Of a DNA stretch of 64,000 bases, positions 1 through 64,000 are shown in pieces. This DNA is from Hyphomicrobiales bacterium (GTDB taxonomy: Bacteria > Pseudomonadota > Alphaproteobacteria > Rhizobiales > Rhizobiaceae): the NCBI GenBank assembly GCA_900469965.1, contig UBZP01000022.1:62001-126000 (forward strand), in the 5' to 3' direction. A program made the position numbers and the translations under genes. The stretch's first letter is position 1, and each line of letters starts with the position of its first letter. A model generated the notes under the pieces. That model saw only the letters and a list, made by a program, of their open reading frames with translations, did not search any database and was not told where the DNA came from.

Positions 1-2
1 CG

Positions 3-476
3 CGCCGCGGCGAGCTCCTGTGGGACATCGGCGCAGGCTCAGGGTCGATCGGGATCGAATGGATGCTGGCCGATCCGTCGCTGCGGGCGATCGCGGTGGA
101 GGCGGTGCCGGAGCGGGCAGCGCGCATCCGCCGGAATGCGGCGCAGTTCGGCGTGCCGGGGCTTGCCGTGGTGGAGGGCCAGGCGCCCGGAGCGCTGAGC
201 GGCCTGCCTGAGCCCGATGCGATCTTCATCGGCGGCGGCGGCAGTGAGGACGGCGTGATTGCGGCGGCGGTCGCGGCGCTGAAGCCGGGTGGCCGGCTGG
301 TCGCCAATGCGGTGACGACGGAGATGGAGGCCGTGCTGCTGGCCGCGCAGGCGAAGCTCGGCGGCACGTTGGTCCGCATCGACATCGCCCGCGCCGCGCC
401 GGTCGGAACGATGACGGGCTGGCGGCCGGCGATGCCGGTGACGCAATGGAGCTGGGCGAAGCCGGCGAATGACTGA
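3..476 (+). CDS. cobL: Precorrin-6Y C5,15-methyltransferase (decarboxylating), 3' part
   Basis: This is the C-terminal part of CobL; the gene is cut by the left edge and is open from base 3 in this frame. The first visible residues contain the CbiT-type SAM-binding motif (LLWDIGAGSGSIGIEW), followed by EAVPERAARIRRNA, GGGGSEDGV and LKPGGRLVANAVT, the usual order in the CbiT methyltransferase half. Known role of the family: methylation of C5 and C15 and decarboxylation in aerobic cobalamin synthesis in the cytoplasm. cobM follows 144 bases later on the same strand, as in rhizobial cob operons. The N-terminal CbiE half lies outside the window. Confidence 0.93.
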   Translation, partial: RRGELLWDIGAGSGSIGIEWMLADPSLRAIAVEAVPERAARIRRNAAQFGVPGLAVVEGQAPGALSGLPEPDAIFIGGGGSEDGVIAAAVAALKPGGRLVANAVTTEMEAVLLAAQAKLGGTLVRIDIARAAPVGTMTGWRPAMPVTQWSWAKPAND

Positions 477-620
477 GGCGACCGGCGGCCAGCGGGCCCT
501 GCACACAATGCGACAGACAGGAGACCGGAGCGGTCGTGCAGACGCATGTGGGCGCACGGCCATCCGGGGGACAAGGCGACCGCGGCCGGGACGGCCTTGC
601 GGCAGGATCGAGGAAAGACC

Positions 621-1382
621 ATGACCGTTCATTTCATCGGCGCGGGGCCGGGGGCCGCCGACCTGATCACCGTTCGCGGGCGCGACCTGATCGGCCGCTG
701 CCCCGTCTGCCTGCACGCAGGCTCCATCGTGTCGCCGGAGCTCCTGCAATACTGCCCGCCGGGTGCCCGCATCGTCGATACCGCGCCGATGTCACTCGAC
801 GAGATCGAGGCGGAATATCTGCGCGCGGCGCAGGCGGGCGAGGACGTGGCGCGGCTGCATTCGGGCGATCTTTCGGTCTGGAGCGCGGTTGCCGAGCAGA
901 TCCGCCGGCTGGAGAAGCACGGCATCGACTACACGCTGACGCCCGGGGTGCCGTCCTTTGCGGCGGCGGCGGCGGCGCTGAAGCGGGAACTGACGATCCC
1001 GGCGGTGGCGCAGAGCCTCGTGCTCACCCGCGTTTCCGGCCGCGCCTCGCCGATGCCGAACCGGGAGACGCTGCAGGGCTTCGGCGCGACGGGGGCGACG
1101 CTTGCGATCCACCTCGCCATTCACGCGCTCGACCAGGTCGTGTCGGAGCTGACGCCGCTCTATGGCGCCGACTGCCCGGTGGCGATCGTCGTCAAGGCCT
1201 CCTGGCCGGACGAACGGGTCGTGCGCGGCACGCTCGCCGACATCGCGGCGAAGGTCGCCGAGGAGCCGATCGAGCGGACGGCGCTGATCTTCGTCGGAAG
1301 GACGCTCGCGGCGGAGGATTTCCGCGAAAGCTCGCTCTACGATCCGGCCTACCAGCGGCGTTTCCGGGGAAGAGGGGAATAG
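621..1382 (+). CDS. cobM: Precorrin-4 C11-methyltransferase
   Basis: A 253-residue protein of the usual CobM/CbiF length. It opens with the SAM-methyltransferase motif [16 protein letters not shown] and carries [16 protein letters not shown] and the conserved R-x-S-x-MP loop ([12 protein letters not shown]). The enzyme methylates C11 of precorrin-4 in the aerobic B12 pathway. I chose the ATG at 621, which follows a GAGGAAAG ribosome-binding site; an upstream in-frame start at 546 would add 25 residues unlike the family. It follows cobL on the same strand, so co-transcription is likely although the 144-base gap has no recognisable gene. Confidence 0.95.
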
Positions 1383-1385
1383 GCG

Positions 1386-2180
1386 TCAGCGGGCGGCGAG
1401 GCCGGCGAGGGCCAGGAAGCGGTCGATCATGGCGTTGACCTGGCCGGGCACTTCGAGCTGGCAGAAATGGCCGGAGCCGACCGTCTGCCCGGCCATCAGG
1501 TGCGGAATGAGCTGCAGCAGGCGGGCCATGTCGCTGCGCGGCGACGGCTCGTTGGCGGCAATGTAGAGGCTCGGCGACAGGACGGGCACCTGGCCGACGG
1601 CGGGATCGAACGCTGCGAGCCCGCGATAGGCGCCGACCACCACATGCTGCGGGGCGGCCGTCATCGCCTGCAGGATCTGCGCGCGCCGCGCGGGGTCGTC
1701 GCTTTCGAGGAAGAATGTGGTCGTCACCAGCCGGCGCAGTTCGTCGCGGTAGTCCGGGCCGCTCAGCTTCTCGGCGATCGGCCCCATCATGGCGCGTGCC
1801 GCCGCCGGCCGGGCGACCGCCGAATCGATCATGACGATGCCGGCGGCAAGGTCCGGCCAGCGGGCGGCGATGTCGTAGGCGACGTTGCCGCCCATGCTGT
1901 GGCCCAGGAAAACCGGCCTTGCCAGGCCGAGTTCGCCACACGCCCACACCACATCGTCGGAAAAGCCGGATATCGGATAGGGCTGGTCCGGCGCGTCACT
2001 GCGGCCATGGCCTCTCAGGTCGAGGGAAAGGATCGCATGGCCGGCAGCCGCGAGGTGTTCGCGCTGCGGGGCGAGGAAGCTCATGTCGCAGCACCAGCCG
2101 TGCAGCAGCACGACCGTCGGCGCGCCGCCGTCGTCCCATTCGTAATACAACGCCGTCCCGTCGCGGTGCAGATAGGGCAT
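1386..2180 (-). CDS. Alpha/beta-fold hydrolase
   Basis: A 264-residue alpha/beta hydrolase. An HGW oxyanion-hole motif sits at about residue 27, LDLRGHGRSD at 53-62, the nucleophile elbow GHSMGG with Ser95, and the likely catalytic His238 in GSGHFC near the C terminus. Family members include esterases, enol-lactonases and haloperoxidase-like enzymes; the substrate cannot be read from sequence. No signal peptide or membrane segment is visible, so it is probably cytoplasmic. It lies tail to tail with cobM (3 bases between stop codons) and 131 bases downstream of metH on the same strand. No link with B12 or methionine is implied beyond position. Confidence 0.85.
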   Translation of the reverse strand: MPYLHRDGTALYYEWDDGGAPTVVLLHGWCCDMSFLAPQREHLAAAGHAILSLDLRGHGRSDAPDQPYPISGFSDDVVWACGELGLARPVFLGHSMGGNVAYDIAARWPDLAAGIVMIDSAVARPAAARAMMGPIAEKLSGPDYRDELRRLVTTTFFLESDDPARRAQILQAMTAAPQHVVVGAYRGLAAFDPAVGQVPVLSPSLYIAANEPSPRSDMARLLQLIPHLMAGQTVGSGHFCQLEVPGQVNAMIDRFLALAGLAAR

Positions 2181-2311
2181 GCGGCAACTTTCGGCGGCTC
2201 CGGCCCGCTTGTCAAACGGGGCGGTGGCGCTAGCGCGAGACATCGCGCCGCTGGTCGGCCGGGCACCGCCCGGGTACGCGGCGGAACGGCGGGTTGCCGT
2301 CGCTTCGTCGT

Positions 2312-6103
<3,792 letters not shown>

Positions 6104-6112
6104 GGCGAAGCC

Positions 6113-6139
6113 CTCCGATGCAGCATGTCTGCATCGGAG
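6113..6139 (-). promoter_or_regulatory. Inverted repeat overlapping the metH ribosome-binding site
   Basis: A perfect 11-base inverted repeat (CTCCGATGCAG and CTGCATCGGAG, 5-base spacer). On the minus strand its 3' arm ends in CGGAG, the first part of the metH Shine-Dalgarno CGGAGGG. If the RNA folds, the site would be partly masked. A protein-binding DNA palindrome is an equally good reading. Seen: the repeat and its position. Inferred: a regulatory role. Confidence 0.55.
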
Positions 6140-6142
6140 ATC

Positions 6143-6162
6143 ACATAAAGATATGTTTATGT
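6143..6162. promoter_or_regulatory. Candidate ArsR-family (SahR-like) operator upstream of metH
   Basis: A 20-base AT-rich palindrome, ACATAAAGATATGTTTATGT, with only two mismatched symmetric positions, in an otherwise GC-rich region. A further half site (CTTTATGT) follows at 6171-6178. ArsR-family SahR regulators are known to control methionine-cycle genes, including metH, through AT-rich palindromes. The match to SahR is inferred from position and shape; no sahR gene is in the window. Confidence 0.45.
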
Positions 6163-6182
6163 CAATATGTCTTTATGTTGCT

Positions 6183-6398
6183 TCAGTGCGGCCTGCCCGT
6201 TCGCCCCGCCAGCTGTTCGAACAGCCTCCGGAGCCGGACGATGTCCGGATCGCGGTCCTGATAGGGTGCGAGCTTGCTGATTTCCTTTGCAGCCGCCACG
6301 GCGAGATCGGCGCCGCGCGGCTGCCACAGCAGCCAGGAGATGAAGACGGATTCCGGCCTGCCGGAGCCGGAGGGTTCGGAATTGACGATGGCAGACAT
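6183..6398 (-). CDS. Unknown 71-residue protein downstream of a B12 riboswitch
   Basis: I do not recognise this protein. It begins MSAIVNSEPSGSGRPE and contains WLLWQPRGADLAVAAAKEI and a charged helical end (DPDIVRLRRLFEQLAG). It has no obvious membrane segment, signal peptide, metal-ligand cluster or His-rich stretch, so it does not look like the cobalt-transport protein CbtB. The ATG at 6398 is preceded by GGGGA at 6-base spacing; that site is inside a 7-base hairpin (6406-6425). The cobalamin riboswitch at 6513-6705 is on the same strand about 115 bases upstream. metH starts 79 bases downstream but appears to have its own control sequences. Coding status rests on the start signals and riboswitch context, not on homology. 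Confidence 0.6.
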   Translation of the reverse strand: MSAIVNSEPSGSGRPESVFISWLLWQPRGADLAVAAAKEISKLAPYQDRDPDIVRLRRLFEQLAGRTGRPH

Positions 6399-6405
6399 TT
6401 GACTT

Positions 6406-6425
6406 CCCCAATCTTGGAATTGGGG
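6406..6425 (-). promoter_or_regulatory. Hairpin masking the start of the 71-residue gene
   Basis: On the minus strand CCCCAAT, a 6-base loop and ATTGGGG form a perfect 7-base stem. The 3' arm carries the GGGGA ribosome-binding site six bases before the ATG at 6398. With a cobalamin riboswitch upstream, this is a natural translational expression platform (inference). There is no T-run, so it is not a transcription terminator. Confidence 0.55.
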
Positions 6426-6512
6426 GATGACCGGACGCACGCAAGCTGGAGTTCCGCTTCGACGCGGAGCAAGCGCACCCGTGGGACACCCCGCCCATGG
6501 ACGTTACGAGTT

Positions 6513-6705
6513 CATCAGGGCAGGTCTCCTGGCTTGCGGGTCGTCGCTTCTGTCCGGCCTTCCCGACACGCATTCGCGCCAGTGGCATGGGGGACAGCGG
6601 CTCGCCGCCTACAGTTGCGGGGGCAGCGCCGGAATGGATGGTTTCCCATCGCACCGGCTTCCCTCTTCGCTTCCTCATCTTCGACGATTCGGAAGAACCC
6701 TGATG
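6513..6705 (-). promoter_or_regulatory. Cobalamin (B12) riboswitch
   Basis: Reading the minus strand, the conserved blocks occur in order: AAGAGGGAAGCCGGTGCGA, GCTGCCCCCGCAACTGTAGG, ATGCCACTGG, GGGAAGGCCGGACAGAAGC and the B12 box GCCAGGAGACCTGCC (6519-6533). The ends pair as a 7-base P1 stem, CATCAGG (6699-6705) with CCTGATG (6513-6519). These are the features of the RF00174 aptamer class, which binds adenosyl- or methylcobalamin and usually switches genes off. The first gene downstream is the 71-residue unknown; metH is second. Confidence 0.95.
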
Positions 6706-7161
6706 GCCGCAAGGTGGCCCGGCAGCGGGGCTGCTGTCAACGCGACAAAAGGCGTTGTCGACCGAAATGAATCCGGAACGGAACCGAATCGGCGGCGTCG
6801 CGTTCAGGCCCCGTTCACCGCTGATCGCGTAGGGCAGTCGCGGTATATAATGGCCTATCTATTGTCGGAGTGGACTTGCCCTTGCCTTCCAGTTCTGTTG
6901 CAACAGCCTGCCATTGCGGCTAAAGAATGCCGTTTTCATGCGTCACTCAGTCAAGCGGGATATGGATATATCGTCCGTTGCAGTTCGCCCACGAACCGAT
7001 GGGCGCGTGCCCGTGCGTCTTGGTCCTTCCGACGGGCCGTCGCGGAGGAAACGAATGACGCCGTCCCGTGACGCGGAGCCGCACGGATAGTCCCGCCTGC
7101 CGAACGCAATCCGGCTGCCGCCGGAACCACCAACCCTGCTCGAAAACAGAAAAAGACGCTG
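6706..7161. other. Intergenic region between B12 riboswitch and ndvB
   Basis: This stretch must hold the promoter of the riboswitch transcript (minus) and that of ndvB (plus). A TATAAT hexamer lies at 6846-6851 on the plus strand, but without a convincing -35 partner. Short open frames here look like non-coding noise. I see no repeat, terminator or RNA gene. Confidence 0.5.
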
Positions 7162-10100
7162 ATGTCCCTTCACAACCGACCACAGACTTCGTCGCGCGAG
7201 ACGGAATCCAAGCAGATCGACTACAACGACTCGATCCGGGATACCTATTTCACCCTCGAGGAACTGAGCGCCTGCGGTGAGGACCTGGCGAGAAACGGCG
7301 CGCAGACGCTGCCGGGCTTCACGCCGTTCGACTTCCGTGCCCGGCACCGGGAAAACGAGAAGGAGATCTTCCGCGTCTACCAGACGACCGCCCGCGACGT
7401 CGAGGCGGGCATGACGATCACGCCGGCGGCCGAATGGCTGCTCGACAACTACTACGTGGTCGAGGAGGCGATCCAGGAAGTGCGCCGCGACTTCCCGCGC
7501 CGCTTCTATCGTCAGCTGCCGACGATGAAGATCGGCGACGTCGAAATCCCGCGCACGCTGGCGCTCGGCTGGCTCTACGTCGCCCATACCCAGAGCAGCG
7601 TGTCGCGCGAGAGCCTGACGGCGATCGTCGAAGGCTTCCAGAAGGTCGAGGCCTTCAAGATCGGCGAATTGTGGGCGCTGCCGTCGATCGTCCGCTTCAT
7701 CCTGATCGAGAACCTGCGGCGCATTTCCAGCCGCGTCGAGCGCTCACGCGGCATGCGCCGCAAGGCGAACGAGGTGGCCGACGAGCTGATCCGCCAGAAC
7801 GACCCGGAAAAGAGCGTCGTGATCCTGCGCGAGATCGAGCATCTCGTCGCCGACAACACCTTCGTGGCGCAACTGCTCTATCGCCTGCGCGACGGGCTGC
7901 AGGCCTCGGGTGCCGCCATCCAGTGGCTGGAGAAGCAGATCGAGGCGCGCGGCACTGACCTCGAGGAGGTGCTCGTCGCCGAGCAGAACCGGCTGTCGTC
8001 CGGCAATGTCACGATGAGCAACCTCATCAAGGGCCTGCGTTCGATCGACGACACGGAATGGCCCGTCTGGGTGGAGAGCGTCAGCCGCCTCGATGCGGCG
8101 CTGCGCGAGGGCTCCGACTATACCGAGCTCGATTTCGGCTCGCGCAACTCCTATCGCGACACGATCGAGAAGATGGCCCGCCGCTCGGGCAAGACCGAGC
8201 TCGAGGTGACCCAGATCGCGCTGGCGCTGACCGCCGAGGACATGGCGGCCGGCAACGTCGCCGGTGCGCACGAGGCCAATGTCGGCAGCTATCTGGTCGG
8301 CCAGAAGCGCGACATCCTGGAAAAGCGGATCGGCTACCGCCCGTCGATCCTGCAGCGCATCGTCCGTTTCGGCCGGTCGCTCGACTGGTTCGCGATCGCC
8401 GGACCGGTGGTCCTCCTGACGCTTCTGGCCATGGTCGGCGTCTACTACTTCCTCGACCAGATGGACATTCCGGACGGGGCGTGGCTGATCATGCTGATCC
8501 TGTTCGCGGTTCCGGCCTCGGAGGGCGCCGTCGGCCTCTACAACACGCTCGTCACGCTCTGCGTGAAGCCGACCAGGCTGGTGGGCTACGAGCTGCGCGA
8601 GGGCATTCCGGAGGAGGCGCGCACGCTGGTGGCCGTCCCCTGCCTGATCTCCAAGCGCGACCACGTCGACGAACTGGTCCGCAACCTGGAGGTCCACTAC
8701 CTCGCCAATCCGCGCGGCGAGATCTACTTCTCGCTGGTCAGCGACTGGGTCGACAGCACGGTGGAGGAGACGCCGGAGGATCTCGACGTCCTCGAATATG
8801 CCAAGCGCGAGATCGCGCTGCTTTCGGCGCGCTATGCCTATGACGGGCGCACCCGCTTCTACCTGTTGCACCGCCGCCGGCAGTTCAATCCGCAGGAAGG
8901 CGTGTGGATGGGCTGGGAGCGCAAGCGCGGCAAGCTGCACGAGCTGAATCTGCTTTTGCGCGGCGACGGCGACACCAGCTTCCTGCCGGGCGCCAACATC
9001 GTTCCGGAAAACGTCCAGTACGTGCTGACGCTCGATTCCGACACGCGGCTGATGCGCGATGCCGCCACCAATCTCGTCGGCAAGCTGTTCCACCCGATCA
9101 ACCGTCCGCTGATCGACCCGCAGACCCAGCGCGTCGTCGCCGGCTACAGCATCCTGCAGCCGCGCGTCACCCCGTCGCTGACGACCGGCGACGAGGCCTC
9201 GACGTTCCAGCGCATCTTCTCGGCCAACCGCGGCGTCGACCCCTATGTCTTCACCGTCTCGGACGTCTACCAGGACCTCGCCGACGAAGGCACATTCACC
9301 GGCAAGGGGCTCTATCACGTCGACGCCTTCGAGGCGGCGCTGAAGGGGCGCATCGAGGAAAACTCGATCCTGTCGCACGACCTGCTGGAAGGGTCCTATG
9401 CCCGCTGCGCGCTCGTCACCGACGTGGAATTCGTCGAGGACTTCCCGATCCGCTACGAGGTCGAGAACTCGCGCCAGCATCGCTGGGCGCGCGGCGACTG
9501 GCAGCTGCTGCCCTACATCTTCAAGCCGTCCAGCGGCGTTTCCATGCTCGGCCGCTGGAAGATGTACGACAATCTCCGCCGCTGCCTGATCCCGATCTGC
9601 TGGCTCGTCGCCTCGGTCATGGGCTGGTACTACATGGAGCCGCGCCAGGCGCTGATCTGGCAGCTGGTGCTGATCTTCCTCCTGTTCGTCGCGCCCACCC
9701 TGTCGCTCTTCACCGGCGCCGTGCCGCGCCGCAGCGACATCGTCGCCCGCGCCCACCTGCAGACGATCCTGTCCGATATCCGTGCGGCGAACGCGCAGGT
9801 CGCGCTCCGCATCGTCTTCATCGCCCATCAGGCCGCGGTGATGGCGGATGCCACGATCCGCTCGCTCTACCGCATGTTCGTCAGCCGCAAGCACATGCTC
9901 GAATGGCGCACGGCGGCACAGGTGCACAGCTCGTCCGGCGGCGGCATCTGGTCCTACTACGTCGACATGTGGCAGGCGCCGGCGCTGGCCCTGGTCGCGG
10001 TCGGCCTGGCGCTCTTCTCCAAGACGGGCCTTCCCTTCATCGCCATTCCGTTCGCGGCGATCTGGATCCTTTCGCCGGCGATCGCCTGGTACGTCAGCCA

Positions 10101-13100
10101 GTCGGCGGAGACGGAGGACCAGCTGATCGTGCCCGAAGGGGTGGTGACCGAGCTGCGCAAGATCGCACGGCGCACCTGGCGCTATTTCGAGACCTTCGTC
10201 ACCGCCGAGCAGCATTTCCTGCCGCCGGACAATTTCCAGGAGAGGCCGCATCCGGTGCTGGCGGAACGGACCTCGCCGACGAACATCGGCGTCTATCTGC
10301 TGTCGGTCGTCTCGGCGCGCGATTTCGGCTGGATCGGCTTCGAGGAGACGGTGCGGCGGCTCGAGGAGACGGTCTCGACCATCGACAGCATGCCGAAGTT
10401 CCGCGGCCATCTCTACAACTGGTACCGCACGAACACGCTCGAAACGCTCGGCCCGCGCTATGTGTCGGCGGTGGACAGCGGCAACCTTGCGGGCCACCTG
10501 ATCGCCGTCTCGTCGGTCTGCCGCGAATGGGCGGAAGCGCCCTCGGCGCATCTGCACGGCAGCCTCGACGGCATCGGCGACGCGGCCTCGATCCTGTCCG
10601 AAGTGCTGGCGGAACTTCCGGACGACCGCAAGACGGTACGCCCGCTGCGCCGGCTGCTGGAGGAGCGGATCGCCGGCTTCCACAATGCGCTCGCCGCGGT
10701 CAAGCGCGAGCACGAGTTCGCCTCGATCCGCGTCATCAACCTCGGCGTGCTGGCCCGTGACGTCCACAAGCTGATCGCCAACCTCGACCACGAGATCAAG
10801 AGCCCGCAGAGCGCGGAAGTGGTGAAGTGGGCCGATGCGCTGGTCGCCAGCTGCGAAGGGCACATCGCCGACAGCATGTTCGACCTCGGCAGCATCGAGG
10901 CCCTGCGCCAGCGCCTCGTCGTGCTGCGCGACCGCACCCGCGACATCGCGTTCTCGATGGATTTCGGCTTCCTGTTCCGGCCCGAGCGGCGGCTGCTTTC
11001 GATCGGCTACCGCGTCGAGACGAACGAGCTCGACGAGGCCTGCTACGACCTTCTGGCCTCCGAGGCGCGCCTGACCAGCCTGTTTGCGATCGCCAAGGGC
11101 GACCTGCCGACGGAACACTGGCACAAGCTCGGCCGCCCGGTCGTGCCGATCGGTTCGCGCGGCGCGCTCGTCTCCTGGTCCGGCTCGATGTTCGAGTACC
11201 TGATGCCGCCGCTCGTCATGCAGGAGCCGCAGGGCGGCATCCTGAACCAGACGAACAACCTGATCGTCCAGGAGCAGCAGAACCACGGCCGGCGGCTCGG
11301 CACGCCCTGGGGTATCTCGGAAGCGGCGTTCAACGCCCGCGACCACGACATGAACTACCAGTACACCAACTTCGGCGTGCCGACGCTCGGCCTGAAGCGC
11401 GGCCTCGGCCAGAATGCCGTCATCGCGCCCTATGCCTCGCTGCTGGCGACGCAGTATGCGCCGAAGGCGGCACTCGACAACCTCAACGAGCTACGCAAGC
11501 TCGGTGCGCTCGGGATCTACGGCTTCCATGACGCGGTCGACTTCACGCCGACCCGCGTGCCGGAGGGCAAGCGCTGCGCGGTCGTGTACAACTACATGGC
11601 CCACCATCACGGCATGTCGATCGCAGCCGTGGCCAACGTCGCCTTCAACGGGGCGCTGAGGGCACGCTTCCACGCCGATCCGGTGATCGAGGCGGCCGAA
11701 CTCCTGCTGCAGGAGAAGGCGCCGCGCGAGATCCCGATCATTAACACCAAGCGCGAGCCGGAAACGGTCGGCAGCACGCAGGCCGACCTGCTCAGGCCGG
11801 AAGTCCGGGTGATCAAGGATCCGGTGGCGGAGGACCGCGAGGCGGCCTTCTTCTCCAACGGTCACTACTCGGTCATGCTGACCGCGACCGGCTCCGGCTA
11901 CTCGCACTGGAACGGCCAGTCGGTCACCCGCTTCGAGCCCGACCCGGTGGAGGACCGCTGGGGCACCTTCGTCTTCCTGCGCGACACGGCCACCAACGAG
12001 TGGTGGTCGACGACCGTCGAACCCAAGCGCGCCGAGGGCGAGGAGGCAAAGACGCAGTTCAGCGACGACAAGGCGGAGTTCATCAAGACCGTCGGCACGC
12101 TGTCGAGCGAGCTGGAATGCCTGGTCGCCACCGAGCATGACGCGGAGGGCCGGCGCCTGACGCTGCTGAACACCGGCGCCGAGGATCGCTTCATCGAGGT
12201 CACCTCCTACATGGAGCCGGTGGTCACGACCGACGATACCGACAATGCGCACCCGCTGTTCGCGCGCATGTTCCTCAAGACCGAGATCGGCCGGCGCGGC
12301 GACGTCGTGCGCATCCTGCGCAACAAGCGCAGCCCGGGCGATCCGGACATGTGCGTGGCGCACCTGATCGTCGACAATGCCGGCTCGCGCCGGACGGAGG
12401 TGGAGACGGACAGGCGGAACTTCATCGGCCGCGGCCGCAGCCTTGCGACCGCCGCGGCCTTCGAGCCGGGCGCGCAGCTCTCGGGCACCGACGGCTTCAC
12501 GCTCGATCCGATCGTGTCGCTGCGCCGCGTCGTGCGCGTGCCGGCCGGCAAGAAGGTGAAGGTGATCTTCTGGACGATCGCCGCGCCCAACCGTGACGAG
12601 CTGGAACGGGCGATCGATCGCTACCGGCATCCGGAAGCGTTCAACAACGAGCTCATCCATGCCTGGACGCGCTCGCAGGTCCACCTGCGCCACATCGGCG
12701 TCACCTCGCAGGAGGCGGCGAGCTTCCAGGCGCTCGGCCGCTATCTCGTCTATCCCGACATGCACCTGCGCGCCGATGCCGCGACCGTCCAGGCGGGCCT
12801 TGCTTCGCAGTCGGCGCTGTGGCCGCTGGCGATTTCGGGCGACTACCCGATCTATGTCCTTCGCATCAACGACGATGCGGACCTGGAAATCGCCCGCGAG
12901 GCATTGCGGGCCCAGGAGTACCTGCGCCATCGCGGCGTGATGGCCGATCTCGTCATCCTGAACGAGAAGGCCTCGTCCTATGCGCAGGACATGCAGCACA
13001 CGCTCGAGCAGATCTGCGAGAACCTCAGGATGCGCGGCCAGTCGGACGGCATGCGACAGCACATCTTCGCGGTCCGCCGCGACCTGATGGACGTCTCCAC

Positions 13101-15651
13101 CTGGCAGGCGCTGCTGGCGACCGCACGCGCCGTCTTCCACGCGCGCAACGGCACGCTTGCCGACCAGATCGAGCGTGCCATCTCGATCTTCGCCACGCCC
13201 GCCGTCGCCGCCGAGGAAGCGGCACGGCAGTCCGCGCCGGCGCCGGCTTCCGATCGCAAGGGGCAGCCCGTGGCGATCGACGGCGGCGATCTCGCCTTCT
13301 GGAACGGCTATGGCGGCTTCGACGCGGCACGGCGCGAATATGTCATCAAGGTCCGCGGCGGCGAGGGCACCCCGCATCCCTGGATCAACGTGATCGCCAA
13401 CGAGCACTTCGGCTTCCACGTCGCCGCCGAAGGCGGCGCTTTCACCTGGAGCCGCAACTCGCGCGACTATCAGCTGACGCAATGGACGAACGATCCGGTC
13501 ATCAACCGGCCGGGCGAGGCCTTCTACGTCAAGGATCGCGACAGCGGGAGCGTGCACGTTCCCTTCGCCGGCCTGTCGCGCGATCCGTCCATCCTCTTCG
13601 AGGCCTGGCACGGGCTCGGCTATTCCGCCTTCCGCAGTTCGTCGGGCGGGCTGGAGCTGGATCTCGTGCAGACGGTCGATGCCGAGCGTCCGGTGAAGTA
13701 TTCGCGCCTGATCGTGCGCAACACCGGCAAGTCGGTGCGCAATCTTTCGGCCTATGGCTATGTCGAATGGGTGCTCGGCAACAACCCGGCCAAGACGGCG
13801 CCGTTCGTCCTTTGCAGCCAGGACGAGGCGAGCGGGGCGATCCTTGCGACCAATCCCTACAGCCTCGACTATTCGGGCCGTGTCGCCTTCTTCGCCACCA
13901 ACGGCAAGCTGGCCGGGGTGACGACGAGCCGGCGCGAGTTCATCGGCCGCCAGGGCGACATCGCCATGCCGGCGGTGCTTGCGACCGGTGCCGGACTGTC
14001 GGGCACGATGGAAAGCAACGGGGCGCCGTGTGCGGCGCTGGTCACCGACTTCAAGCTGCAGCCGGGCGAGGAGAAGGAAATCCTCTTCGTTCTCGGCGAC
14101 TGCGACACGGCGGAGGCGGCGAGCGCGCTCGCGGGCGAGGCGATATCGGTGTCCATCGACGCGGCCCTGAAGAAGATGCGCGACTTCTGGGGCGAGTTCA
14201 CGGGGACGCTGCAGGTCGAGACGCCGGATCCGGCGCTGAACCTGATGGTGAACACCTGGCTGCCCTACCAGAGCCTCGGCTGCCGCGTGCTGGCGCGGGC
14301 CGCCTTCTACCAGGCGAGCGGGGCCTACGGCTTCCGCGACCAGCTGCAGGATACGCTGGCCTTCCTGACGCACCGGCCGGAGCTTGCCAGGAAGCAGATC
14401 CTGAACGCGGCGTCGCGGCAGTTCCCCGAAGGCGACGTGCAGCACTGGTGGCTGCCGGAAACCGGCGCGGGCGTACGCACGATCATTTCGGACGACGTCG
14501 TCTGGCTGGCCTATGCGGTCACCCAGTACTGCCGCTCGACCGGCGATCACGCGATCCTGAGCGAGAAGCTGACCTATATCGAAGGGCCGCCGCTGGCCGA
14601 GGGGCAGCACGATTCGTTCTTCAAGCCCGGGCGCTCGACGGAGCCGGCCGAACTCTACGAGCATTGCGCCCGGGCGCTCGATCTCGCGATCCGCAGGACC
14701 GGCGAGAACGGCCTGCCGCTGATCCTCGGCGGCGACTGGAACGACGGCATGAACCGTGTCGGAGAGGCCGGCAAGGGCACAAGCGTCTGGCTCGGCTGGT
14801 TCCTGGCGGGCACGCTGCGCGCCTTCGCGCCGATCGCGCGCGAACGGGGCGACAACCATCGCTCCCGGGTCTGGCTGGAGCATCTGGAGAAACTCAAGGC
14901 GGCGCTGGAATCGGCCGGCTGGGACGGCGAACACTACCGACGCGGCTATTTCGACGACGGCACCCCGCTCGGCTCGAAGGACAATGCGGAATGCCGCATC
15001 GATTCCATCGCGCAGTCGTGGAGCGTTCTTTCCGGCGAGGGCGACAAGGAGCGGGCGTGGCTGGCCATGGACGCGGTGCTGGCCGAGCTTGCCGACAGCG
15101 AGGCGGGGATCATCAAGCTGTTCACGCCGCCCTTCGCAAAAAGCCAGCAGGATCCCGGCTACATCAAGGCCTATCCGCCGGGCGTGCGCGAGAACGGCGG
15201 CCAGTACACCCATGCCGCGGCATGGGTGGTGATGGCGCTGGCCATGCAGGGCCGGGCGGACGATGCCTGGAACTGCCTGAACATGCTGAACCCGATCAAG
15301 CACGGCCAGACGCCGGAGGCGATCGAGACCTATCGCGTCGAACCCTACGTGGTGGCGGCCGACGTCTACGGCGAAGGCGATCGCAAGGGCAGGGGCGGCT
15401 GGACCTGGTACACAGGCTCGGCCGGCTGGCTCTATCGGGCCGCCGTCGAAGGCTTGCTCGGCATTCGCAAGGAGAACGGCCGTCTGGTGGTCGAACCGGC
15501 GATCCCCTCGCACTGGTCGAACTTCTCCGCCACGGTCACCCTCGACGGCGTGAAGCACGAAATCCGTGCGGAACGCAAAGCCGACGGTAAAATCGACGTG
15601 AAGATTGATGAAACTGTCATAAAGAGCGCTCAAGAAGAGTATTCGCTCTAG
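7162..15651 (+). CDS. ndvB: Cyclic beta-(1,2)-glucan synthase
   Basis: A 2829-residue inner-membrane protein of NdvB/ChvB size. A long N-terminal cytoplasmic part is followed by hydrophobic segments at about 406-433, 440-460, 808-855 and 938-978. The glycosyltransferase lies between them with Asp625-Ser-Asp627 (DSD) and Gln772-His-Arg-Trp775 (QxxRW). A glycoamylase-like region and sugar-binding domains follow, ending in a GH94 phosphorylase domain with GGDWNDGMN (Asp2525, Asp2528). Known family role: polymerises glucose from UDP-glucose on the protein itself, trims length by phosphorolysis through GH94, and cyclises the chain. The glucans serve hypo-osmotic adaptation and host infection. The ribosome-binding site is weak. 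opgC follows and ndvA is nearby. Confidence 0.97.
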   Translation: MSLHNRPQTSSRETESKQIDYNDSIRDTYFTLEELSACGEDLARNGAQTLPGFTPFDFRARHRENEKEIFRVYQTTARDVEAGMTITPAAEWLLDNYYVVEEAIQEVRRDFPRRFYRQLPTMKIGDVEIPRTLALGWLYVAHTQSSVSRESLTAIVEGFQKVEAFKIGELWALPSIVRFILIENLRRISSRVERSRGMRRKANEVADELIRQNDPEKSVVILREIEHLVADNTFVAQLLYRLRDGLQASGAAIQWLEKQIEARGTDLEEVLVAEQNRLSSGNVTMSNLIKGLRSIDDTEWPVWVESVSRLDAALREGSDYTELDFGSRNSYRDTIEKMARRSGKTELEVTQIALALTAEDMAAGNVAGAHEANVGSYLVGQKRDILEKRIGYRPSILQRIVRFGRSLDWFAIAGPVVLLTLLAMVGVYYFLDQMDIPDGAWLIMLILFAVPASEGAVGLYNTLVTLCVKPTRLVGYELREGIPEEARTLVAVPCLISKRDHVDELVRNLEVHYLANPRGEIYFSLVSDWVDSTVEETPEDLDVLEYAKREIALLSARYAYDGRTRFYLLHRRRQFNPQEGVWMGWERKRGKLHELNLLLRGDGDTSFLPGANIVPENVQYVLTLDSDTRLMRDAATNLVGKLFHPINRPLIDPQTQRVVAGYSILQPRVTPSLTTGDEASTFQRIFSANRGVDPYVFTVSDVYQDLADEGTFTGKGLYHVDAFEAALKGRIEENSILSHDLLEGSYARCALVTDVEFVEDFPIRYEVENSRQHRWARGDWQLLPYIFKPSSGVSMLGRWKMYDNLRRCLIPICWLVASVMGWYYMEPRQALIWQLVLIFLLFVAPTLSLFTGAVPRRSDIVARAHLQTILSDIRAANAQVALRIVFIAHQAAVMADATIRSLYRMFVSRKHMLEWRTAAQVHSSSGGGIWSYYVDMWQAPALALVAVGLALFSKTGLPFIAIPFAAIWILSPAIAWYVSQSAETEDQLIVPEGVVTELRKIARRTWRYFETFVTAEQHFLPPDNFQERPHPVLAERTSPTNIGVYLLSVVSARDFGWIGFEETVRRLEETVSTIDSMPKFRGHLYNWYRTNTLETLGPRYVSAVDSGNLAGHLIAVSSVCREWAEAPSAHLHGSLDGIGDAASILSEVLAELPDDRKTVRPLRRLLEERIAGFHNALAAVKREHEFASIRVINLGVLARDVHKLIANLDHEIKSPQSAEVVKWADALVASCEGHIADSMFDLGSIEALRQRLVVLRDRTRDIAFSMDFGFLFRPERRLLSIGYRVETNELDEACYDLLASEARLTSLFAIAKGDLPTEHWHKLGRPVVPIGSRGALVSWSGSMFEYLMPPLVMQEPQGGILNQTNNLIVQEQQNHGRRLGTPWGISEAAFNARDHDMNYQYTNFGVPTLGLKRGLGQNAVIAPYASLLATQYAPKAALDNLNELRKLGALGIYGFHDAVDFTPTRVPEGKRCAVVYNYMAHHHGMSIAAVANVAFNGALRARFHADPVIEAAELLLQEKAPREIPIINTKREPETVGSTQADLLRPEVRVIKDPVAEDREAAFFSNGHYSVMLTATGSGYSHWNGQSVTRFEPDPVEDRWGTFVFLRDTATNEWWSTTVEPKRAEGEEAKTQFSDDKAEFIKTVGTLSSELECLVATEHDAEGRRLTLLNTGAEDRFIEVTSYMEPVVTTDDTDNAHPLFARMFLKTEIGRRGDVVRILRNKRSPGDPDMCVAHLIVDNAGSRRTEVETDRRNFIGRGRSLATAAAFEPGAQLSGTDGFTLDPIVSLRRVVRVPAGKKVKVIFWTIAAPNRDELERAIDRYRHPEAFNNELIHAWTRSQVHLRHIGVTSQEAASFQALGRYLVYPDMHLRADAATVQAGLASQSALWPLAISGDYPIYVLRINDDADLEIAREALRAQEYLRHRGVMADLVILNEKASSYAQDMQHTLEQICENLRMRGQSDGMRQHIFAVRRDLMDVSTWQALLATARAVFHARNGTLADQIERAISIFATPAVAAEEAARQSAPAPASDRKGQPVAIDGGDLAFWNGYGGFDAARREYVIKVRGGEGTPHPWINVIANEHFGFHVAAEGGAFTWSRNSRDYQLTQWTNDPVINRPGEAFYVKDRDSGSVHVPFAGLSRDPSILFEAWHGLGYSAFRSSSGGLELDLVQTVDAERPVKYSRLIVRNTGKSVRNLSAYGYVEWVLGNNPAKTAPFVLCSQDEASGAILATNPYSLDYSGRVAFFATNGKLAGVTTSRREFIGRQGDIAMPAVLATGAGLSGTMESNGAPCAALVTDFKLQPGEEKEILFVLGDCDTAEAASALAGEAISVSIDAALKKMRDFWGEFTGTLQVETPDPALNLMVNTWLPYQSLGCRVLARAAFYQASGAYGFRDQLQDTLAFLTHRPELARKQILNAASRQFPEGDVQHWWLPETGAGVRTIISDDVVWLAYAVTQYCRSTGDHAILSEKLTYIEGPPLAEGQHDSFFKPGRSTEPAELYEHCARALDLAIRRTGENGLPLILGGDWNDGMNRVGEAGKGTSVWLGWFLAGTLRAFAPIARERGDNHRSRVWLEHLEKLKAALESAGWDGEHYRRGYFDDGTPLGSKDNAECRIDSIAQSWSVLSGEGDKERAWLAMDAVLAELADSEAGIIKLFTPPFAKSQQDPGYIKAYPPGVRENGGQYTHAAAWVVMALAMQGRADDAWNCLNMLNPIKHGQTPEAIETYRVEPYVVAADVYGEGDRKGRGGWTWYTGSAGWLYRAAVEGLLGIRKENGRLVVEPAIPSHWSNFSATVTLDGVKHEIRAERKADGKIDVKIDETVIKSAQEEYSL

Positions 15652-15745
15652 GCTCGGATTGCAGACATTGGGGCATGTCGGTTCCAGCGGGTGACGCGGG
15701 GGCCGCCGTGCCCCTTTTCACGTCGACTGTTCGGGAAGGCAGGCA

Positions 15746-16906
15746 TTGATACGGAATGAAGGAACCACGAGCGTGGCGGCAACGCCGGTGGCAAGGCCGG
15801 CGCGCGACACGCGGATCGACGTTCTGCGCGCGATGGCGCTGATTGCGATCTTCATCAACCACGTTCCGGGCAACCTGCTCGAGCACCTGACGCACAAGAA
15901 TTTCGGGTTCTCCGATTCGGCCGAGGCCTTCGTGCTGATCTCGGGCATTTCGGCGGGCCTCGCCTTCGGGGCGACGTTCGTCCCCGGCAAGCGTCTCGCT
16001 GTCAGCGTGCGGATCCTGCGGCGCGCCTTCAGCCTCTATGTCGCCCATGTGATGACGAGCCTCGTCACCTTCGCGATCTTTGCCGGCGGGGCGCTGTGGT
16101 TCTCGCGGCCCGACCTGCTGTCGGAGATCAACCTGCGCGCGGTGGTCGACCGGACCGAGGAGGGGCTGCTCGGCATGGTGCTTTTGGGCCACCAGTTCGG
16201 CTACAACAACATCCTGTCGATGTATGCCGTCATCCTGCTGATGCTGCCCGGCATGCTGTGGCTGCATGCACGCAGCCCCATGCTCATGCTTACACTGTCC
16301 GGGTTGCTGTGGCTTGCGGCCGGCGTCTTCAACATCGCGCCGTCCAACCTCCTGGACGACGGCTACTGGTTCCTCAATCCGTTCTCGTGGCAGTTCCTCT
16401 TTGCGATCGGCCTCGCCGCGAGCAGCCGGGCCCGGCGCGGGCCCTGGCCCGCGGCGAACAGAGCGGTGATCGCGCTGTGCTGCGCCTATCTCGCCCTCTC
16501 GCTCGTCTGGGTGGCGCTGTCGCTCTGGTGGATCGACACCTCGTTCGGGCTGCCGGTGGTCGTCACCGGCTTCGACAAGACCTTCCTGTCGGCGCCGCGG
16601 CTGCTGCACGTGCTCGCGATCGCCTATCTCCTGGCGATGGTCCCGGCCCTTTCGCGCCGGCTGGCCCTGCCTGTGGCCCATCCGCTGGCATCCGTCGGCC
16701 GCCATGGCCTTGCGGTCTTCATCTTCGGGACGATCCTGGCGATGACCGGCCAGGTTCTGGTCTTCATCTCCGGCAGGAGCCAGCTGGTGGCCACGGTCTT
16801 CGTGATGCTCGGGATCGGCTTCCTCTTCGCCTATGCGCGCTACCTGGACTGGCTTGCGGGCCTGTCCAGGCCGGTCGCCGCCAAGGCCGGCAAGCAGCCC
16901 GCCTGA
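15746..16906 (+). CDS. opgC: OpgC-family membrane protein (glucan modification)
   Basis: A polytopic membrane protein of about 386 residues with roughly ten hydrophobic segments. The N-terminal IDVLRAMALIAIFINH and FGFSDSAEAFVLISGI are typical of OpgC and acyltransferase-3-like proteins. OpgC proteins succinylate osmoregulated periplasmic glucans at the inner membrane. It sits 94 bases after ndvB, so its substrate is probably the cyclic glucan (inference). Start is uncertain: TTG at 15746 has GGGAAGG six bases upstream, while an in-frame GTG at 15773 has AAGGA nine bases upstream and would shorten it by nine residues. A hairpin terminator separates it from the convergent ndvA. Confidence 0.88.
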   Translation: MIRNEGTTSVAATPVARPARDTRIDVLRAMALIAIFINHVPGNLLEHLTHKNFGFSDSAEAFVLISGISAGLAFGATFVPGKRLAVSVRILRRAFSLYVAHVMTSLVTFAIFAGGALWFSRPDLLSEINLRAVVDRTEEGLLGMVLLGHQFGYNNILSMYAVILLMLPGMLWLHARSPMLMLTLSGLLWLAAGVFNIAPSNLLDDGYWFLNPFSWQFLFAIGLAASSRARRGPWPAANRAVIALCCAYLALSLVWVALSLWWIDTSFGLPVVVTGFDKTFLSAPRLLHVLAIAYLLAMVPALSRRLALPVAHPLASVGRHGLAVFIFGTILAMTGQVLVFISGRSQLVATVFVMLGIGFLFAYARYLDWLAGLSRPVAAKAGKQPA

Positions 16907-16971
16907 CGTCGGCGATCGCGGCAACAGGGCCGGTGCTTGCCTTTCTTGCGTGCGCCTGGAGCCACAAAGCA

Positions 16972-17003
16972 AGACGCCGCACTCGAAACCGAATGCGGCG
17001 TCT
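16972..17003 (-). terminator. Hairpin terminator between opgC and ndvA
   Basis: AGACGCCGCACTC (16972-16984) pairs with GAATGCGGCGTCT (16991-17003), 12 of 13 positions, with a 6-base loop. On the minus strand it is followed by TTGCTTTG, so it best serves ndvA. Lying between convergent genes, it could act both ways. Confidence 0.7.
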
Positions 17004-17025
17004 GATTGTCGACCGACCGAAAGCC

Positions 17026-18783
17026 TTAGGCGGCGGTGTGGCTCTTGCGGACGTCCTCGTCGGTGAGGATGCCGCTTGCCCGCAGCAGCGCTGCGAAGCG
17101 ACCGTTGCTCTGGCTGAGCTCGTGGAAGGTGCCCATCTCGGCGATGTGGCCATGGTCGAGGAACAGCACCTTGTCGGCCTCGCGCACCGTCGACAGGCGA
17201 TGGGCGATGATGAAGGTCGTGCGGTTCTTGCGCAGGTTGTCGATCGCCGCCTTGACGCGGGCCTCGGTCTCGACGTCGAGCGCACTGGTCGCCTCGTCGA
17301 GCACGAGGATCGGCGCGTCCTTGAGGATGGCGCGGGCGATCGCGATGCGCTGGCGCTCGCCGCCGGAGAGCCGGTTGCCGCGCTCGCCGACCCGGGTATC
17401 GTAGCCTTCCTGACGCGACTGGATGAAGTCGTCCGCGGCGGCGGCTTCCGCCGCATCGATGACCTCGTCGTCCGTAGCACCCTCGCGGCCGAGACGGATG
17501 TTGTCGGAGATCGAGCGGTTGAGCAGGCCGGCGTCCTGGAAGACGGTGGCGATCGAGCGGCGCAGCGACTTCCGCGTCACCGTCGAGATGTCGACGCCGT
17601 CGATCAGGATCTGGCCGCTCTTGGGCTCGTAGACGCGCTGCAGCAGGTTGACGAGCGTCGTCTTGCCGGCACCGGTGGGGCCGACGATCGCGACCGTCTG
17701 GCCGGCCTCGGCGGTGAACGAAATGTCGCGGACGCCCTGCGTCGCATTGGCGAAGTCGAAATTGACATCGCGAAACTCGACCTTGCCGCGGACATCGGTC
17801 AGCTCGCCGGCGTCCACGGGCTCCTCGCGATCCTTGACGGAATCCTCCAGGACGAAGAAGTCCTCGAGCTTGGCGCGCGCCTCGAAGATCTGCTCGGCAA
17901 ACTGCTTCATCTGGTCCAGGCGGCCGATGAGAAGGCCGGCGAAGCCGATGAAGGCGATGACGTCGCCGACGCGCAGCTCGCCGCGCTGGACGAGGACGGT
18001 GCCGATCACGAGGATCGTCATCATCGAGATCGTCGAGGCAATGCGGTTCAGCGCGCTGGCGAGCGCCCACCAGTCGAGCACTGGATACTGGGCATTGATG
18101 AGCTGCTGGGCGAACTGCTTCAGCTGCTTCGTCTCGGCCTCGATGCGGTTGTAGCTATGGACGACCGAGACGTTGCTGATGGAATCCGACACGTGCGAGA
18201 AGACGGTGTGGTAGTGGCCCTCCACCGAAGCCTGGCCATCGCGGGTCTTGTTCATCACCACCTTGCCGATGATGACATAGGCGATGCCGAGGACGAGAAG
18301 GACCAGCGACAGCCGGTAGTCCATGACGAAAGCGGTCGGCACCAAGAGGACGAGCGCGATCGCGGTCGCCAGATGGGTGCGCATGAATTCGAGCCAGAGG
18401 CCGAACATGGTCTCGCAGGCGCGCAGCAGCGTATGCAGCGCGTTCGAGGTGCCGCGCTGGCTGTGCCAGGAGAGCGGCATGGAGATGATCCGGCCGAAGG
18501 CCTCGGTGATCAGGCTCGCGCGGCGGCCATGGGCCAGCCGGTCGGCCTCGCGCGCCACCAGGACGAAGGCGATGGTGTTGAACACGCCGAAGCCCGCCCA
18601 CATCAGGAGCATGGGCGTGACGGCGCCCTTCGACGAGATGGCGTCGATGATCTTGCCGAACAGCACCGGCTCGGCAATGGTGATGATTGCCAGCACGACG
18701 TTTGCGACGACGATAGACGACACGCGGAACCGATATACGGAAAGATAGCTTAACGCTCGCGTGTAAACCTGGAACAACGACAC
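17026..18783 (-). CDS. ndvA: Cyclic beta-(1,2)-glucan ABC exporter, fused permease/ATPase
   Basis: A 585-residue half-transporter like NdvA/ChvA. Six membrane segments lie in residues 15-310. The ATPase domain carries Walker A GPTGAGKTT, signature LSGGERQR, Walker B ILVLDEA and the switch histidine in IIAHRLST. It exports the NdvB glucan across the inner membrane. The GTG start at 18783 follows AAAGGG at seven bases and gives MSLFQVYTRAL, the usual family N terminus; an ATG 11 codons upstream is less likely. It faces opgC and is divergent from the LuxR regulator, with 295 bases between start codons. Having synthase, modifier and exporter together argues strongly for the glucan substrate rather than a lipid. 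Confidence 0.94.
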   Translation of the reverse strand: MSLFQVYTRALSYLSVYRFRVSSIVVANVVLAIITIAEPVLFGKIIDAISSKGAVTPMLLMWAGFGVFNTIAFVLVAREADRLAHGRRASLITEAFGRIISMPLSWHSQRGTSNALHTLLRACETMFGLWLEFMRTHLATAIALVLLVPTAFVMDYRLSLVLLVLGIAYVIIGKVVMNKTRDGQASVEGHYHTVFSHVSDSISNVSVVHSYNRIEAETKQLKQFAQQLINAQYPVLDWWALASALNRIASTISMMTILVIGTVLVQRGELRVGDVIAFIGFAGLLIGRLDQMKQFAEQIFEARAKLEDFFVLEDSVKDREEPVDAGELTDVRGKVEFRDVNFDFANATQGVRDISFTAEAGQTVAIVGPTGAGKTTLVNLLQRVYEPKSGQILIDGVDISTVTRKSLRRSIATVFQDAGLLNRSISDNIRLGREGATDDEVIDAAEAAAADDFIQSRQEGYDTRVGERGNRLSGGERQRIAIARAILKDAPILVLDEATSALDVETEARVKAAIDNLRKNRTTFIIAHRLSTVREADKVLFLDHGHIAEMGTFHELSQSNGRFAALLRASGILTDEDVRKSHTAA

Positions 18784-19078
18784 TTCGAAACCCTTTCGCG
18801 GTCCTGTAGTGTGCACTGCGCCAATCCTGCGATTGAGGCTCGCACACGGTCTGTGACCGGTCCTCTCCGGGAGGCTTGTCCACCGGGCACATGTTCAGCG
18901 ATGGCCGAATGCTATTTGCTTGTCGATGAATGGACGCTGAACGGTACGTTGCCAAATCGGCGCAACTTGATAAACGGGTCGTCAGCGGGGTGTTTTTCCG
19001 CACCGTGCCCGTTTTGCGAGCAGGGGCCACTTAGTGACAAAGTGTTTTGGAGGGGCCGCGTGACCGGTCTATTTTATT

Positions 19079-19819
19079 ATGAACATCAATCTTCTGGCCC
19101 AGTTTACGGGCCTGCTCGATGAACTGTCCGAACCGAGCGAGCTGCTGCCGGAGTTCGAGCGGCTGCTCGACCGCTACGGCTTCGACTATTACGTCGTCGC
19201 CCGTCAGCCGAAGCCTCACGACGATGTGATGAGCCTGGTGCTGGCGGGGCGCTGGCCCGATGGCTGGCCGGAGGTCTACGCCCGGAAGAAGTACATCGTC
19301 ATCGATCCCACCGTTCAGTACCTCAACCACGCCCATTCCGGCTTTCGCTGGCGCGAGTCGCTCGCCGCCCTGCATGCCAATCCGCATCGCAAGCGGATGG
19401 AGCGGATGATGGTCGACGCGCGCAACAACGGCCTGCAGGACGGGTACACGTTTCCGGTTCACGGCCGCCGCGGCCTGCTCGGAAGCATCACCATCGGCGG
19501 GAAGGTGGTGGACCTTCATGCGGCCGAGATCGGATTGTTCGAGAATGTCGCGAAGAAACTGTTCTGGAAGCTCCTGCAGCATGTCGATCCGCAGAAGTCG
19601 CTGGAGCTGTCGGCGGAGGTCAACCTTCACCTGACGCGCCGGGAGATGGAGGCGCTGAACTATCTCGCCGACGGCATGACCTCGCACGAGATCGCCCGGG
19701 TGCTGTCGATTTCCAACCACACGGTCGACTGGTACATGAACGGAATCCAGGAGAAATTGAAGGCCAAGAACAGGCACCACGTGGTCGCCCTGTCCTTCCG
19801 GCTGGGGCTGATTTCCTGA
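19079..19819 (+). CDS. expR: LuxR-family autoinducer-binding regulator (ExpR-like solo)
   Basis: A 246-residue LuxR-type regulator. The N-terminal half has the acyl-homoserine-lactone pocket pattern (W, Y and the DP pair in GWPEVYARKKYIVIDPT, then FRW and a Gly near 122). The C-terminal helix-turn-helix has LTRREMEALNYLADGMTSHE and TVDWYMNGIQEKL. No luxI synthase gene is in the window, so it is a solo here. From memory, S. meliloti ExpR sits in the same place between ndvA and pyc and controls exopolysaccharide and motility genes; the name rests on that synteny. It is intact, unlike the insertion-disrupted copy in some laboratory strains. The ATG at 19079 has no good ribosome-binding site at normal spacing (GGAGGGG is about 25 bases upstream). 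Confidence 0.75.
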   Translation: MNINLLAQFTGLLDELSEPSELLPEFERLLDRYGFDYYVVARQPKPHDDVMSLVLAGRWPDGWPEVYARKKYIVIDPTVQYLNHAHSGFRWRESLAALHANPHRKRMERMMVDARNNGLQDGYTFPVHGRRGLLGSITIGGKVVDLHAAEIGLFENVAKKLFWKLLQHVDPQKSLELSAEVNLHLTRREMEALNYLADGMTSHEIARVLSISNHTVDWYMNGIQEKLKAKNRHHVVALSFRLGLIS

Positions 19820-19934
19820 CGGCGCAAATCCTCTGCGGCAGCGGATGGCGGAAATTGAACTTCCGTCCGGGACTCGCTAATGTTTCATTTCGCGGGTGCA
19901 GCATACCCGTGTTCGAGTCAATGAGGAGTCCGAC

Positions 19935-23390
<3,456 letters not shown>

Positions 23391-23595
23391 CCGGCAGGCG
23401 CCGTGGGCGCCTCCCACCGGGGGCGGCTGCCGGGGTGTCCGTCGTCCGGCTGGCGGGAGCACCTTGCGGGACGGATGATGTGCGGCTATGCGGTGGCGAT
23501 CCGGCCACCGCGGGGTCGTGCGACGAGCCGCCCCGCCGCGTCTCGCGCTGGGTCTGTAGCGTTAGCCTTTTCATCAAGCCAATGGTTGCCCAACG

Positions 23596-24150
23596 ATGGC
23601 CTTTACCATCCGCAATGCCGCAGAAGGCGACATCGCCGAGATCGCCGAAATCTACCGCGAATCCGTGCTAAACGGGGTTGCCTCCTACGAGATCGAGCCG
23701 CCGGGGCTGGACGAGATGCGGGCCCGCTTTGCCGCCATCACCTCGGCGCGCTATCCCTACATCGTCGCCATAGACGAGGACGGGACGATCCTCGGCTATG
23801 CCTACGCCTCCGCATTCCGCACCCGGCCGGCCTACCGCTGGCTGGTGGAGGATTCGATCTATCTCGCGCCGGAGGCGCGCGGCCGGGGCATCGGGGGCGC
23901 GCTGCTCGCCGAACTGATCGCGCGCTGCACGGCGCTCGGCTTCCGGCAGATGGTAGCCGTCATCGGCGGCGCGCATCCGGCTTCCGTGGCAGTTCACCAG
24001 GCGGCCGGCTTCGAGCATGGCGGGCGGATGAAGGCGACCGGCTTCAAGCATGGCCGGTGGCTCGATACCGTGATCATGCAGCGCGCGCTGGGCGAGGGGG
24101 CGGGCACGGACCCGGACCCCGGCGTCCCCCTGTCGGAAGCGAAGATCTGA
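23596..24150 (+). CDS. GNAT N-acetyltransferase, phosphinothricin-acetyltransferase-like
   Basis: A 184-residue GNAT protein. ESVLNGVASYEIEPP near the N terminus and the acetyl-CoA loop LAPEARGRGIGGALL are characteristic of the MddA/Pat (YncA) branch, which acetylates methionine sulfoximine, methionine sulfone or phosphinothricin. HPASVAVHQAAGFEHGG is the usual C-terminal motif. It is probably cytoplasmic. Residues after about 165 are a variable tail. It lies 205 bases after pyc on the same strand with a weak ribosome-binding site, so it may or may not be co-transcribed. The real substrate cannot be fixed from sequence. Confidence 0.85.
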   Translation: MAFTIRNAAEGDIAEIAEIYRESVLNGVASYEIEPPGLDEMRARFAAITSARYPYIVAIDEDGTILGYAYASAFRTRPAYRWLVEDSIYLAPEARGRGIGGALLAELIARCTALGFRQMVAVIGGAHPASVAVHQAAGFEHGGRMKATGFKHGRWLDTVIMQRALGEGAGTDPDPGVPLSEAKI

Positions 24151-24252
24151 CGGCGCGGCTCCGGCCCATTGCCATCGGCAATCTTGGCAAGCGTGTTTGA
24201 AGGCCGTATCCATCGGGCCCGGAAGCCGCCGGAACGGCGTTGGGATGGAACG

Positions 24253-25407
24253 ATGACAATCGACACGGAACTGAGCTTCGTGAAGGTGGCCGAGGACTGC
24301 GGCGTCCTGCGCGACGCGCCTTTGCCACCGGAGTTCAGGGACAGGGCCTACGATGCCCTTTTTGACTTCGACACGCTGTTCTACGACGTCTACCGGTGTG
24401 GGAACCATACCGTGCTGCAGGGGCCGCCGCTGTTCAATTTCCGGAACCATCTGGAGGAGACGGCGTTCCATGCGGACTTCATCCGGAACGGTGGGGTCGT
24501 CATCGACCGGTCGTCGGGGGTGGAGCTCTGGCTGAAGGGAGGTCCGCCGGACATCAGGATCGAAGGCCGCCTCGGCTGCGTCGAAGTGCCGGTGCAGCCG
24601 GAGCTCGGCCACGTCTTTCGGAACAAGCGCGTGCTCTTCACCCTCTCGAAGGACAACGACGTCCAGTGGATCAAGGACTGGGTGCAATTCCATGTCCGCA
24701 TTCACGGCGCGGACGCGGTGCTGCTCTATGACAACGCATCCACCGCCTATGGCGCGCGGGAGCTCGAGGCGGAACTGGAACGGACCTTTCCCGGCGTCAC
24801 CGTCCGTGTCGTGAACTGGCCCTTCCGGTTCGGCCCGCGCGTCTGGCGCCGGCGCGATGCAAGCGGCAACGAGCGGCGGATCAGCTCGAAGTTCTGCCAG
24901 GCCGGCGCCCTGCAGCACGCCCGGTTCCGGTTCCTGCAGAAGGCGAGGAGCGTCCTCAACTGCGACATCGACGAACTGGTGCTGCCGTCGCGCGCGGGCG
25001 GATCGGTCTTCAGGGCGGCGGAAACGTCGCTGTTCGGCGCCGTTCATTTCCGCGGCCGGTGGATCGGCGACGCCGGCGCCGGGCGCGGCGAGCAGGTCCC
25101 GCGCCATGCCGATTTCGCCCGATACGACGCGAGCGACAAGGCCGGCTGCCCGCTGAAATGGGCCGTCGTTCCGTGGCGCTGCACCCGGACGATGACCTGG
25201 TCGGCGCACCGGGTGAAGGGGCTGGAGAACTACTTCACCCGTTCCAGCCGCTTCGCCTACGGCCATTTCAGCGAGATCACCACGAACTGGAAGTACAACA
25301 GGACCGCGCGGAAGGCACCGTCGGATGCCGCGCGCTACCGGGTGGACGAGGCGCTCCTGCGCGCGATGCAGACGGCGGGTCTCCAGGGCACGTTCCAGCC
25401 GGCGTGA
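24253..25407 (+). CDS. Glycosyltransferase family 92 / GT2-like protein
   Basis: A 384-residue protein. The central region has RVLFTLSKDNDVQWIKDWVQFH and ADAVLLYDNAS, the pattern of GT92-like (DUF23-type) glycosyltransferases, and a DxD-type motif in NCDIDELVLPSR for nucleotide-sugar and metal binding. WKYNRTARK lies near the C terminus. No membrane segment or signal peptide is visible. Such genes often act in surface polysaccharide assembly, but no polysaccharide cluster is nearby, so acceptor and sugar are unknown. I chose the ATG at 24253 (MTIDTELSF); an earlier in-frame start at 24169 would add 28 residues of atypical composition. It stands 102 bases after the acetyltransferase and ends tail to tail with the DUF2794 gene. 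Confidence 0.75.
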   Translation: MTIDTELSFVKVAEDCGVLRDAPLPPEFRDRAYDALFDFDTLFYDVYRCGNHTVLQGPPLFNFRNHLEETAFHADFIRNGGVVIDRSSGVELWLKGGPPDIRIEGRLGCVEVPVQPELGHVFRNKRVLFTLSKDNDVQWIKDWVQFHVRIHGADAVLLYDNASTAYGARELEAELERTFPGVTVRVVNWPFRFGPRVWRRRDASGNERRISSKFCQAGALQHARFRFLQKARSVLNCDIDELVLPSRAGGSVFRAAETSLFGAVHFRGRWIGDAGAGRGEQVPRHADFARYDASDKAGCPLKWAVVPWRCTRTMTWSAHRVKGLENYFTRSSRFAYGHFSEITTNWKYNRTARKAPSDAARYRVDEALLRAMQTAGLQGTFQPA

Positions 25408-25425
25408 GTTCGGCGGAAACGGACG

Positions 25426-25821
25426 TCAGGTTTCGACCAGTTTCAGGACCTTGTCGAAAACCTTCAGCACCTGCTGCAGCTCGCGTCCCCGCTTGAGGAT
25501 CATGCCGTGGGTGTTGACGACGCTGTAGGCGCCCTGCTTCGACGCCAGCTTCGGGTTCTTCTCGACCCGGAACAGCGGCATCTCGCCGGAGCGTTTGAAG
25601 ATCGAGAACACCGCCTTCTCATGGGTATGGTCGATCGCATAGTCGCGCCATTCTCCCTCGCCGACCATACGGCCGTAGATCCGGAGGATGCAGTCGAGTT
25701 CCTTGCGATGGAAGGTGACCGGAAGCGGGTCTTTGCGGTTGCGGTATTCCCTCAGGTCGACGACGACACCCGACCCTTGGGATACCGCTTCTCCCGGCGA
25801 CAAATCCGGTTGATCAGTCAT
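25426..25821 (-). CDS. DUF2794 family protein
   Basis: A 131-residue soluble protein with the DUF2794 pattern: VVVDLREYRNRKDPLPVTFHRKEL, EWRDYAIDHTHEKAVFSIFKR and the end ILKRGRELQQVLKVFDKVLKL. The function of the family is unknown; as far as I know it is widespread in alphaproteobacteria. The ATG at 25821 has a good GGAGA site. It is convergent with the glycosyltransferase and has a 605-base gap upstream. Confidence 0.88.
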   Translation of the reverse strand: MTDQPDLSPGEAVSQGSGVVVDLREYRNRKDPLPVTFHRKELDCILRIYGRMVGEGEWRDYAIDHTHEKAVFSIFKRSGEMPLFRVEKNPKLASKQGAYSVVNTHGMILKRGRELQQVLKVFDKVLKLVET

Positions 25822-26426
25822 CAGTTCTCCGCACTTCGACAATGACGGTTGGATGACAGTGTGCCTCACCTGAACGGAATTGCAAGCGCCGGAGGCAAGC
25901 CCGGGGCGCCGAATATGCCTGGCAAGCCCGCAAACGCACGGAAAACAGGCAGGGAATATCAACGCGCCGCTGCGCCTGATTTGCGGGTATTCGGACCGAA
26001 ACGAGGGCCGTCGCGGATGAAAAAAACCGCCCCTGCGGCCGGATTTCCACAGGCCGGATCGCCGATCGCAGTGTGCCCTTCCCGGGCAAATGCCTGAAAA
26101 TCCGGACAAAACCGTTTCGATCCGGGACGCCGTTAACCAGTACGGCACGGCAAAATGCGTCCTTGCCCCAATTCAGACAAATCCGCGCCCAATTTTTCTA
26201 GGAAAGTCATCACGCTGCCCTGCAGCCGGACCGCTTTGCATGTGCGGGAAATCGGTCGGCCACAGGGGTATGCGTCGAAGCTCATCCTGTATTCCGTTGC
26301 CGGAAGCTTCGTCAAGGTCCGGCCCGGCGTGTCTTCGAACCCTCAAGCCCCAGCCCCTCGAAGAGCCCGGTCCGGACCCCCCAACCTTCACCGTCAGCCT
26401 TGGAAGTCAGTCAGCCCGGTCGGGCG
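25822..26426. other. Long intergenic region between DUF2794 and DUF1223 genes
   Basis: No convincing protein gene lies in these 605 bases; open frames on both strands have atypical composition and poor starts. A hairpin with seven Ts (minus strand) sits at 26020-26040. The stretch 26090-26300 is less GC-rich than its surroundings. It could hold the DUF2794 promoter, the 3' untranslated region of the DUF1223 gene and perhaps a small RNA ending at the terminator. Confidence 0.45.
26020..26040 (-). terminator. Weak Rho-independent terminator with T7 tail
   Basis: On the minus strand GGCCGC, loop AGGG, then GCGGTT runs into a seven-T tract. The core is four G-C pairs, extended by two G-U pairs. 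It lies 387 bases beyond the stop of the DUF1223 gene, unusually far for its own terminator, hence a possible small-RNA end. Confidence 0.45.
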
Positions 26427-27200
26427 CTATTGCCGACGCGCCGTCTGCGGCAGTGTCGATCTGACGACGGTCGCGCCGAGAATCGCACCCGGCGTGTCGG
26501 CGGTCTTCATCCGTTGCACGAGGATGGCGCAGCCGCCCGTGCCTTTCTGATTGAGGATGCTGGCCGGCAGGACGAGGGTCGTCTCGGCCCCTTCCCACAT
26601 GCCGATCGTCTCCATGTCGCGCACCGCATGCCAATAGGTCACCCGCCGGCCGCGATTCTCGCCCTCCATGATGTCCACATCCTGCTGGTCGTCGAAGTAG
26701 GCGGCAAACACGTTGGCCTTGCCGTGGCCGTTGCCGATCCGGATGCGGATCTCGTCCTGGACGACCTCTGCCGACACGTCGACCGAGAGGCCGCGCCCCT
26801 GCGCCCCGAGCGCCTCGACCTGGCTGCGGATCTGTCCCAGTTCGCCGCCGTTGACATGCGCGCGGCCGTTGATCACGGCCTGGGGGGTGTAGACGCTGCC
26901 GCGACCGAACATGCGGGCATAGTCGTACTGGCGCTCGGTGTTTTCCTTGGTGGAGAGCGTGTCCGTCCAGCCGAGGTAGTTCCAGTAGTCGACGTGATAG
27001 GCGAGCGCCACCACCCGGCCTTCGCGAATCAGCGTTTCCAGCGCCTTGTCCGCCTTCGGGCAGGACGAGCATCCTTGGCTGGTGAACAGTTCGACGACGC
27101 CCATCGGCTGCTTGCCGGCATCCTGCGCAACTGCGCCGCCGACTGCCGGGATGACCGCCAGCAGGCTCGCAATGCAACCGATGATGAGCAGTCTGGACAT
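26427..27200 (-). CDS. DUF1223 thioredoxin-like secreted protein
   Basis: A 257-residue protein with an N-terminal signal peptide (LLIIGCIASLLAVIPAVGG, cleaved near AVAQ), so probably periplasmic. It then has ELFTSQGCSSCPKAD, with Cys44 and Cys47 forming the CxxC of the DUF1223 family, and YHVDYWNYLGWTD. The family has a thioredoxin-like fold and unknown redox role. The ATG at 27200 gives a clean signal peptide but lacks a strong ribosome-binding site; longer in-frame starts at 27233 or 27248 would spoil the signal. It is downstream of, and on the same strand as, acnA, with the acnA terminator... actually upstream genes end elsewhere: its 5' side faces the acnA 3' end, so it is transcribed away from it as a separate unit. 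Confidence 0.82.
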   Translation of the reverse strand: MSRLLIIGCIASLLAVIPAVGGAVAQDAGKQPMGVVELFTSQGCSSCPKADKALETLIREGRVVALAYHVDYWNYLGWTDTLSTKENTERQYDYARMFGRGSVYTPQAVINGRAHVNGGELGQIRSQVEALGAQGRGLSVDVSAEVVQDEIRIRIGNGHGKANVFAAYFDDQQDVDIMEGENRGRRVTYWHAVRDMETIGMWEGAETTLVLPASILNQKGTGGCAILVQRMKTADTPGAILGATVVRSTLPQTARRQ

Positions 27201-27314
27201 TGGGAATTCCGGAGAATGCAGGCTGGGCGCCATTGTCGCGACCGTCATACCCGCTTGCACAGTCAACAGGAAGTCACGAAGGAGTGAGGCTTCCTTAACG
27301 GGAACTATGGCCCG

Positions 27315-27345
27315 AAAACAAATGCCGGGGCAATCGCCCCGGCAT
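27315..27345 (-). terminator. Rho-independent terminator of acnA
   Basis: ATGCCGGGG, 6-base loop, CCCCGGCAT form a perfect 9-base stem, followed on the minus strand by TTGTTTTC. It begins 27 bases after the acnA stop codon and lies before the DUF1223 gene, which must therefore have its own promoter. Confidence 0.88.
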
Positions 27346-27371
27346 CGCATTGATTGAAAATCCAGTCGAAA

Positions 27372-30065
<2,694 letters not shown>

Positions 30066-30332
30066 TTGATACCCCGTTCCGTCTGGTCGCCAAAAGCTGA
30101 CGTACGAACGCCCGTGCGCCTGGGAGGCGCTGTATGGGATGCGGGTGCGGCCATTTCCGCTGTCCGTACGCGGAAGTCATTTCCGGGTTCGGCGCTAGGA
30201 TGAAATTCACGCCGACCGCTGGCGTGTTGCGGGCCTTATAGATAATTTCTAAGGAACGATCCAGAGGACCGGTGTATGGATCGGAAGAATTTTTTTGCAG
30301 TGCGACCAAGGTCGCAGAGGGAAGCGAACAGG

Positions 30333-30980
30333 ATGCGCCTCGTTGCCGAGCGGCTGAGTGCAAGACGGGGCGAAGACCTGATCTTCCGGGACATTTCCTT
30401 CGAAATAGGGCCCGGAGAGGCTCTGGTGGTGAAGGGCCCGAACGGGTCGGGCAAGTCGACATTGCTGCGCGTCGTGGCGGGCCTGTTGCCCCGCGAGGCC
30501 GGCAAGGTCGCGCTTGCCGGGGAGGGCGCGCAGGCGTTCGAGACCGTCGCATCCGCCTGCCACTATCTCGGCCACCGCAACGCGATGAAGCGCGAGCTGA
30601 CGGTGGAGGAAAACCTGCATTTCTGGAAAGCGTTTGCCGGTGATTCGCACGGCGGCGCGGGCGTGGCGATCGACGCGGCGGCAGAGGCCGTCGGCCTCGG
30701 CGGCATCGTGCACCTGCCGTTCGGCTATCTGTCCGCCGGCCAGCAGCGGCGGATGGCGATGGCGAAGCTGCTCGTCGCCTGGCGGCCGATCTGGATTCTC
30801 GACGAGCCGACGGCAGCGCTGGACGCGGCCGCCGAGACGATGTTCGCCGGGCTGGTGAACGCGCATCTTTCCCAGGGCGGGCTGGCGCTCGCCGCGACGC
30901 ACCAGCCGCTGGGACTCGGAGCGGCGCAGGAGCTGCATATGGCGGGGTTCGCCGGGGTTTCCGTGGAGGCGTGGGCGTGA
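30333..30980 (+). CDS. ccmA: Heme exporter ATP-binding protein CcmA
   Basis: A 215-residue ABC ATPase of CcmA size, with Walker A GPNGSGKST, the signature region LSAGQQRRMAMAKL and Walker B WILDEPTAALD. In cytochrome c maturation (System I), CcmA powers release of holo-CcmE from CcmCD together with CcmB. The ATG at 30333 gives MRLVAERLSARRGED; an in-frame ATG at 30276 would add 19 unconserved residues. ccmB follows after a 190-base gap that holds a palindromic repeat. Confidence 0.95.
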   Translation: MRLVAERLSARRGEDLIFRDISFEIGPGEALVVKGPNGSGKSTLLRVVAGLLPREAGKVALAGEGAQAFETVASACHYLGHRNAMKRELTVEENLHFWKAFAGDSHGGAGVAIDAAAEAVGLGGIVHLPFGYLSAGQQRRMAMAKLLVAWRPIWILDEPTAALDAAAETMFAGLVNAHLSQGGLALAATHQPLGLGAAQELHMAGFAGVSVEAWA

Positions 30981-31021
30981 GGGATTCCTGCGTTTTCCAT
31001 GTACGTTTGCCCATTCGGTGC

Positions 31022-31140
31022 GCATGGCCCCTCACCCTGACCCTCCCCCCGCAGGCGGAAAGAGGGGACGGAGAGGTTTACGGCACGCGTCCTTTTCCCC
31101 GCATGCGGGGAAAAGGTGCCGGCAGGCGGATGGGAGGCGG
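31022..31140. repeat. Palindromic intergenic repeat inside the ccm operon
   Basis: This stretch has the look of rhizobial intergenic mosaic (RIME-like) repeats: CCTCACCCTGACCCTCC at the left, a CGCAGGCGG block, then a perfect 26-base palindrome at 31091-31116 (arm CCTTTTCCCCGCA). It accounts for most of the unusually long gap between ccmA and ccmB. The assignment to a named repeat family is from memory. Confidence 0.65.
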
Positions 31141-31170
31141 CTGCCCGCAGACCGGCCGGAGGGCTTTCGC

Positions 31171-31830
31171 ATGACCGCCCTCCTCTTCCGCGACCTGAAG
31201 CTCGCCGTGCGCGCCGGGGGCGGGGCGATGATCGGCGTCCTGTTCTTCATGACCGTGGTCGCCGTCATCCCCTTCGGCGTCGGGCCGGACCTGAACCTGC
31301 TCGCGCGCATCGGCCCGGCGATCCTGTGGATCGGCGCGCTGCTCGCCGCCCTCCTCGGCCTCGACCGCCTGTTCCAGGCCGAACGCGAGGACGGTTCGCT
31401 CGACCTGATCCTGATGCAGGAGACGCCGCTGGTGTTGACGGTGCTGGTCAAGTGCCTGGCGCACTGGCTTGCGACCGGCCTGCCGCTGGTGGTCGCCTCG
31501 CCGCTTCTGGCGCTGTTCATGAACATGGACGCAGCCGCGATGGCGGCGACGATGCTGACGCTGCTCGTCGGAACGCCGGCGATCACCTTCATCGGCGCCG
31601 CCGGCGCCGCCGTCGCCGTGGCGCTGCCGCGCGGCGGGCTGCTCGTCTCGATCCTCGTCCTGCCGCTCGCGATCCCGGTCCTGATCTTCGGGGTCAGCGC
31701 CGTCTATGCCGCCGTGCAGGAGCCGGCGCCGTTCCTGCCGCCGTTCCTGTTTCTGACCGCGCTGACGCTGGTCTTCGCCGTCATCGGCCCGGTCGCCGCC
31801 GCCGCGGCACTTCGCGCGTCGACCGATTGA
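31171..31830 (+). CDS. ccmB: Heme exporter membrane protein CcmB
   Basis: A 219-residue membrane protein with six hydrophobic segments and the family pattern LLFRDLKLAVRAGGG, QAEREDGSLDLILMQ and VGTPAITFIGAAGAA. It is the permease partner of CcmA in cytochrome c maturation. The ATG at 31171 has a strong GGAGGG site which lies just after the palindromic repeat, so the repeat left translation signals intact. ccmC follows after 60 bases. Confidence 0.95.
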   Translation: MTALLFRDLKLAVRAGGGAMIGVLFFMTVVAVIPFGVGPDLNLLARIGPAILWIGALLAALLGLDRLFQAEREDGSLDLILMQETPLVLTVLVKCLAHWLATGLPLVVASPLLALFMNMDAAAMAATMLTLLVGTPAITFIGAAGAAVAVALPRGGLLVSILVLPLAIPVLIFGVSAVYAAVQEPAPFLPPFLFLTALTLVFAVIGPVAAAAALRASTD

Positions 31831-31890
31831 CGCAAATGTGATTGATGGCGGTCAATTGCAGCTGTGGGGGGAAAGCGGTAGATAGTGCCC

Positions 31891-32661
31891 ATGAGCGAAC
31901 AGAGCCTGGCCATCCGCAAGTTTTCCGATCTCGCCAACCCGACCCGGTTCCTGGCGTTGAGCGCGATCGTCTGGCCATGGATGGCGGCGATCACGGCGTT
32001 GTTCTTCGCCGTCGGCCTCTATCTCTGTTTCATGTCGGTCGGCGACTACCAGCAGGGCGAGACGGTCCGGATCATGTATGTGCACGTGCCGGCGGCCTGG
32101 CTGTCGATGATGTGCTACTCGGTCATGGCGGCCTCGGCGCTGGGCACGCTCGTCTGGCGGCATCCGCTCGCCGACGTCTCGGCGAAGACGGCCGCGCCGA
32201 TCGGCGCCTGCTTCACCTTCATCGCGCTGATCACCGGCTCGCTGTGGGGCAAGCCGATGTGGGGCACCTGGTGGGTCTGGGACGCCCGGCTGACGTCGGT
32301 CTTCGTGCTCTTTCTGATGTATCTCGGTCTGATCGCGCTGAACCGCGCCGTCGACGATCCCGCGCGCGCGGCCAAGGTCAGCGCCATCCTGATCCTCGTC
32401 GGCTTCGTCAACATCCCGATCATCAAGTTCTCGGTCGAGTGGTGGAACACGCTGCATCAGCCGGCGAGCGTCATCCGCCTCGACGGGCCGACGATCGACC
32501 CGGAATTCCTGTGGCCGCTGCTGGTGATGGCGATCGCGTTCACGCTCTTGTTCTTCACCCTGCATATCCTGGCCATGCGCAACGAGATCCTGCGTCGGCG
32601 GGTGGCGACCCTGCGGCGGCTGGCCGCGCGCTCCGCCGGCTACGGGGAGGCGTCCCGATGA
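31891..32661 (+). CDS. ccmC: Heme-handling membrane protein CcmC
   Basis: A 256-residue protein with six membrane segments and the tryptophan-rich WWD motif [16 protein letters not shown] that binds heme in the periplasm. It attaches heme to the chaperone CcmE. The ATG at 31891 is preferred; a GTG two codons upstream (31885) is also possible. Its stop overlaps the ccmD start (ATGA), indicating translational coupling. Confidence 0.96.
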
Positions 32662-32819
32662 GCCATGCCGCCTATGTCGCCGCCTCCTATGGCGCCGCCC
32701 TTCTGACCGTCGCCGGCCTCATCCTCTGGGTCTGGCTCGACGGCCGCGCCCGCCGGCGGGAACTGGCGGCGCTGGAGGCGGCCGGCATCCGCCGTCGCTC
32801 CGCCGGGGAGGCCAAGTGA
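32658..32819 (+). CDS. ccmD: Heme exporter protein CcmD
   Basis: A 53-residue protein with one membrane segment ([19 protein letters not shown]) followed by a basic, Arg-rich cytoplasmic tail, exactly the CcmD pattern. It stabilises the CcmC-CcmE complex and helps release holo-CcmE. It overlaps ccmC by four bases and the next gene by four bases (GTGA), so the three are tightly coupled. Confidence 0.93.
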
Positions 32820-33442
32820 GCGTGCCGGCAGACGGAAAGCCCGCCGACGACAGGCCGGCCGGGTCACGGACGCGCGTGCTTCTGGCGCTGCTGCCGCTCG
32901 CCATTTTCGTCGCGCTGGCCTCGATCTTCTTCTTCCAGCTTCGATCCGGGCGCGATCTTTCGGAAATCCCCTCCGCCCTGATCGGCACCAAGGCGCCGTT
33001 CCGGAACCTGGAACCGCTTGCGGGGGCGATGCGCGACGGGGTCCCGGTGCCGCCGCTGACGGCGGAGACGGTGAAGGGCAAGCTGACCCTCGTCAATTTC
33101 TGGGCGTCCTGGTGCGTGCCGTGCCGGCAGGAGCACCCCGTCATCATGGCGCTGGCGCAGGATCCGCGGCTGACCGTCGTCGGCGTCAACTACAAGGACG
33201 GCAACGAGAACGCGCTGCGGTTCCTCGGCGAGCTCGGCAATCCCTTTGCCGCCATCGGGCTCGATCCGCAGGGCAAGATGGCGATCGACTTCGGCGTCTA
33301 CGGGATTCCCGAATCCTATCTCGTCGGCCCGGACGGCACGATCCTCTACAAGAAGGTCGGGCCGTTCGACGGGGACAGTCTGAAGAACGGGCTGATGCCG
33401 GCGATCGAGAAGGCGCTGGCCGCTCCCGCGCCGGCAGGCTGA
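32816..33442 (+). CDS. ccmG: Thiol:disulfide interchange protein CcmG (CycY)
   Basis: A 208-residue membrane-anchored thioredoxin. One N-terminal membrane segment ([20 protein letters not shown]) is followed by a periplasmic domain with WASWCVPC, Cys100 and Cys103 as the redox pair, and the [11 protein letters not shown] cis-proline loop. It reduces apocytochrome c or CcmH thiols. The GTG at 32816 has GGGGAGG upstream. It ends the cluster; ccmE, ccmF and ccmH are not here, matching the separate cycHJKL locus of rhizobia. Confidence 0.95.
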
Positions 33443-33540
33443 GCTTCCAACAATCGTCACGCCGGGCCTCGAGCGGTATCCGGCCGGTCAACTCCTTGCG
33501 CGATACGGCACTTTTCGCGTCGCGGACGCGACGCTGCCGG

Positions 33541-33561
33541 ATCCCGGATCAAGTCCGGGAT
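33541..33561. repeat. Short palindromic repeat between ccmG and yciB
   Basis: ATCCCGGA, 5-base spacer, TCCGGGAT is a perfect 8-base palindrome, followed by GACGG. This GATCCCGGATCAAGTCCGGG-type unit is, from memory, a common dispersed intergenic repeat in rhizobia. It lies between convergent genes and could also serve as a bidirectional transcription end, though no T-run follows. Confidence 0.6.
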
Positions 33562-33629
33562 GACGGAACAAAGTCAGGCGGCGCCGAGACGAAAAGGCCG
33601 GACGGTCGGCGGGCGTGTCTTTTGTGCCC

Positions 33630-34286
33630 TCAGGGCGTCCGGCCCTCTTCCGGCTGCTCCACCGAGTATTTCATGATCAGCGGCATCTGGGCGAGGGTGA
33701 AGAGGATGGTGATCGGCATCGTGCCCCAGACCTTGAAGGCCACCCAGAAGTCGGTGGAGAAGCTGCGCCAGACGACCTCGTTGAGGATCGCGAGCACGAG
33801 GAAGAACAGGCCCCAGCGCAGCGTCAGCCGGCGCCAGCCTTCCTCGGTCAGCCTGAAGGCGGCGTTGAAGACGTAGCCGAGCAGCGGCTTGCCGAAGGCG
33901 AGGCCGCCGAGCAGGATCGCGCCGAAGAGCGTATTGACGATGGTCGGCTTCATCTTGATGAAGGCGTCGTTCTGCAAGTAGAGCGTCAGCGCCCCGAAGA
34001 CGAAGACGACGATGCCGGAGACGAGCGGCATCATCGGCAGGGTGCGCGTCAGCGCCCAGGAAACAATCAGCGCCGTCGCGGTCGCGGCCATGAACAGGCC
34101 GGTGGCGATGAAGATCGGGCCGCCGAGTTCCGTCAGGGCCGGGAACTTCCCTGCCAGCCATTCGCCTTTCGAATTGGCGAAGAAGAAGACGACGAGCGGG
34201 CCGAGCTCCAGCAGGAGCTTCAGCGCCGGGCTGACCTTGGGCTTGCCGGCGTCTTCCAGCGTCTCGATGATCCTGTCGTTGCTCAT
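33630..34286 (-). CDS. yciB: Inner-membrane septation protein A
   Basis: A 218-residue membrane protein of the YciB/IspZ family with about five hydrophobic segments and the conserved [35 protein letters not shown] and [14 protein letters not shown] stretches. The family is linked with septation and envelope integrity. Its ATG overlaps the ftsY stop (ATGA), so it is translated as the last gene of the dapF-mtaB-ftsY-yciB run. Confidence 0.93.
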
Positions 34287-35944
34287 GCCTCAACCCCTGC
34301 AATCGCCTGCGCGAAATCTTTCGCCTCGAACGGTTCGAGGTCGTCGATCCCTTCGCCGACGCCGATGAAATAGACCGGCAGCTTGTGCTTGGCGGCGATC
34401 GCCACCAGGATGCCGCCGCGAGCCGTACCGTCCAATTTTGTCATGATCAGGCCGGATACGCCCGCGACGTTGCGGAAAATCTCGACCTGGCTCATCGCGT
34501 TCTGGCCGGTCGTGGCGTCGAGCGTCTGGAGCACGGTGTGCGGGGCGTCCGGATCGAGCTTGCCGAGCACGCGGACGATCTTTTCCAGCTCCGCCATCAG
34601 TTCGGCCTTGTTCTGCAGCCGGCCGGCGGTGTCGACGATGAGGACGTCGCTCTTCTTCTCCTTCGCCTGCTCGTAGGCCTCGTAGGCCAGCCCCGCGGCA
34701 TCGGCGCCGAGCTTGGAGGAGACGATGTCGGATCCGGTGCGCTCGGCCCAGATGTGGAGCTGCTCGATCGCGGCGGCGCGGAAGGTGTCGCCGGCGGCCA
34801 TCATCACCTTCAGGCCGGCGCCCGAAAGTTTCGCGGCGAGCTTGCCGATCGTCGTCGTCTTGCCGGTGCCGTTCACGCCGACGACGAGGATGACGTGCGG
34901 CTTGTGCGAGAGGTCGAGCTCGAGCGGCTTTGCGACCGGTTCGAGCACCTTGGTAATCTCGCCGGCCATGATGCGGCCGACGTCTTCGCCGGTGACGTCC
35001 TTGCCGTAGCGTTCGGCGGCGAGCGTGTCGGTGATGCGGAGCGCCGTCTCGACGCCGAGGTCGGCCTGGATCAGCAGGTCCTCAAGATCCTGCAGCGTCG
35101 CATCGTCGAGCTTGCGCTTGGTGAACAGGCTGGCGATCTGGCCGGTCAGTTGCGAGGAGGTGCGCGCAAGGCCGGCGCGCAGGCGCTGGAACCAGCTGAG
35201 CTTCGGCGCCGGCGCGGAAGCCGCCTCTTCCTTGGGCTTCCGGTCGGCCGCGGAAAAGCCCTTCGGCAGAACCGGTTGCGGGCGGCTCTCGTCGTCGGCC
35301 TCCCGGTCGGTGTGCCTTGCCTTCTTTGCCTTGGGACGGGCCGGCTTTTCGACCCGGGTCACGGGCTCGTCGACCGGAAGGGGCGACGGTTCGGAAAGCT
35401 CGGCTTCGGCGTCGGCATCGGCGGCCCTGAACGCGTCGTCAGCCGCGGCGGCATCGACCGGCGCTTCCGCGGCGATCTCTTCATGGGCGTGTTCGACGCC
35501 ACCCAGGCCGATGTTCACCAGTTCGGCGGCGCGGATGGCTTCCGCCTCGGGCGTGAGCGTCGTGTCGGGTTGGCCGACGGCCTCCCCGACCGGCTCGACC
35601 AGGTCCGGCGCCGGGCCGCCGGCGGTCTCGATCTCCGGCTCCAGCACCTCGTCGGGCGCGACCGGCAGCGGATGGACGACCGGCGGCAGCGGGTAGATGT
35701 CGATCTGCGGCTCGCGATGGAGCGTGGCCTCGGGATTGGCGGCCTCGGCCTCCTCGAGCAAAAGGTCGTGCTCGCCTTCGGGCTCTGCGGGCACAGGTCC
35801 GGCATCGATCGGCGCGGTCTGCGGAATGCCGGCGTCCTCGACGAGCGGAGCCCGATCGGGCGGTGCGGCCTCCTCATGCTTTTGCGGCGCGGGCGCGGTG
35901 TCCTTGCCGAAGGTGAAGACTTTCTTGATGAAGCCGAAGGCCAT
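34283..35944 (-). CDS. ftsY: Signal recognition particle receptor FtsY
   Basis: A 553-residue FtsY. A long acidic, Pro/Ala/Glu-rich N-terminal A region (to about 245) precedes the N domain ([20 protein letters not shown]) and the GTPase G domain with [36 protein letters not shown] and [10 protein letters not shown]. It receives ribosome-nascent-chain complexes from Ffh at the inner membrane. Its partner Ffh is encoded 4 kb away on the other strand. It is 12 bases downstream of mtaB and overlaps yciB by four bases. Confidence 0.97.
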
Positions 35945-35956
35945 GAATGATTTCCG

Positions 35957-37230
<1,274 letters not shown>

Positions 37231-37234
<4 letters not shown>

Positions 37235-38148
37235 AGCGCGGCCGCTCCGCCTTCGGCCTCGTCCCGGCGCCAGGTGCCGGTCGCGGGATCGACGGTGCCG
37301 GACCACTCCCATTCGGCCGGCCCGGTCATGATCACGTGGTCGTCGCTCTCGCGCCACTCGATCTGTAGAGTGCCGCGATTCGGGCTGCTGGCGACGGTGA
37401 CGGCGACCTTGCGCCCCGTGCGCCCGGTGCGGGCGCCGCTGACGGCCGCGGCACAGGCGGCCGAACCGCAGGCGAGCGTCAGCCCGGCGCTGCGTTCCCA
37501 GGTACGGGTCGTCATCGACGAGCGCGAGGTGACCTCGGCCAGCGTGATGTTGGCCCGCTCGGGGAAGATCGGGTGGTTCTCGAGCAGGGGGCCGAAGCGG
37601 GCGAGATCGAAGGACATCACGTCGCGATCGACCCAGAAGACGGCGTGCGGATTGCCCATCGACACGGCCGACGGCGAATGCAGCACGGGATCGTCGATCG
37701 GGCCGATCTGCAGTTCGATGCGGCTGGTGTCGAAGAATTCCTCTGCCAGCGGGATCCTGTCCCAGGCGAAGACGGGCCTGCCCATGTCGACGGAGATCGT
37801 GCCGTCTTCGTGCTCCACCGCGTTCAGGATGCCGGCGACCGTCTGGAAGGCGAACGCCTTCTTGCCGGTCTCGGCGGCAAGCGCCTGGACGACGCAGCGC
37901 GTGCCGTTGCCGCAGGCCTGCGCCAGCGTGCCGTCGCAGTTGAGGATATCGATGAAGGCGTCGGTGCCGTCCGCCTTCGGATCGTGGATCGCCATGATCT
38001 GGTCGAAGACGGTCTCGGCATCGGCGGCGAGCGCGATCGCCGCCGCCGGCGTCACCCGGTCGGCGCGGCCGCGCATGTCGACGACCAGGATCTTGTTGCC
38101 AAGCCCGTTCATCTTCGCGAATGCGACAAGGTCTGCCATATTGCCCAT
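37231..38148 (-). CDS. dapF: Diaminopimelate epimerase
   Basis: A 305-residue DapF with both catalytic cysteines: Cys79 in ACGNGTRC and Cys227 in LACGSAAC. The [10 protein letters not shown]-terminal motif is also present. It makes meso-diaminopimelate for lysine and peptidoglycan. The first ATG (38148) is used here; the ATG three codons later (38139) gives [15 protein letters not shown] and is just as plausible. It starts the dapF-mtaB-ftsY-yciB run. Confidence 0.96.
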
Positions 38149-38232
38149 CCCGTCGGGCGCCGATTGCCCGTCTTCAGGCGTATATGGCGGAACTGCCGGA
38201 AAATTACCAGAGGCGTGCGGGCCTACCGGATC

Positions 38233-38823
38233 TCAGGCAAACGTCTCTTCCACCAGCGCATGCACCCGGTTGAAGGCGGCCTTGGCGCCTTCGGCGACCT
38301 TGAGCTCGTCCGCCTCCGACATGGGCAGGGCGTTGTAGGCGGAGACGAAGTTGCGCCAGTGCAGGCCGCGGCCGTCCGGATGGCCTGCAAGATGCCGTGC
38401 GCCGGCGTCTTCCGACAGGCCGAGCTTAATCGCCTCCTTCAGCAGGAAAGCGGCCCCGAGGTTGGATCCTTCGGCGACATAGACCCAGCCGAGCGCGGTC
38501 GGAAGGTCGAGCGCACCGTTGCGGCTTTCGATCGCGGCCGGCTCGTTGCCGGTGATGTCCCGGATGTCCTGCTTGATCGCCTGGAAGCGGCAGCGGTCGG
38601 CAAGGCCCGGCAACAGCCGGTTGAGCTCTGGCGCGGCATAGAGCGGGGCGACATCGGCATGGAAGCCGTGCTGCACGTCCAGAAACTGCGCATAGCGTTC
38701 CTTGCTCGCGAAAGGCTGGGCGGCCATGATCCGCTTGTCGAGACGGTCGTGCGTCGCATCCGTCATCGCCTTCAGGCGCTGGATCCGGGTGGCCGCGGCG
38801 GGATTGTCCAGTTCGATCTGCAT
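38233..38823 (-). CDS. Biliverdin-producing heme oxygenase
   Basis: A 196-residue protein of the bacterial heme oxygenase family. The proximal heme ligand is probably His25 in DATHDRLDKRIM, and the distal helix glycine-rich part is in GWVYVAEGSNLGAAFL. It would open heme to biliverdin, iron and CO for iron recovery or chromophore supply. The ATG at 38823 follows GGGGAAAG; a longer in-frame start at 38892 would overlap the upstream gene. No phytochrome or heme-uptake gene is adjacent, so its purpose here is open. Confidence 0.85.
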   Translation of the reverse strand: MQIELDNPAAATRIQRLKAMTDATHDRLDKRIMAAQPFASKERYAQFLDVQHGFHADVAPLYAAPELNRLLPGLADRCRFQAIKQDIRDITGNEPAAIESRNGALDLPTALGWVYVAEGSNLGAAFLLKEAIKLGLSEDAGARHLAGHPDGRGLHWRNFVSAYNALPMSEADELKVAEGAKAAFNRVHALVEETFA

Positions 38824-38878
38824 TTCTTTCCCCAAAAACTCATGAATTAACCTATCAAGCAAATGTGAGCGTCTTTCG

Positions 38879-39895
38879 TCAAGCCGGGACATCGAAGACT
38901 TCGCCGGAATGCATCGGCCGGAAGCGCCAGCGGGCCATGCCGCGGCGGTCGAGTGCCGCGTGCAGGGCCGCCAGCGGATCGCCGATCGCCTCGTCGGTCA
39001 GCTGGAACGTTCCCCAATGATGGCCGATCGCGAAATCCGCGCCGCAGAGCAGCATGCCCTCCACCGCCTCTTCCGGGTTCTGGTGCTGCGCCTTCATGAA
39101 CCAGCGCGGCTCGTAGGCGCCGACGGGCAGGTTGGCGAGCCGGAAGCCGCCATGCTTTTCCTTCGCCGCGCGGTAGTTCGCGCCGCCGTGGAAGCCGGTA
39201 TCGCCGACATGGTAGATCTTTCCGGCAGGCGTCGAGACGACGAAGGCGGCCCACAGCGCCATGCGCCGGTCGCGCGTGCCGCGGGCCGACCAGTGGTGGC
39301 AGGGCTCGCAATCGATGGCGATCCCGCCGTCCAGCGAAAGCCGGTCGCCCCAGTCCATCGTCGAAAAGCGGGCGCCGGGGATCACACGGCGGATGATCGT
39401 GTCGTTTCCGAGCGGGGTGACGATGCGCGGTGCGTGACGGGCCTGCAGCCGGCTCAGCGTGGCGAGATCGAGGTGGTCGTAGTGGTTGTGGGTGACGATG
39501 ACGATGTCGATCGGCGGCAGGTCGTCGAAGCGGACGCCCGGCGCCGCCACCCGCCTCGGCCCGGCGAAGGAAAACGGGCTGGCGCGTTGCGACCATACCG
39601 GATCGGTGAGGATGTTTAGGCCGGCGACCTGGATGAGCAGGGACGCGTGGCCGATCATGGTGACCCGCAGGCCATCGCCGCCCACGCGCTCGTCGGGCCG
39701 CACCGGCGCAAAGGGGCTCTCCGCGCGCTTCGGCCACCGCGCCCGGCCGCCGCCGAACTGCCAGCGCATTAAATCGCGAAGGCCGAGCGGCGTTTCCCCT
39801 TCGGGATTGAAGAACACCGTGCCGTCGAAATGATCGGAGACGGGTCCGTCATAGTAGGAGTTGCGTGGCCTGTTCTCGCGCGGCGTCTGTTTCAT
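38879..39895 (-). CDS. Metallo-beta-lactamase-fold hydrolase, NAPE-PLD/UlaG-like
   Basis: A 338-residue metal-dependent hydrolase. It has MIGHASLLIQVAGLNILTDP, the zinc motif THNHYDHLD, HVGDTGFHGG and IGHHWGTFQLTDEA, the order typical of N-acyl-phosphatidylethanolamine phospholipase D-like and UlaG-like members. The substrate is unknown. It starts at an ATG upstream of 312 bases shared with ffh, and ends 55 bases before the heme oxygenase gene. Confidence 0.83.
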   Translation of the reverse strand: MKQTPRENRPRNSYYDGPVSDHFDGTVFFNPEGETPLGLRDLMRWQFGGGRARWPKRAESPFAPVRPDERVGGDGLRVTMIGHASLLIQVAGLNILTDPVWSQRASPFSFAGPRRVAAPGVRFDDLPPIDIVIVTHNHYDHLDLATLSRLQARHAPRIVTPLGNDTIIRRVIPGARFSTMDWGDRLSLDGGIAIDCEPCHHWSARGTRDRRMALWAAFVVSTPAGKIYHVGDTGFHGGANYRAAKEKHGGFRLANLPVGAYEPRWFMKAQHQNPEEAVEGMLLCGADFAIGHHWGTFQLTDEAIGDPLAALHAALDRRGMARWRFRPMHSGEVFDVPA

Positions 39896-40207
39896 GCCGA
39901 ACCAATCAATGTTGCTGGACGCATGATCTGGGAGGTCGGCGCGTGCTTTGTAAGGGTTCCGGCCGGCTTTCGCGCATTTTCAGCCGCTATCCTTGACTTT
40001 GGCGCCGCTTTCCTGTTTATCCGCGCCATCTGCGACAAGTTCAGACACTTGAAGCCGCCGACCGGGACCCGAAAAGGTATAAAGAGATCCCGGAGGTCAA
40101 CACCCGACAGCGCGATGCGCCCTCGGGTGGTTTTCGGCTTTGCGTCTTGTTTTCGTCGCAGATAGCACCGACGTTTCCGGGGAGCCGGAAACAAGAAGGA
40201 AGACCCG
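39896..40207. other. Divergent control region between the hydrolase gene and ffh
   Basis: A possible ffh promoter is TTGACT (39993-39998), an 18-base spacer and TTTATC (40017-40022). The ffh leader then contains a strong two-part hairpin (40102-40128). I see no coding gene here. Confidence 0.4.
40102..40128 (+). promoter_or_regulatory. Leader hairpin upstream of ffh
   Basis: ACCCGA (40102-40107) pairs with TCGGGT (40123-40128), and inside it GCGC pairs with GCGC around a GAT loop. GGTTTTC follows, so it resembles an attenuator or weak terminator about 75 bases before the ffh ATG. Seen: the pairing and T-run; a regulatory role is inferred. Confidence 0.45.
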
Positions 40208-41761
40208 ATGTTTGAAACACTCCAGGACCGCCTTGGCGCCATCTTGAATGGGCTGACAGGCCGCGGTGCGCTCTCCGAGGCCGACGTCTCGGCGGCGCTG
40301 CGCGAGGTCCGCCGCGCGCTTCTGGAAGCGGACGTGGCGCTGGAAGTGGTGCGCTCCTTCACCGATGCCGTGCGCGAAAAGGCGGTCGGCGCGGAGATCC
40401 TGAAGTCGATCAAGCCCGGCCAGATGGTCGTCAAGATCGTCCATGACGAGCTGGTCTCCATGCTCGGCTCCGAGGGCGTGTCGATCGACCTGAACGCCGC
40501 CGCGCCCGTCGTCATCATGATGGTCGGCCTGCAGGGCTCGGGCAAGACGACGACGTCGGGCAAGATCGCCAATCGGCTGAAGACGCGCGACAAGAAGAAG
40601 GTCCTGCTGGCCTCGCTCGATACGCGCCGTCCGGCCGCCCAGGAGCAGCTGCGCCAGCTCGGCGTCCAGACCGGCATCGACACGCTGCCGATCATCGCCG
40701 GCCAGTCGCCGACCGATATCGCCGCGCGCGCCGTTCAGGCCGCGAGGCTCGGCGGCCACGACGTCGTCATCCTCGACACCGCCGGCCGCACGCATATCGA
40801 CGAGCCGCTGATGATCGAGATGGCGGAGATCAAGCGGAAGTCCAATCCGCACGAGATCCTGCTCGTCGCCGACGCGCTGACCGGCCAGGACGCGGTCAAC
40901 CTCGCCCGCAACTTCGACGATCGCGTCGGCATCACCGGCCTCGTCTTGACCCGCATGGACGGCGACGGCCGCGGCGGTGCGGCGCTTTCGATGCGGGCCG
41001 TCACCGGCAAGCCGATCAAGCTGATCGGCGTCGGCGAGAAGATGGGCGAACTGGAGGAATTCCATCCCCGCCGCGTCGCCGACCGCATCCTCGGCATGGG
41101 CGACATCGTCTCGCTCGTCGAGAAGGCGGCCGAGAACATCGACGCCGAAAAGGCGGCCGCGATGGCCGCCAAGATGGCGAAGGGCAAGTTCGACCTGAAC
41201 GACCTCGCCGACCAGCTCCGCCAGATGCAGAAGATGGGCGGCATGGGCGGCATCATGGGGCTGATGCCCGGCATGGCCGGCATGAAGGACAAGATGGCCG
41301 CGGCCGGCCTCGACGACAAAATGTTCGGTCGCCAGCTCGCCATCATCTCGTCGATGACCAAGGCCGAGCGCGCCAACCCCGACCTGCTCAAGCATTCGCG
41401 CAAGAAGCGCATCGCCGCCGGCTCCGGCACCGATGCCGCCGACATCAACAAGCTTCTGAAGATGCACCGCCAGATGGCCGACATGATGAAGATGATGGGC
41501 GGCAAGAAGGGCGGCATGATGAAGCAGATGATGGGCGGCCTTGCCGGCAAGATGGGGCTGGGCGGCCTCGGCGGCGGCATGGGTGGTATGGGCGGCATGC
41601 CCGACCTGTCGAAGCTCGACCCGAAGCAGCTCGAAGCGTTGCAGAAGCAGGCGGAAGCCGCGGGCCTGAAGCCGGGCGGCGGGCTTCCCGGCCTCGGCGG
41701 CAAGCTGCCCGGCCTTGGCGGCGGGTTCCCGGGCCTTCCCGGCCTGCCGAAGAAGAAGTGA
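40208..41761 (+). CDS. ffh: Signal recognition particle protein Ffh
   Basis: A 517-residue SRP54-type protein. N domain to about 95; GTPase domain with GLQGSGKTTTSGKIA (about residue 105), DTRRPAAQEQL, DTAGRTHID and TRMDGDGRGG; methionine-rich M domain (about 325-430) that binds signal sequences and 4.5S RNA. After the M domain comes a Gly/Met- then Gly/Leu/Pro-rich tail of roughly 85 residues ending in PKKK, longer than in E. coli. It works with FtsY, encoded 4 kb upstream on the other strand. An AAGAAGGAAG-type site precedes the ATG. Confidence 0.98.
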   Translation: MFETLQDRLGAILNGLTGRGALSEADVSAALREVRRALLEADVALEVVRSFTDAVREKAVGAEILKSIKPGQMVVKIVHDELVSMLGSEGVSIDLNAAAPVVIMMVGLQGSGKTTTSGKIANRLKTRDKKKVLLASLDTRRPAAQEQLRQLGVQTGIDTLPIIAGQSPTDIAARAVQAARLGGHDVVILDTAGRTHIDEPLMIEMAEIKRKSNPHEILLVADALTGQDAVNLARNFDDRVGITGLVLTRMDGDGRGGAALSMRAVTGKPIKLIGVGEKMGELEEFHPRRVADRILGMGDIVSLVEKAAENIDAEKAAAMAAKMAKGKFDLNDLADQLRQMQKMGGMGGIMGLMPGMAGMKDKMAAAGLDDKMFGRQLAIISSMTKAERANPDLLKHSRKKRIAAGSGTDAADINKLLKMHRQMADMMKMMGGKKGGMMKQMMGGLAGKMGLGGLGGGMGGMGGMPDLSKLDPKQLEALQKQAEAAGLKPGGGLPGLGGKLPGLGGGFPGLPGLPKKK

Positions 41762-41772
41762 GGTAGCGGGCG

Positions 41773-42096
41773 ATGACCGATCCCGAGATCAAGAAGCAGC
41801 TGGCCGAGTACCGCCAGTCGATCGACAACATCGACGCCGCCCTGGTGCATATCCTGGCCGAGCGCTTCCGCTGCACCAAGGCCGTCGGCGTGCTCAAGGC
41901 CGCCCACGATTTGCCGCCGGCGGACCCGGCGCGCGAGGAATACCAGATCGAACGTCTTCGCCGTCTGGCGAAGGACGCCAATCTGGATCCGGATTTCGCG
42001 GAGAAGTTCCTGAACTTCGTCATCCGCGAGGTGATCCGGCATCATGAAGCCATCGCCGCCGATTACAGCGGCTCCAACAACCAGCCTACCGCTTGA
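41773..42096 (+). CDS. Chorismate mutase (AroQ type)
   Basis: A 107-residue all-helical chorismate mutase: YRQSIDNIDAALVHILAERF is helix 1 with its conserved arginine, then K and V in CTKAVGVLKA, and REEYQIERLRRLAKD. It converts chorismate to prephenate for Phe and Tyr synthesis. It is a stand-alone domain with no fused dehydratase or dehydrogenase. It sits between ffh and rpsP, which is, from memory, the usual position in rhizobia. Confidence 0.93.
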   Translation: MTDPEIKKQLAEYRQSIDNIDAALVHILAERFRCTKAVGVLKAAHDLPPADPAREEYQIERLRRLAKDANLDPDFAEKFLNFVIREVIRHHEAIAADYSGSNNQPTA

Positions 42097-42134
42097 AGAC
42101 AAGCGGCCTCTGATTACGCTCAAGGAGAAATGAA

Positions 42135-42500
42135 ATGTCCCTGAAGATCCGTCTCGCCCGTGGTGGTTCCAAGAAGCGCCCGTACTACCAGATCGTCGTT
42201 GCCGACGCCCGTTCGCCCCGCGACGGCCGCTTCCTCGAGAAGGTCGGTTCCTGGAACCCGATGCTGGCCAAGGACGATGCCAAGCGCGTCGAGCTCAATG
42301 CCGAGCGCATCAAGGAATGGCTTGCCAAGGGCGCCCAGCCGACCGACCGTGTGCTGCGCTTCCTGAACGAAGCCGGCCTTGCCAAGCGCGACGCCCGCAA
42401 CAACCCGGAAAAGGCAAAGCCGGGCAAGAAGGCGCTCGAGCGCGTCGCCGAGAAGAAGCAGAAGGCCGAGGACGCTGCTGCTGCCGCTGCCGCCGAGTAA
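42135..42500 (+). CDS. rpsP: 30S ribosomal protein S16
   Basis: A 121-residue S16, with the canonical [20 protein letters not shown] at the N terminus. A Lys/Ala/Glu-rich tail after about residue 85 makes it longer than the roughly 82-residue E. coli protein, as usual in alphaproteobacteria. AAGGAG precedes the ATG. A strong hairpin terminator follows, before rimM. Confidence 0.97.
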
Positions 42501-42522
42501 TCCCGGCGCAGCAAAATTCGGG

Positions 42523-42556
42523 CGGGCGGCGTGTCTCATGCCGCCCGTTTTCGTTT
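42523..42556 (+). terminator. Rho-independent terminator between rpsP and rimM
   Basis: CGGGCGGC (42523-42530), 9-base loop, GCCGCCCG (42540-42547) form a perfect 8-base stem followed by TTTTCGTTT. It lies 22 bases after the rpsP stop and 44 before rimM, so it probably lowers expression of rimM and trmD relative to S16. Confidence 0.85.
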
Positions 42557-42599
42557 GGGGTATTCTTTGTCTGACTGTTTTTGACCGCGGGCCGGATCG

Positions 42600-43172
42600 A
42601 TGAGCAAACTTCAAAATCCCGTGCTGATGGGCACGATCGGCGCAGCGCAGGGCCTGCGCGGCGAAGTCCGCGTCAAGAGCTATACGCTCGATCCCGTTTC
42701 GCTCGGCGACTACGGCAACCTTCACAGCGAGGATGGCCGGGTCTTCGAGGTGCTGGAGATCCGCGAGCAGAAGGAGATGGCGATCGTCCGCTTTCGCGGC
42801 GTGAACGACCGCACCGCGGCCGAGGCGCTGCGGGGCCTGGATCTCTATATCGAACGTGACAAGCTGCCGGACGAGGAACTGGACGACGACGAGTTCTTCT
42901 ACGCCGATCTCGAAGGGCTGGAGGCGGTCGATGCCACCGGGCGCAGCCACGGCACGGTCAGCGGCATCTTCGATTTCGGCGCCGGCGACCTTCTGGAGCT
43001 GAAAGGGCCTGGCAAGCGGCCGGTGCTCATTCCCTTCTCCGAGACCGCCGTGATCGAGATCGATCTGGAGAACGGGCGGCTGCTGATCGATCCGGTCGCC
43101 GCCGGGCTCGAAGGCGGCGACGAGGAGGGACCGGGCAGCCGCAAGCGCCGCCCGCCGCGCGAGGGGGAGTGA
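42600..43172 (+). CDS. rimM: Ribosome maturation factor RimM
   Basis: A 190-residue RimM. The N-terminal beta-barrel has [19 protein letters not shown]; the PRC-barrel domain has [14 protein letters not shown]-like residues ([14 protein letters not shown]) and [23 protein letters not shown]. It helps assemble the 30S head around S19. It ends one base before the trmD start, so the two are coupled. Confidence 0.96.
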
Positions 43173-43173
43173 C

Positions 43174-43872
43174 GTGGCTTTCCGCGCCACCATCCTGACG
43201 CTCTACCCGGAGATGTTTCCGGGCTTTCTCGGACAGTCCCTGTCCGGCAAGGCGCTTTTGCGCGGCGACTGGTCGCTCGAGACCGTCCAGATCCGCGATT
43301 TCGCCACCGATCGGCATCGGACGGTGGACGATACGCCGGCCGGCGGCGGTGCCGGCATGGTGCTCAAGCCCGACGTGCTCGCACAGGCGATCGACCAGGC
43401 TTCGCCGGAAGGGGACGCACGTCCGCGGCTGCTGATGAGCCCGCGTGGCCGGCCGCTGACGCAGCAGCGGGTGCGTGCGCTTGCCGCGGGCGAGGGTGCG
43501 GTCATCGTCTGCGGCCGGTTCGAGGGCGTGGACCAGCGGGTGATCGATGCGCGCGGGCTCGAGGAGGTCTCGATCGGCGACTATATCCTCTCCGGCGGCG
43601 AGCCGGCGGCGATGATCCTGCTCGACGCGATCGTCCGCATCCTTCCCGGGGTGATGGGCAACGTGCTCTCCGGCGTTCACGAGAGTTTCGAGGGCGGGCT
43701 GCTGGAGCATCCGCACTATACCCGGCCGCAGGTGTGGGAGGGCCGGGAGATCCCGGCGGTGCTGACCTCGGGACACCACGGCGAAATCGAGAAATGGCGG
43801 CTGGCGGAGGCGCGACGGCTGACCGAGGAGCGTCGCCCGGACCTGCTCGGCCCTCAGCCCGAAACGAAATAG
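43174..43872 (+). CDS. trmD: tRNA (guanine-N1-)-methyltransferase
   Basis: A 232-residue TrmD, methylating G37 of tRNAs and so preventing frameshifts. The SAM-binding trefoil knot shows in [13 protein letters not shown] and the catalytic region in [17 protein letters not shown]. The GTG start at 43174 has GAGGGGGAG upstream. Its last 19 bases overlap the convergent TauE-like gene. Unlike the E. coli order, rplS does not follow directly. Confidence 0.97.
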
Positions 43873-44600
43873 TAGACCGTCAGCAGCGCCCCGACCGCGA
43901 CGACGAGGGCGCGGATGACGGTCTGCGGGACGCGGCGGGCGACCCAGACGCCGGAATAGCCGCCAATCGCGCCGGCGGGGATCATCACCGCCGCCTGCGG
44001 CCAGCCGACCACCTTGCCGCTGGCGAAGATGACGATGGCGACGGCGGCGATCACCATGGCGAGGAAATTCTTCAGCGCGTTCAGGCGATGATAGTCTCCG
44101 CCCTTGGAGAGGCCGAGGACGGCAAGGGTCATGATGCCCATGCCGGCGCCGAAGAAGCCGCCATAGATCGAGGTCGCGAACTGGCCGACGAGCCCGAGCG
44201 GGCCGAGCGGCTGCTCGGCATGCAGGTGCTTCGGCTTCAGGAGCGGACCGGCGGCGAAGACCGCAGTGGCGCCGAGAAGCAGCCAGGGCACGAGCGCGCG
44301 AAAGCCCGGGTTGGACATGGAGAGCAAAAGCAGCGCGCCCGCGAGCCCGCCGACCAGCGACAGGGCGCCGACGACGAGCGCCTCCTTCCAGTCGGAGCGG
44401 ATCTCGCGCCGGTAGGCGAGCGCGGAGGTGACATAGCCGGGGAACTGGGTGATCGAGGAGGTGGCGTTGGCGACGATCGGCGGCAGGCCGGTCAGCGTCA
44501 TGGCGCCGAAGGTGAGGAAGGTGCCGCCGCCGGCGATCGCATTGACCACGCCGGACAGGAAGCCCGCGACGAAAAGAATGGCGGCATCGACGATCGACAT
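43854..44600 (-). CDS. TauE/SafE-family membrane permease
   Basis: A 248-residue membrane protein with about eight hydrophobic segments and the duplicated family motifs [20 protein letters not shown] and [16 protein letters not shown]. The family exports sulfite, sulfonates or similar organic anions; the substrate is not clear. It is inverted between trmD and rplS, overlapping the trmD 3' end by 19 bases, and diverges from rplS. Confidence 0.88.
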
Positions 44601-44903
44601 GCTCTCTCCCCCGGGGGGCAGCCCGACGAGCCGCCTGTTCCTCCGGAAGCGCTGATATCGTCCGCCGCGCCGCGCTGCAATCCTCCAAAAGCCGCAAGGG
44701 CCAACGATTTATCGCGCCGCAAGGGATGACAAGGGTCGAGGAATGGTGTATTGGCCCGCTCGGTTTTGGGATCGTCCCGGAAAGCCGCAAGCAAAGAATG
44801 GCGAATCCGCTCCTGTCCGGCAACGGACATCTCCCCGAGGTTTTCACCCAAGGGACAAGGTCGAGCGCTCTGGCTGTTTCAGAAGAACGTAAAGGTTAGA
44901 CCG
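44601..44903. other. Control region between the TauE-like gene and rplS
   Basis: A possible rplS promoter is ATGACA (44726-44731), 17 bases, TATTGG (44749-44754). A 6-base hairpin with a GCAA tetraloop lies in the leader (TGTCCG at 44814-44819, CGGACA at 44824-44829). No gene is seen. Confidence 0.35.
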
Positions 44904-45440
44904 ATGAACATCATTGAGCAGCTCGAGGCCGAACAGGCCGCAAAGATCGCCGCCAAGCGCACCCTTCCCGAATTCTCCCCGGGCGACACGCTGCGCGTCA
45001 ACGTCCGCGTGACGGAAGGCAGCCGTACCCGCGTGCAGGCCTATGAAGGCGTCTGCATCGCCCGCTCCGGCGGCGGCCTGAACGAGAGCTTCACCGTTCG
45101 CAAGATCTCCTACGGCGAAGGCGTCGAGCGCGTATTCCCCATCTTCTCGCCGCTCGTCGAGAGCGTCGAAGTCGTCCGCCGCGGTAAGGTCCGCCGCGCC
45201 AAGCTCTACTACCTGCGCGATCGTCGCGGCAAGTCGGCTCGTATCGTCGAGAACACCGGCACCCGCGCCCGCAAGCTGAACGACGCCGAGCGTCAGGCTG
45301 TCGCCGAGGAAAAGGCACGTCTTGAGGCCGAGAAGGTCGCAGCCGCACAGGCGCTCGCCGCCGAAAAGGCAGCCGCCGAGGCCGCGGAAGCCAAGGCAGC
45401 CGAAGAGGCAGCAAAGAACGCTGAAGCAGCGGCAGAATAA
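44904..45440 (+). CDS. rplS: 50S ribosomal protein L19
   Basis: A 178-residue L19. The first 120 residues are the conserved protein ([60 protein letters not shown]). The rest is an Ala/Glu/Lys-rich, probably helical extension common in alphaproteobacteria. AAAGG precedes the ATG. It forms its own transcription unit, ended by a strong terminator. Confidence 0.97.
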
Positions 45441-45467
45441 GTTCCCGGTCCCATCGGATTGACGAAG

Positions 45468-45491
45468 AGGCGGCTCTCGGGCCGCCTTTTT
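45468..45491 (+). terminator. Rho-independent terminator of rplS
   Basis: GGCGGC, loop TCTCGG, GCCGCC (45469-45486) followed by TTTTT. It starts 28 bases after the rplS stop codon. Its T-run ends nine bases before the stop of the convergent small gene. Confidence 0.92.
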
Positions 45492-45499
45492 GCTGTCTG

Positions 45500-45865
45500 C
45501 TACCTGCTGACCGTCTGCTGCGCTGCGGAAAAAGCCCCTCTAGCGAATAGGCCGCCCGCCGGCAGCGGTATGCCAATCCATATCAGCAGGAGAATGCCGG
45601 TCGCGGCGCGAAGCCAGGCGTTCCGGCGGGGCTGCGAGATATCGATTGATCGCAGGATGGCCTGGGCGTCACCCGCTTGCGATGCAGGGACACGGAGCTC
45701 GATCCCTCCGAGCGCCGTGACGTGGTGCCATGCAACAGATGCATGGTGATAAGAGTGTGGCAGCACGAAAATGCCGGCCGCCCTCAGGATCGAGATGGCC
45801 AAGGCTGCTGAGTCCGGGCCGTAAGCCCAGCCTGCAGTTACAAAATCCCGCGCCTCCAAGGGCAT
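45500..45865 (-). CDS. Small membrane protein with DUF2007-like N-terminal domain
   Basis: A 121-residue protein. The first 75 residues ([50 protein letters not shown]) have the layout of DUF2007-type putative signal-transducing domains: a beta-alpha-beta unit where another molecule's residue may bind. One membrane segment follows ([19 protein letters not shown]). Function is unknown; the domain call is by eye. The ATG at 45865 has GGAG five bases upstream, and a TATAAT hexamer lies at 45917-45922 on the minus strand. Surrounding DNA is less GC-rich than the neighbours. The long in-frame extension upstream (to 46216) overlaps the next gene and is rejected. Confidence 0.65.
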
Positions 45866-46103
45866 GCCAACTCCGATACCGCACGAGGAAATGCCAGCCA
45901 CTGCATTTGCTTGGATATTATATTCCTCCAACTGCTGTCGTACAGCGTGCGCGCTGGAAGAATGCCACTGGAAGTGCATTTCTGGTGGAGATGGTTGGAA
46001 GGGTCGGATTTTTCGCCCATGGAGTGACCGGGGCACATTCAAGCTTGCCAGCCCCGATTGTTCTGTGACACGTTTCGCGTGCCACAATTTCTGGAGCATT
46101 TCG

Positions 46104-46901
46104 ATGTTTTCGCGCCGCACAGTTCTCGCCGGGCTCTCCGCCCTTGTTCTCATGCCGCTGACCGGCAACGCCGCCGAACTGCCCGATCTGGGCGGCAAGA
46201 CGGTGGTGGTCGTCACGGAGAACGCCTATCCGCCGCTGCAGTTCGTCGACCCGAAGACCGGCGAGCAGATCGGCTGGGAATACGACGCGATGAACGAGAT
46301 CGCCAAGCGGCTGAACTTCAAGGTCGAGTACCAGAACACCAGCTGGGACGCGATGATCCAGGCGGTCTCCGACAACCAGTACCAGATCGGCATGACCGGC
46401 ATCACCATCAAGGACGATCGCAAGGAGAAGGTCGACTTCTCCGACCCCTACATGCGCTCGCAGCAGTTCATGCTGGTCCGCGGCGACGAGAACCGCTTCA
46501 CCGACGCCAAGAGCTTCGGCGCCTTTGCCGACGGGCTGGTCGGCGCGCAGCCGGGCACCTCGCCGTTCTATGCTGCCGTCTACGAGATCCTCGACGGCAA
46601 CGAGCAGAACCCGCGCATCAAGCTGTTCGAGACCTTCGGGGCGACGGTGCAGGCGCTGAAGGCGGGCGACGTCGATCTGGTGCTGACCGACAGCGTCGCC
46701 GCCAAGGGCTATGTCGACGCGTCCGCGGGCACGCTGAAGGTGATCGGCGAGCCGCTCGGCACGGAGGATTTCGGCTTCATCTTCCCCAAGGGGTCGGACC
46801 TCGTCGCGCCCGTCAACGCCGCGATCGCCGCGCTGAAGGCGGACGGCACGCTGGACGCTCTGAACAAGAAGTGGTTCCTCGACTACAAGATGGGCCAGTA
46901 A
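46104..46901 (+). CDS. Amino-acid ABC transporter, periplasmic binding protein
   Basis: A 265-residue family-3 solute-binding protein. The signal peptide begins [16 protein letters not shown], with a twin-arginine pair that may send it through Tat. The mature part has [42 protein letters not shown] and a C-terminal [11 protein letters not shown], all typical of polar-amino-acid binders. TGGAG precedes the ATG by eight bases. The permease gene follows by seven bases. Confidence 0.92.
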
Positions 46902-46908
46902 GCCCTTC

Positions 46909-47730
46909 ATGGCTGCTGCATCCCGGAATCCGGACACGACGAAGGGCGACTATCCCTGGTGGCTGGTCGCCCTCGTTGCGATCGGTCTTGCGCTCGCCGT
47001 CGTGATCGCCGCCAACGAGATCTATGCGCAGGTCTTCGGCGTCATCCTGCAGGGCCTGTGGGTCACGATCTTCGTCACCGTCGTCGCCTTTCTGCTCGCC
47101 ACCCTCGTCGGGCTCGGGGTGGCGCTGCTCGGTCTCTCCGACCATGCGGCGCTGCGCCAAGTCGCGCGCTTCTATACGGAGGTCATCCGCGGCGTGCCGA
47201 TCCTGGTGCTGCTGTTCTACATCGCCTTCGTCGGCGCGCCGGCGGTCGTGGCGCTCGCAAATTTCGTGCTCGGCCCCCTTGTTGCCGCGGGCTATGCCGA
47301 GCCGCTCCTGGTGCGAGACGTCTCCCTGATGTGGCGGGCGATCCTGGCGCTGACGATCGGCTATTCCGCCTTCATCGGCGAAGTGTTCCGCGCCGGCATC
47401 CAGTCCGTGGACAAGGGGCAGGTGGAGGCGGCCAAGGCGCTCGGCCTGTCGCGCACCCAGCGTTTCCGCCTCGTCGTGCTGCCGCAGGCGATCCGCGTCA
47501 TCCTGCCGCCGCTCGGTAACGACTTCGTGGCGATGGTGAAGGACTCCTCGCTCGTCTCGGTGCTCGGCGTTTCCGACATCACCCAGATGGCGAAGATCTA
47601 TGCCTCCGGCTCGTTCCGCTTCTTCGAGACCTATTCGATCGTCGCCTATGTCTACCTGATCCTGACGGTCGGGCTGTCCCTGGCGCTGCGCGGCCTGGAG
47701 CAGCGTTTGCGAAAAGGGGCCGAGCGGTAA
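46909..47730 (+). CDS. Amino-acid ABC transporter permease (HisM/GlnP type)
   Basis: A 273-residue inner-membrane permease with the His/Glu/Gln/Arg-type pattern: about five hydrophobic segments, and the EAA loop VEAAKALGLSRTQRFRLVVL that contacts the ATPase, followed by LPPLGNDFVAMVKDSSLVSVL. It is co-transcribed with the binding protein. No ATPase gene follows, so the transporter must borrow one encoded elsewhere. Confidence 0.93.
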   Translation: MAAASRNPDTTKGDYPWWLVALVAIGLALAVVIAANEIYAQVFGVILQGLWVTIFVTVVAFLLATLVGLGVALLGLSDHAALRQVARFYTEVIRGVPILVLLFYIAFVGAPAVVALANFVLGPLVAAGYAEPLLVRDVSLMWRAILALTIGYSAFIGEVFRAGIQSVDKGQVEAAKALGLSRTQRFRLVVLPQAIRVILPPLGNDFVAMVKDSSLVSVLGVSDITQMAKIYASGSFRFFETYSIVAYVYLILTVGLSLALRGLEQRLRKGAER

Positions 47731-48032
47731 GGGCATTGCCCATTGCCCTTACCGCCGACGCCGGTGATCGGTCGTTCGCGCGGTTGGCGGGACGGGCGGC
47801 TTCGACAGCCGTTGCCGAGGCCCTCAAAAATTGATATGTGCAGGCCCATGGAATCCAAGTTCGCATGCATCGGCGCGCGCATCTTCGTGCTGCAGGACCA
47901 CAAGCGCCTGCCGGTCCGTTTCTTTGCGCGTGTATGCGGGGCGCTTACCAGCCGCCTGGCCTGATCCCTGCCGGATCCGCGGCGCAGCCGCATTTTGCTT
48001 CCATTCCCTTTGCATTCCACGGATGAAGAGCC
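47731..48032. other. Intergenic region upstream of leuC
   Basis: These 302 bases should carry the leuC promoter. A short frame at 47848-47964 (about 38 codons, beginning MESKFACIG) has no leucine run and is not a convincing leader peptide. I see no terminator with a T-run and no leucine-specific attenuator. Confidence 0.35.
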
Positions 48033-49442
48033 ATGAGCGCACCCCGTACCCTCTATGACAAGATCTGGGACGACCATGTCGTCAACACCCAGGAAGACGG
48101 CACCTGTCTTCTCTACATCGACCGTCATCTCGTTCACGAGGTGACGAGCCCGCAGGCCTTCGAGGGCCTGCGCATGGCCGGCCGCAAGGTCCGCCATCCG
48201 GAGAAGACGCTCGCCGTCGTCGACCACAACGTGCCGACCTCGCCGGATCGCAAACACGGCATCAAGAACGAGGAGAGCCGGATCCAGGTCGAGGCGCTGG
48301 CGAAGAATGCCGCCGACTTCGGCGTCGAATACTATTCGGAGAACGACGTCCGCCAGGGCATCGTGCACATCGTCGGCCCCGAGCAGGGCTTCACCCTGCC
48401 CGGCATGACGATCGTCTGCGGCGACAGCCACACGTCCACGCACGGCGCCTTCGGGGCGCTGGCGCACGGCATCGGCACGTCCGAGGTCGAGCACGTGCTC
48501 GCCACCCAGACGCTGATCCAGAAAAAGGCGAAGAACATGCTGGTGCGCGTCGACAACCAGCTGCCGCCGGGCGTCACGGCCAAGGACATCATCCTCGCCA
48601 TCATCGGCGAGATCGGCACTGCCGGCGGCACCGGCTACGTCATCGAGTTCGCCGGCGAGGCGATCCGCTCGCTGTCGATGGAAGGCCGCATGACGATCTG
48701 CAACATGACGATCGAAGGCGGCGCCCGCGCCGGCCTGATCGCGCCCGACGAGACGACCTTCGCCTATGTCAAGGACAAGCCGCGCGCGCCGAAGGGCAAG
48801 GCCTGGGACATGGCGCTCGACTACTGGAAGACGCTGCACACCGACGAGGGCGCCCACTACGACCGCGTCGTCGTGCTGGATGCGGCCAACCTGCCGCCGA
48901 TCGTCTCCTGGGGGTCGTCGCCGGAGGATGTCGTCTCAGTGCAGGGCGTCGTGCCGAACCCCGACGAGATCGCCGACGAGACGAAGCGGGCTTCCAAGCA
49001 GCGCGCGCTCGACTACATGGGCCTGAAGCCGGGCACGAAGATCACCGACATCAATATCGACCGCGTCTTCATCGGCTCCTGCACGAACGGCCGCATCGAG
49101 GACCTGCGGGCCGTCGCCAAGGTGGTCGAGGGCAAGAAGGTCGCCGCGACCGTCTCGGCGATGATCGTCCCGGGATCGGGTCTCGTGAAGGAGCAGGCGG
49201 AGGCCGAAGGTCTCGACCGGATCTTCAAGGAGGCCGGCTTCGACTGGCGCGAGCCCGGCTGTTCGATGTGCCTGGCGATGAACGACGACCGGCTGAAGCC
49301 GGGCGAGCGTTGCGCCTCGACGTCGAACCGCAACTTCGAGGGCCGCCAGGGCTTCAAGGGCCGTACGCACCTCGTCTCGCCGGCCATGGCGGCGGCGGCG
49401 GCGGTTGCCGGCCATTTCGTCGACATCCGCGAATTCAATTGA
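48033..49442 (+). CDS. leuC: 3-isopropylmalate dehydratase large subunit
   Basis: A 469-residue LeuC of the aconitase superfamily. It has [26 protein letters not shown], and iron-sulfur ligands in [13 protein letters not shown] and [11 protein letters not shown]. With LeuD it isomerises isopropylmalate in leucine synthesis. leuD is not adjacent downstream, which is usual in rhizobia. A hairpin with a T-rich tail follows. Confidence 0.97.
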
Positions 49443-49490
49443 CCGCCTCGGGCGGGTCGCCTGGCCTGCCTGCCGGTTCTTCATGTTGAC

Positions 49491-49528
49491 GAGGGTCGTC
49501 CCGCCCGGGGCGGCCCTCTTGCAATTTT
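49491..49528 (+). terminator. Probable terminator of leuC
   Basis: GAGGGTCGTC (49491-49500) pairs with GGCGGCCCTC (49509-49518) using two G-U pairs, followed by TTGCAATTTT. It lies about 50 bases after the leuC stop. Confidence 0.6.
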
Positions 49529-49630
49529 GCGGCGGCAACGATCGTATTTCACGCTTCGGGGCTTTGTCGGTGCACGCATTTGTCGCAAGATCGACTGCAC
49601 GCCTTGCGCCACGCGCCGAAAGGAACGGAC

Positions 49631-50149
49631 ATGACCCATCGCCGCCTCATGCTGTTGCGCCATGCCAAGTCCGCCTGGCCGGACGGGGTTTCCGACCGGG
49701 AGCGGCCGCTGGCGCCACGCGGGCAGAAGGCGGCGCCGCGCATCGGCGCGTATCTCGAAGCCGAAAAGCTCATCCCCGATCTCGTCCTCGTCTCCAGCGC
49801 CCGCAGGACGCAGGAGACATGGGCGCTGGTCGCGCCGCACCTGCCGAAGGGCACAGAAGGGCGCGAGATCGACGTGCTCTACGAAGCGCCGGCCAACCGG
49901 CTGCTGGAGATCGTGCGGGCCACGGACGCCTCGGTTCGCACCCTGATGCTGATCGGGCACAATCCCGGCCTGCAGCATTTCGCGGCAGCACTGGTCGGCG
50001 CCGGAGACGGCAAGACGCTGAAGCGGCTGGAGGAGAAGTTCCCGACGGCAGGGCTGGCGGTGATCGACCTGCCGCTCGATCTCTGGCCCGACCTGCATGC
50101 GGGAACCGGGACGCTCGAGCGCTTCGTCACGCCGCGGTCGCTGGAATAG
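49631..50149 (+). CDS. SixA-type histidine phosphatase
   Basis: A 172-residue histidine phosphatase. The catalytic RH pair (Arg10-His11) is in LMLLRHAKSAW, a second arginine in SSARRTQETW and the second histidine in LIGHNPGLQ. SixA-like enzymes remove phosphate from phosphohistidine on phosphotransferase proteins; the target here is unknown. AAAGGAA lies six bases before the ATG at 49631. Confidence 0.9.
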   Translation: MTHRRLMLLRHAKSAWPDGVSDRERPLAPRGQKAAPRIGAYLEAEKLIPDLVLVSSARRTQETWALVAPHLPKGTEGREIDVLYEAPANRLLEIVRATDASVRTLMLIGHNPGLQHFAAALVGAGDGKTLKRLEEKFPTAGLAVIDLPLDLWPDLHAGTGTLERFVTPRSLE

Positions 50150-50159
50150 GGGATGGAAA

Positions 50160-50182
50160 GCGGCCGGGTGGTTCCCGGCCGC
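50160..50182. terminator. Bidirectional hairpin between convergent genes
   Basis: GCGGCCGGG, 5-base loop, CCCGGCCGC: a perfect 9-base stem between the phosphatase gene and the aldo/keto reductase gene. On the minus strand it is followed by TTTCC. It probably ends transcripts from both sides. Confidence 0.7.
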
Positions 50183-50204
50183 ATCGAAGACAGGCGCTTT
50201 ATGC

Positions 50205-51035
50205 TCAGAAATCCGCGGTCTTCGGGTCGGGCCCGATGCGGGCGTCCGCGCGGTCCAGGGCGGCGATCGCCGTCAGGTCGTCATCGTCCAGCTTGAAATC
50301 GAACACCTGGAAGTTCTCCTCGATCCGCGACGGCGTCACCGATTTCGGGATGACGACCAGGCCGTTGTCGATGTGCCAGCGGATGATCGTCTGCGCGGCG
50401 GTGCGGCCATGCTTCTTGGCGACGGCGCTGATGGTCGGGTTGTCCAGCAGCGTGCCCTGGCCGAGCGGGCTCCAGGATTCGGTCACGATGCGCCGGGCGG
50501 CATGGGCCTTGCGGGCGGCCTTCTGCTGGAAGTCGGGATGGAGCTCGATCTGGTTGATCACGGGCTCCTCGCCGGTCTCGGCAATGATCATTTCGAGATG
50601 CTCGGGATAGAAGTTGGAGACGCCGATCGAGCGCGCCCGGCCCTCCGCCTTCAGGCGGACGAAGGCCTTCCAGGTGTCGACGTAGAGGCCCCGCTGCGGC
50701 GCCGGCCAGTGGATCAGGTAGAGGTCGACATAGTCGGTGCCGAGCCGCTTGAGGCTCTCGTCGAAGGCCCTCAGCGTGGAATCGAAGCCTTGCTGGTCGT
50801 TCCAGAGCTTGGTGGTCAGGAAGATCTCCTTGCGGTCGACGCCGGACGAGCGAATGCCCTCGCCGACGCCTTCCTCGTTGCCGTAGATGGCTGCGGTGTC
50901 GATATGGCGGTAACCGGCGGCGAGCGCGGTGCGCACGACGGGCGCGGCCACGTCGTCGGGCGTGCGCCAGACGCCGAGGCCGACCTGGGGGATGGTGTTG
51001 CCGTCGCTGAGAGATATGGCGGGCGTCTTGGTCAC
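50205..51035 (-). CDS. Aldo/keto reductase
   Basis: A 276-residue NADPH-dependent reductase with the complete tetrad Asp46, Tyr51, Lys76 and His109 (GYRHIDTAAIYGNE, TTKLW, LIHWP). It resembles 2,5-diketo-D-gluconate reductase and similar cytoplasmic aldehyde/ketone reductases; the substrate is open. The GTG at 51035 has GGAGA seven bases upstream and gives MTKTPAISLSDG; an in-frame ATG at 51050 would add five residues. Confidence 0.9.
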   Translation of the reverse strand: MTKTPAISLSDGNTIPQVGLGVWRTPDDVAAPVVRTALAAGYRHIDTAAIYGNEEGVGEGIRSSGVDRKEIFLTTKLWNDQQGFDSTLRAFDESLKRLGTDYVDLYLIHWPAPQRGLYVDTWKAFVRLKAEGRARSIGVSNFYPEHLEMIIAETGEEPVINQIELHPDFQQKAARKAHAARRIVTESWSPLGQGTLLDNPTISAVAKKHGRTAAQTIIRWHIDNGLVVIPKSVTPSRIEENFQVFDFKLDDDDLTAIAALDRADARIGPDPKTADF

Positions 51036-51085
51036 GAAAGGTCTCCACATATGAATGCGTCAGAATGGTTGCGAGGGGCCGGCAT

Positions 51086-51119
51086 GCCCGGCCCGGCGCG
51101 CAGCGCCACAGGGCCGGGC
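51086..51119. other. Nested GC-rich hairpin
   Basis: GCCCGGCCC (51086-51094) pairs with GGGCCGGGC (51111-51119), and inside it GGCGC pairs with GCGCC around a 3-base loop. It lies between the aldo/keto reductase start and the L,D-transpeptidase stop, both minus-strand genes. It may end the transpeptidase transcript, though no T-run follows. Confidence 0.5.
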
Positions 51120-51197
51120 GCGACCGGGTTCATATAGGGTCGCCATCGCCAGATTCCACATCCGCCGGAGCCTGAAAGTTGCCCGGCAGGAAGCGTA

Positions 51198-51746
51198 TCA
51201 GACGACCTTCAGCATCGTTCCGCGTCCGATCAGCGGCAGCAGGCGGCGCATGTCGGCGGGGCGGATCGCCACGCATCCCGCCGTCGGCTCGAAACCGGGG
51301 CGGATCAGGTGGAAGAAGATGGCCGATCCGCGGTTGCGGCGACGGGAGGTGACGTTCCAGTCGAGGACGAGGCAGGCGTCGTAGAGCCCGTCCTTTCGCC
51401 GCATATCCTCGTGGCTCGCTTTCAGCGGCCAGCGGACGAGGCGGTTGTAGTTCGGATCGCGCGGCTCGTCGCACCAGAGCATGTCCGGGCGGATGCGGCG
51501 CATCGGCAGGCGGGTGCGAAGGTCCCGCATCCGGTCGCCGCGAAAAAAGCCGTTGAGCAGCCGCATCGACGCGATCGGGGTGGCGCCGTCGCCCTCGCGT
51601 TTCCGGGCGGTGGTGCCGCTCCGCCCGATCGCCGCGGGCATGGACAAAGGGCCGTATCGCAGGATGGCGCGGCTTTTGTTCAGCGGCGCGCGACGGACCA
51701 CGATTGTGCCGCGATTGTCTGATGCTGTCTTGTTTGCCCGTCTCAT
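51198..51746 (-). CDS. L,D-transpeptidase (YkuD) family protein
   Basis: A 182-residue YkuD-type protein. The catalytic region is FFHLIRPGFEPTAGCVAIRP, with the histidine and the nucleophilic cysteine in TAGC rather than the more common SHGC. Such enzymes make 3-3 crosslinks in peptidoglycan or modify it; related COG3786 proteins have this motif. I see no clear signal peptide from the ATG at 51746, which is odd for a periplasmic enzyme; the N terminus is basic (RRANKTASDNRG) and the start has a weak ribosome-binding site. It is divergent from the CenR-like regulator gene. Confidence 0.75.
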   Translation of the reverse strand: MRRANKTASDNRGTIVVRRAPLNKSRAILRYGPLSMPAAIGRSGTTARKREGDGATPIASMRLLNGFFRGDRMRDLRTRLPMRRIRPDMLWCDEPRDPNYNRLVRWPLKASHEDMRRKDGLYDACLVLDWNVTSRRRNRGSAIFFHLIRPGFEPTAGCVAIRPADMRRLLPLIGRGTMLKVV

Positions 51747-51903
51747 GACCGTGCCTGTTCCATGCTCACGCGAATGTGCGTTGCCCGGAAAACCGGGTCC
51801 AAGCATATGCTCGCCGGCGGGCATGGGGTTTGCATATATCCTTGACGGACTTGTCAAAAGAGCAATTTCGCATAGGGTCGTTCCAATATTCGAAGGGAAG
51901 CAT

Positions 51904-52587
51904 ATGACATCGCGAACCATCCTCATTGTCGATGACGACAACGACCTGCGCGAGACGCTGGTCGAGCAGCTTGCGCTCTACGAGGAGTTCACGATCCAGC
52001 AGGAGGCGACCGCGGCGAAAGGCATCCAGGCCGCCCGGGCGGGGCAGGTGGACCTGCTCATCATGGATGTCGGCCTGCCGGACATGGACGGCCGCGAGGC
52101 GGTGAAGCTCCTGCGCAAGGGCGGCTTCAAGGCGCCGATCATCATGCTGACCGGCCACGACACCGATTCGGACACGATCCTCGGCCTGGAAGCCGGTGCG
52201 AACGACTACGTCACCAAGCCGTTTCGTTTCGCCGTCCTTCTCGCCCGCATCCGCGCGCAGTTGCGCCAGCACGAAAGCAGCGAGGACGCCACCTTTACGG
52301 TCGGTCCCTACACGTTCAAGCCCGGCCAGAAGCTCCTGACCATGGAGAACGGCCAGAAGATCCGGCTGACGGAGAAGGAGGCGGCGATCATCCGCTACCT
52401 CTATCGGGCGGACCAGAAGGTGGTCACCCGCGACGTGCTCTTGGAAGAGGTCTGGGGCTACAACTCCGGCGTCACCACCCACACGCTCGAGACCCACGTC
52501 TACCGGCTGCGCCAGAAGATCGAGCGCGACCCGTCGAACGCGCAGATCCTCGTCACCGAGAACGGCGGCTACAAGATCGTTCCATAG
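51904..52587 (+). CDS. cenR: OmpR-family response regulator (CenR/OtpR-like)
   Basis: A 227-residue response regulator. The receiver domain has TILIVDDDNDLRETL, phospho-acceptor Asp55 in LLIMDVGLPDMDG, Thr in MLTGHD and Lys in VTKPF. The winged-helix DNA-binding domain ends with THTLETHVYRLRQKIERD. Sequence and the downstream cyclic-nucleotide-binding-domain gene recall Brucella OtpR and Caulobacter CenR, envelope regulators; this is from memory. No histidine kinase gene is adjacent. AAGGGAAG precedes the ATG. The neighbouring L,D-transpeptidase fits an envelope regulon. Confidence 0.8.
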   Translation: MTSRTILIVDDDNDLRETLVEQLALYEEFTIQQEATAAKGIQAARAGQVDLLIMDVGLPDMDGREAVKLLRKGGFKAPIIMLTGHDTDSDTILGLEAGANDYVTKPFRFAVLLARIRAQLRQHESSEDATFTVGPYTFKPGQKLLTMENGQKIRLTEKEAAIIRYLYRADQKVVTRDVLLEEVWGYNSGVTTHTLETHVYRLRQKIERDPSNAQILVTENGGYKIVP

Positions 52588-52726
52588 GCCGGTCGCCGGC
52601 GCCATCGTGCCTGGATTGCGGGGCGGGGCCGCTGGACGCCGCCCGGCCTTGTCGGCTATTCATTCAGGCAACACACCAGGGCCACAGCCGCGATCGCCGC
52701 GCCCGGCCGCAAGACGGAGGCGCCGC

Positions 52727-53182
52727 TTGGCTCTCATCGACGACATCAGGCTTTTCGCGCAAGTGCCGCTGTTTGCCGGCCTGGCCGAGGACAAGCTGCG
52801 ATTGATCGCGTTCGGTGCGGAGAGGCGGAGAATCGTCGAGGGCCAGACGCTCTTTCGTGAGGGCGCCTCGGCCGATTGCGGCTTCGTCGTCGCCTCGGGG
52901 AGCTTTCGCCTCACGTCCACGGCGCGCGACGGCTCCGTGCGCGACGAGGGCACCGCCGACGTCGGAACGCTTCTGTCGGAGCTTGCGATGATCTCGGTCA
53001 TCGAACGGAAGTTCACGGCGACCGCGGTCGAAGACAGCGAGGTCATCCGCATCAACCGCCCGCTGTTCAGAAGGATGCTGGAAGAATATCCGGACGTGGC
53101 CGTGATGGTGCAGGGGCGGATCCGCGCCAATCTGGCGGCGATGGTCGACGGGGCCTCGGGGATGGCCGGACGGTTCGCCTGA
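52727..53182 (+). CDS. Cyclic nucleotide-binding-domain protein
   Basis: A 151-residue protein made of a single CAP-family effector domain: VPLFAGLAEDKLRLIAFGAERR, GQTLFREGASADCGFVVASG and GTLLSELAMISVIERKFTATA, where Glu and Arg/Lys occupy the phosphate-binding cassette region. There is no helix-turn-helix or kinase domain, so it is a stand-alone sensor or adaptor. The TTG start at 52727 has GGAGG six bases upstream; no ATG gives the same N terminus. It follows the response regulator gene by 139 bases on the same strand. Confidence 0.85.
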   Translation: MALIDDIRLFAQVPLFAGLAEDKLRLIAFGAERRRIVEGQTLFREGASADCGFVVASGSFRLTSTARDGSVRDEGTADVGTLLSELAMISVIERKFTATAVEDSEVIRINRPLFRRMLEEYPDVAVMVQGRIRANLAAMVDGASGMAGRFA

Positions 53183-53206
53183 CGGTCCGGCGCGTGCCCA
53201 GATAGC

Positions 53207-54013
53207 TTAAAGATCGAAGGTGGCGATGACCGGGACGTGGTCGGACGGGCGCTCCCATCCGCGCGCCTCGCGCAGCACCGTGATCTCCGACAGGTGCGGA
53301 TCGAGATCGGCCGACGACCAGATGTGGTCCAGCCGGCGCCCGCGGTCGGCCGCCGCCCAGTCCTGGGCGCGATAGCTCCACCAGGTATAGAGCTTCTGGT
53401 CGGCCGGGATCTTGCGGCGCATCAGGTCGACCCAGGCGCCTTTCGTCATGACCTCCGTCAGCCCCTCGACCTCCACCGGCGTGTGGCTGACGATCTTCAG
53501 AAGCTGCTTGTGCGACCAGACGTCGTGCTCGAGCGGGGCGATGTTCAGGTCGCCGACGAGGATCGAGGAGATCCCCGCCTCCGCCTCCGCATGCAAGAGC
53601 TTCATCTCCTCGATGAAGTCGAGCTTGTGGCCGAACTTCGGGTTGATCGTGCGGTCCGGTTCGTCGCCGCCGGCCGGCACGTAGAAGTTATGCAGCCGGA
53701 TCGACTTGCCGCCGTGGCGGAAGACGACGGAGACGTGCCGCGCATCGCCGACGCCGCAGTAGTCGCGCCGCTCGACGAGTTCGGTGAGCGGCAGGCGGGA
53801 AATCGTCGCGACGCCGTGATAGCCCTTCTGGCCGTGCATGACGATGTGCTCGTAGCCGAGCGCCTTCAACGGTTTGGACGGGAACTGGTCGTTCGGACAC
53901 TTGGTTTCCTGCAGGCACAGGATGTCCGGCGCATGGGTCTTCAGGAGATGCTCGACCAGGCCGATCCGCAGGCGGACGGAGTTGATGTTCCAGGTCGCTA
54001 TGGAAAGGCTCAT
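53207..54013 (-). CDS. xth: Exodeoxyribonuclease III
   Basis: A 268-residue ExoIII-type AP endonuclease. It begins SIATWNINSVRLR, with metal-binding Glu36 in LQETKCPND, then VGDLNIAP, and ends with the catalytic SDHVPVIATF. It repairs abasic sites and blocked 3' ends. It is convergent with the cyclic-nucleotide-binding-domain gene (24 bases between stops). Confidence 0.95.
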   Translation of the reverse strand: MSLSIATWNINSVRLRIGLVEHLLKTHAPDILCLQETKCPNDQFPSKPLKALGYEHIVMHGQKGYHGVATISRLPLTELVERRDYCGVGDARHVSVVFRHGGKSIRLHNFYVPAGGDEPDRTINPKFGHKLDFIEEMKLLHAEAEAGISSILVGDLNIAPLEHDVWSHKQLLKIVSHTPVEVEGLTEVMTKGAWVDLMRRKIPADQKLYTWWSYRAQDWAAADRGRRLDHIWSSADLDPHLSEITVLREARGWERPSDHVPVIATFDL

Positions 54014-54178
54014 GCGGTCGGCATCCTCGTTGTGCCCGGCGGGCAGGTCGCGAGGTACTTAGCCGATAAGGGCCGGGACCGGAATCGGTTTTCCGCCGAT
54101 CCGGCCGAAAATCGGGCCGTCACCCACTGCCACAAGGCGCGGAGCGGTCCGGTGGAAGTTCGAGCCGTGCCGGCCGCA

Positions 54179-54826
54179 TCAGCGGCCGTGGATCTCGTTG
54201 TAGGGGATGGCGAAGATCTTCGAATCCAGCGGCACGCCGCTCTTGACGTTGAAGATCATCACGGACGTGTCCTTGCCCTGGGCATCCCTGATCGTCCACT
54301 GGCGAAGGTCGTAGGTCTTCGGGTCGAACATCATGGTGATGGTCGAGGAGCCGAACATGTTGCGGTCGCCCAGCACGATGGTGATGAGGTCGTCCTCTTC
54401 CTTCACGTTGCGGACCATGCGGGTGGAGAGGTCGATCTGCTCGCCCAGCAGCAGCTTCAGCGGCGTCTTGGAAAGGGGATAGACGTCCCAGGTCTTCAGC
54501 TTGCGGTTGCCGATGACCACCGTGCGGCCGTCGGAAATGACGCGCATCGGCGAGGGATCCTCGTAGTTGAAGCGGATCTTGCCCGGGCGGCTGATGAAGA
54601 ACTTGCCGCCCGTCTGCTCGCCGCGGGGACCGAACTGCACGAACTCGCCCATCATCGTCTTCACCGACGAGAAGTGATTGGCGATCTTCTGCGCCGTGCC
54701 GGAGGCCTGGGCGGCAGCCGGATCCGACGCCAGCAGGGACGGGCCGCCGACGAGGACCAGCGCCAGCAGTCCGGCAAGGTTCCTGCGCGTGATATGGCCG
54801 GCCGGGGTGGTGTCGTGAGCGTTCAT
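54179..54826 (-). CDS. lolA: Outer-membrane lipoprotein carrier LolA
   Basis: A 215-residue LolA-family protein: IANHFSSVKTMMGEFVQFGP, GKFFISRPGKIRFNYEDPSPM and VYPLSKTPLKLLLGE. It ferries lipoproteins across the periplasm. The N-terminal region (HITRRNLAGLLALVLVGG) is a signal peptide with a twin-arginine pair. The ATG at 54826 has a perfect AAGGAGA site. It lies 107 bases downstream of ftsK on the same strand, a common alphaproteobacterial pair. Confidence 0.94.
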   Translation of the reverse strand: MNAHDTTPAGHITRRNLAGLLALVLVGGPSLLASDPAAAQASGTAQKIANHFSSVKTMMGEFVQFGPRGEQTGGKFFISRPGKIRFNYEDPSPMRVISDGRTVVIGNRKLKTWDVYPLSKTPLKLLLGEQIDLSTRMVRNVKEEDDLITIVLGDRNMFGSSTITMMFDPKTYDLRQWTIRDAQGKDTSVMIFNVKSGVPLDSKIFAIPYNEIHGR

Positions 54827-54933
54827 CTTGGTCTCCTTATGCCGCTCTGAATGTCCGCCAAGTACGGCGTGATCATGGCGCGAGTCGGACGCCTGCGACC
54901 GTGACGGCACAGGTAGAGCGACTTGTGTTCCCG

Positions 54934-57582
<2,649 letters not shown>

Positions 57583-57739
57583 GTGTCTTCAGCCTGTCGC
57601 GCGATTGGTCCCGGTGCGGTCGTTCCACCGGGCCCGGAGGGCATGGATGATGTACGACCCTAACGGGACAAGCGTTAATGGCGTATTAACCATGGCGCGC
57701 AGAGCGGCTCCAATGCCAAAAATGCCCGGCCCGGCACAC

Positions 57740-57768
57740 AAAAAAGCCCGGACCGCGAGGTCCGGGCT
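57740..57768 (-). terminator. Rho-independent terminator of glnK-amtB
   Basis: AGCCCGGACC, loop of four, GGTCCGGGCT form a perfect 10-base stem. On the minus strand it is followed by TTTTTTG. It lies 70 bases after the amtB stop. Confidence 0.95.
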
Positions 57769-57838
57769 GTCGCCTGCTTGCACAGGCGCGGCGGGAGGAT
57801 CAGACGGCGCCGGTCCCAACCGGCGCCGGTAACGCGCA

Positions 57839-59203
57839 TCAGACGTGGTAGGCGGCTTCGCCGTGCGAGGACAGGTCGAGACCTTCGCGCTCGGCTTCGG
57901 CGGTGACGCGCAGGCCGACGATCGCATCGACGATCTTGTAGAGGATCGTCGAGACGACGCCGCACCAGACGATGGTGATCGCGACGGCGGTCAGCTGGGT
58001 CATGAACTGGCTGCCCATGGTGACGCCTTCGGCATAGCCGATGCCGCCGAGGGTGTCGGAGGCGAAGATGCCGGTTGCCAGCGCGCCGAACAGGCCGCCG
58101 ATGCCGTGCACGCCGAACACGTCAGCGGTATCGTCGTAGCCGAACTTCGCCTTCACGACCGAGATGAAGAAGTAGCAGATCGGCGAGACGACCAGGCCCA
58201 TGACGATGGCGCCCATCGGACCGGCGATGCCGGCGGCCGGGGTGATGGCAACGAGGCCGGCGATCATGCCGGATGCCGCACCGAGCATCGAGGCCTTGCC
58301 GCGGGTGAAGGTTTCGACCAGCGACCAGGAGACGATGGCTGCGGCCGTTGCGATGAAGGTGTTCACGGTTGCGAGCATCGCGCCGCCGGAGGCTTCGAGG
58401 TTGGAGCCGGCGTTGAAGCCGAACCAGCCGACCCACAGCATGGCCGCACCGACGAGGGTGAGGGTCATGGAGTGCGGGGCCATCATGTCCTTGCCATAGC
58501 CGATGCGCTTGCCGACCATGACCGCGCCGACCAGGCCGGCCACGCCGGCGTTGATGTGCACGACGGTGCCGCCGGCGAAGTCCAGCGCGCCCATGCCGAA
58601 CAGCAGGCCGTTGGCGTCCCAGACCATGTGGGCGATCGGGAAGTAGACGAAGGTCGCCCAGAGCACGCAGAACAGTACCGCGGCGGAGAACTTGATGCGC
58701 TCGGCGAAGGCGCCGACGATCAGTGCCGGGGTGAGCGCTGCGAAGGTCATCTGGAACATCACGAAGATGAATTCCGGAATGACGACGCCGTCAGAGAAGG
58801 TCGCAGCGGTCGATTCCATCGTCACGCCGGAGAGGAACAGCTTGGCGGTGCCGCCGAAATAGGGGCTGGTGGAGCCGCCGAAGGCGAAGGAGTAGCCGTA
58901 GATGACCCAGACGAGCATCATGACGGCGCCGATGATCGTGCACTGCATCAGCACCGACAGCATGTTCTTGGCGCGGACCAGGCCGCCGTAGAACAGGCCG
59001 AGGCCGGGCATCAGCATGAACAGCACCAAAAGGGTGCTGATGAACATGAAGGCGGTGTCGCCCTTGTCCGGAACGGGGGCGGCAGCGGCGGCCTCGGCAG
59101 CGGCCGGTGCGGTTTCCTGCGCGAAGGCGACGACCGGCGCGAGAACGGCCGCAGCAGCGGCGCCAACGCGGCCAAGGATGGAGTTGAGAGTATGCGATGA
59201 CAT
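57839..59203 (-). CDS. amtB: Ammonium transporter AmtB
   Basis: A 454-residue Amt protein. An N-terminal signal-like segment and Ala-rich stretch precede eleven membrane segments. The pore histidines are in YFPIAHMVWD and FGVHGIGG. It conducts ammonium across the inner membrane and is blocked by GlnK. AGGAG precedes the ATG. It follows glnK by 26 bases; both are read from the sigma-54-type promoter. Confidence 0.97.
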   Translation of the reverse strand: MSSHTLNSILGRVGAAAAAVLAPVVAFAQETAPAAAEAAAAAPVPDKGDTAFMFISTLLVLFMLMPGLGLFYGGLVRAKNMLSVLMQCTIIGAVMMLVWVIYGYSFAFGGSTSPYFGGTAKLFLSGVTMESTAATFSDGVVIPEFIFVMFQMTFAALTPALIVGAFAERIKFSAAVLFCVLWATFVYFPIAHMVWDANGLLFGMGALDFAGGTVVHINAGVAGLVGAVMVGKRIGYGKDMMAPHSMTLTLVGAAMLWVGWFGFNAGSNLEASGGAMLATVNTFIATAAAIVSWSLVETFTRGKASMLGAASGMIAGLVAITPAAGIAGPMGAIVMGLVVSPICYFFISVVKAKFGYDDTADVFGVHGIGGLFGALATGIFASDTLGGIGYAEGVTMGSQFMTQLTAVAITIVWCGVVSTILYKIVDAIVGLRVTAEAEREGLDLSSHGEAAYHV

Positions 59204-59229
59204 TGATATTGCTCCTGATCTGCCGGTTC

Positions 59230-59589
<360 letters not shown>

Positions 59590-59657
59590 TCACCCACGGC
59601 CGAGGCCGTTTCTCCTTGCTGCCGCGGGCATCATGCCGCGGCTGCCAAGCCTACACA

Positions 59658-59673
59658 TTCAAGGGGCGTGCCA
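59658..59673 (-). promoter_or_regulatory. Sigma-54-type promoter of glnK-amtB
   Basis: On the minus strand TGGCACG-CCCC-TTGAA matches the -24/-12 consensus (TGGCACG-N4-TTGCA) at all but one position. It lies about 90 bases upstream of glnK. Known: glnK-amtB operons are commonly driven by RpoN with NtrC under nitrogen limitation. Confidence 0.8.
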
Positions 59674-59743
59674 GATTCAACGCACTTCGTAACGTATTGT
59701 TAAATAATGATTTTGTCGTCGATCAGCGACGGACGTCAAAAAA

Positions 59744-59761
59744 GCGCCAATCAGTGAGCGC
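59744..59761. promoter_or_regulatory. Possible NtrC-type site upstream of the glnK promoter
   Basis: GCGCCAATCAGTGAGCGC is a partial dyad (GCGC-N10-GCGC) about 70 bases upstream of the -24 element. It only loosely resembles an NtrC enhancer. It is offered because of its position. Confidence 0.25.
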
Positions 59762-59789
59762 AAATAATAGGCAATTTTGAAAAAATGCT

Positions 59790-60680
59790 TTAAATTTGTT
59801 CAGTTGCCTTTTTGCGGATCAACCCTTCCTGGGCAACCGAGGCCACCAGCAGGCCCTGGCGCGTGAAGAGGCTGCCGCGGGTCATGCCGCGGGCGCCGGA
59901 GGCAGAGGGGCTGTCCTGGGCAAACAGCAGCCAGTCGTCGAGCCGACAGGGGCGGTGGAACCACATGGCATGGTCGAGGCTCGCCACCTGCAGGGACCGG
60001 TCGAAGACGGAGGTGCCGTGCGCGAAGAGGGCGGTGTCGAGCAGGGTCAGGTCGGAGAGATAGCCGAGCACGGCGGCCTGGAGGTGGCGATCGTCCGGCA
60101 CCGGGCCGGTGGCGCGCATCCATACGTTGCGCCCGGTCATGCTGCTGGCAGGGCCGGGGCGGCCGACAAGCTCGACCGGGCGGAGCTCGATCGGCCGCGG
60201 GCGTTCCCAGTATTCGCGAATGGCCTTGGGCGCGCTGGCGAGGAACCGCGCGCGCTCCTCGCCGTCCTGCAGCACCTGCTCCGGCGGCAGGACGTCCGGC
60301 ATGGGCACGGCATGGTCGAAGCCGGGCTCGTCGCCCTGGAAGGACGCCGTCATGAAGTAGATCGGCTTGCCGTGCTGGATGGCGATGACGCGTCGCGTGG
60401 TGAAACCGGCGCCGTCGCGAATGCGGTCGACATCGTAGATGATCGGCACGGCCGGATCGCCCGGCCGGATGAAATAGGCGTGAAGGGAGTGGACGAAGCG
60501 GTCCTCCGCCACCGTGCGGCTGGCGGCGACCAGCGCCTGGCCGATCACCTGGCCGCCGAACACCCGCTGCCAGCCCACCTGCGGGCTGCCTCCGCGAAAC
60601 AGGTTTTCCTCCAGCGTCTCGAGGTCGAGCGTCGACAGGAGTTCCTGCATGGGGGAGCCGCGCTCTTCCGGACGTGACAT
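59790..60680 (-). CDS. tesB: Acyl-CoA thioesterase II
   Basis: A 296-residue double-hotdog TesB. It has LFRGGSPQVGWQRVFGGQVIGQAL at the N terminus, HSLHAYFIRPGDPAVPIIYDV, and FDRSLQVASLDHAMWFHRPC with the catalytic Asp, plus the DDWLLFAQDSP end. It hydrolyses medium- and long-chain acyl-CoAs in the cytoplasm. GGAGAAGG precedes the ATG. The 3' end is close to the glnK control region. Confidence 0.95.
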   Translation of the reverse strand: MSRPEERGSPMQELLSTLDLETLEENLFRGGSPQVGWQRVFGGQVIGQALVAASRTVAEDRFVHSLHAYFIRPGDPAVPIIYDVDRIRDGAGFTTRRVIAIQHGKPIYFMTASFQGDEPGFDHAVPMPDVLPPEQVLQDGEERARFLASAPKAIREYWERPRPIELRPVELVGRPGPASSMTGRNVWMRATGPVPDDRHLQAAVLGYLSDLTLLDTALFAHGTSVFDRSLQVASLDHAMWFHRPCRLDDWLLFAQDSPSASGARGMTRGSLFTRQGLLVASVAQEGLIRKKATEQI

Positions 60681-60776
60681 TTGGACCTTCTCCTGCTGTA
60701 GGCTCCCGGTGTAGGAAACTCCGTCTGCGTCATCTATATAGGATGAAAGGACGGCTCAAGGGCACGGAGACCAGCG

Positions 60777-61997
60777 ATGATCGACATTCTTGTGGCAGGC
60801 GGCGGATATGTCGGGCTGTCGCTGGCCGTGGCGCTGAAGAAGGCCGCTCCACATCTGCAGATTGAACTCGTCGATCCGGCCCCGGCCGACGCCTGGAGGC
60901 GCGACGAGCGCGCCTCCGCGCTGGTGGCTGCCGCCCGCAACCTCCTCGACGTCCTCGGCGTCTGGAACGAGATCGAGCCGGAGGCGGAACCGATCCGCCG
61001 CATGGTGATCACCGATTCGCGCACGGCCGATCCGGTGCGCCCCGTCTTCCTGACCTTCGAGGGCGCGGGCGAGGCCGACGACGGCACGCCCTTCGCCCAC
61101 ATGGTGCCGAACCGCGCCGTCACGGGAAGCCTGGTGGCGGCGGCTGAGCCGCTCGGCCTGCCCATTCGGTGGGCAACCTCCGTGGTGGATTTTTCCACCG
61201 ACGTGCATGCGAGCACGATCCGCCTCTCGAATGGCGAAACGCTTCAGGCCCGCCTGCTCGTCGCCTGCGACGGTGTCCGTTCGAAGCTGCGCGACCTTGC
61301 CGGCATCAAGACCGTCCGCTTCGACTACGGGCAGTCGGGGATCGTGACGACCGTCGAGCACGAGCGGCCGCACGAGGGGACGGCGGAGGAGCATTTCCTG
61401 CCGGCCGGCCCCTTCGCGACCCTGCCGATGAAGGGCAATCGATCCTCGCTCGTCTGGACGGAGCGGACCGAGGACGCCAACCGCCTGATCGAAAGCGACG
61501 ACCTGGTATTCGAGGAGGAACTGGAGCGCCGCTTCGGTCACAAGCTCGGCGCCTTGCGGCTGGTGGGCGGCCGCAAGGCCTTCCCGCTGGGGCTGACGCT
61601 CGCACGATCCTTCGTCGCTCCCCGCTTCGCCCTTGCCGGCGACGCGGCTCACGGCATCCACCCGATTTCCGGCCAGGGCCTGAACCTCGGCTTCAAGGAC
61701 GTGGCGGCGCTGGCCGAAACCGTGATCGAGGCGGACCGGCTGGGCCTCGACATCGGCCTTATCTCGGTGCTCGAGCGCTATGAGACCTGGCGGCGCTTCG
61801 ATACGTTCCGCATGGGGGTCACTACGGACGTGCTCAACCGGCTGTTCTCGAACGACCTGACGCCGGTGCGCGTCGCGCGCGACCTCGGGCTCGGGATCGT
61901 CGACCGGCTGCCGGGGCTGAAGTCGTTCTTCATCCGCCAGGCCGAGGGTCTGGCCGGCCGCGACCAGCCGCGCATGCTCGTCGGCGAGGCGATCTGA
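60777..61997 (+). CDS. Ubiquinone-biosynthesis-type FAD hydroxylase (UbiH/UbiF family)
   Basis: A 406-residue FAD monooxygenase. GGGYVGLSLAVAL binds the FAD ADP part, LLVACDGVRSKLR is the DG motif and ALAGDAAHGIHPISGQGLNLGF is the GD motif with the UbiH/COQ6 signature. It hydroxylates the ubiquinone ring; which position (C1, C5 or C6) cannot be told from sequence because alphaproteobacterial UbiL and UbiM overlap in specificity. It is divergent from tesB and convergent with the Trm112-like gene. Confidence 0.9.
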   Translation: MIDILVAGGGYVGLSLAVALKKAAPHLQIELVDPAPADAWRRDERASALVAAARNLLDVLGVWNEIEPEAEPIRRMVITDSRTADPVRPVFLTFEGAGEADDGTPFAHMVPNRAVTGSLVAAAEPLGLPIRWATSVVDFSTDVHASTIRLSNGETLQARLLVACDGVRSKLRDLAGIKTVRFDYGQSGIVTTVEHERPHEGTAEEHFLPAGPFATLPMKGNRSSLVWTERTEDANRLIESDDLVFEEELERRFGHKLGALRLVGGRKAFPLGLTLARSFVAPRFALAGDAAHGIHPISGQGLNLGFKDVAALAETVIEADRLGLDIGLISVLERYETWRRFDTFRMGVTTDVLNRLFSNDLTPVRVARDLGLGIVDRLPGLKSFFIRQAEGLAGRDQPRMLVGEAI

Positions 61998-62021
61998 GCC
62001 GGGCGACCGAACGGGCGTTTC

Positions 62022-62210
62022 TCAGTCCTTCAGTTCGCGCGCTTCGGAGACGAGCATGATCGGAATGCCGTCGCGGACCGGGTAGGCGAGCTTCGCCCGC
62101 TCGGAGACGAGTTCGCCGGTTTCCGCATTCCAGGTCAGCCGGCCCTTCGTCAGCGGGCAGACGAGAAGTTCCAGGAGCTTGGTATCGACGCTGTTGGTCT
62201 TGTTTTCCAT
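62022..62210 (-). CDS. Trm112-family protein
   Basis: A 62-residue protein with [14 protein letters not shown] and the end [18 protein letters not shown], the UPF0434/Trm112 pattern. Only one of the usual zinc cysteines is obvious (CPL). In eukaryotes Trm112 activates methyltransferases; the bacterial role is unclear. It follows the LON-domain gene by eight bases on the same strand, so the two are co-transcribed. Confidence 0.88.
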
Positions 62211-62218
62211 CGGCGGAC

Positions 62219-62899
62219 CTATTGCAGGCGCGTGTCGACGTCGCCGAAATTGCGCGCCAGCACGATCTCGGTGATCGCGATCAGCGTTTCGGCGCGCGTC
62301 TTCAGGTCCGGGGCCTCGAGGAGGGCCTGCTTTTCCGCCGGTCCGTAGGGCGACATCATCGACATGGAGTTGACGAGGGTGGTGTTGCTGGCCCGCTCGA
62401 CGCTTTCCCAGTCGGCCTCCAGCTTGTTGGCGTCGAGATAGGCGCGGAAGGCCGACAGGAGGGCCTCCCGATCGACTCCGCGCTCGTCGTCGGTGCCGGA
62501 GAGGTCGCTGATGAAGGGCGCGATCTTGAACGAGCGGTAGGCCTTGCCGGTGCGGACTTCGCTGATGAGGCGATAGCGGCAGACGCCGGTGAGCGAGGTG
62601 ATGTATCGGCCATCGCCGGTCTCGGCGAAGGAGGTGACGCGGCCGAGGCAGCCGACCTGGCAGAGCGCGGGCGCCTCCGCGGCAGGGTCCGAGACGATGT
62701 GATCGCCGAACACCGGCTGGACCATGCCGATCAGCCGGCTGCCGGCGAGAACGTCGTCGAACATCGACAGATATCGCGGCTCGAAGATGTTGAGGGGCAA
62801 CTGTCCGCCCGGCAGAAGCAGGGCGCCCGTCAGCGGAAAGACCGGAATCGTCCCCGGCAGGTCTTCCGGCTTCAGATAGCGCGCATTCCCGACATGCAT
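62219..62899 (-). CDS. LON peptidase substrate-binding-domain protein
   Basis: A 226-residue protein equal to the N-terminal domain of Lon, without ATPase or protease parts: [33 protein letters not shown] is split here into [19 protein letters not shown] and EPRYLSMF, then [18 protein letters not shown]. Its role is unknown, perhaps substrate handling. The ATG at 62899 has GGGAAGG eight bases upstream. It lies between the cnoX-like gene and the Trm112-like gene, all on the minus strand. Confidence 0.88.
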
Positions 62900-63013
62900 T
62901 GCATCGCCTTCCCGTCGCATTCGGCATGGCCCGCCGCTGAAGGCGGCAGGCAGCGTCAAGACCCTTGAAATGGGGTCCGGAGCGGATTTCTCAAGATGCG
63001 CGGCGGGCAAGCG

Positions 63014-63967
63014 TCAGGAAAACAGGATCGACGACAGCTTCCGCCTGGCGGCGATCGTGGCCGGGTCCTTCAGTCCCCAGACCTCGAAGAACTGCAGCAG
63101 TTCGCGCCTTGCGACGTCGTCCTCGAAGCTCCGGTCGCGCTTCATGATCGAAAGCAGATGGTCGGCCGCCGCCTCGCGATTGCCCTCGACATTGCGGATC
63201 TTGGCGAGCTTCAGCCGTGCCGCGTGGTCGTCCGGGTCTGCCGCCAGCGCCTGTTCGAGCGCCTGCGGGTCGCCGAGCTTGCGGGCCTCCTCGATCTGCT
63301 CCAGCTGCTTCTGCACGGCTGCAACCGCTGGATCCTTGGCGACCGCTTCGGGCGCCGAGGCCAGAATCTGGCGGGCATTGTCCAGCTGGCCGGCCGCGAT
63401 CATGCACTGGGCCATGCCGGCGAAGGCTGCGGCATTGTCCGGATCGGCCTGCAGGATCGCGCCGAAGAGATCGGCGGCCCCGCCGATGTCGTGCTGGGAA
63501 AGCAGGGTCTTCGCTTCCTCGAGGATCGCCTCGATCTCGGCCTTCTGGTCGGCATCCGCAGGGCCGGCGATCTTGTCGATGAAGGCGCGGACCTGGCTCT
63601 CCGGGAGCGCCCCCATGAAGCCGTCCGCCGGCCGGCCGCCGACGAAGGCGATGACGGCGGGAATCGACTGGATGCCGAGCTGGCCGGCGATGGAGGGATG
63701 GTCGTCGATGTTCATCTTGACGAGCTTCACCCGGCCGCCGGCCTCCTTGACCACCTTCTCGATGATCGGGGTCAGCTGCTTGCAGGGACCGCACCAGGGC
63801 GCCCAGAAGTCGACGAGGACCGGCTGCTGGCGCGAGGCCTCGATGACGTCCTGGGCGAAGGTCGCCGTCGTCGTATCCTTGACGAGATCGGCCGCAGGCG
63901 CGGCGCCATAGTTGACCGCGCCGCTCATCTGGCCGCCAAACGACGTCGCATAGGGATTGTCACTCAT
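63014..63967 (-). CDS. cnoX: Thioredoxin-TPR chaperedoxin (CnoX/YbbN-like)
   Basis: A 317-residue protein. The N-terminal thioredoxin domain (about 30-135) keeps the redox-active WCGPC (Cys59, Cys62), unlike E. coli CnoX, which lacks both or has SXXC. A C-terminal tetratricopeptide part follows (LLSQHDIGGAADLFGAILQA, AAFAGMAQCMIAAGQLDNAR). Such proteins hold unfolding clients and pass them to GroEL or DnaK. The ATG is at 63967; 33 bases of the window follow. A separate trxA-like thioredoxin role is less likely given the TPR part. Confidence 0.9.
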   Translation of the reverse strand: MSDNPYATSFGGQMSGAVNYGAAPAADLVKDTTTATFAQDVIEASRQQPVLVDFWAPWCGPCKQLTPIIEKVVKEAGGRVKLVKMNIDDHPSIAGQLGIQSIPAVIAFVGGRPADGFMGALPESQVRAFIDKIAGPADADQKAEIEAILEEAKTLLSQHDIGGAADLFGAILQADPDNAAAFAGMAQCMIAAGQLDNARQILASAPEAVAKDPAVAAVQKQLEQIEEARKLGDPQALEQALAADPDDHAARLKLAKIRNVEGNREAAADHLLSIMKRDRSFEDDVARRELLQFFEVWGLKDPATIAARRKLSSILFS

Positions 63968-64000
63968 CTTCCTGCTCCTGCGGACCGTCGCCCGACTTCG

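Follow-up and report, generated by a model that had tools for sequence, protein, structure and literature searches.

Cobalamin (B12) riboswitches are reliable pointers to B12 biology, and the L5 and L13 loops of these RNAs have a kissing role. CbtB is a small cobalt-transport protein found under such riboswitches. ArdX and FrdX, whose names reportedly go back to Rodionov 2003, are presumably a B12-regulated Rieske oxygenase and ferredoxin reductase. Here we analyze a recurrent small protein of the Rhizobiaceae that lies outside Pfam and NCBIfam and whose gene follows a cobalamin riboswitch.

The riboswitch, the small gene and metH in the window

The window, the whole 64,000-nucleotide stretch of DNA that was analyzed, is part of contig C30 of a 5.34-Mb genome. 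Its minus strand carries, in this order, a cobalamin riboswitch, an open reading frame of 71 residues, and metH, an observation that our analysis confirmed. The locus contains the following features.

6717-6502, minus strand: cobalamin riboswitch aptamer (RF00174; cmscan 126 bits, E 3e-31, model 1-189)
6523..6533, minus strand: B12 box GCCAGGAGACC, read from the sequence and lying within the RF00174 alignment
6482..6497, minus strand: L13-like regulatory hairpin UGGG-CGGGGUGU-CCCA, present in 17/17 close loci
6405..6429, minus strand: hairpin CAUCCCCCAAU...AUUGGGGA over the Shine-Dalgarno sequence GGGGA of the small gene (17/17 close loci; folding)
6398-6183, minus strand: gene for the 71-residue protein (P0001), assigned to an unnamed B12-riboswitch-associated small-protein family (profiles, alignment, dN/dS)
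6144..6161, strand not assigned: putative SahR-like palindrome CATAAAGATATGTTTATG upstream of metH, present in 23/25 metH loci
6103-2312, minus strand: metH, B12-dependent methionine synthase (PRK09490 2154 bits, TIGR02082 1730 bits)
7162..15651, plus strand: divergent gene of 2829 amino acids, a conserved-synteny marker (ORF; divergent neighbor in 16/16 named relatives)

The aptamer score compares with a gathering score of 31.5, the alignment covers the full model, and the B12 box is present, in agreement with a sequence-only reading that had placed a complete B12 riboswitch before the small gene. The small ORF runs from an ATG to a TGA, and GGGGA ends 6 nt 5' of the ATG. Further mechanically called ORFs overlap the stretch occupied by the riboswitch and the small gene. 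The divergent 2829-residue gene is one that we take to be NdvB-like. Farther along the plus strand of the window, positions 40086-40137 match the Rfam 'ffh sRNA' family (RF01793) with 62.8 bits.

A profile search found a single copy of the small gene in the genome to which the window belongs. The same genome contains a second riboswitch (C22:2294-2490) on another contig, directly 5' of ardX (C22:2591-3832), which is followed by a FrdX-like ORF identified by eye. Another of its riboswitches precedes genes that we take to be CbtA-, CobW- and CobN-like. A fifth, weaker RF00174 match lies at C9:445695-445923 (72.7 bits), with no obvious B12 gene directly after it.

A search for related loci recovered 16, from named genomes of Rhizobium, Mycoplana, and Shinella, with identities of 58-80 %. 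The closest named relatives of the small protein are found in Rhizobium rhizolycopersici, R. subbaraonis, Rhizobium sp. GN54, and Mycoplana azooxidifex, with Shinella species next. All 16 loci keep the frame open, carry RF00174 upstream and metH downstream, and are flanked by the divergent gene. The sequence-only reading had named a lack of homologues or an unconserved frame as grounds for its refutation; neither applies. We compared 16 small-gene sequences (the window and L016-L030; L031, one residue shorter, was excluded) in 120 pairs, which gave a median dN/dS of 0.33 and a maximum of 0.64. Substitutions fell mostly at the third codon position (1906, 1509, and 3358 at positions 1, 2, and 3, respectively). 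In the alignment of 17 proteins, the core LLWQPRGADL does not vary, nor do D, P, I, R, and L residues further on. The frame is under purifying selection, which argues against a non-functional leader ORF or chance ORF that would relay riboswitch control to metH. The shortness of the frame and its position upstream of metH would suit such an element, but family members also sit behind frdX, nrdB, or btuF2 in stretches that contain no metH, and metH has a conserved palindrome of its own. We consider this explanation very improbable.

The family models searched did not place the protein, which the sequence-only reading had likewise been unable to assign to a family. Searches of Pfam, NCBIfam, and PADLOC returned nothing convincing for P0001 or for an alignment of 36 members, none of which had a Pfam or NCBIfam hit at E<=0.01; the Pfam searches included the CbtB model, so that by these models the protein is not CbtB, whose hallmarks the sequence-only reading had found lacking. 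Single weak matches to Mph(F) (E 0.11) and PbeB (1/36 members, E 0.0092) were set aside as chance. A PDB profile search with the small protein gave a best E of 0.24, and fold searches of the PDB gave a best Foldseek E of 2.8 and a best VIA-align Z of 4.8 with no row well above the rest; these sequence and fold searches revealed no clear relative and none that suggests a function. The structure model, built from 17 sequences, has a mean pLDDT of 76 (70-90 in blocks of residues 11-70) and predicts helices at residues 14-24, 32-46, and 51-64 with low-confidence ends. By eye, the 71 residues contain no evident signal peptide or membrane helix. Because no catalytic residue pattern is evident either, we read the small protein as a binding domain; in this reading, its three helices would form a soluble adaptor or binding module and the protein would not be an enzyme. 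Literature searches returned no title or abstract start that describes such a small protein, in keeping with the suggestion that the gene is undescribed, and none for ardX or frdX combined with riboswitch terms.

Leader anatomy and predicted control of translation

In all 17 close loci, loop L5 of the aptamer contains CCCCG, the UGGG-CGGGGUGU-CCCA hairpin presents a complementary loop, and a hairpin of the CAUCCCCCAAU...AUUGGGGA type lies over the ribosome-binding site, which is located 4-6 nt 5' of the start. The loop of this last hairpin varies in length and sequence, and its arms remain complementary. Eleven more distant leaders all contain GGGCGGGG; C-rich and G-rich arms just 5' of the start codon were recognized by eye in 7 of them.

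This anatomy suggests a model in which B12 binding allows aptamer L5 to capture the CGGGGUG loop. Capture of the loop would cause the CAUCCCCC...GGGGA hairpin to close over the ribosome-binding site, turning translation off. When B12 is absent, GGGGUG could pair with CAUCCC, which would free the ribosome site and turn translation on. Folding calculations that leave the aptamer out gave an openness of 0.17 for the Shine-Dalgarno sequence of the window with the L13 loop held unpaired, compared to 0.38 with the alternative pairing forced. Across the 17 loci, openness of the ribosome site was 3-20 % with the L13 loop held, 22-43 % with the GGGGUG:CAUCCC pairing forced, and 4-34 % without constraint. 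The contrast was only 0.05 in L016 and L017. In 7/17 loci, removing the constraint did not open the ribosome site beyond its loop-held value, and in 5/17 the alternative pairing reached the minimum free energy to within 0.1 kcal/mol. The calculated difference has the expected sign, though it is modest. The presence of the leader loop and the ribosome-site hairpin in 17/17 loci predicts that B12 switches translation of the small gene off; because the folding contrast is modest and was calculated without the aptamer, we infer no more firmly than this that the gene is off with B12 and on without it.

Family distribution and association with cobalamin riboswitches

Profiles of the family were built stepwise (A1, A2, and A5) and found distant members in 25/151, 29/151, and 81/394 genomes of the home bacterial family, respectively. 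This widest search covered 109 genera, of which 31 contained matches; the remaining 313 genomes, including one of the same genus (G001), gave none at E<=0.001. A sample of the order contained 10 matching genomes out of 297, some weak and with the window's own among them, and a sample of the phylum contained 5 out of 299, of which two fall in the home family and three are weak. Proteins of the family are about 70-110 residues in length. Some genomes (loci L133, L199, L217; genomes G137, G735, G841) contain two or three matches, some partial, that have different partners and lie in riboswitch-headed stretches. In two Phyllobacterium plasmids, the gene is annotated 'hypothetical protein' in the orders nrdA-nrdB-gene-cobF-metH and nrdA-nrdB-gene-metH. 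Weak matches that stand outside the neighborhood counts below are G816, G735:C9, and G926:C3 from the 394-genome search and G223 and G443, inside long frames, from the order search. Two weak class-level matches, L141 and L142, have no riboswitch and are perhaps unrelated; the B12 box is absent from L141 and L143, and L142 has a one-mismatch box on the opposite strand only. As part of an explanation that we consider, taken as a whole, somewhat probable, these matches would represent a conserved, unnamed small-protein family in Rhizobiaceae and a few neighboring families.

Gene neighborhoods were compared for 94 copies from 85 genomes that were picked by protein profile only (95 rows minus L256, which is the same gene as L063; L141-L143 were excluded). 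In 93 of these, a cobalamin-riboswitch motif on the same strand precedes the small gene. The motif is within 400 bp of the small gene in 40 copies and 441 bp away with no recognized gene between in one. In the other 52, recognized genes intervene: genes of the ardX-frdX type in 39 (one also with fdhA, one with frdX alone recognized), nrdA-nrdB in 10, and btu genes in 3. These labels derive from blastp against an in-house reference set and cover recognized genes only; no recognized gene on the opposite strand separates the motif from the small gene. Several stretches contain two riboswitches, one 5' of nrdAB and another 5' of ardX. Eleven copies have a riboswitch upstream and no recognized adjacent gene (L077, L109, L110, L140, L226, L227, L242, L243, L245, L248, L249). 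As a genomic association, the upstream motif, together with the many copies found beside genes for B12-independent backup enzymes or other B12 genes, supports the earlier expectation that the small protein has a B12-related job.

The first riboswitch motif used for this count recovers 21/23 Rfam-confirmed cases and gave 6 matches in 3.86 Mb of reversed-sequence control. A second motif, made after a divergent B12 box was found in ardX-type riboswitches, gave one control match in 3.79 Mb. A looser motif matched 16/18 Rfam-confirmed cases, yet produced 1116 control matches and was dropped. Rfam confirmed RF00174 5' of ardX at 8/8 loci tested and 5' of the small gene in 7/8 loci without a match to the first motif; the exception, L247, is the sole copy of the 94 without a riboswitch. 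Two 3-kb stretches (L013, L014) contain no RF00174 match; in longer stretches from these genomes (L073, L058), a match precedes ardX.

The divergent B12 box (GAGCCCGGAAACCAGCC type) was observed upstream of ardX in L058, L064, L070, L073, L207, L216, and L219, and upstream of the small gene in L068, L072, L205, and L232. Riboswitches with this box still score 86-117 bits with RF00174 and possibly constitute a ligand-selectivity subtype.

Variable gene partners and a possible role in B12 starvation

No single partner gene is universal across copies of the small gene. Among the 94 copies, the nearest recognized gene upstream is frdX in 38, nrdB in 9 (10 with L133, whose cobF ORF call overlaps), metH in 3, btuF2 in 2, and fdhA in 1; downstream, it is metH in 22, cobF in 7, and btuB in 1. 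In NCBIfam, the ArdX and FrdX tested resemble the glycine-betaine monooxygenase GbcA/GbcB at scores below the cut-offs (538.8 vs 670 and 368.8 vs 500, respectively), NrdA and NrdB correspond to PRK07207 and PRK07209, and CobF corresponds to TIGR02434. Long open frames that hinted at a fusion of the small protein with FrdX or NrdB showed no similarity to either in blastp and read as another frame of the upstream gene; fusion was rejected. Same-frame exceptions among these long frames are a 36-residue BtuF2-like piece in L135 and a 17-residue ArdX-like piece in L201.

The frequent position behind frdX raises the question of whether the small protein is a third component (a small subunit or an assembly or coupling factor) of ArdX/FrdX, which would then act as a GbcAB-like N-demethylase induced at low B12. 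In 13/47 cases, the stop of the frdX or nrdB gene upstream coincides with the motif ATGA, a possible stop-start overlap. Co-occurrence was evaluated in 151 genomes, using 26 of the 29 matching genomes as carriers (G071, G073, and G153, with E 0.006-0.01, were left out). ArdX of at least 500 bits was found in 19/26 carriers compared to 36/125 non-carriers (p 3.6e-5, indicative only, as the genomes are related and not phylogenetically independent), and the genome of the window has ardX-frdX under its own riboswitch. However, 7/26 carriers (G019, G031, G070, G080, G114, G145, G164) have no ArdX at this threshold and 36 non-carriers have one, ardX lies on another contig in the window's genome, no fusion with FrdX was seen, and the small gene also occurs behind nrdB or alone behind a riboswitch. 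A dedicated ArdX/FrdX component is, in our judgment, an unlikely explanation, though one that deserves some weight.

Three genes near ardX (L136:8475-9737 (-), L133:19516-19899 (+), and one in L232) are presumably glutathione-independent formaldehyde dehydrogenase-like, which would fit ArdX as a formaldehyde-releasing N-demethylase. One idea is that ArdX might carry out oxidative demethylation of methyl-folate while MetH is idle. In L108:12252-14356 (-) and in L235, genes with a riboswitch upstream lie beside the ardX-frdX-small operon. We take them to be MesD/MesX-like (core MetE plus DUF1852-like), and they possibly encode a B12-independent methionine synthase.

The sequence-only reading had also pointed to the adjacency of the small gene and metH. 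This adjacency recurs: metH is the next recognized gene downstream (<0.7 kb) in 22/94 copies and lies in the same stretch in 38/94, in the orders riboswitch-small-metH, nrdB-small-metH, nrdB-small-cobF-metH, and metH-small, some of them in the named Phyllobacterium records. Such recurrence would suit an accessory, protector, or inhibitor of B12-starved (apo) methionine synthase. However, 11 of the 22 share a single syntenic arrangement, that of Mycoplana, Shinella, R. alarense, and their relatives, and the search for MetH covered 30 chosen genomes, 25 of which have it. In one group of genera, the riboswitch and small gene lie between the divergent 2829-residue gene and metH. A palindrome like CATAAAGATATCTTTATG precedes metH in 23 of these 25 loci, 4 with the small gene there and 19 without it. 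It contains 0-1 mismatches in 21 loci and 2 and 3 in the remaining two; it lies about 50-80 bp before the matched metH start in 21 and about 150 bp before it in two. In the two loci that lack the palindrome (L157 and L158, from G020 and G146), the small gene sits elsewhere, behind frdX. Since metH keeps a conserved palindrome of its own whether or not the small gene precedes it, separate regulation of metH and the small gene is probable; riboswitch control of metH was judged unlikely, and the adjacency has to be read with care. A MetH-specific factor seems to us unlikely, to much the same degree as an ArdX/FrdX component. According to two reports (PMC4239095, PMC8877191), the SahR motif is a palindrome of 20 bp, and metH of rhizobia has SahR sites in its upstream region.

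Copies behind nrdB suggest an aid to ribonucleotide reduction when NrdJ fails without B12, through maintenance of the NrdB cofactor or action on NrdJ itself. NrdB of this type occurs in 8/26 carriers and 10/125 other genomes (p 0.004, indicative only, as the genomes are related), and NrdJ is present in 26/26 carriers. Yet NrdJ is near-universal (140/151 genomes) and its presence says little, and NrdB of the PRK07209 type was not found in the genome of the window at E<=1e-80. We regard this role as improbable. A role in B12 or cobalt uptake or in B12 synthesis appears a shade less probable still: btuF2 lies directly upstream of two copies, btuB directly downstream of one, and cobF directly downstream of seven, but such neighbors are a minority, and the protein has neither a signal peptide or membrane helix evident by eye nor a Pfam match.

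The partners of the small gene vary and its riboswitch control does not, an argument more for a role during B12 starvation than for membership of a single fixed complex. We favor, as somewhat more probable than its denial, a family of small helical proteins made under B12 shortage that would serve as soluble adaptors aiding the cell through B12 starvation. The small protein would do so through an effect on one protein of the starved cell, for which the Rieske oxygenase-reductase pair ArdX/FrdX, MetH, and a ribonucleotide reductase are candidates. Action in trans is conceivable, given that in the genome of the window the gene is not next to ardX-frdX and ardX-frdX has its own riboswitch. It is tempting to speculate further that the adaptor is made only at low B12 and binds MetH, NrdJ, or a B12-independent backup enzyme; we hold this more specific version tentatively, as doubtful. 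If true, it would add a protein layer to the riboswitch-controlled change between B12-dependent and B12-independent metabolism. That the protein is conserved and retains its riboswitch as its gene partners change hints at a function bound up with B12 starvation itself. The small protein may offer a direct means of testing how B12-dependent enzymes are operated, protected, or replaced in bacteria, and what purpose the co-regulated Rieske oxygenase pair serves.

Among known systems, the likeness to metH regulated by SahR, an ArsR-type repressor, concerns the metH palindrome and not the small gene; the palindrome is a putative SahR site. Like CbtB, the small protein is encoded under a B12 riboswitch, but it differs from CbtB in having a Pfam match in 0/36 members and no evident membrane helix. 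The small gene often shares one operon and its riboswitch control with ardX-frdX, whereas its product has no evident resemblance to ArdX or FrdX. The leader resembles the cobalamin riboswitch RF00174 itself, with which the locus shares a full aptamer, the B12 box, L5, a matching downstream loop, and a position directly 5' of a gene. The usual targets of RF00174 are genes for B12 uptake, B12 synthesis, or isozymes; the gene controlled here encodes an unnamed small protein.
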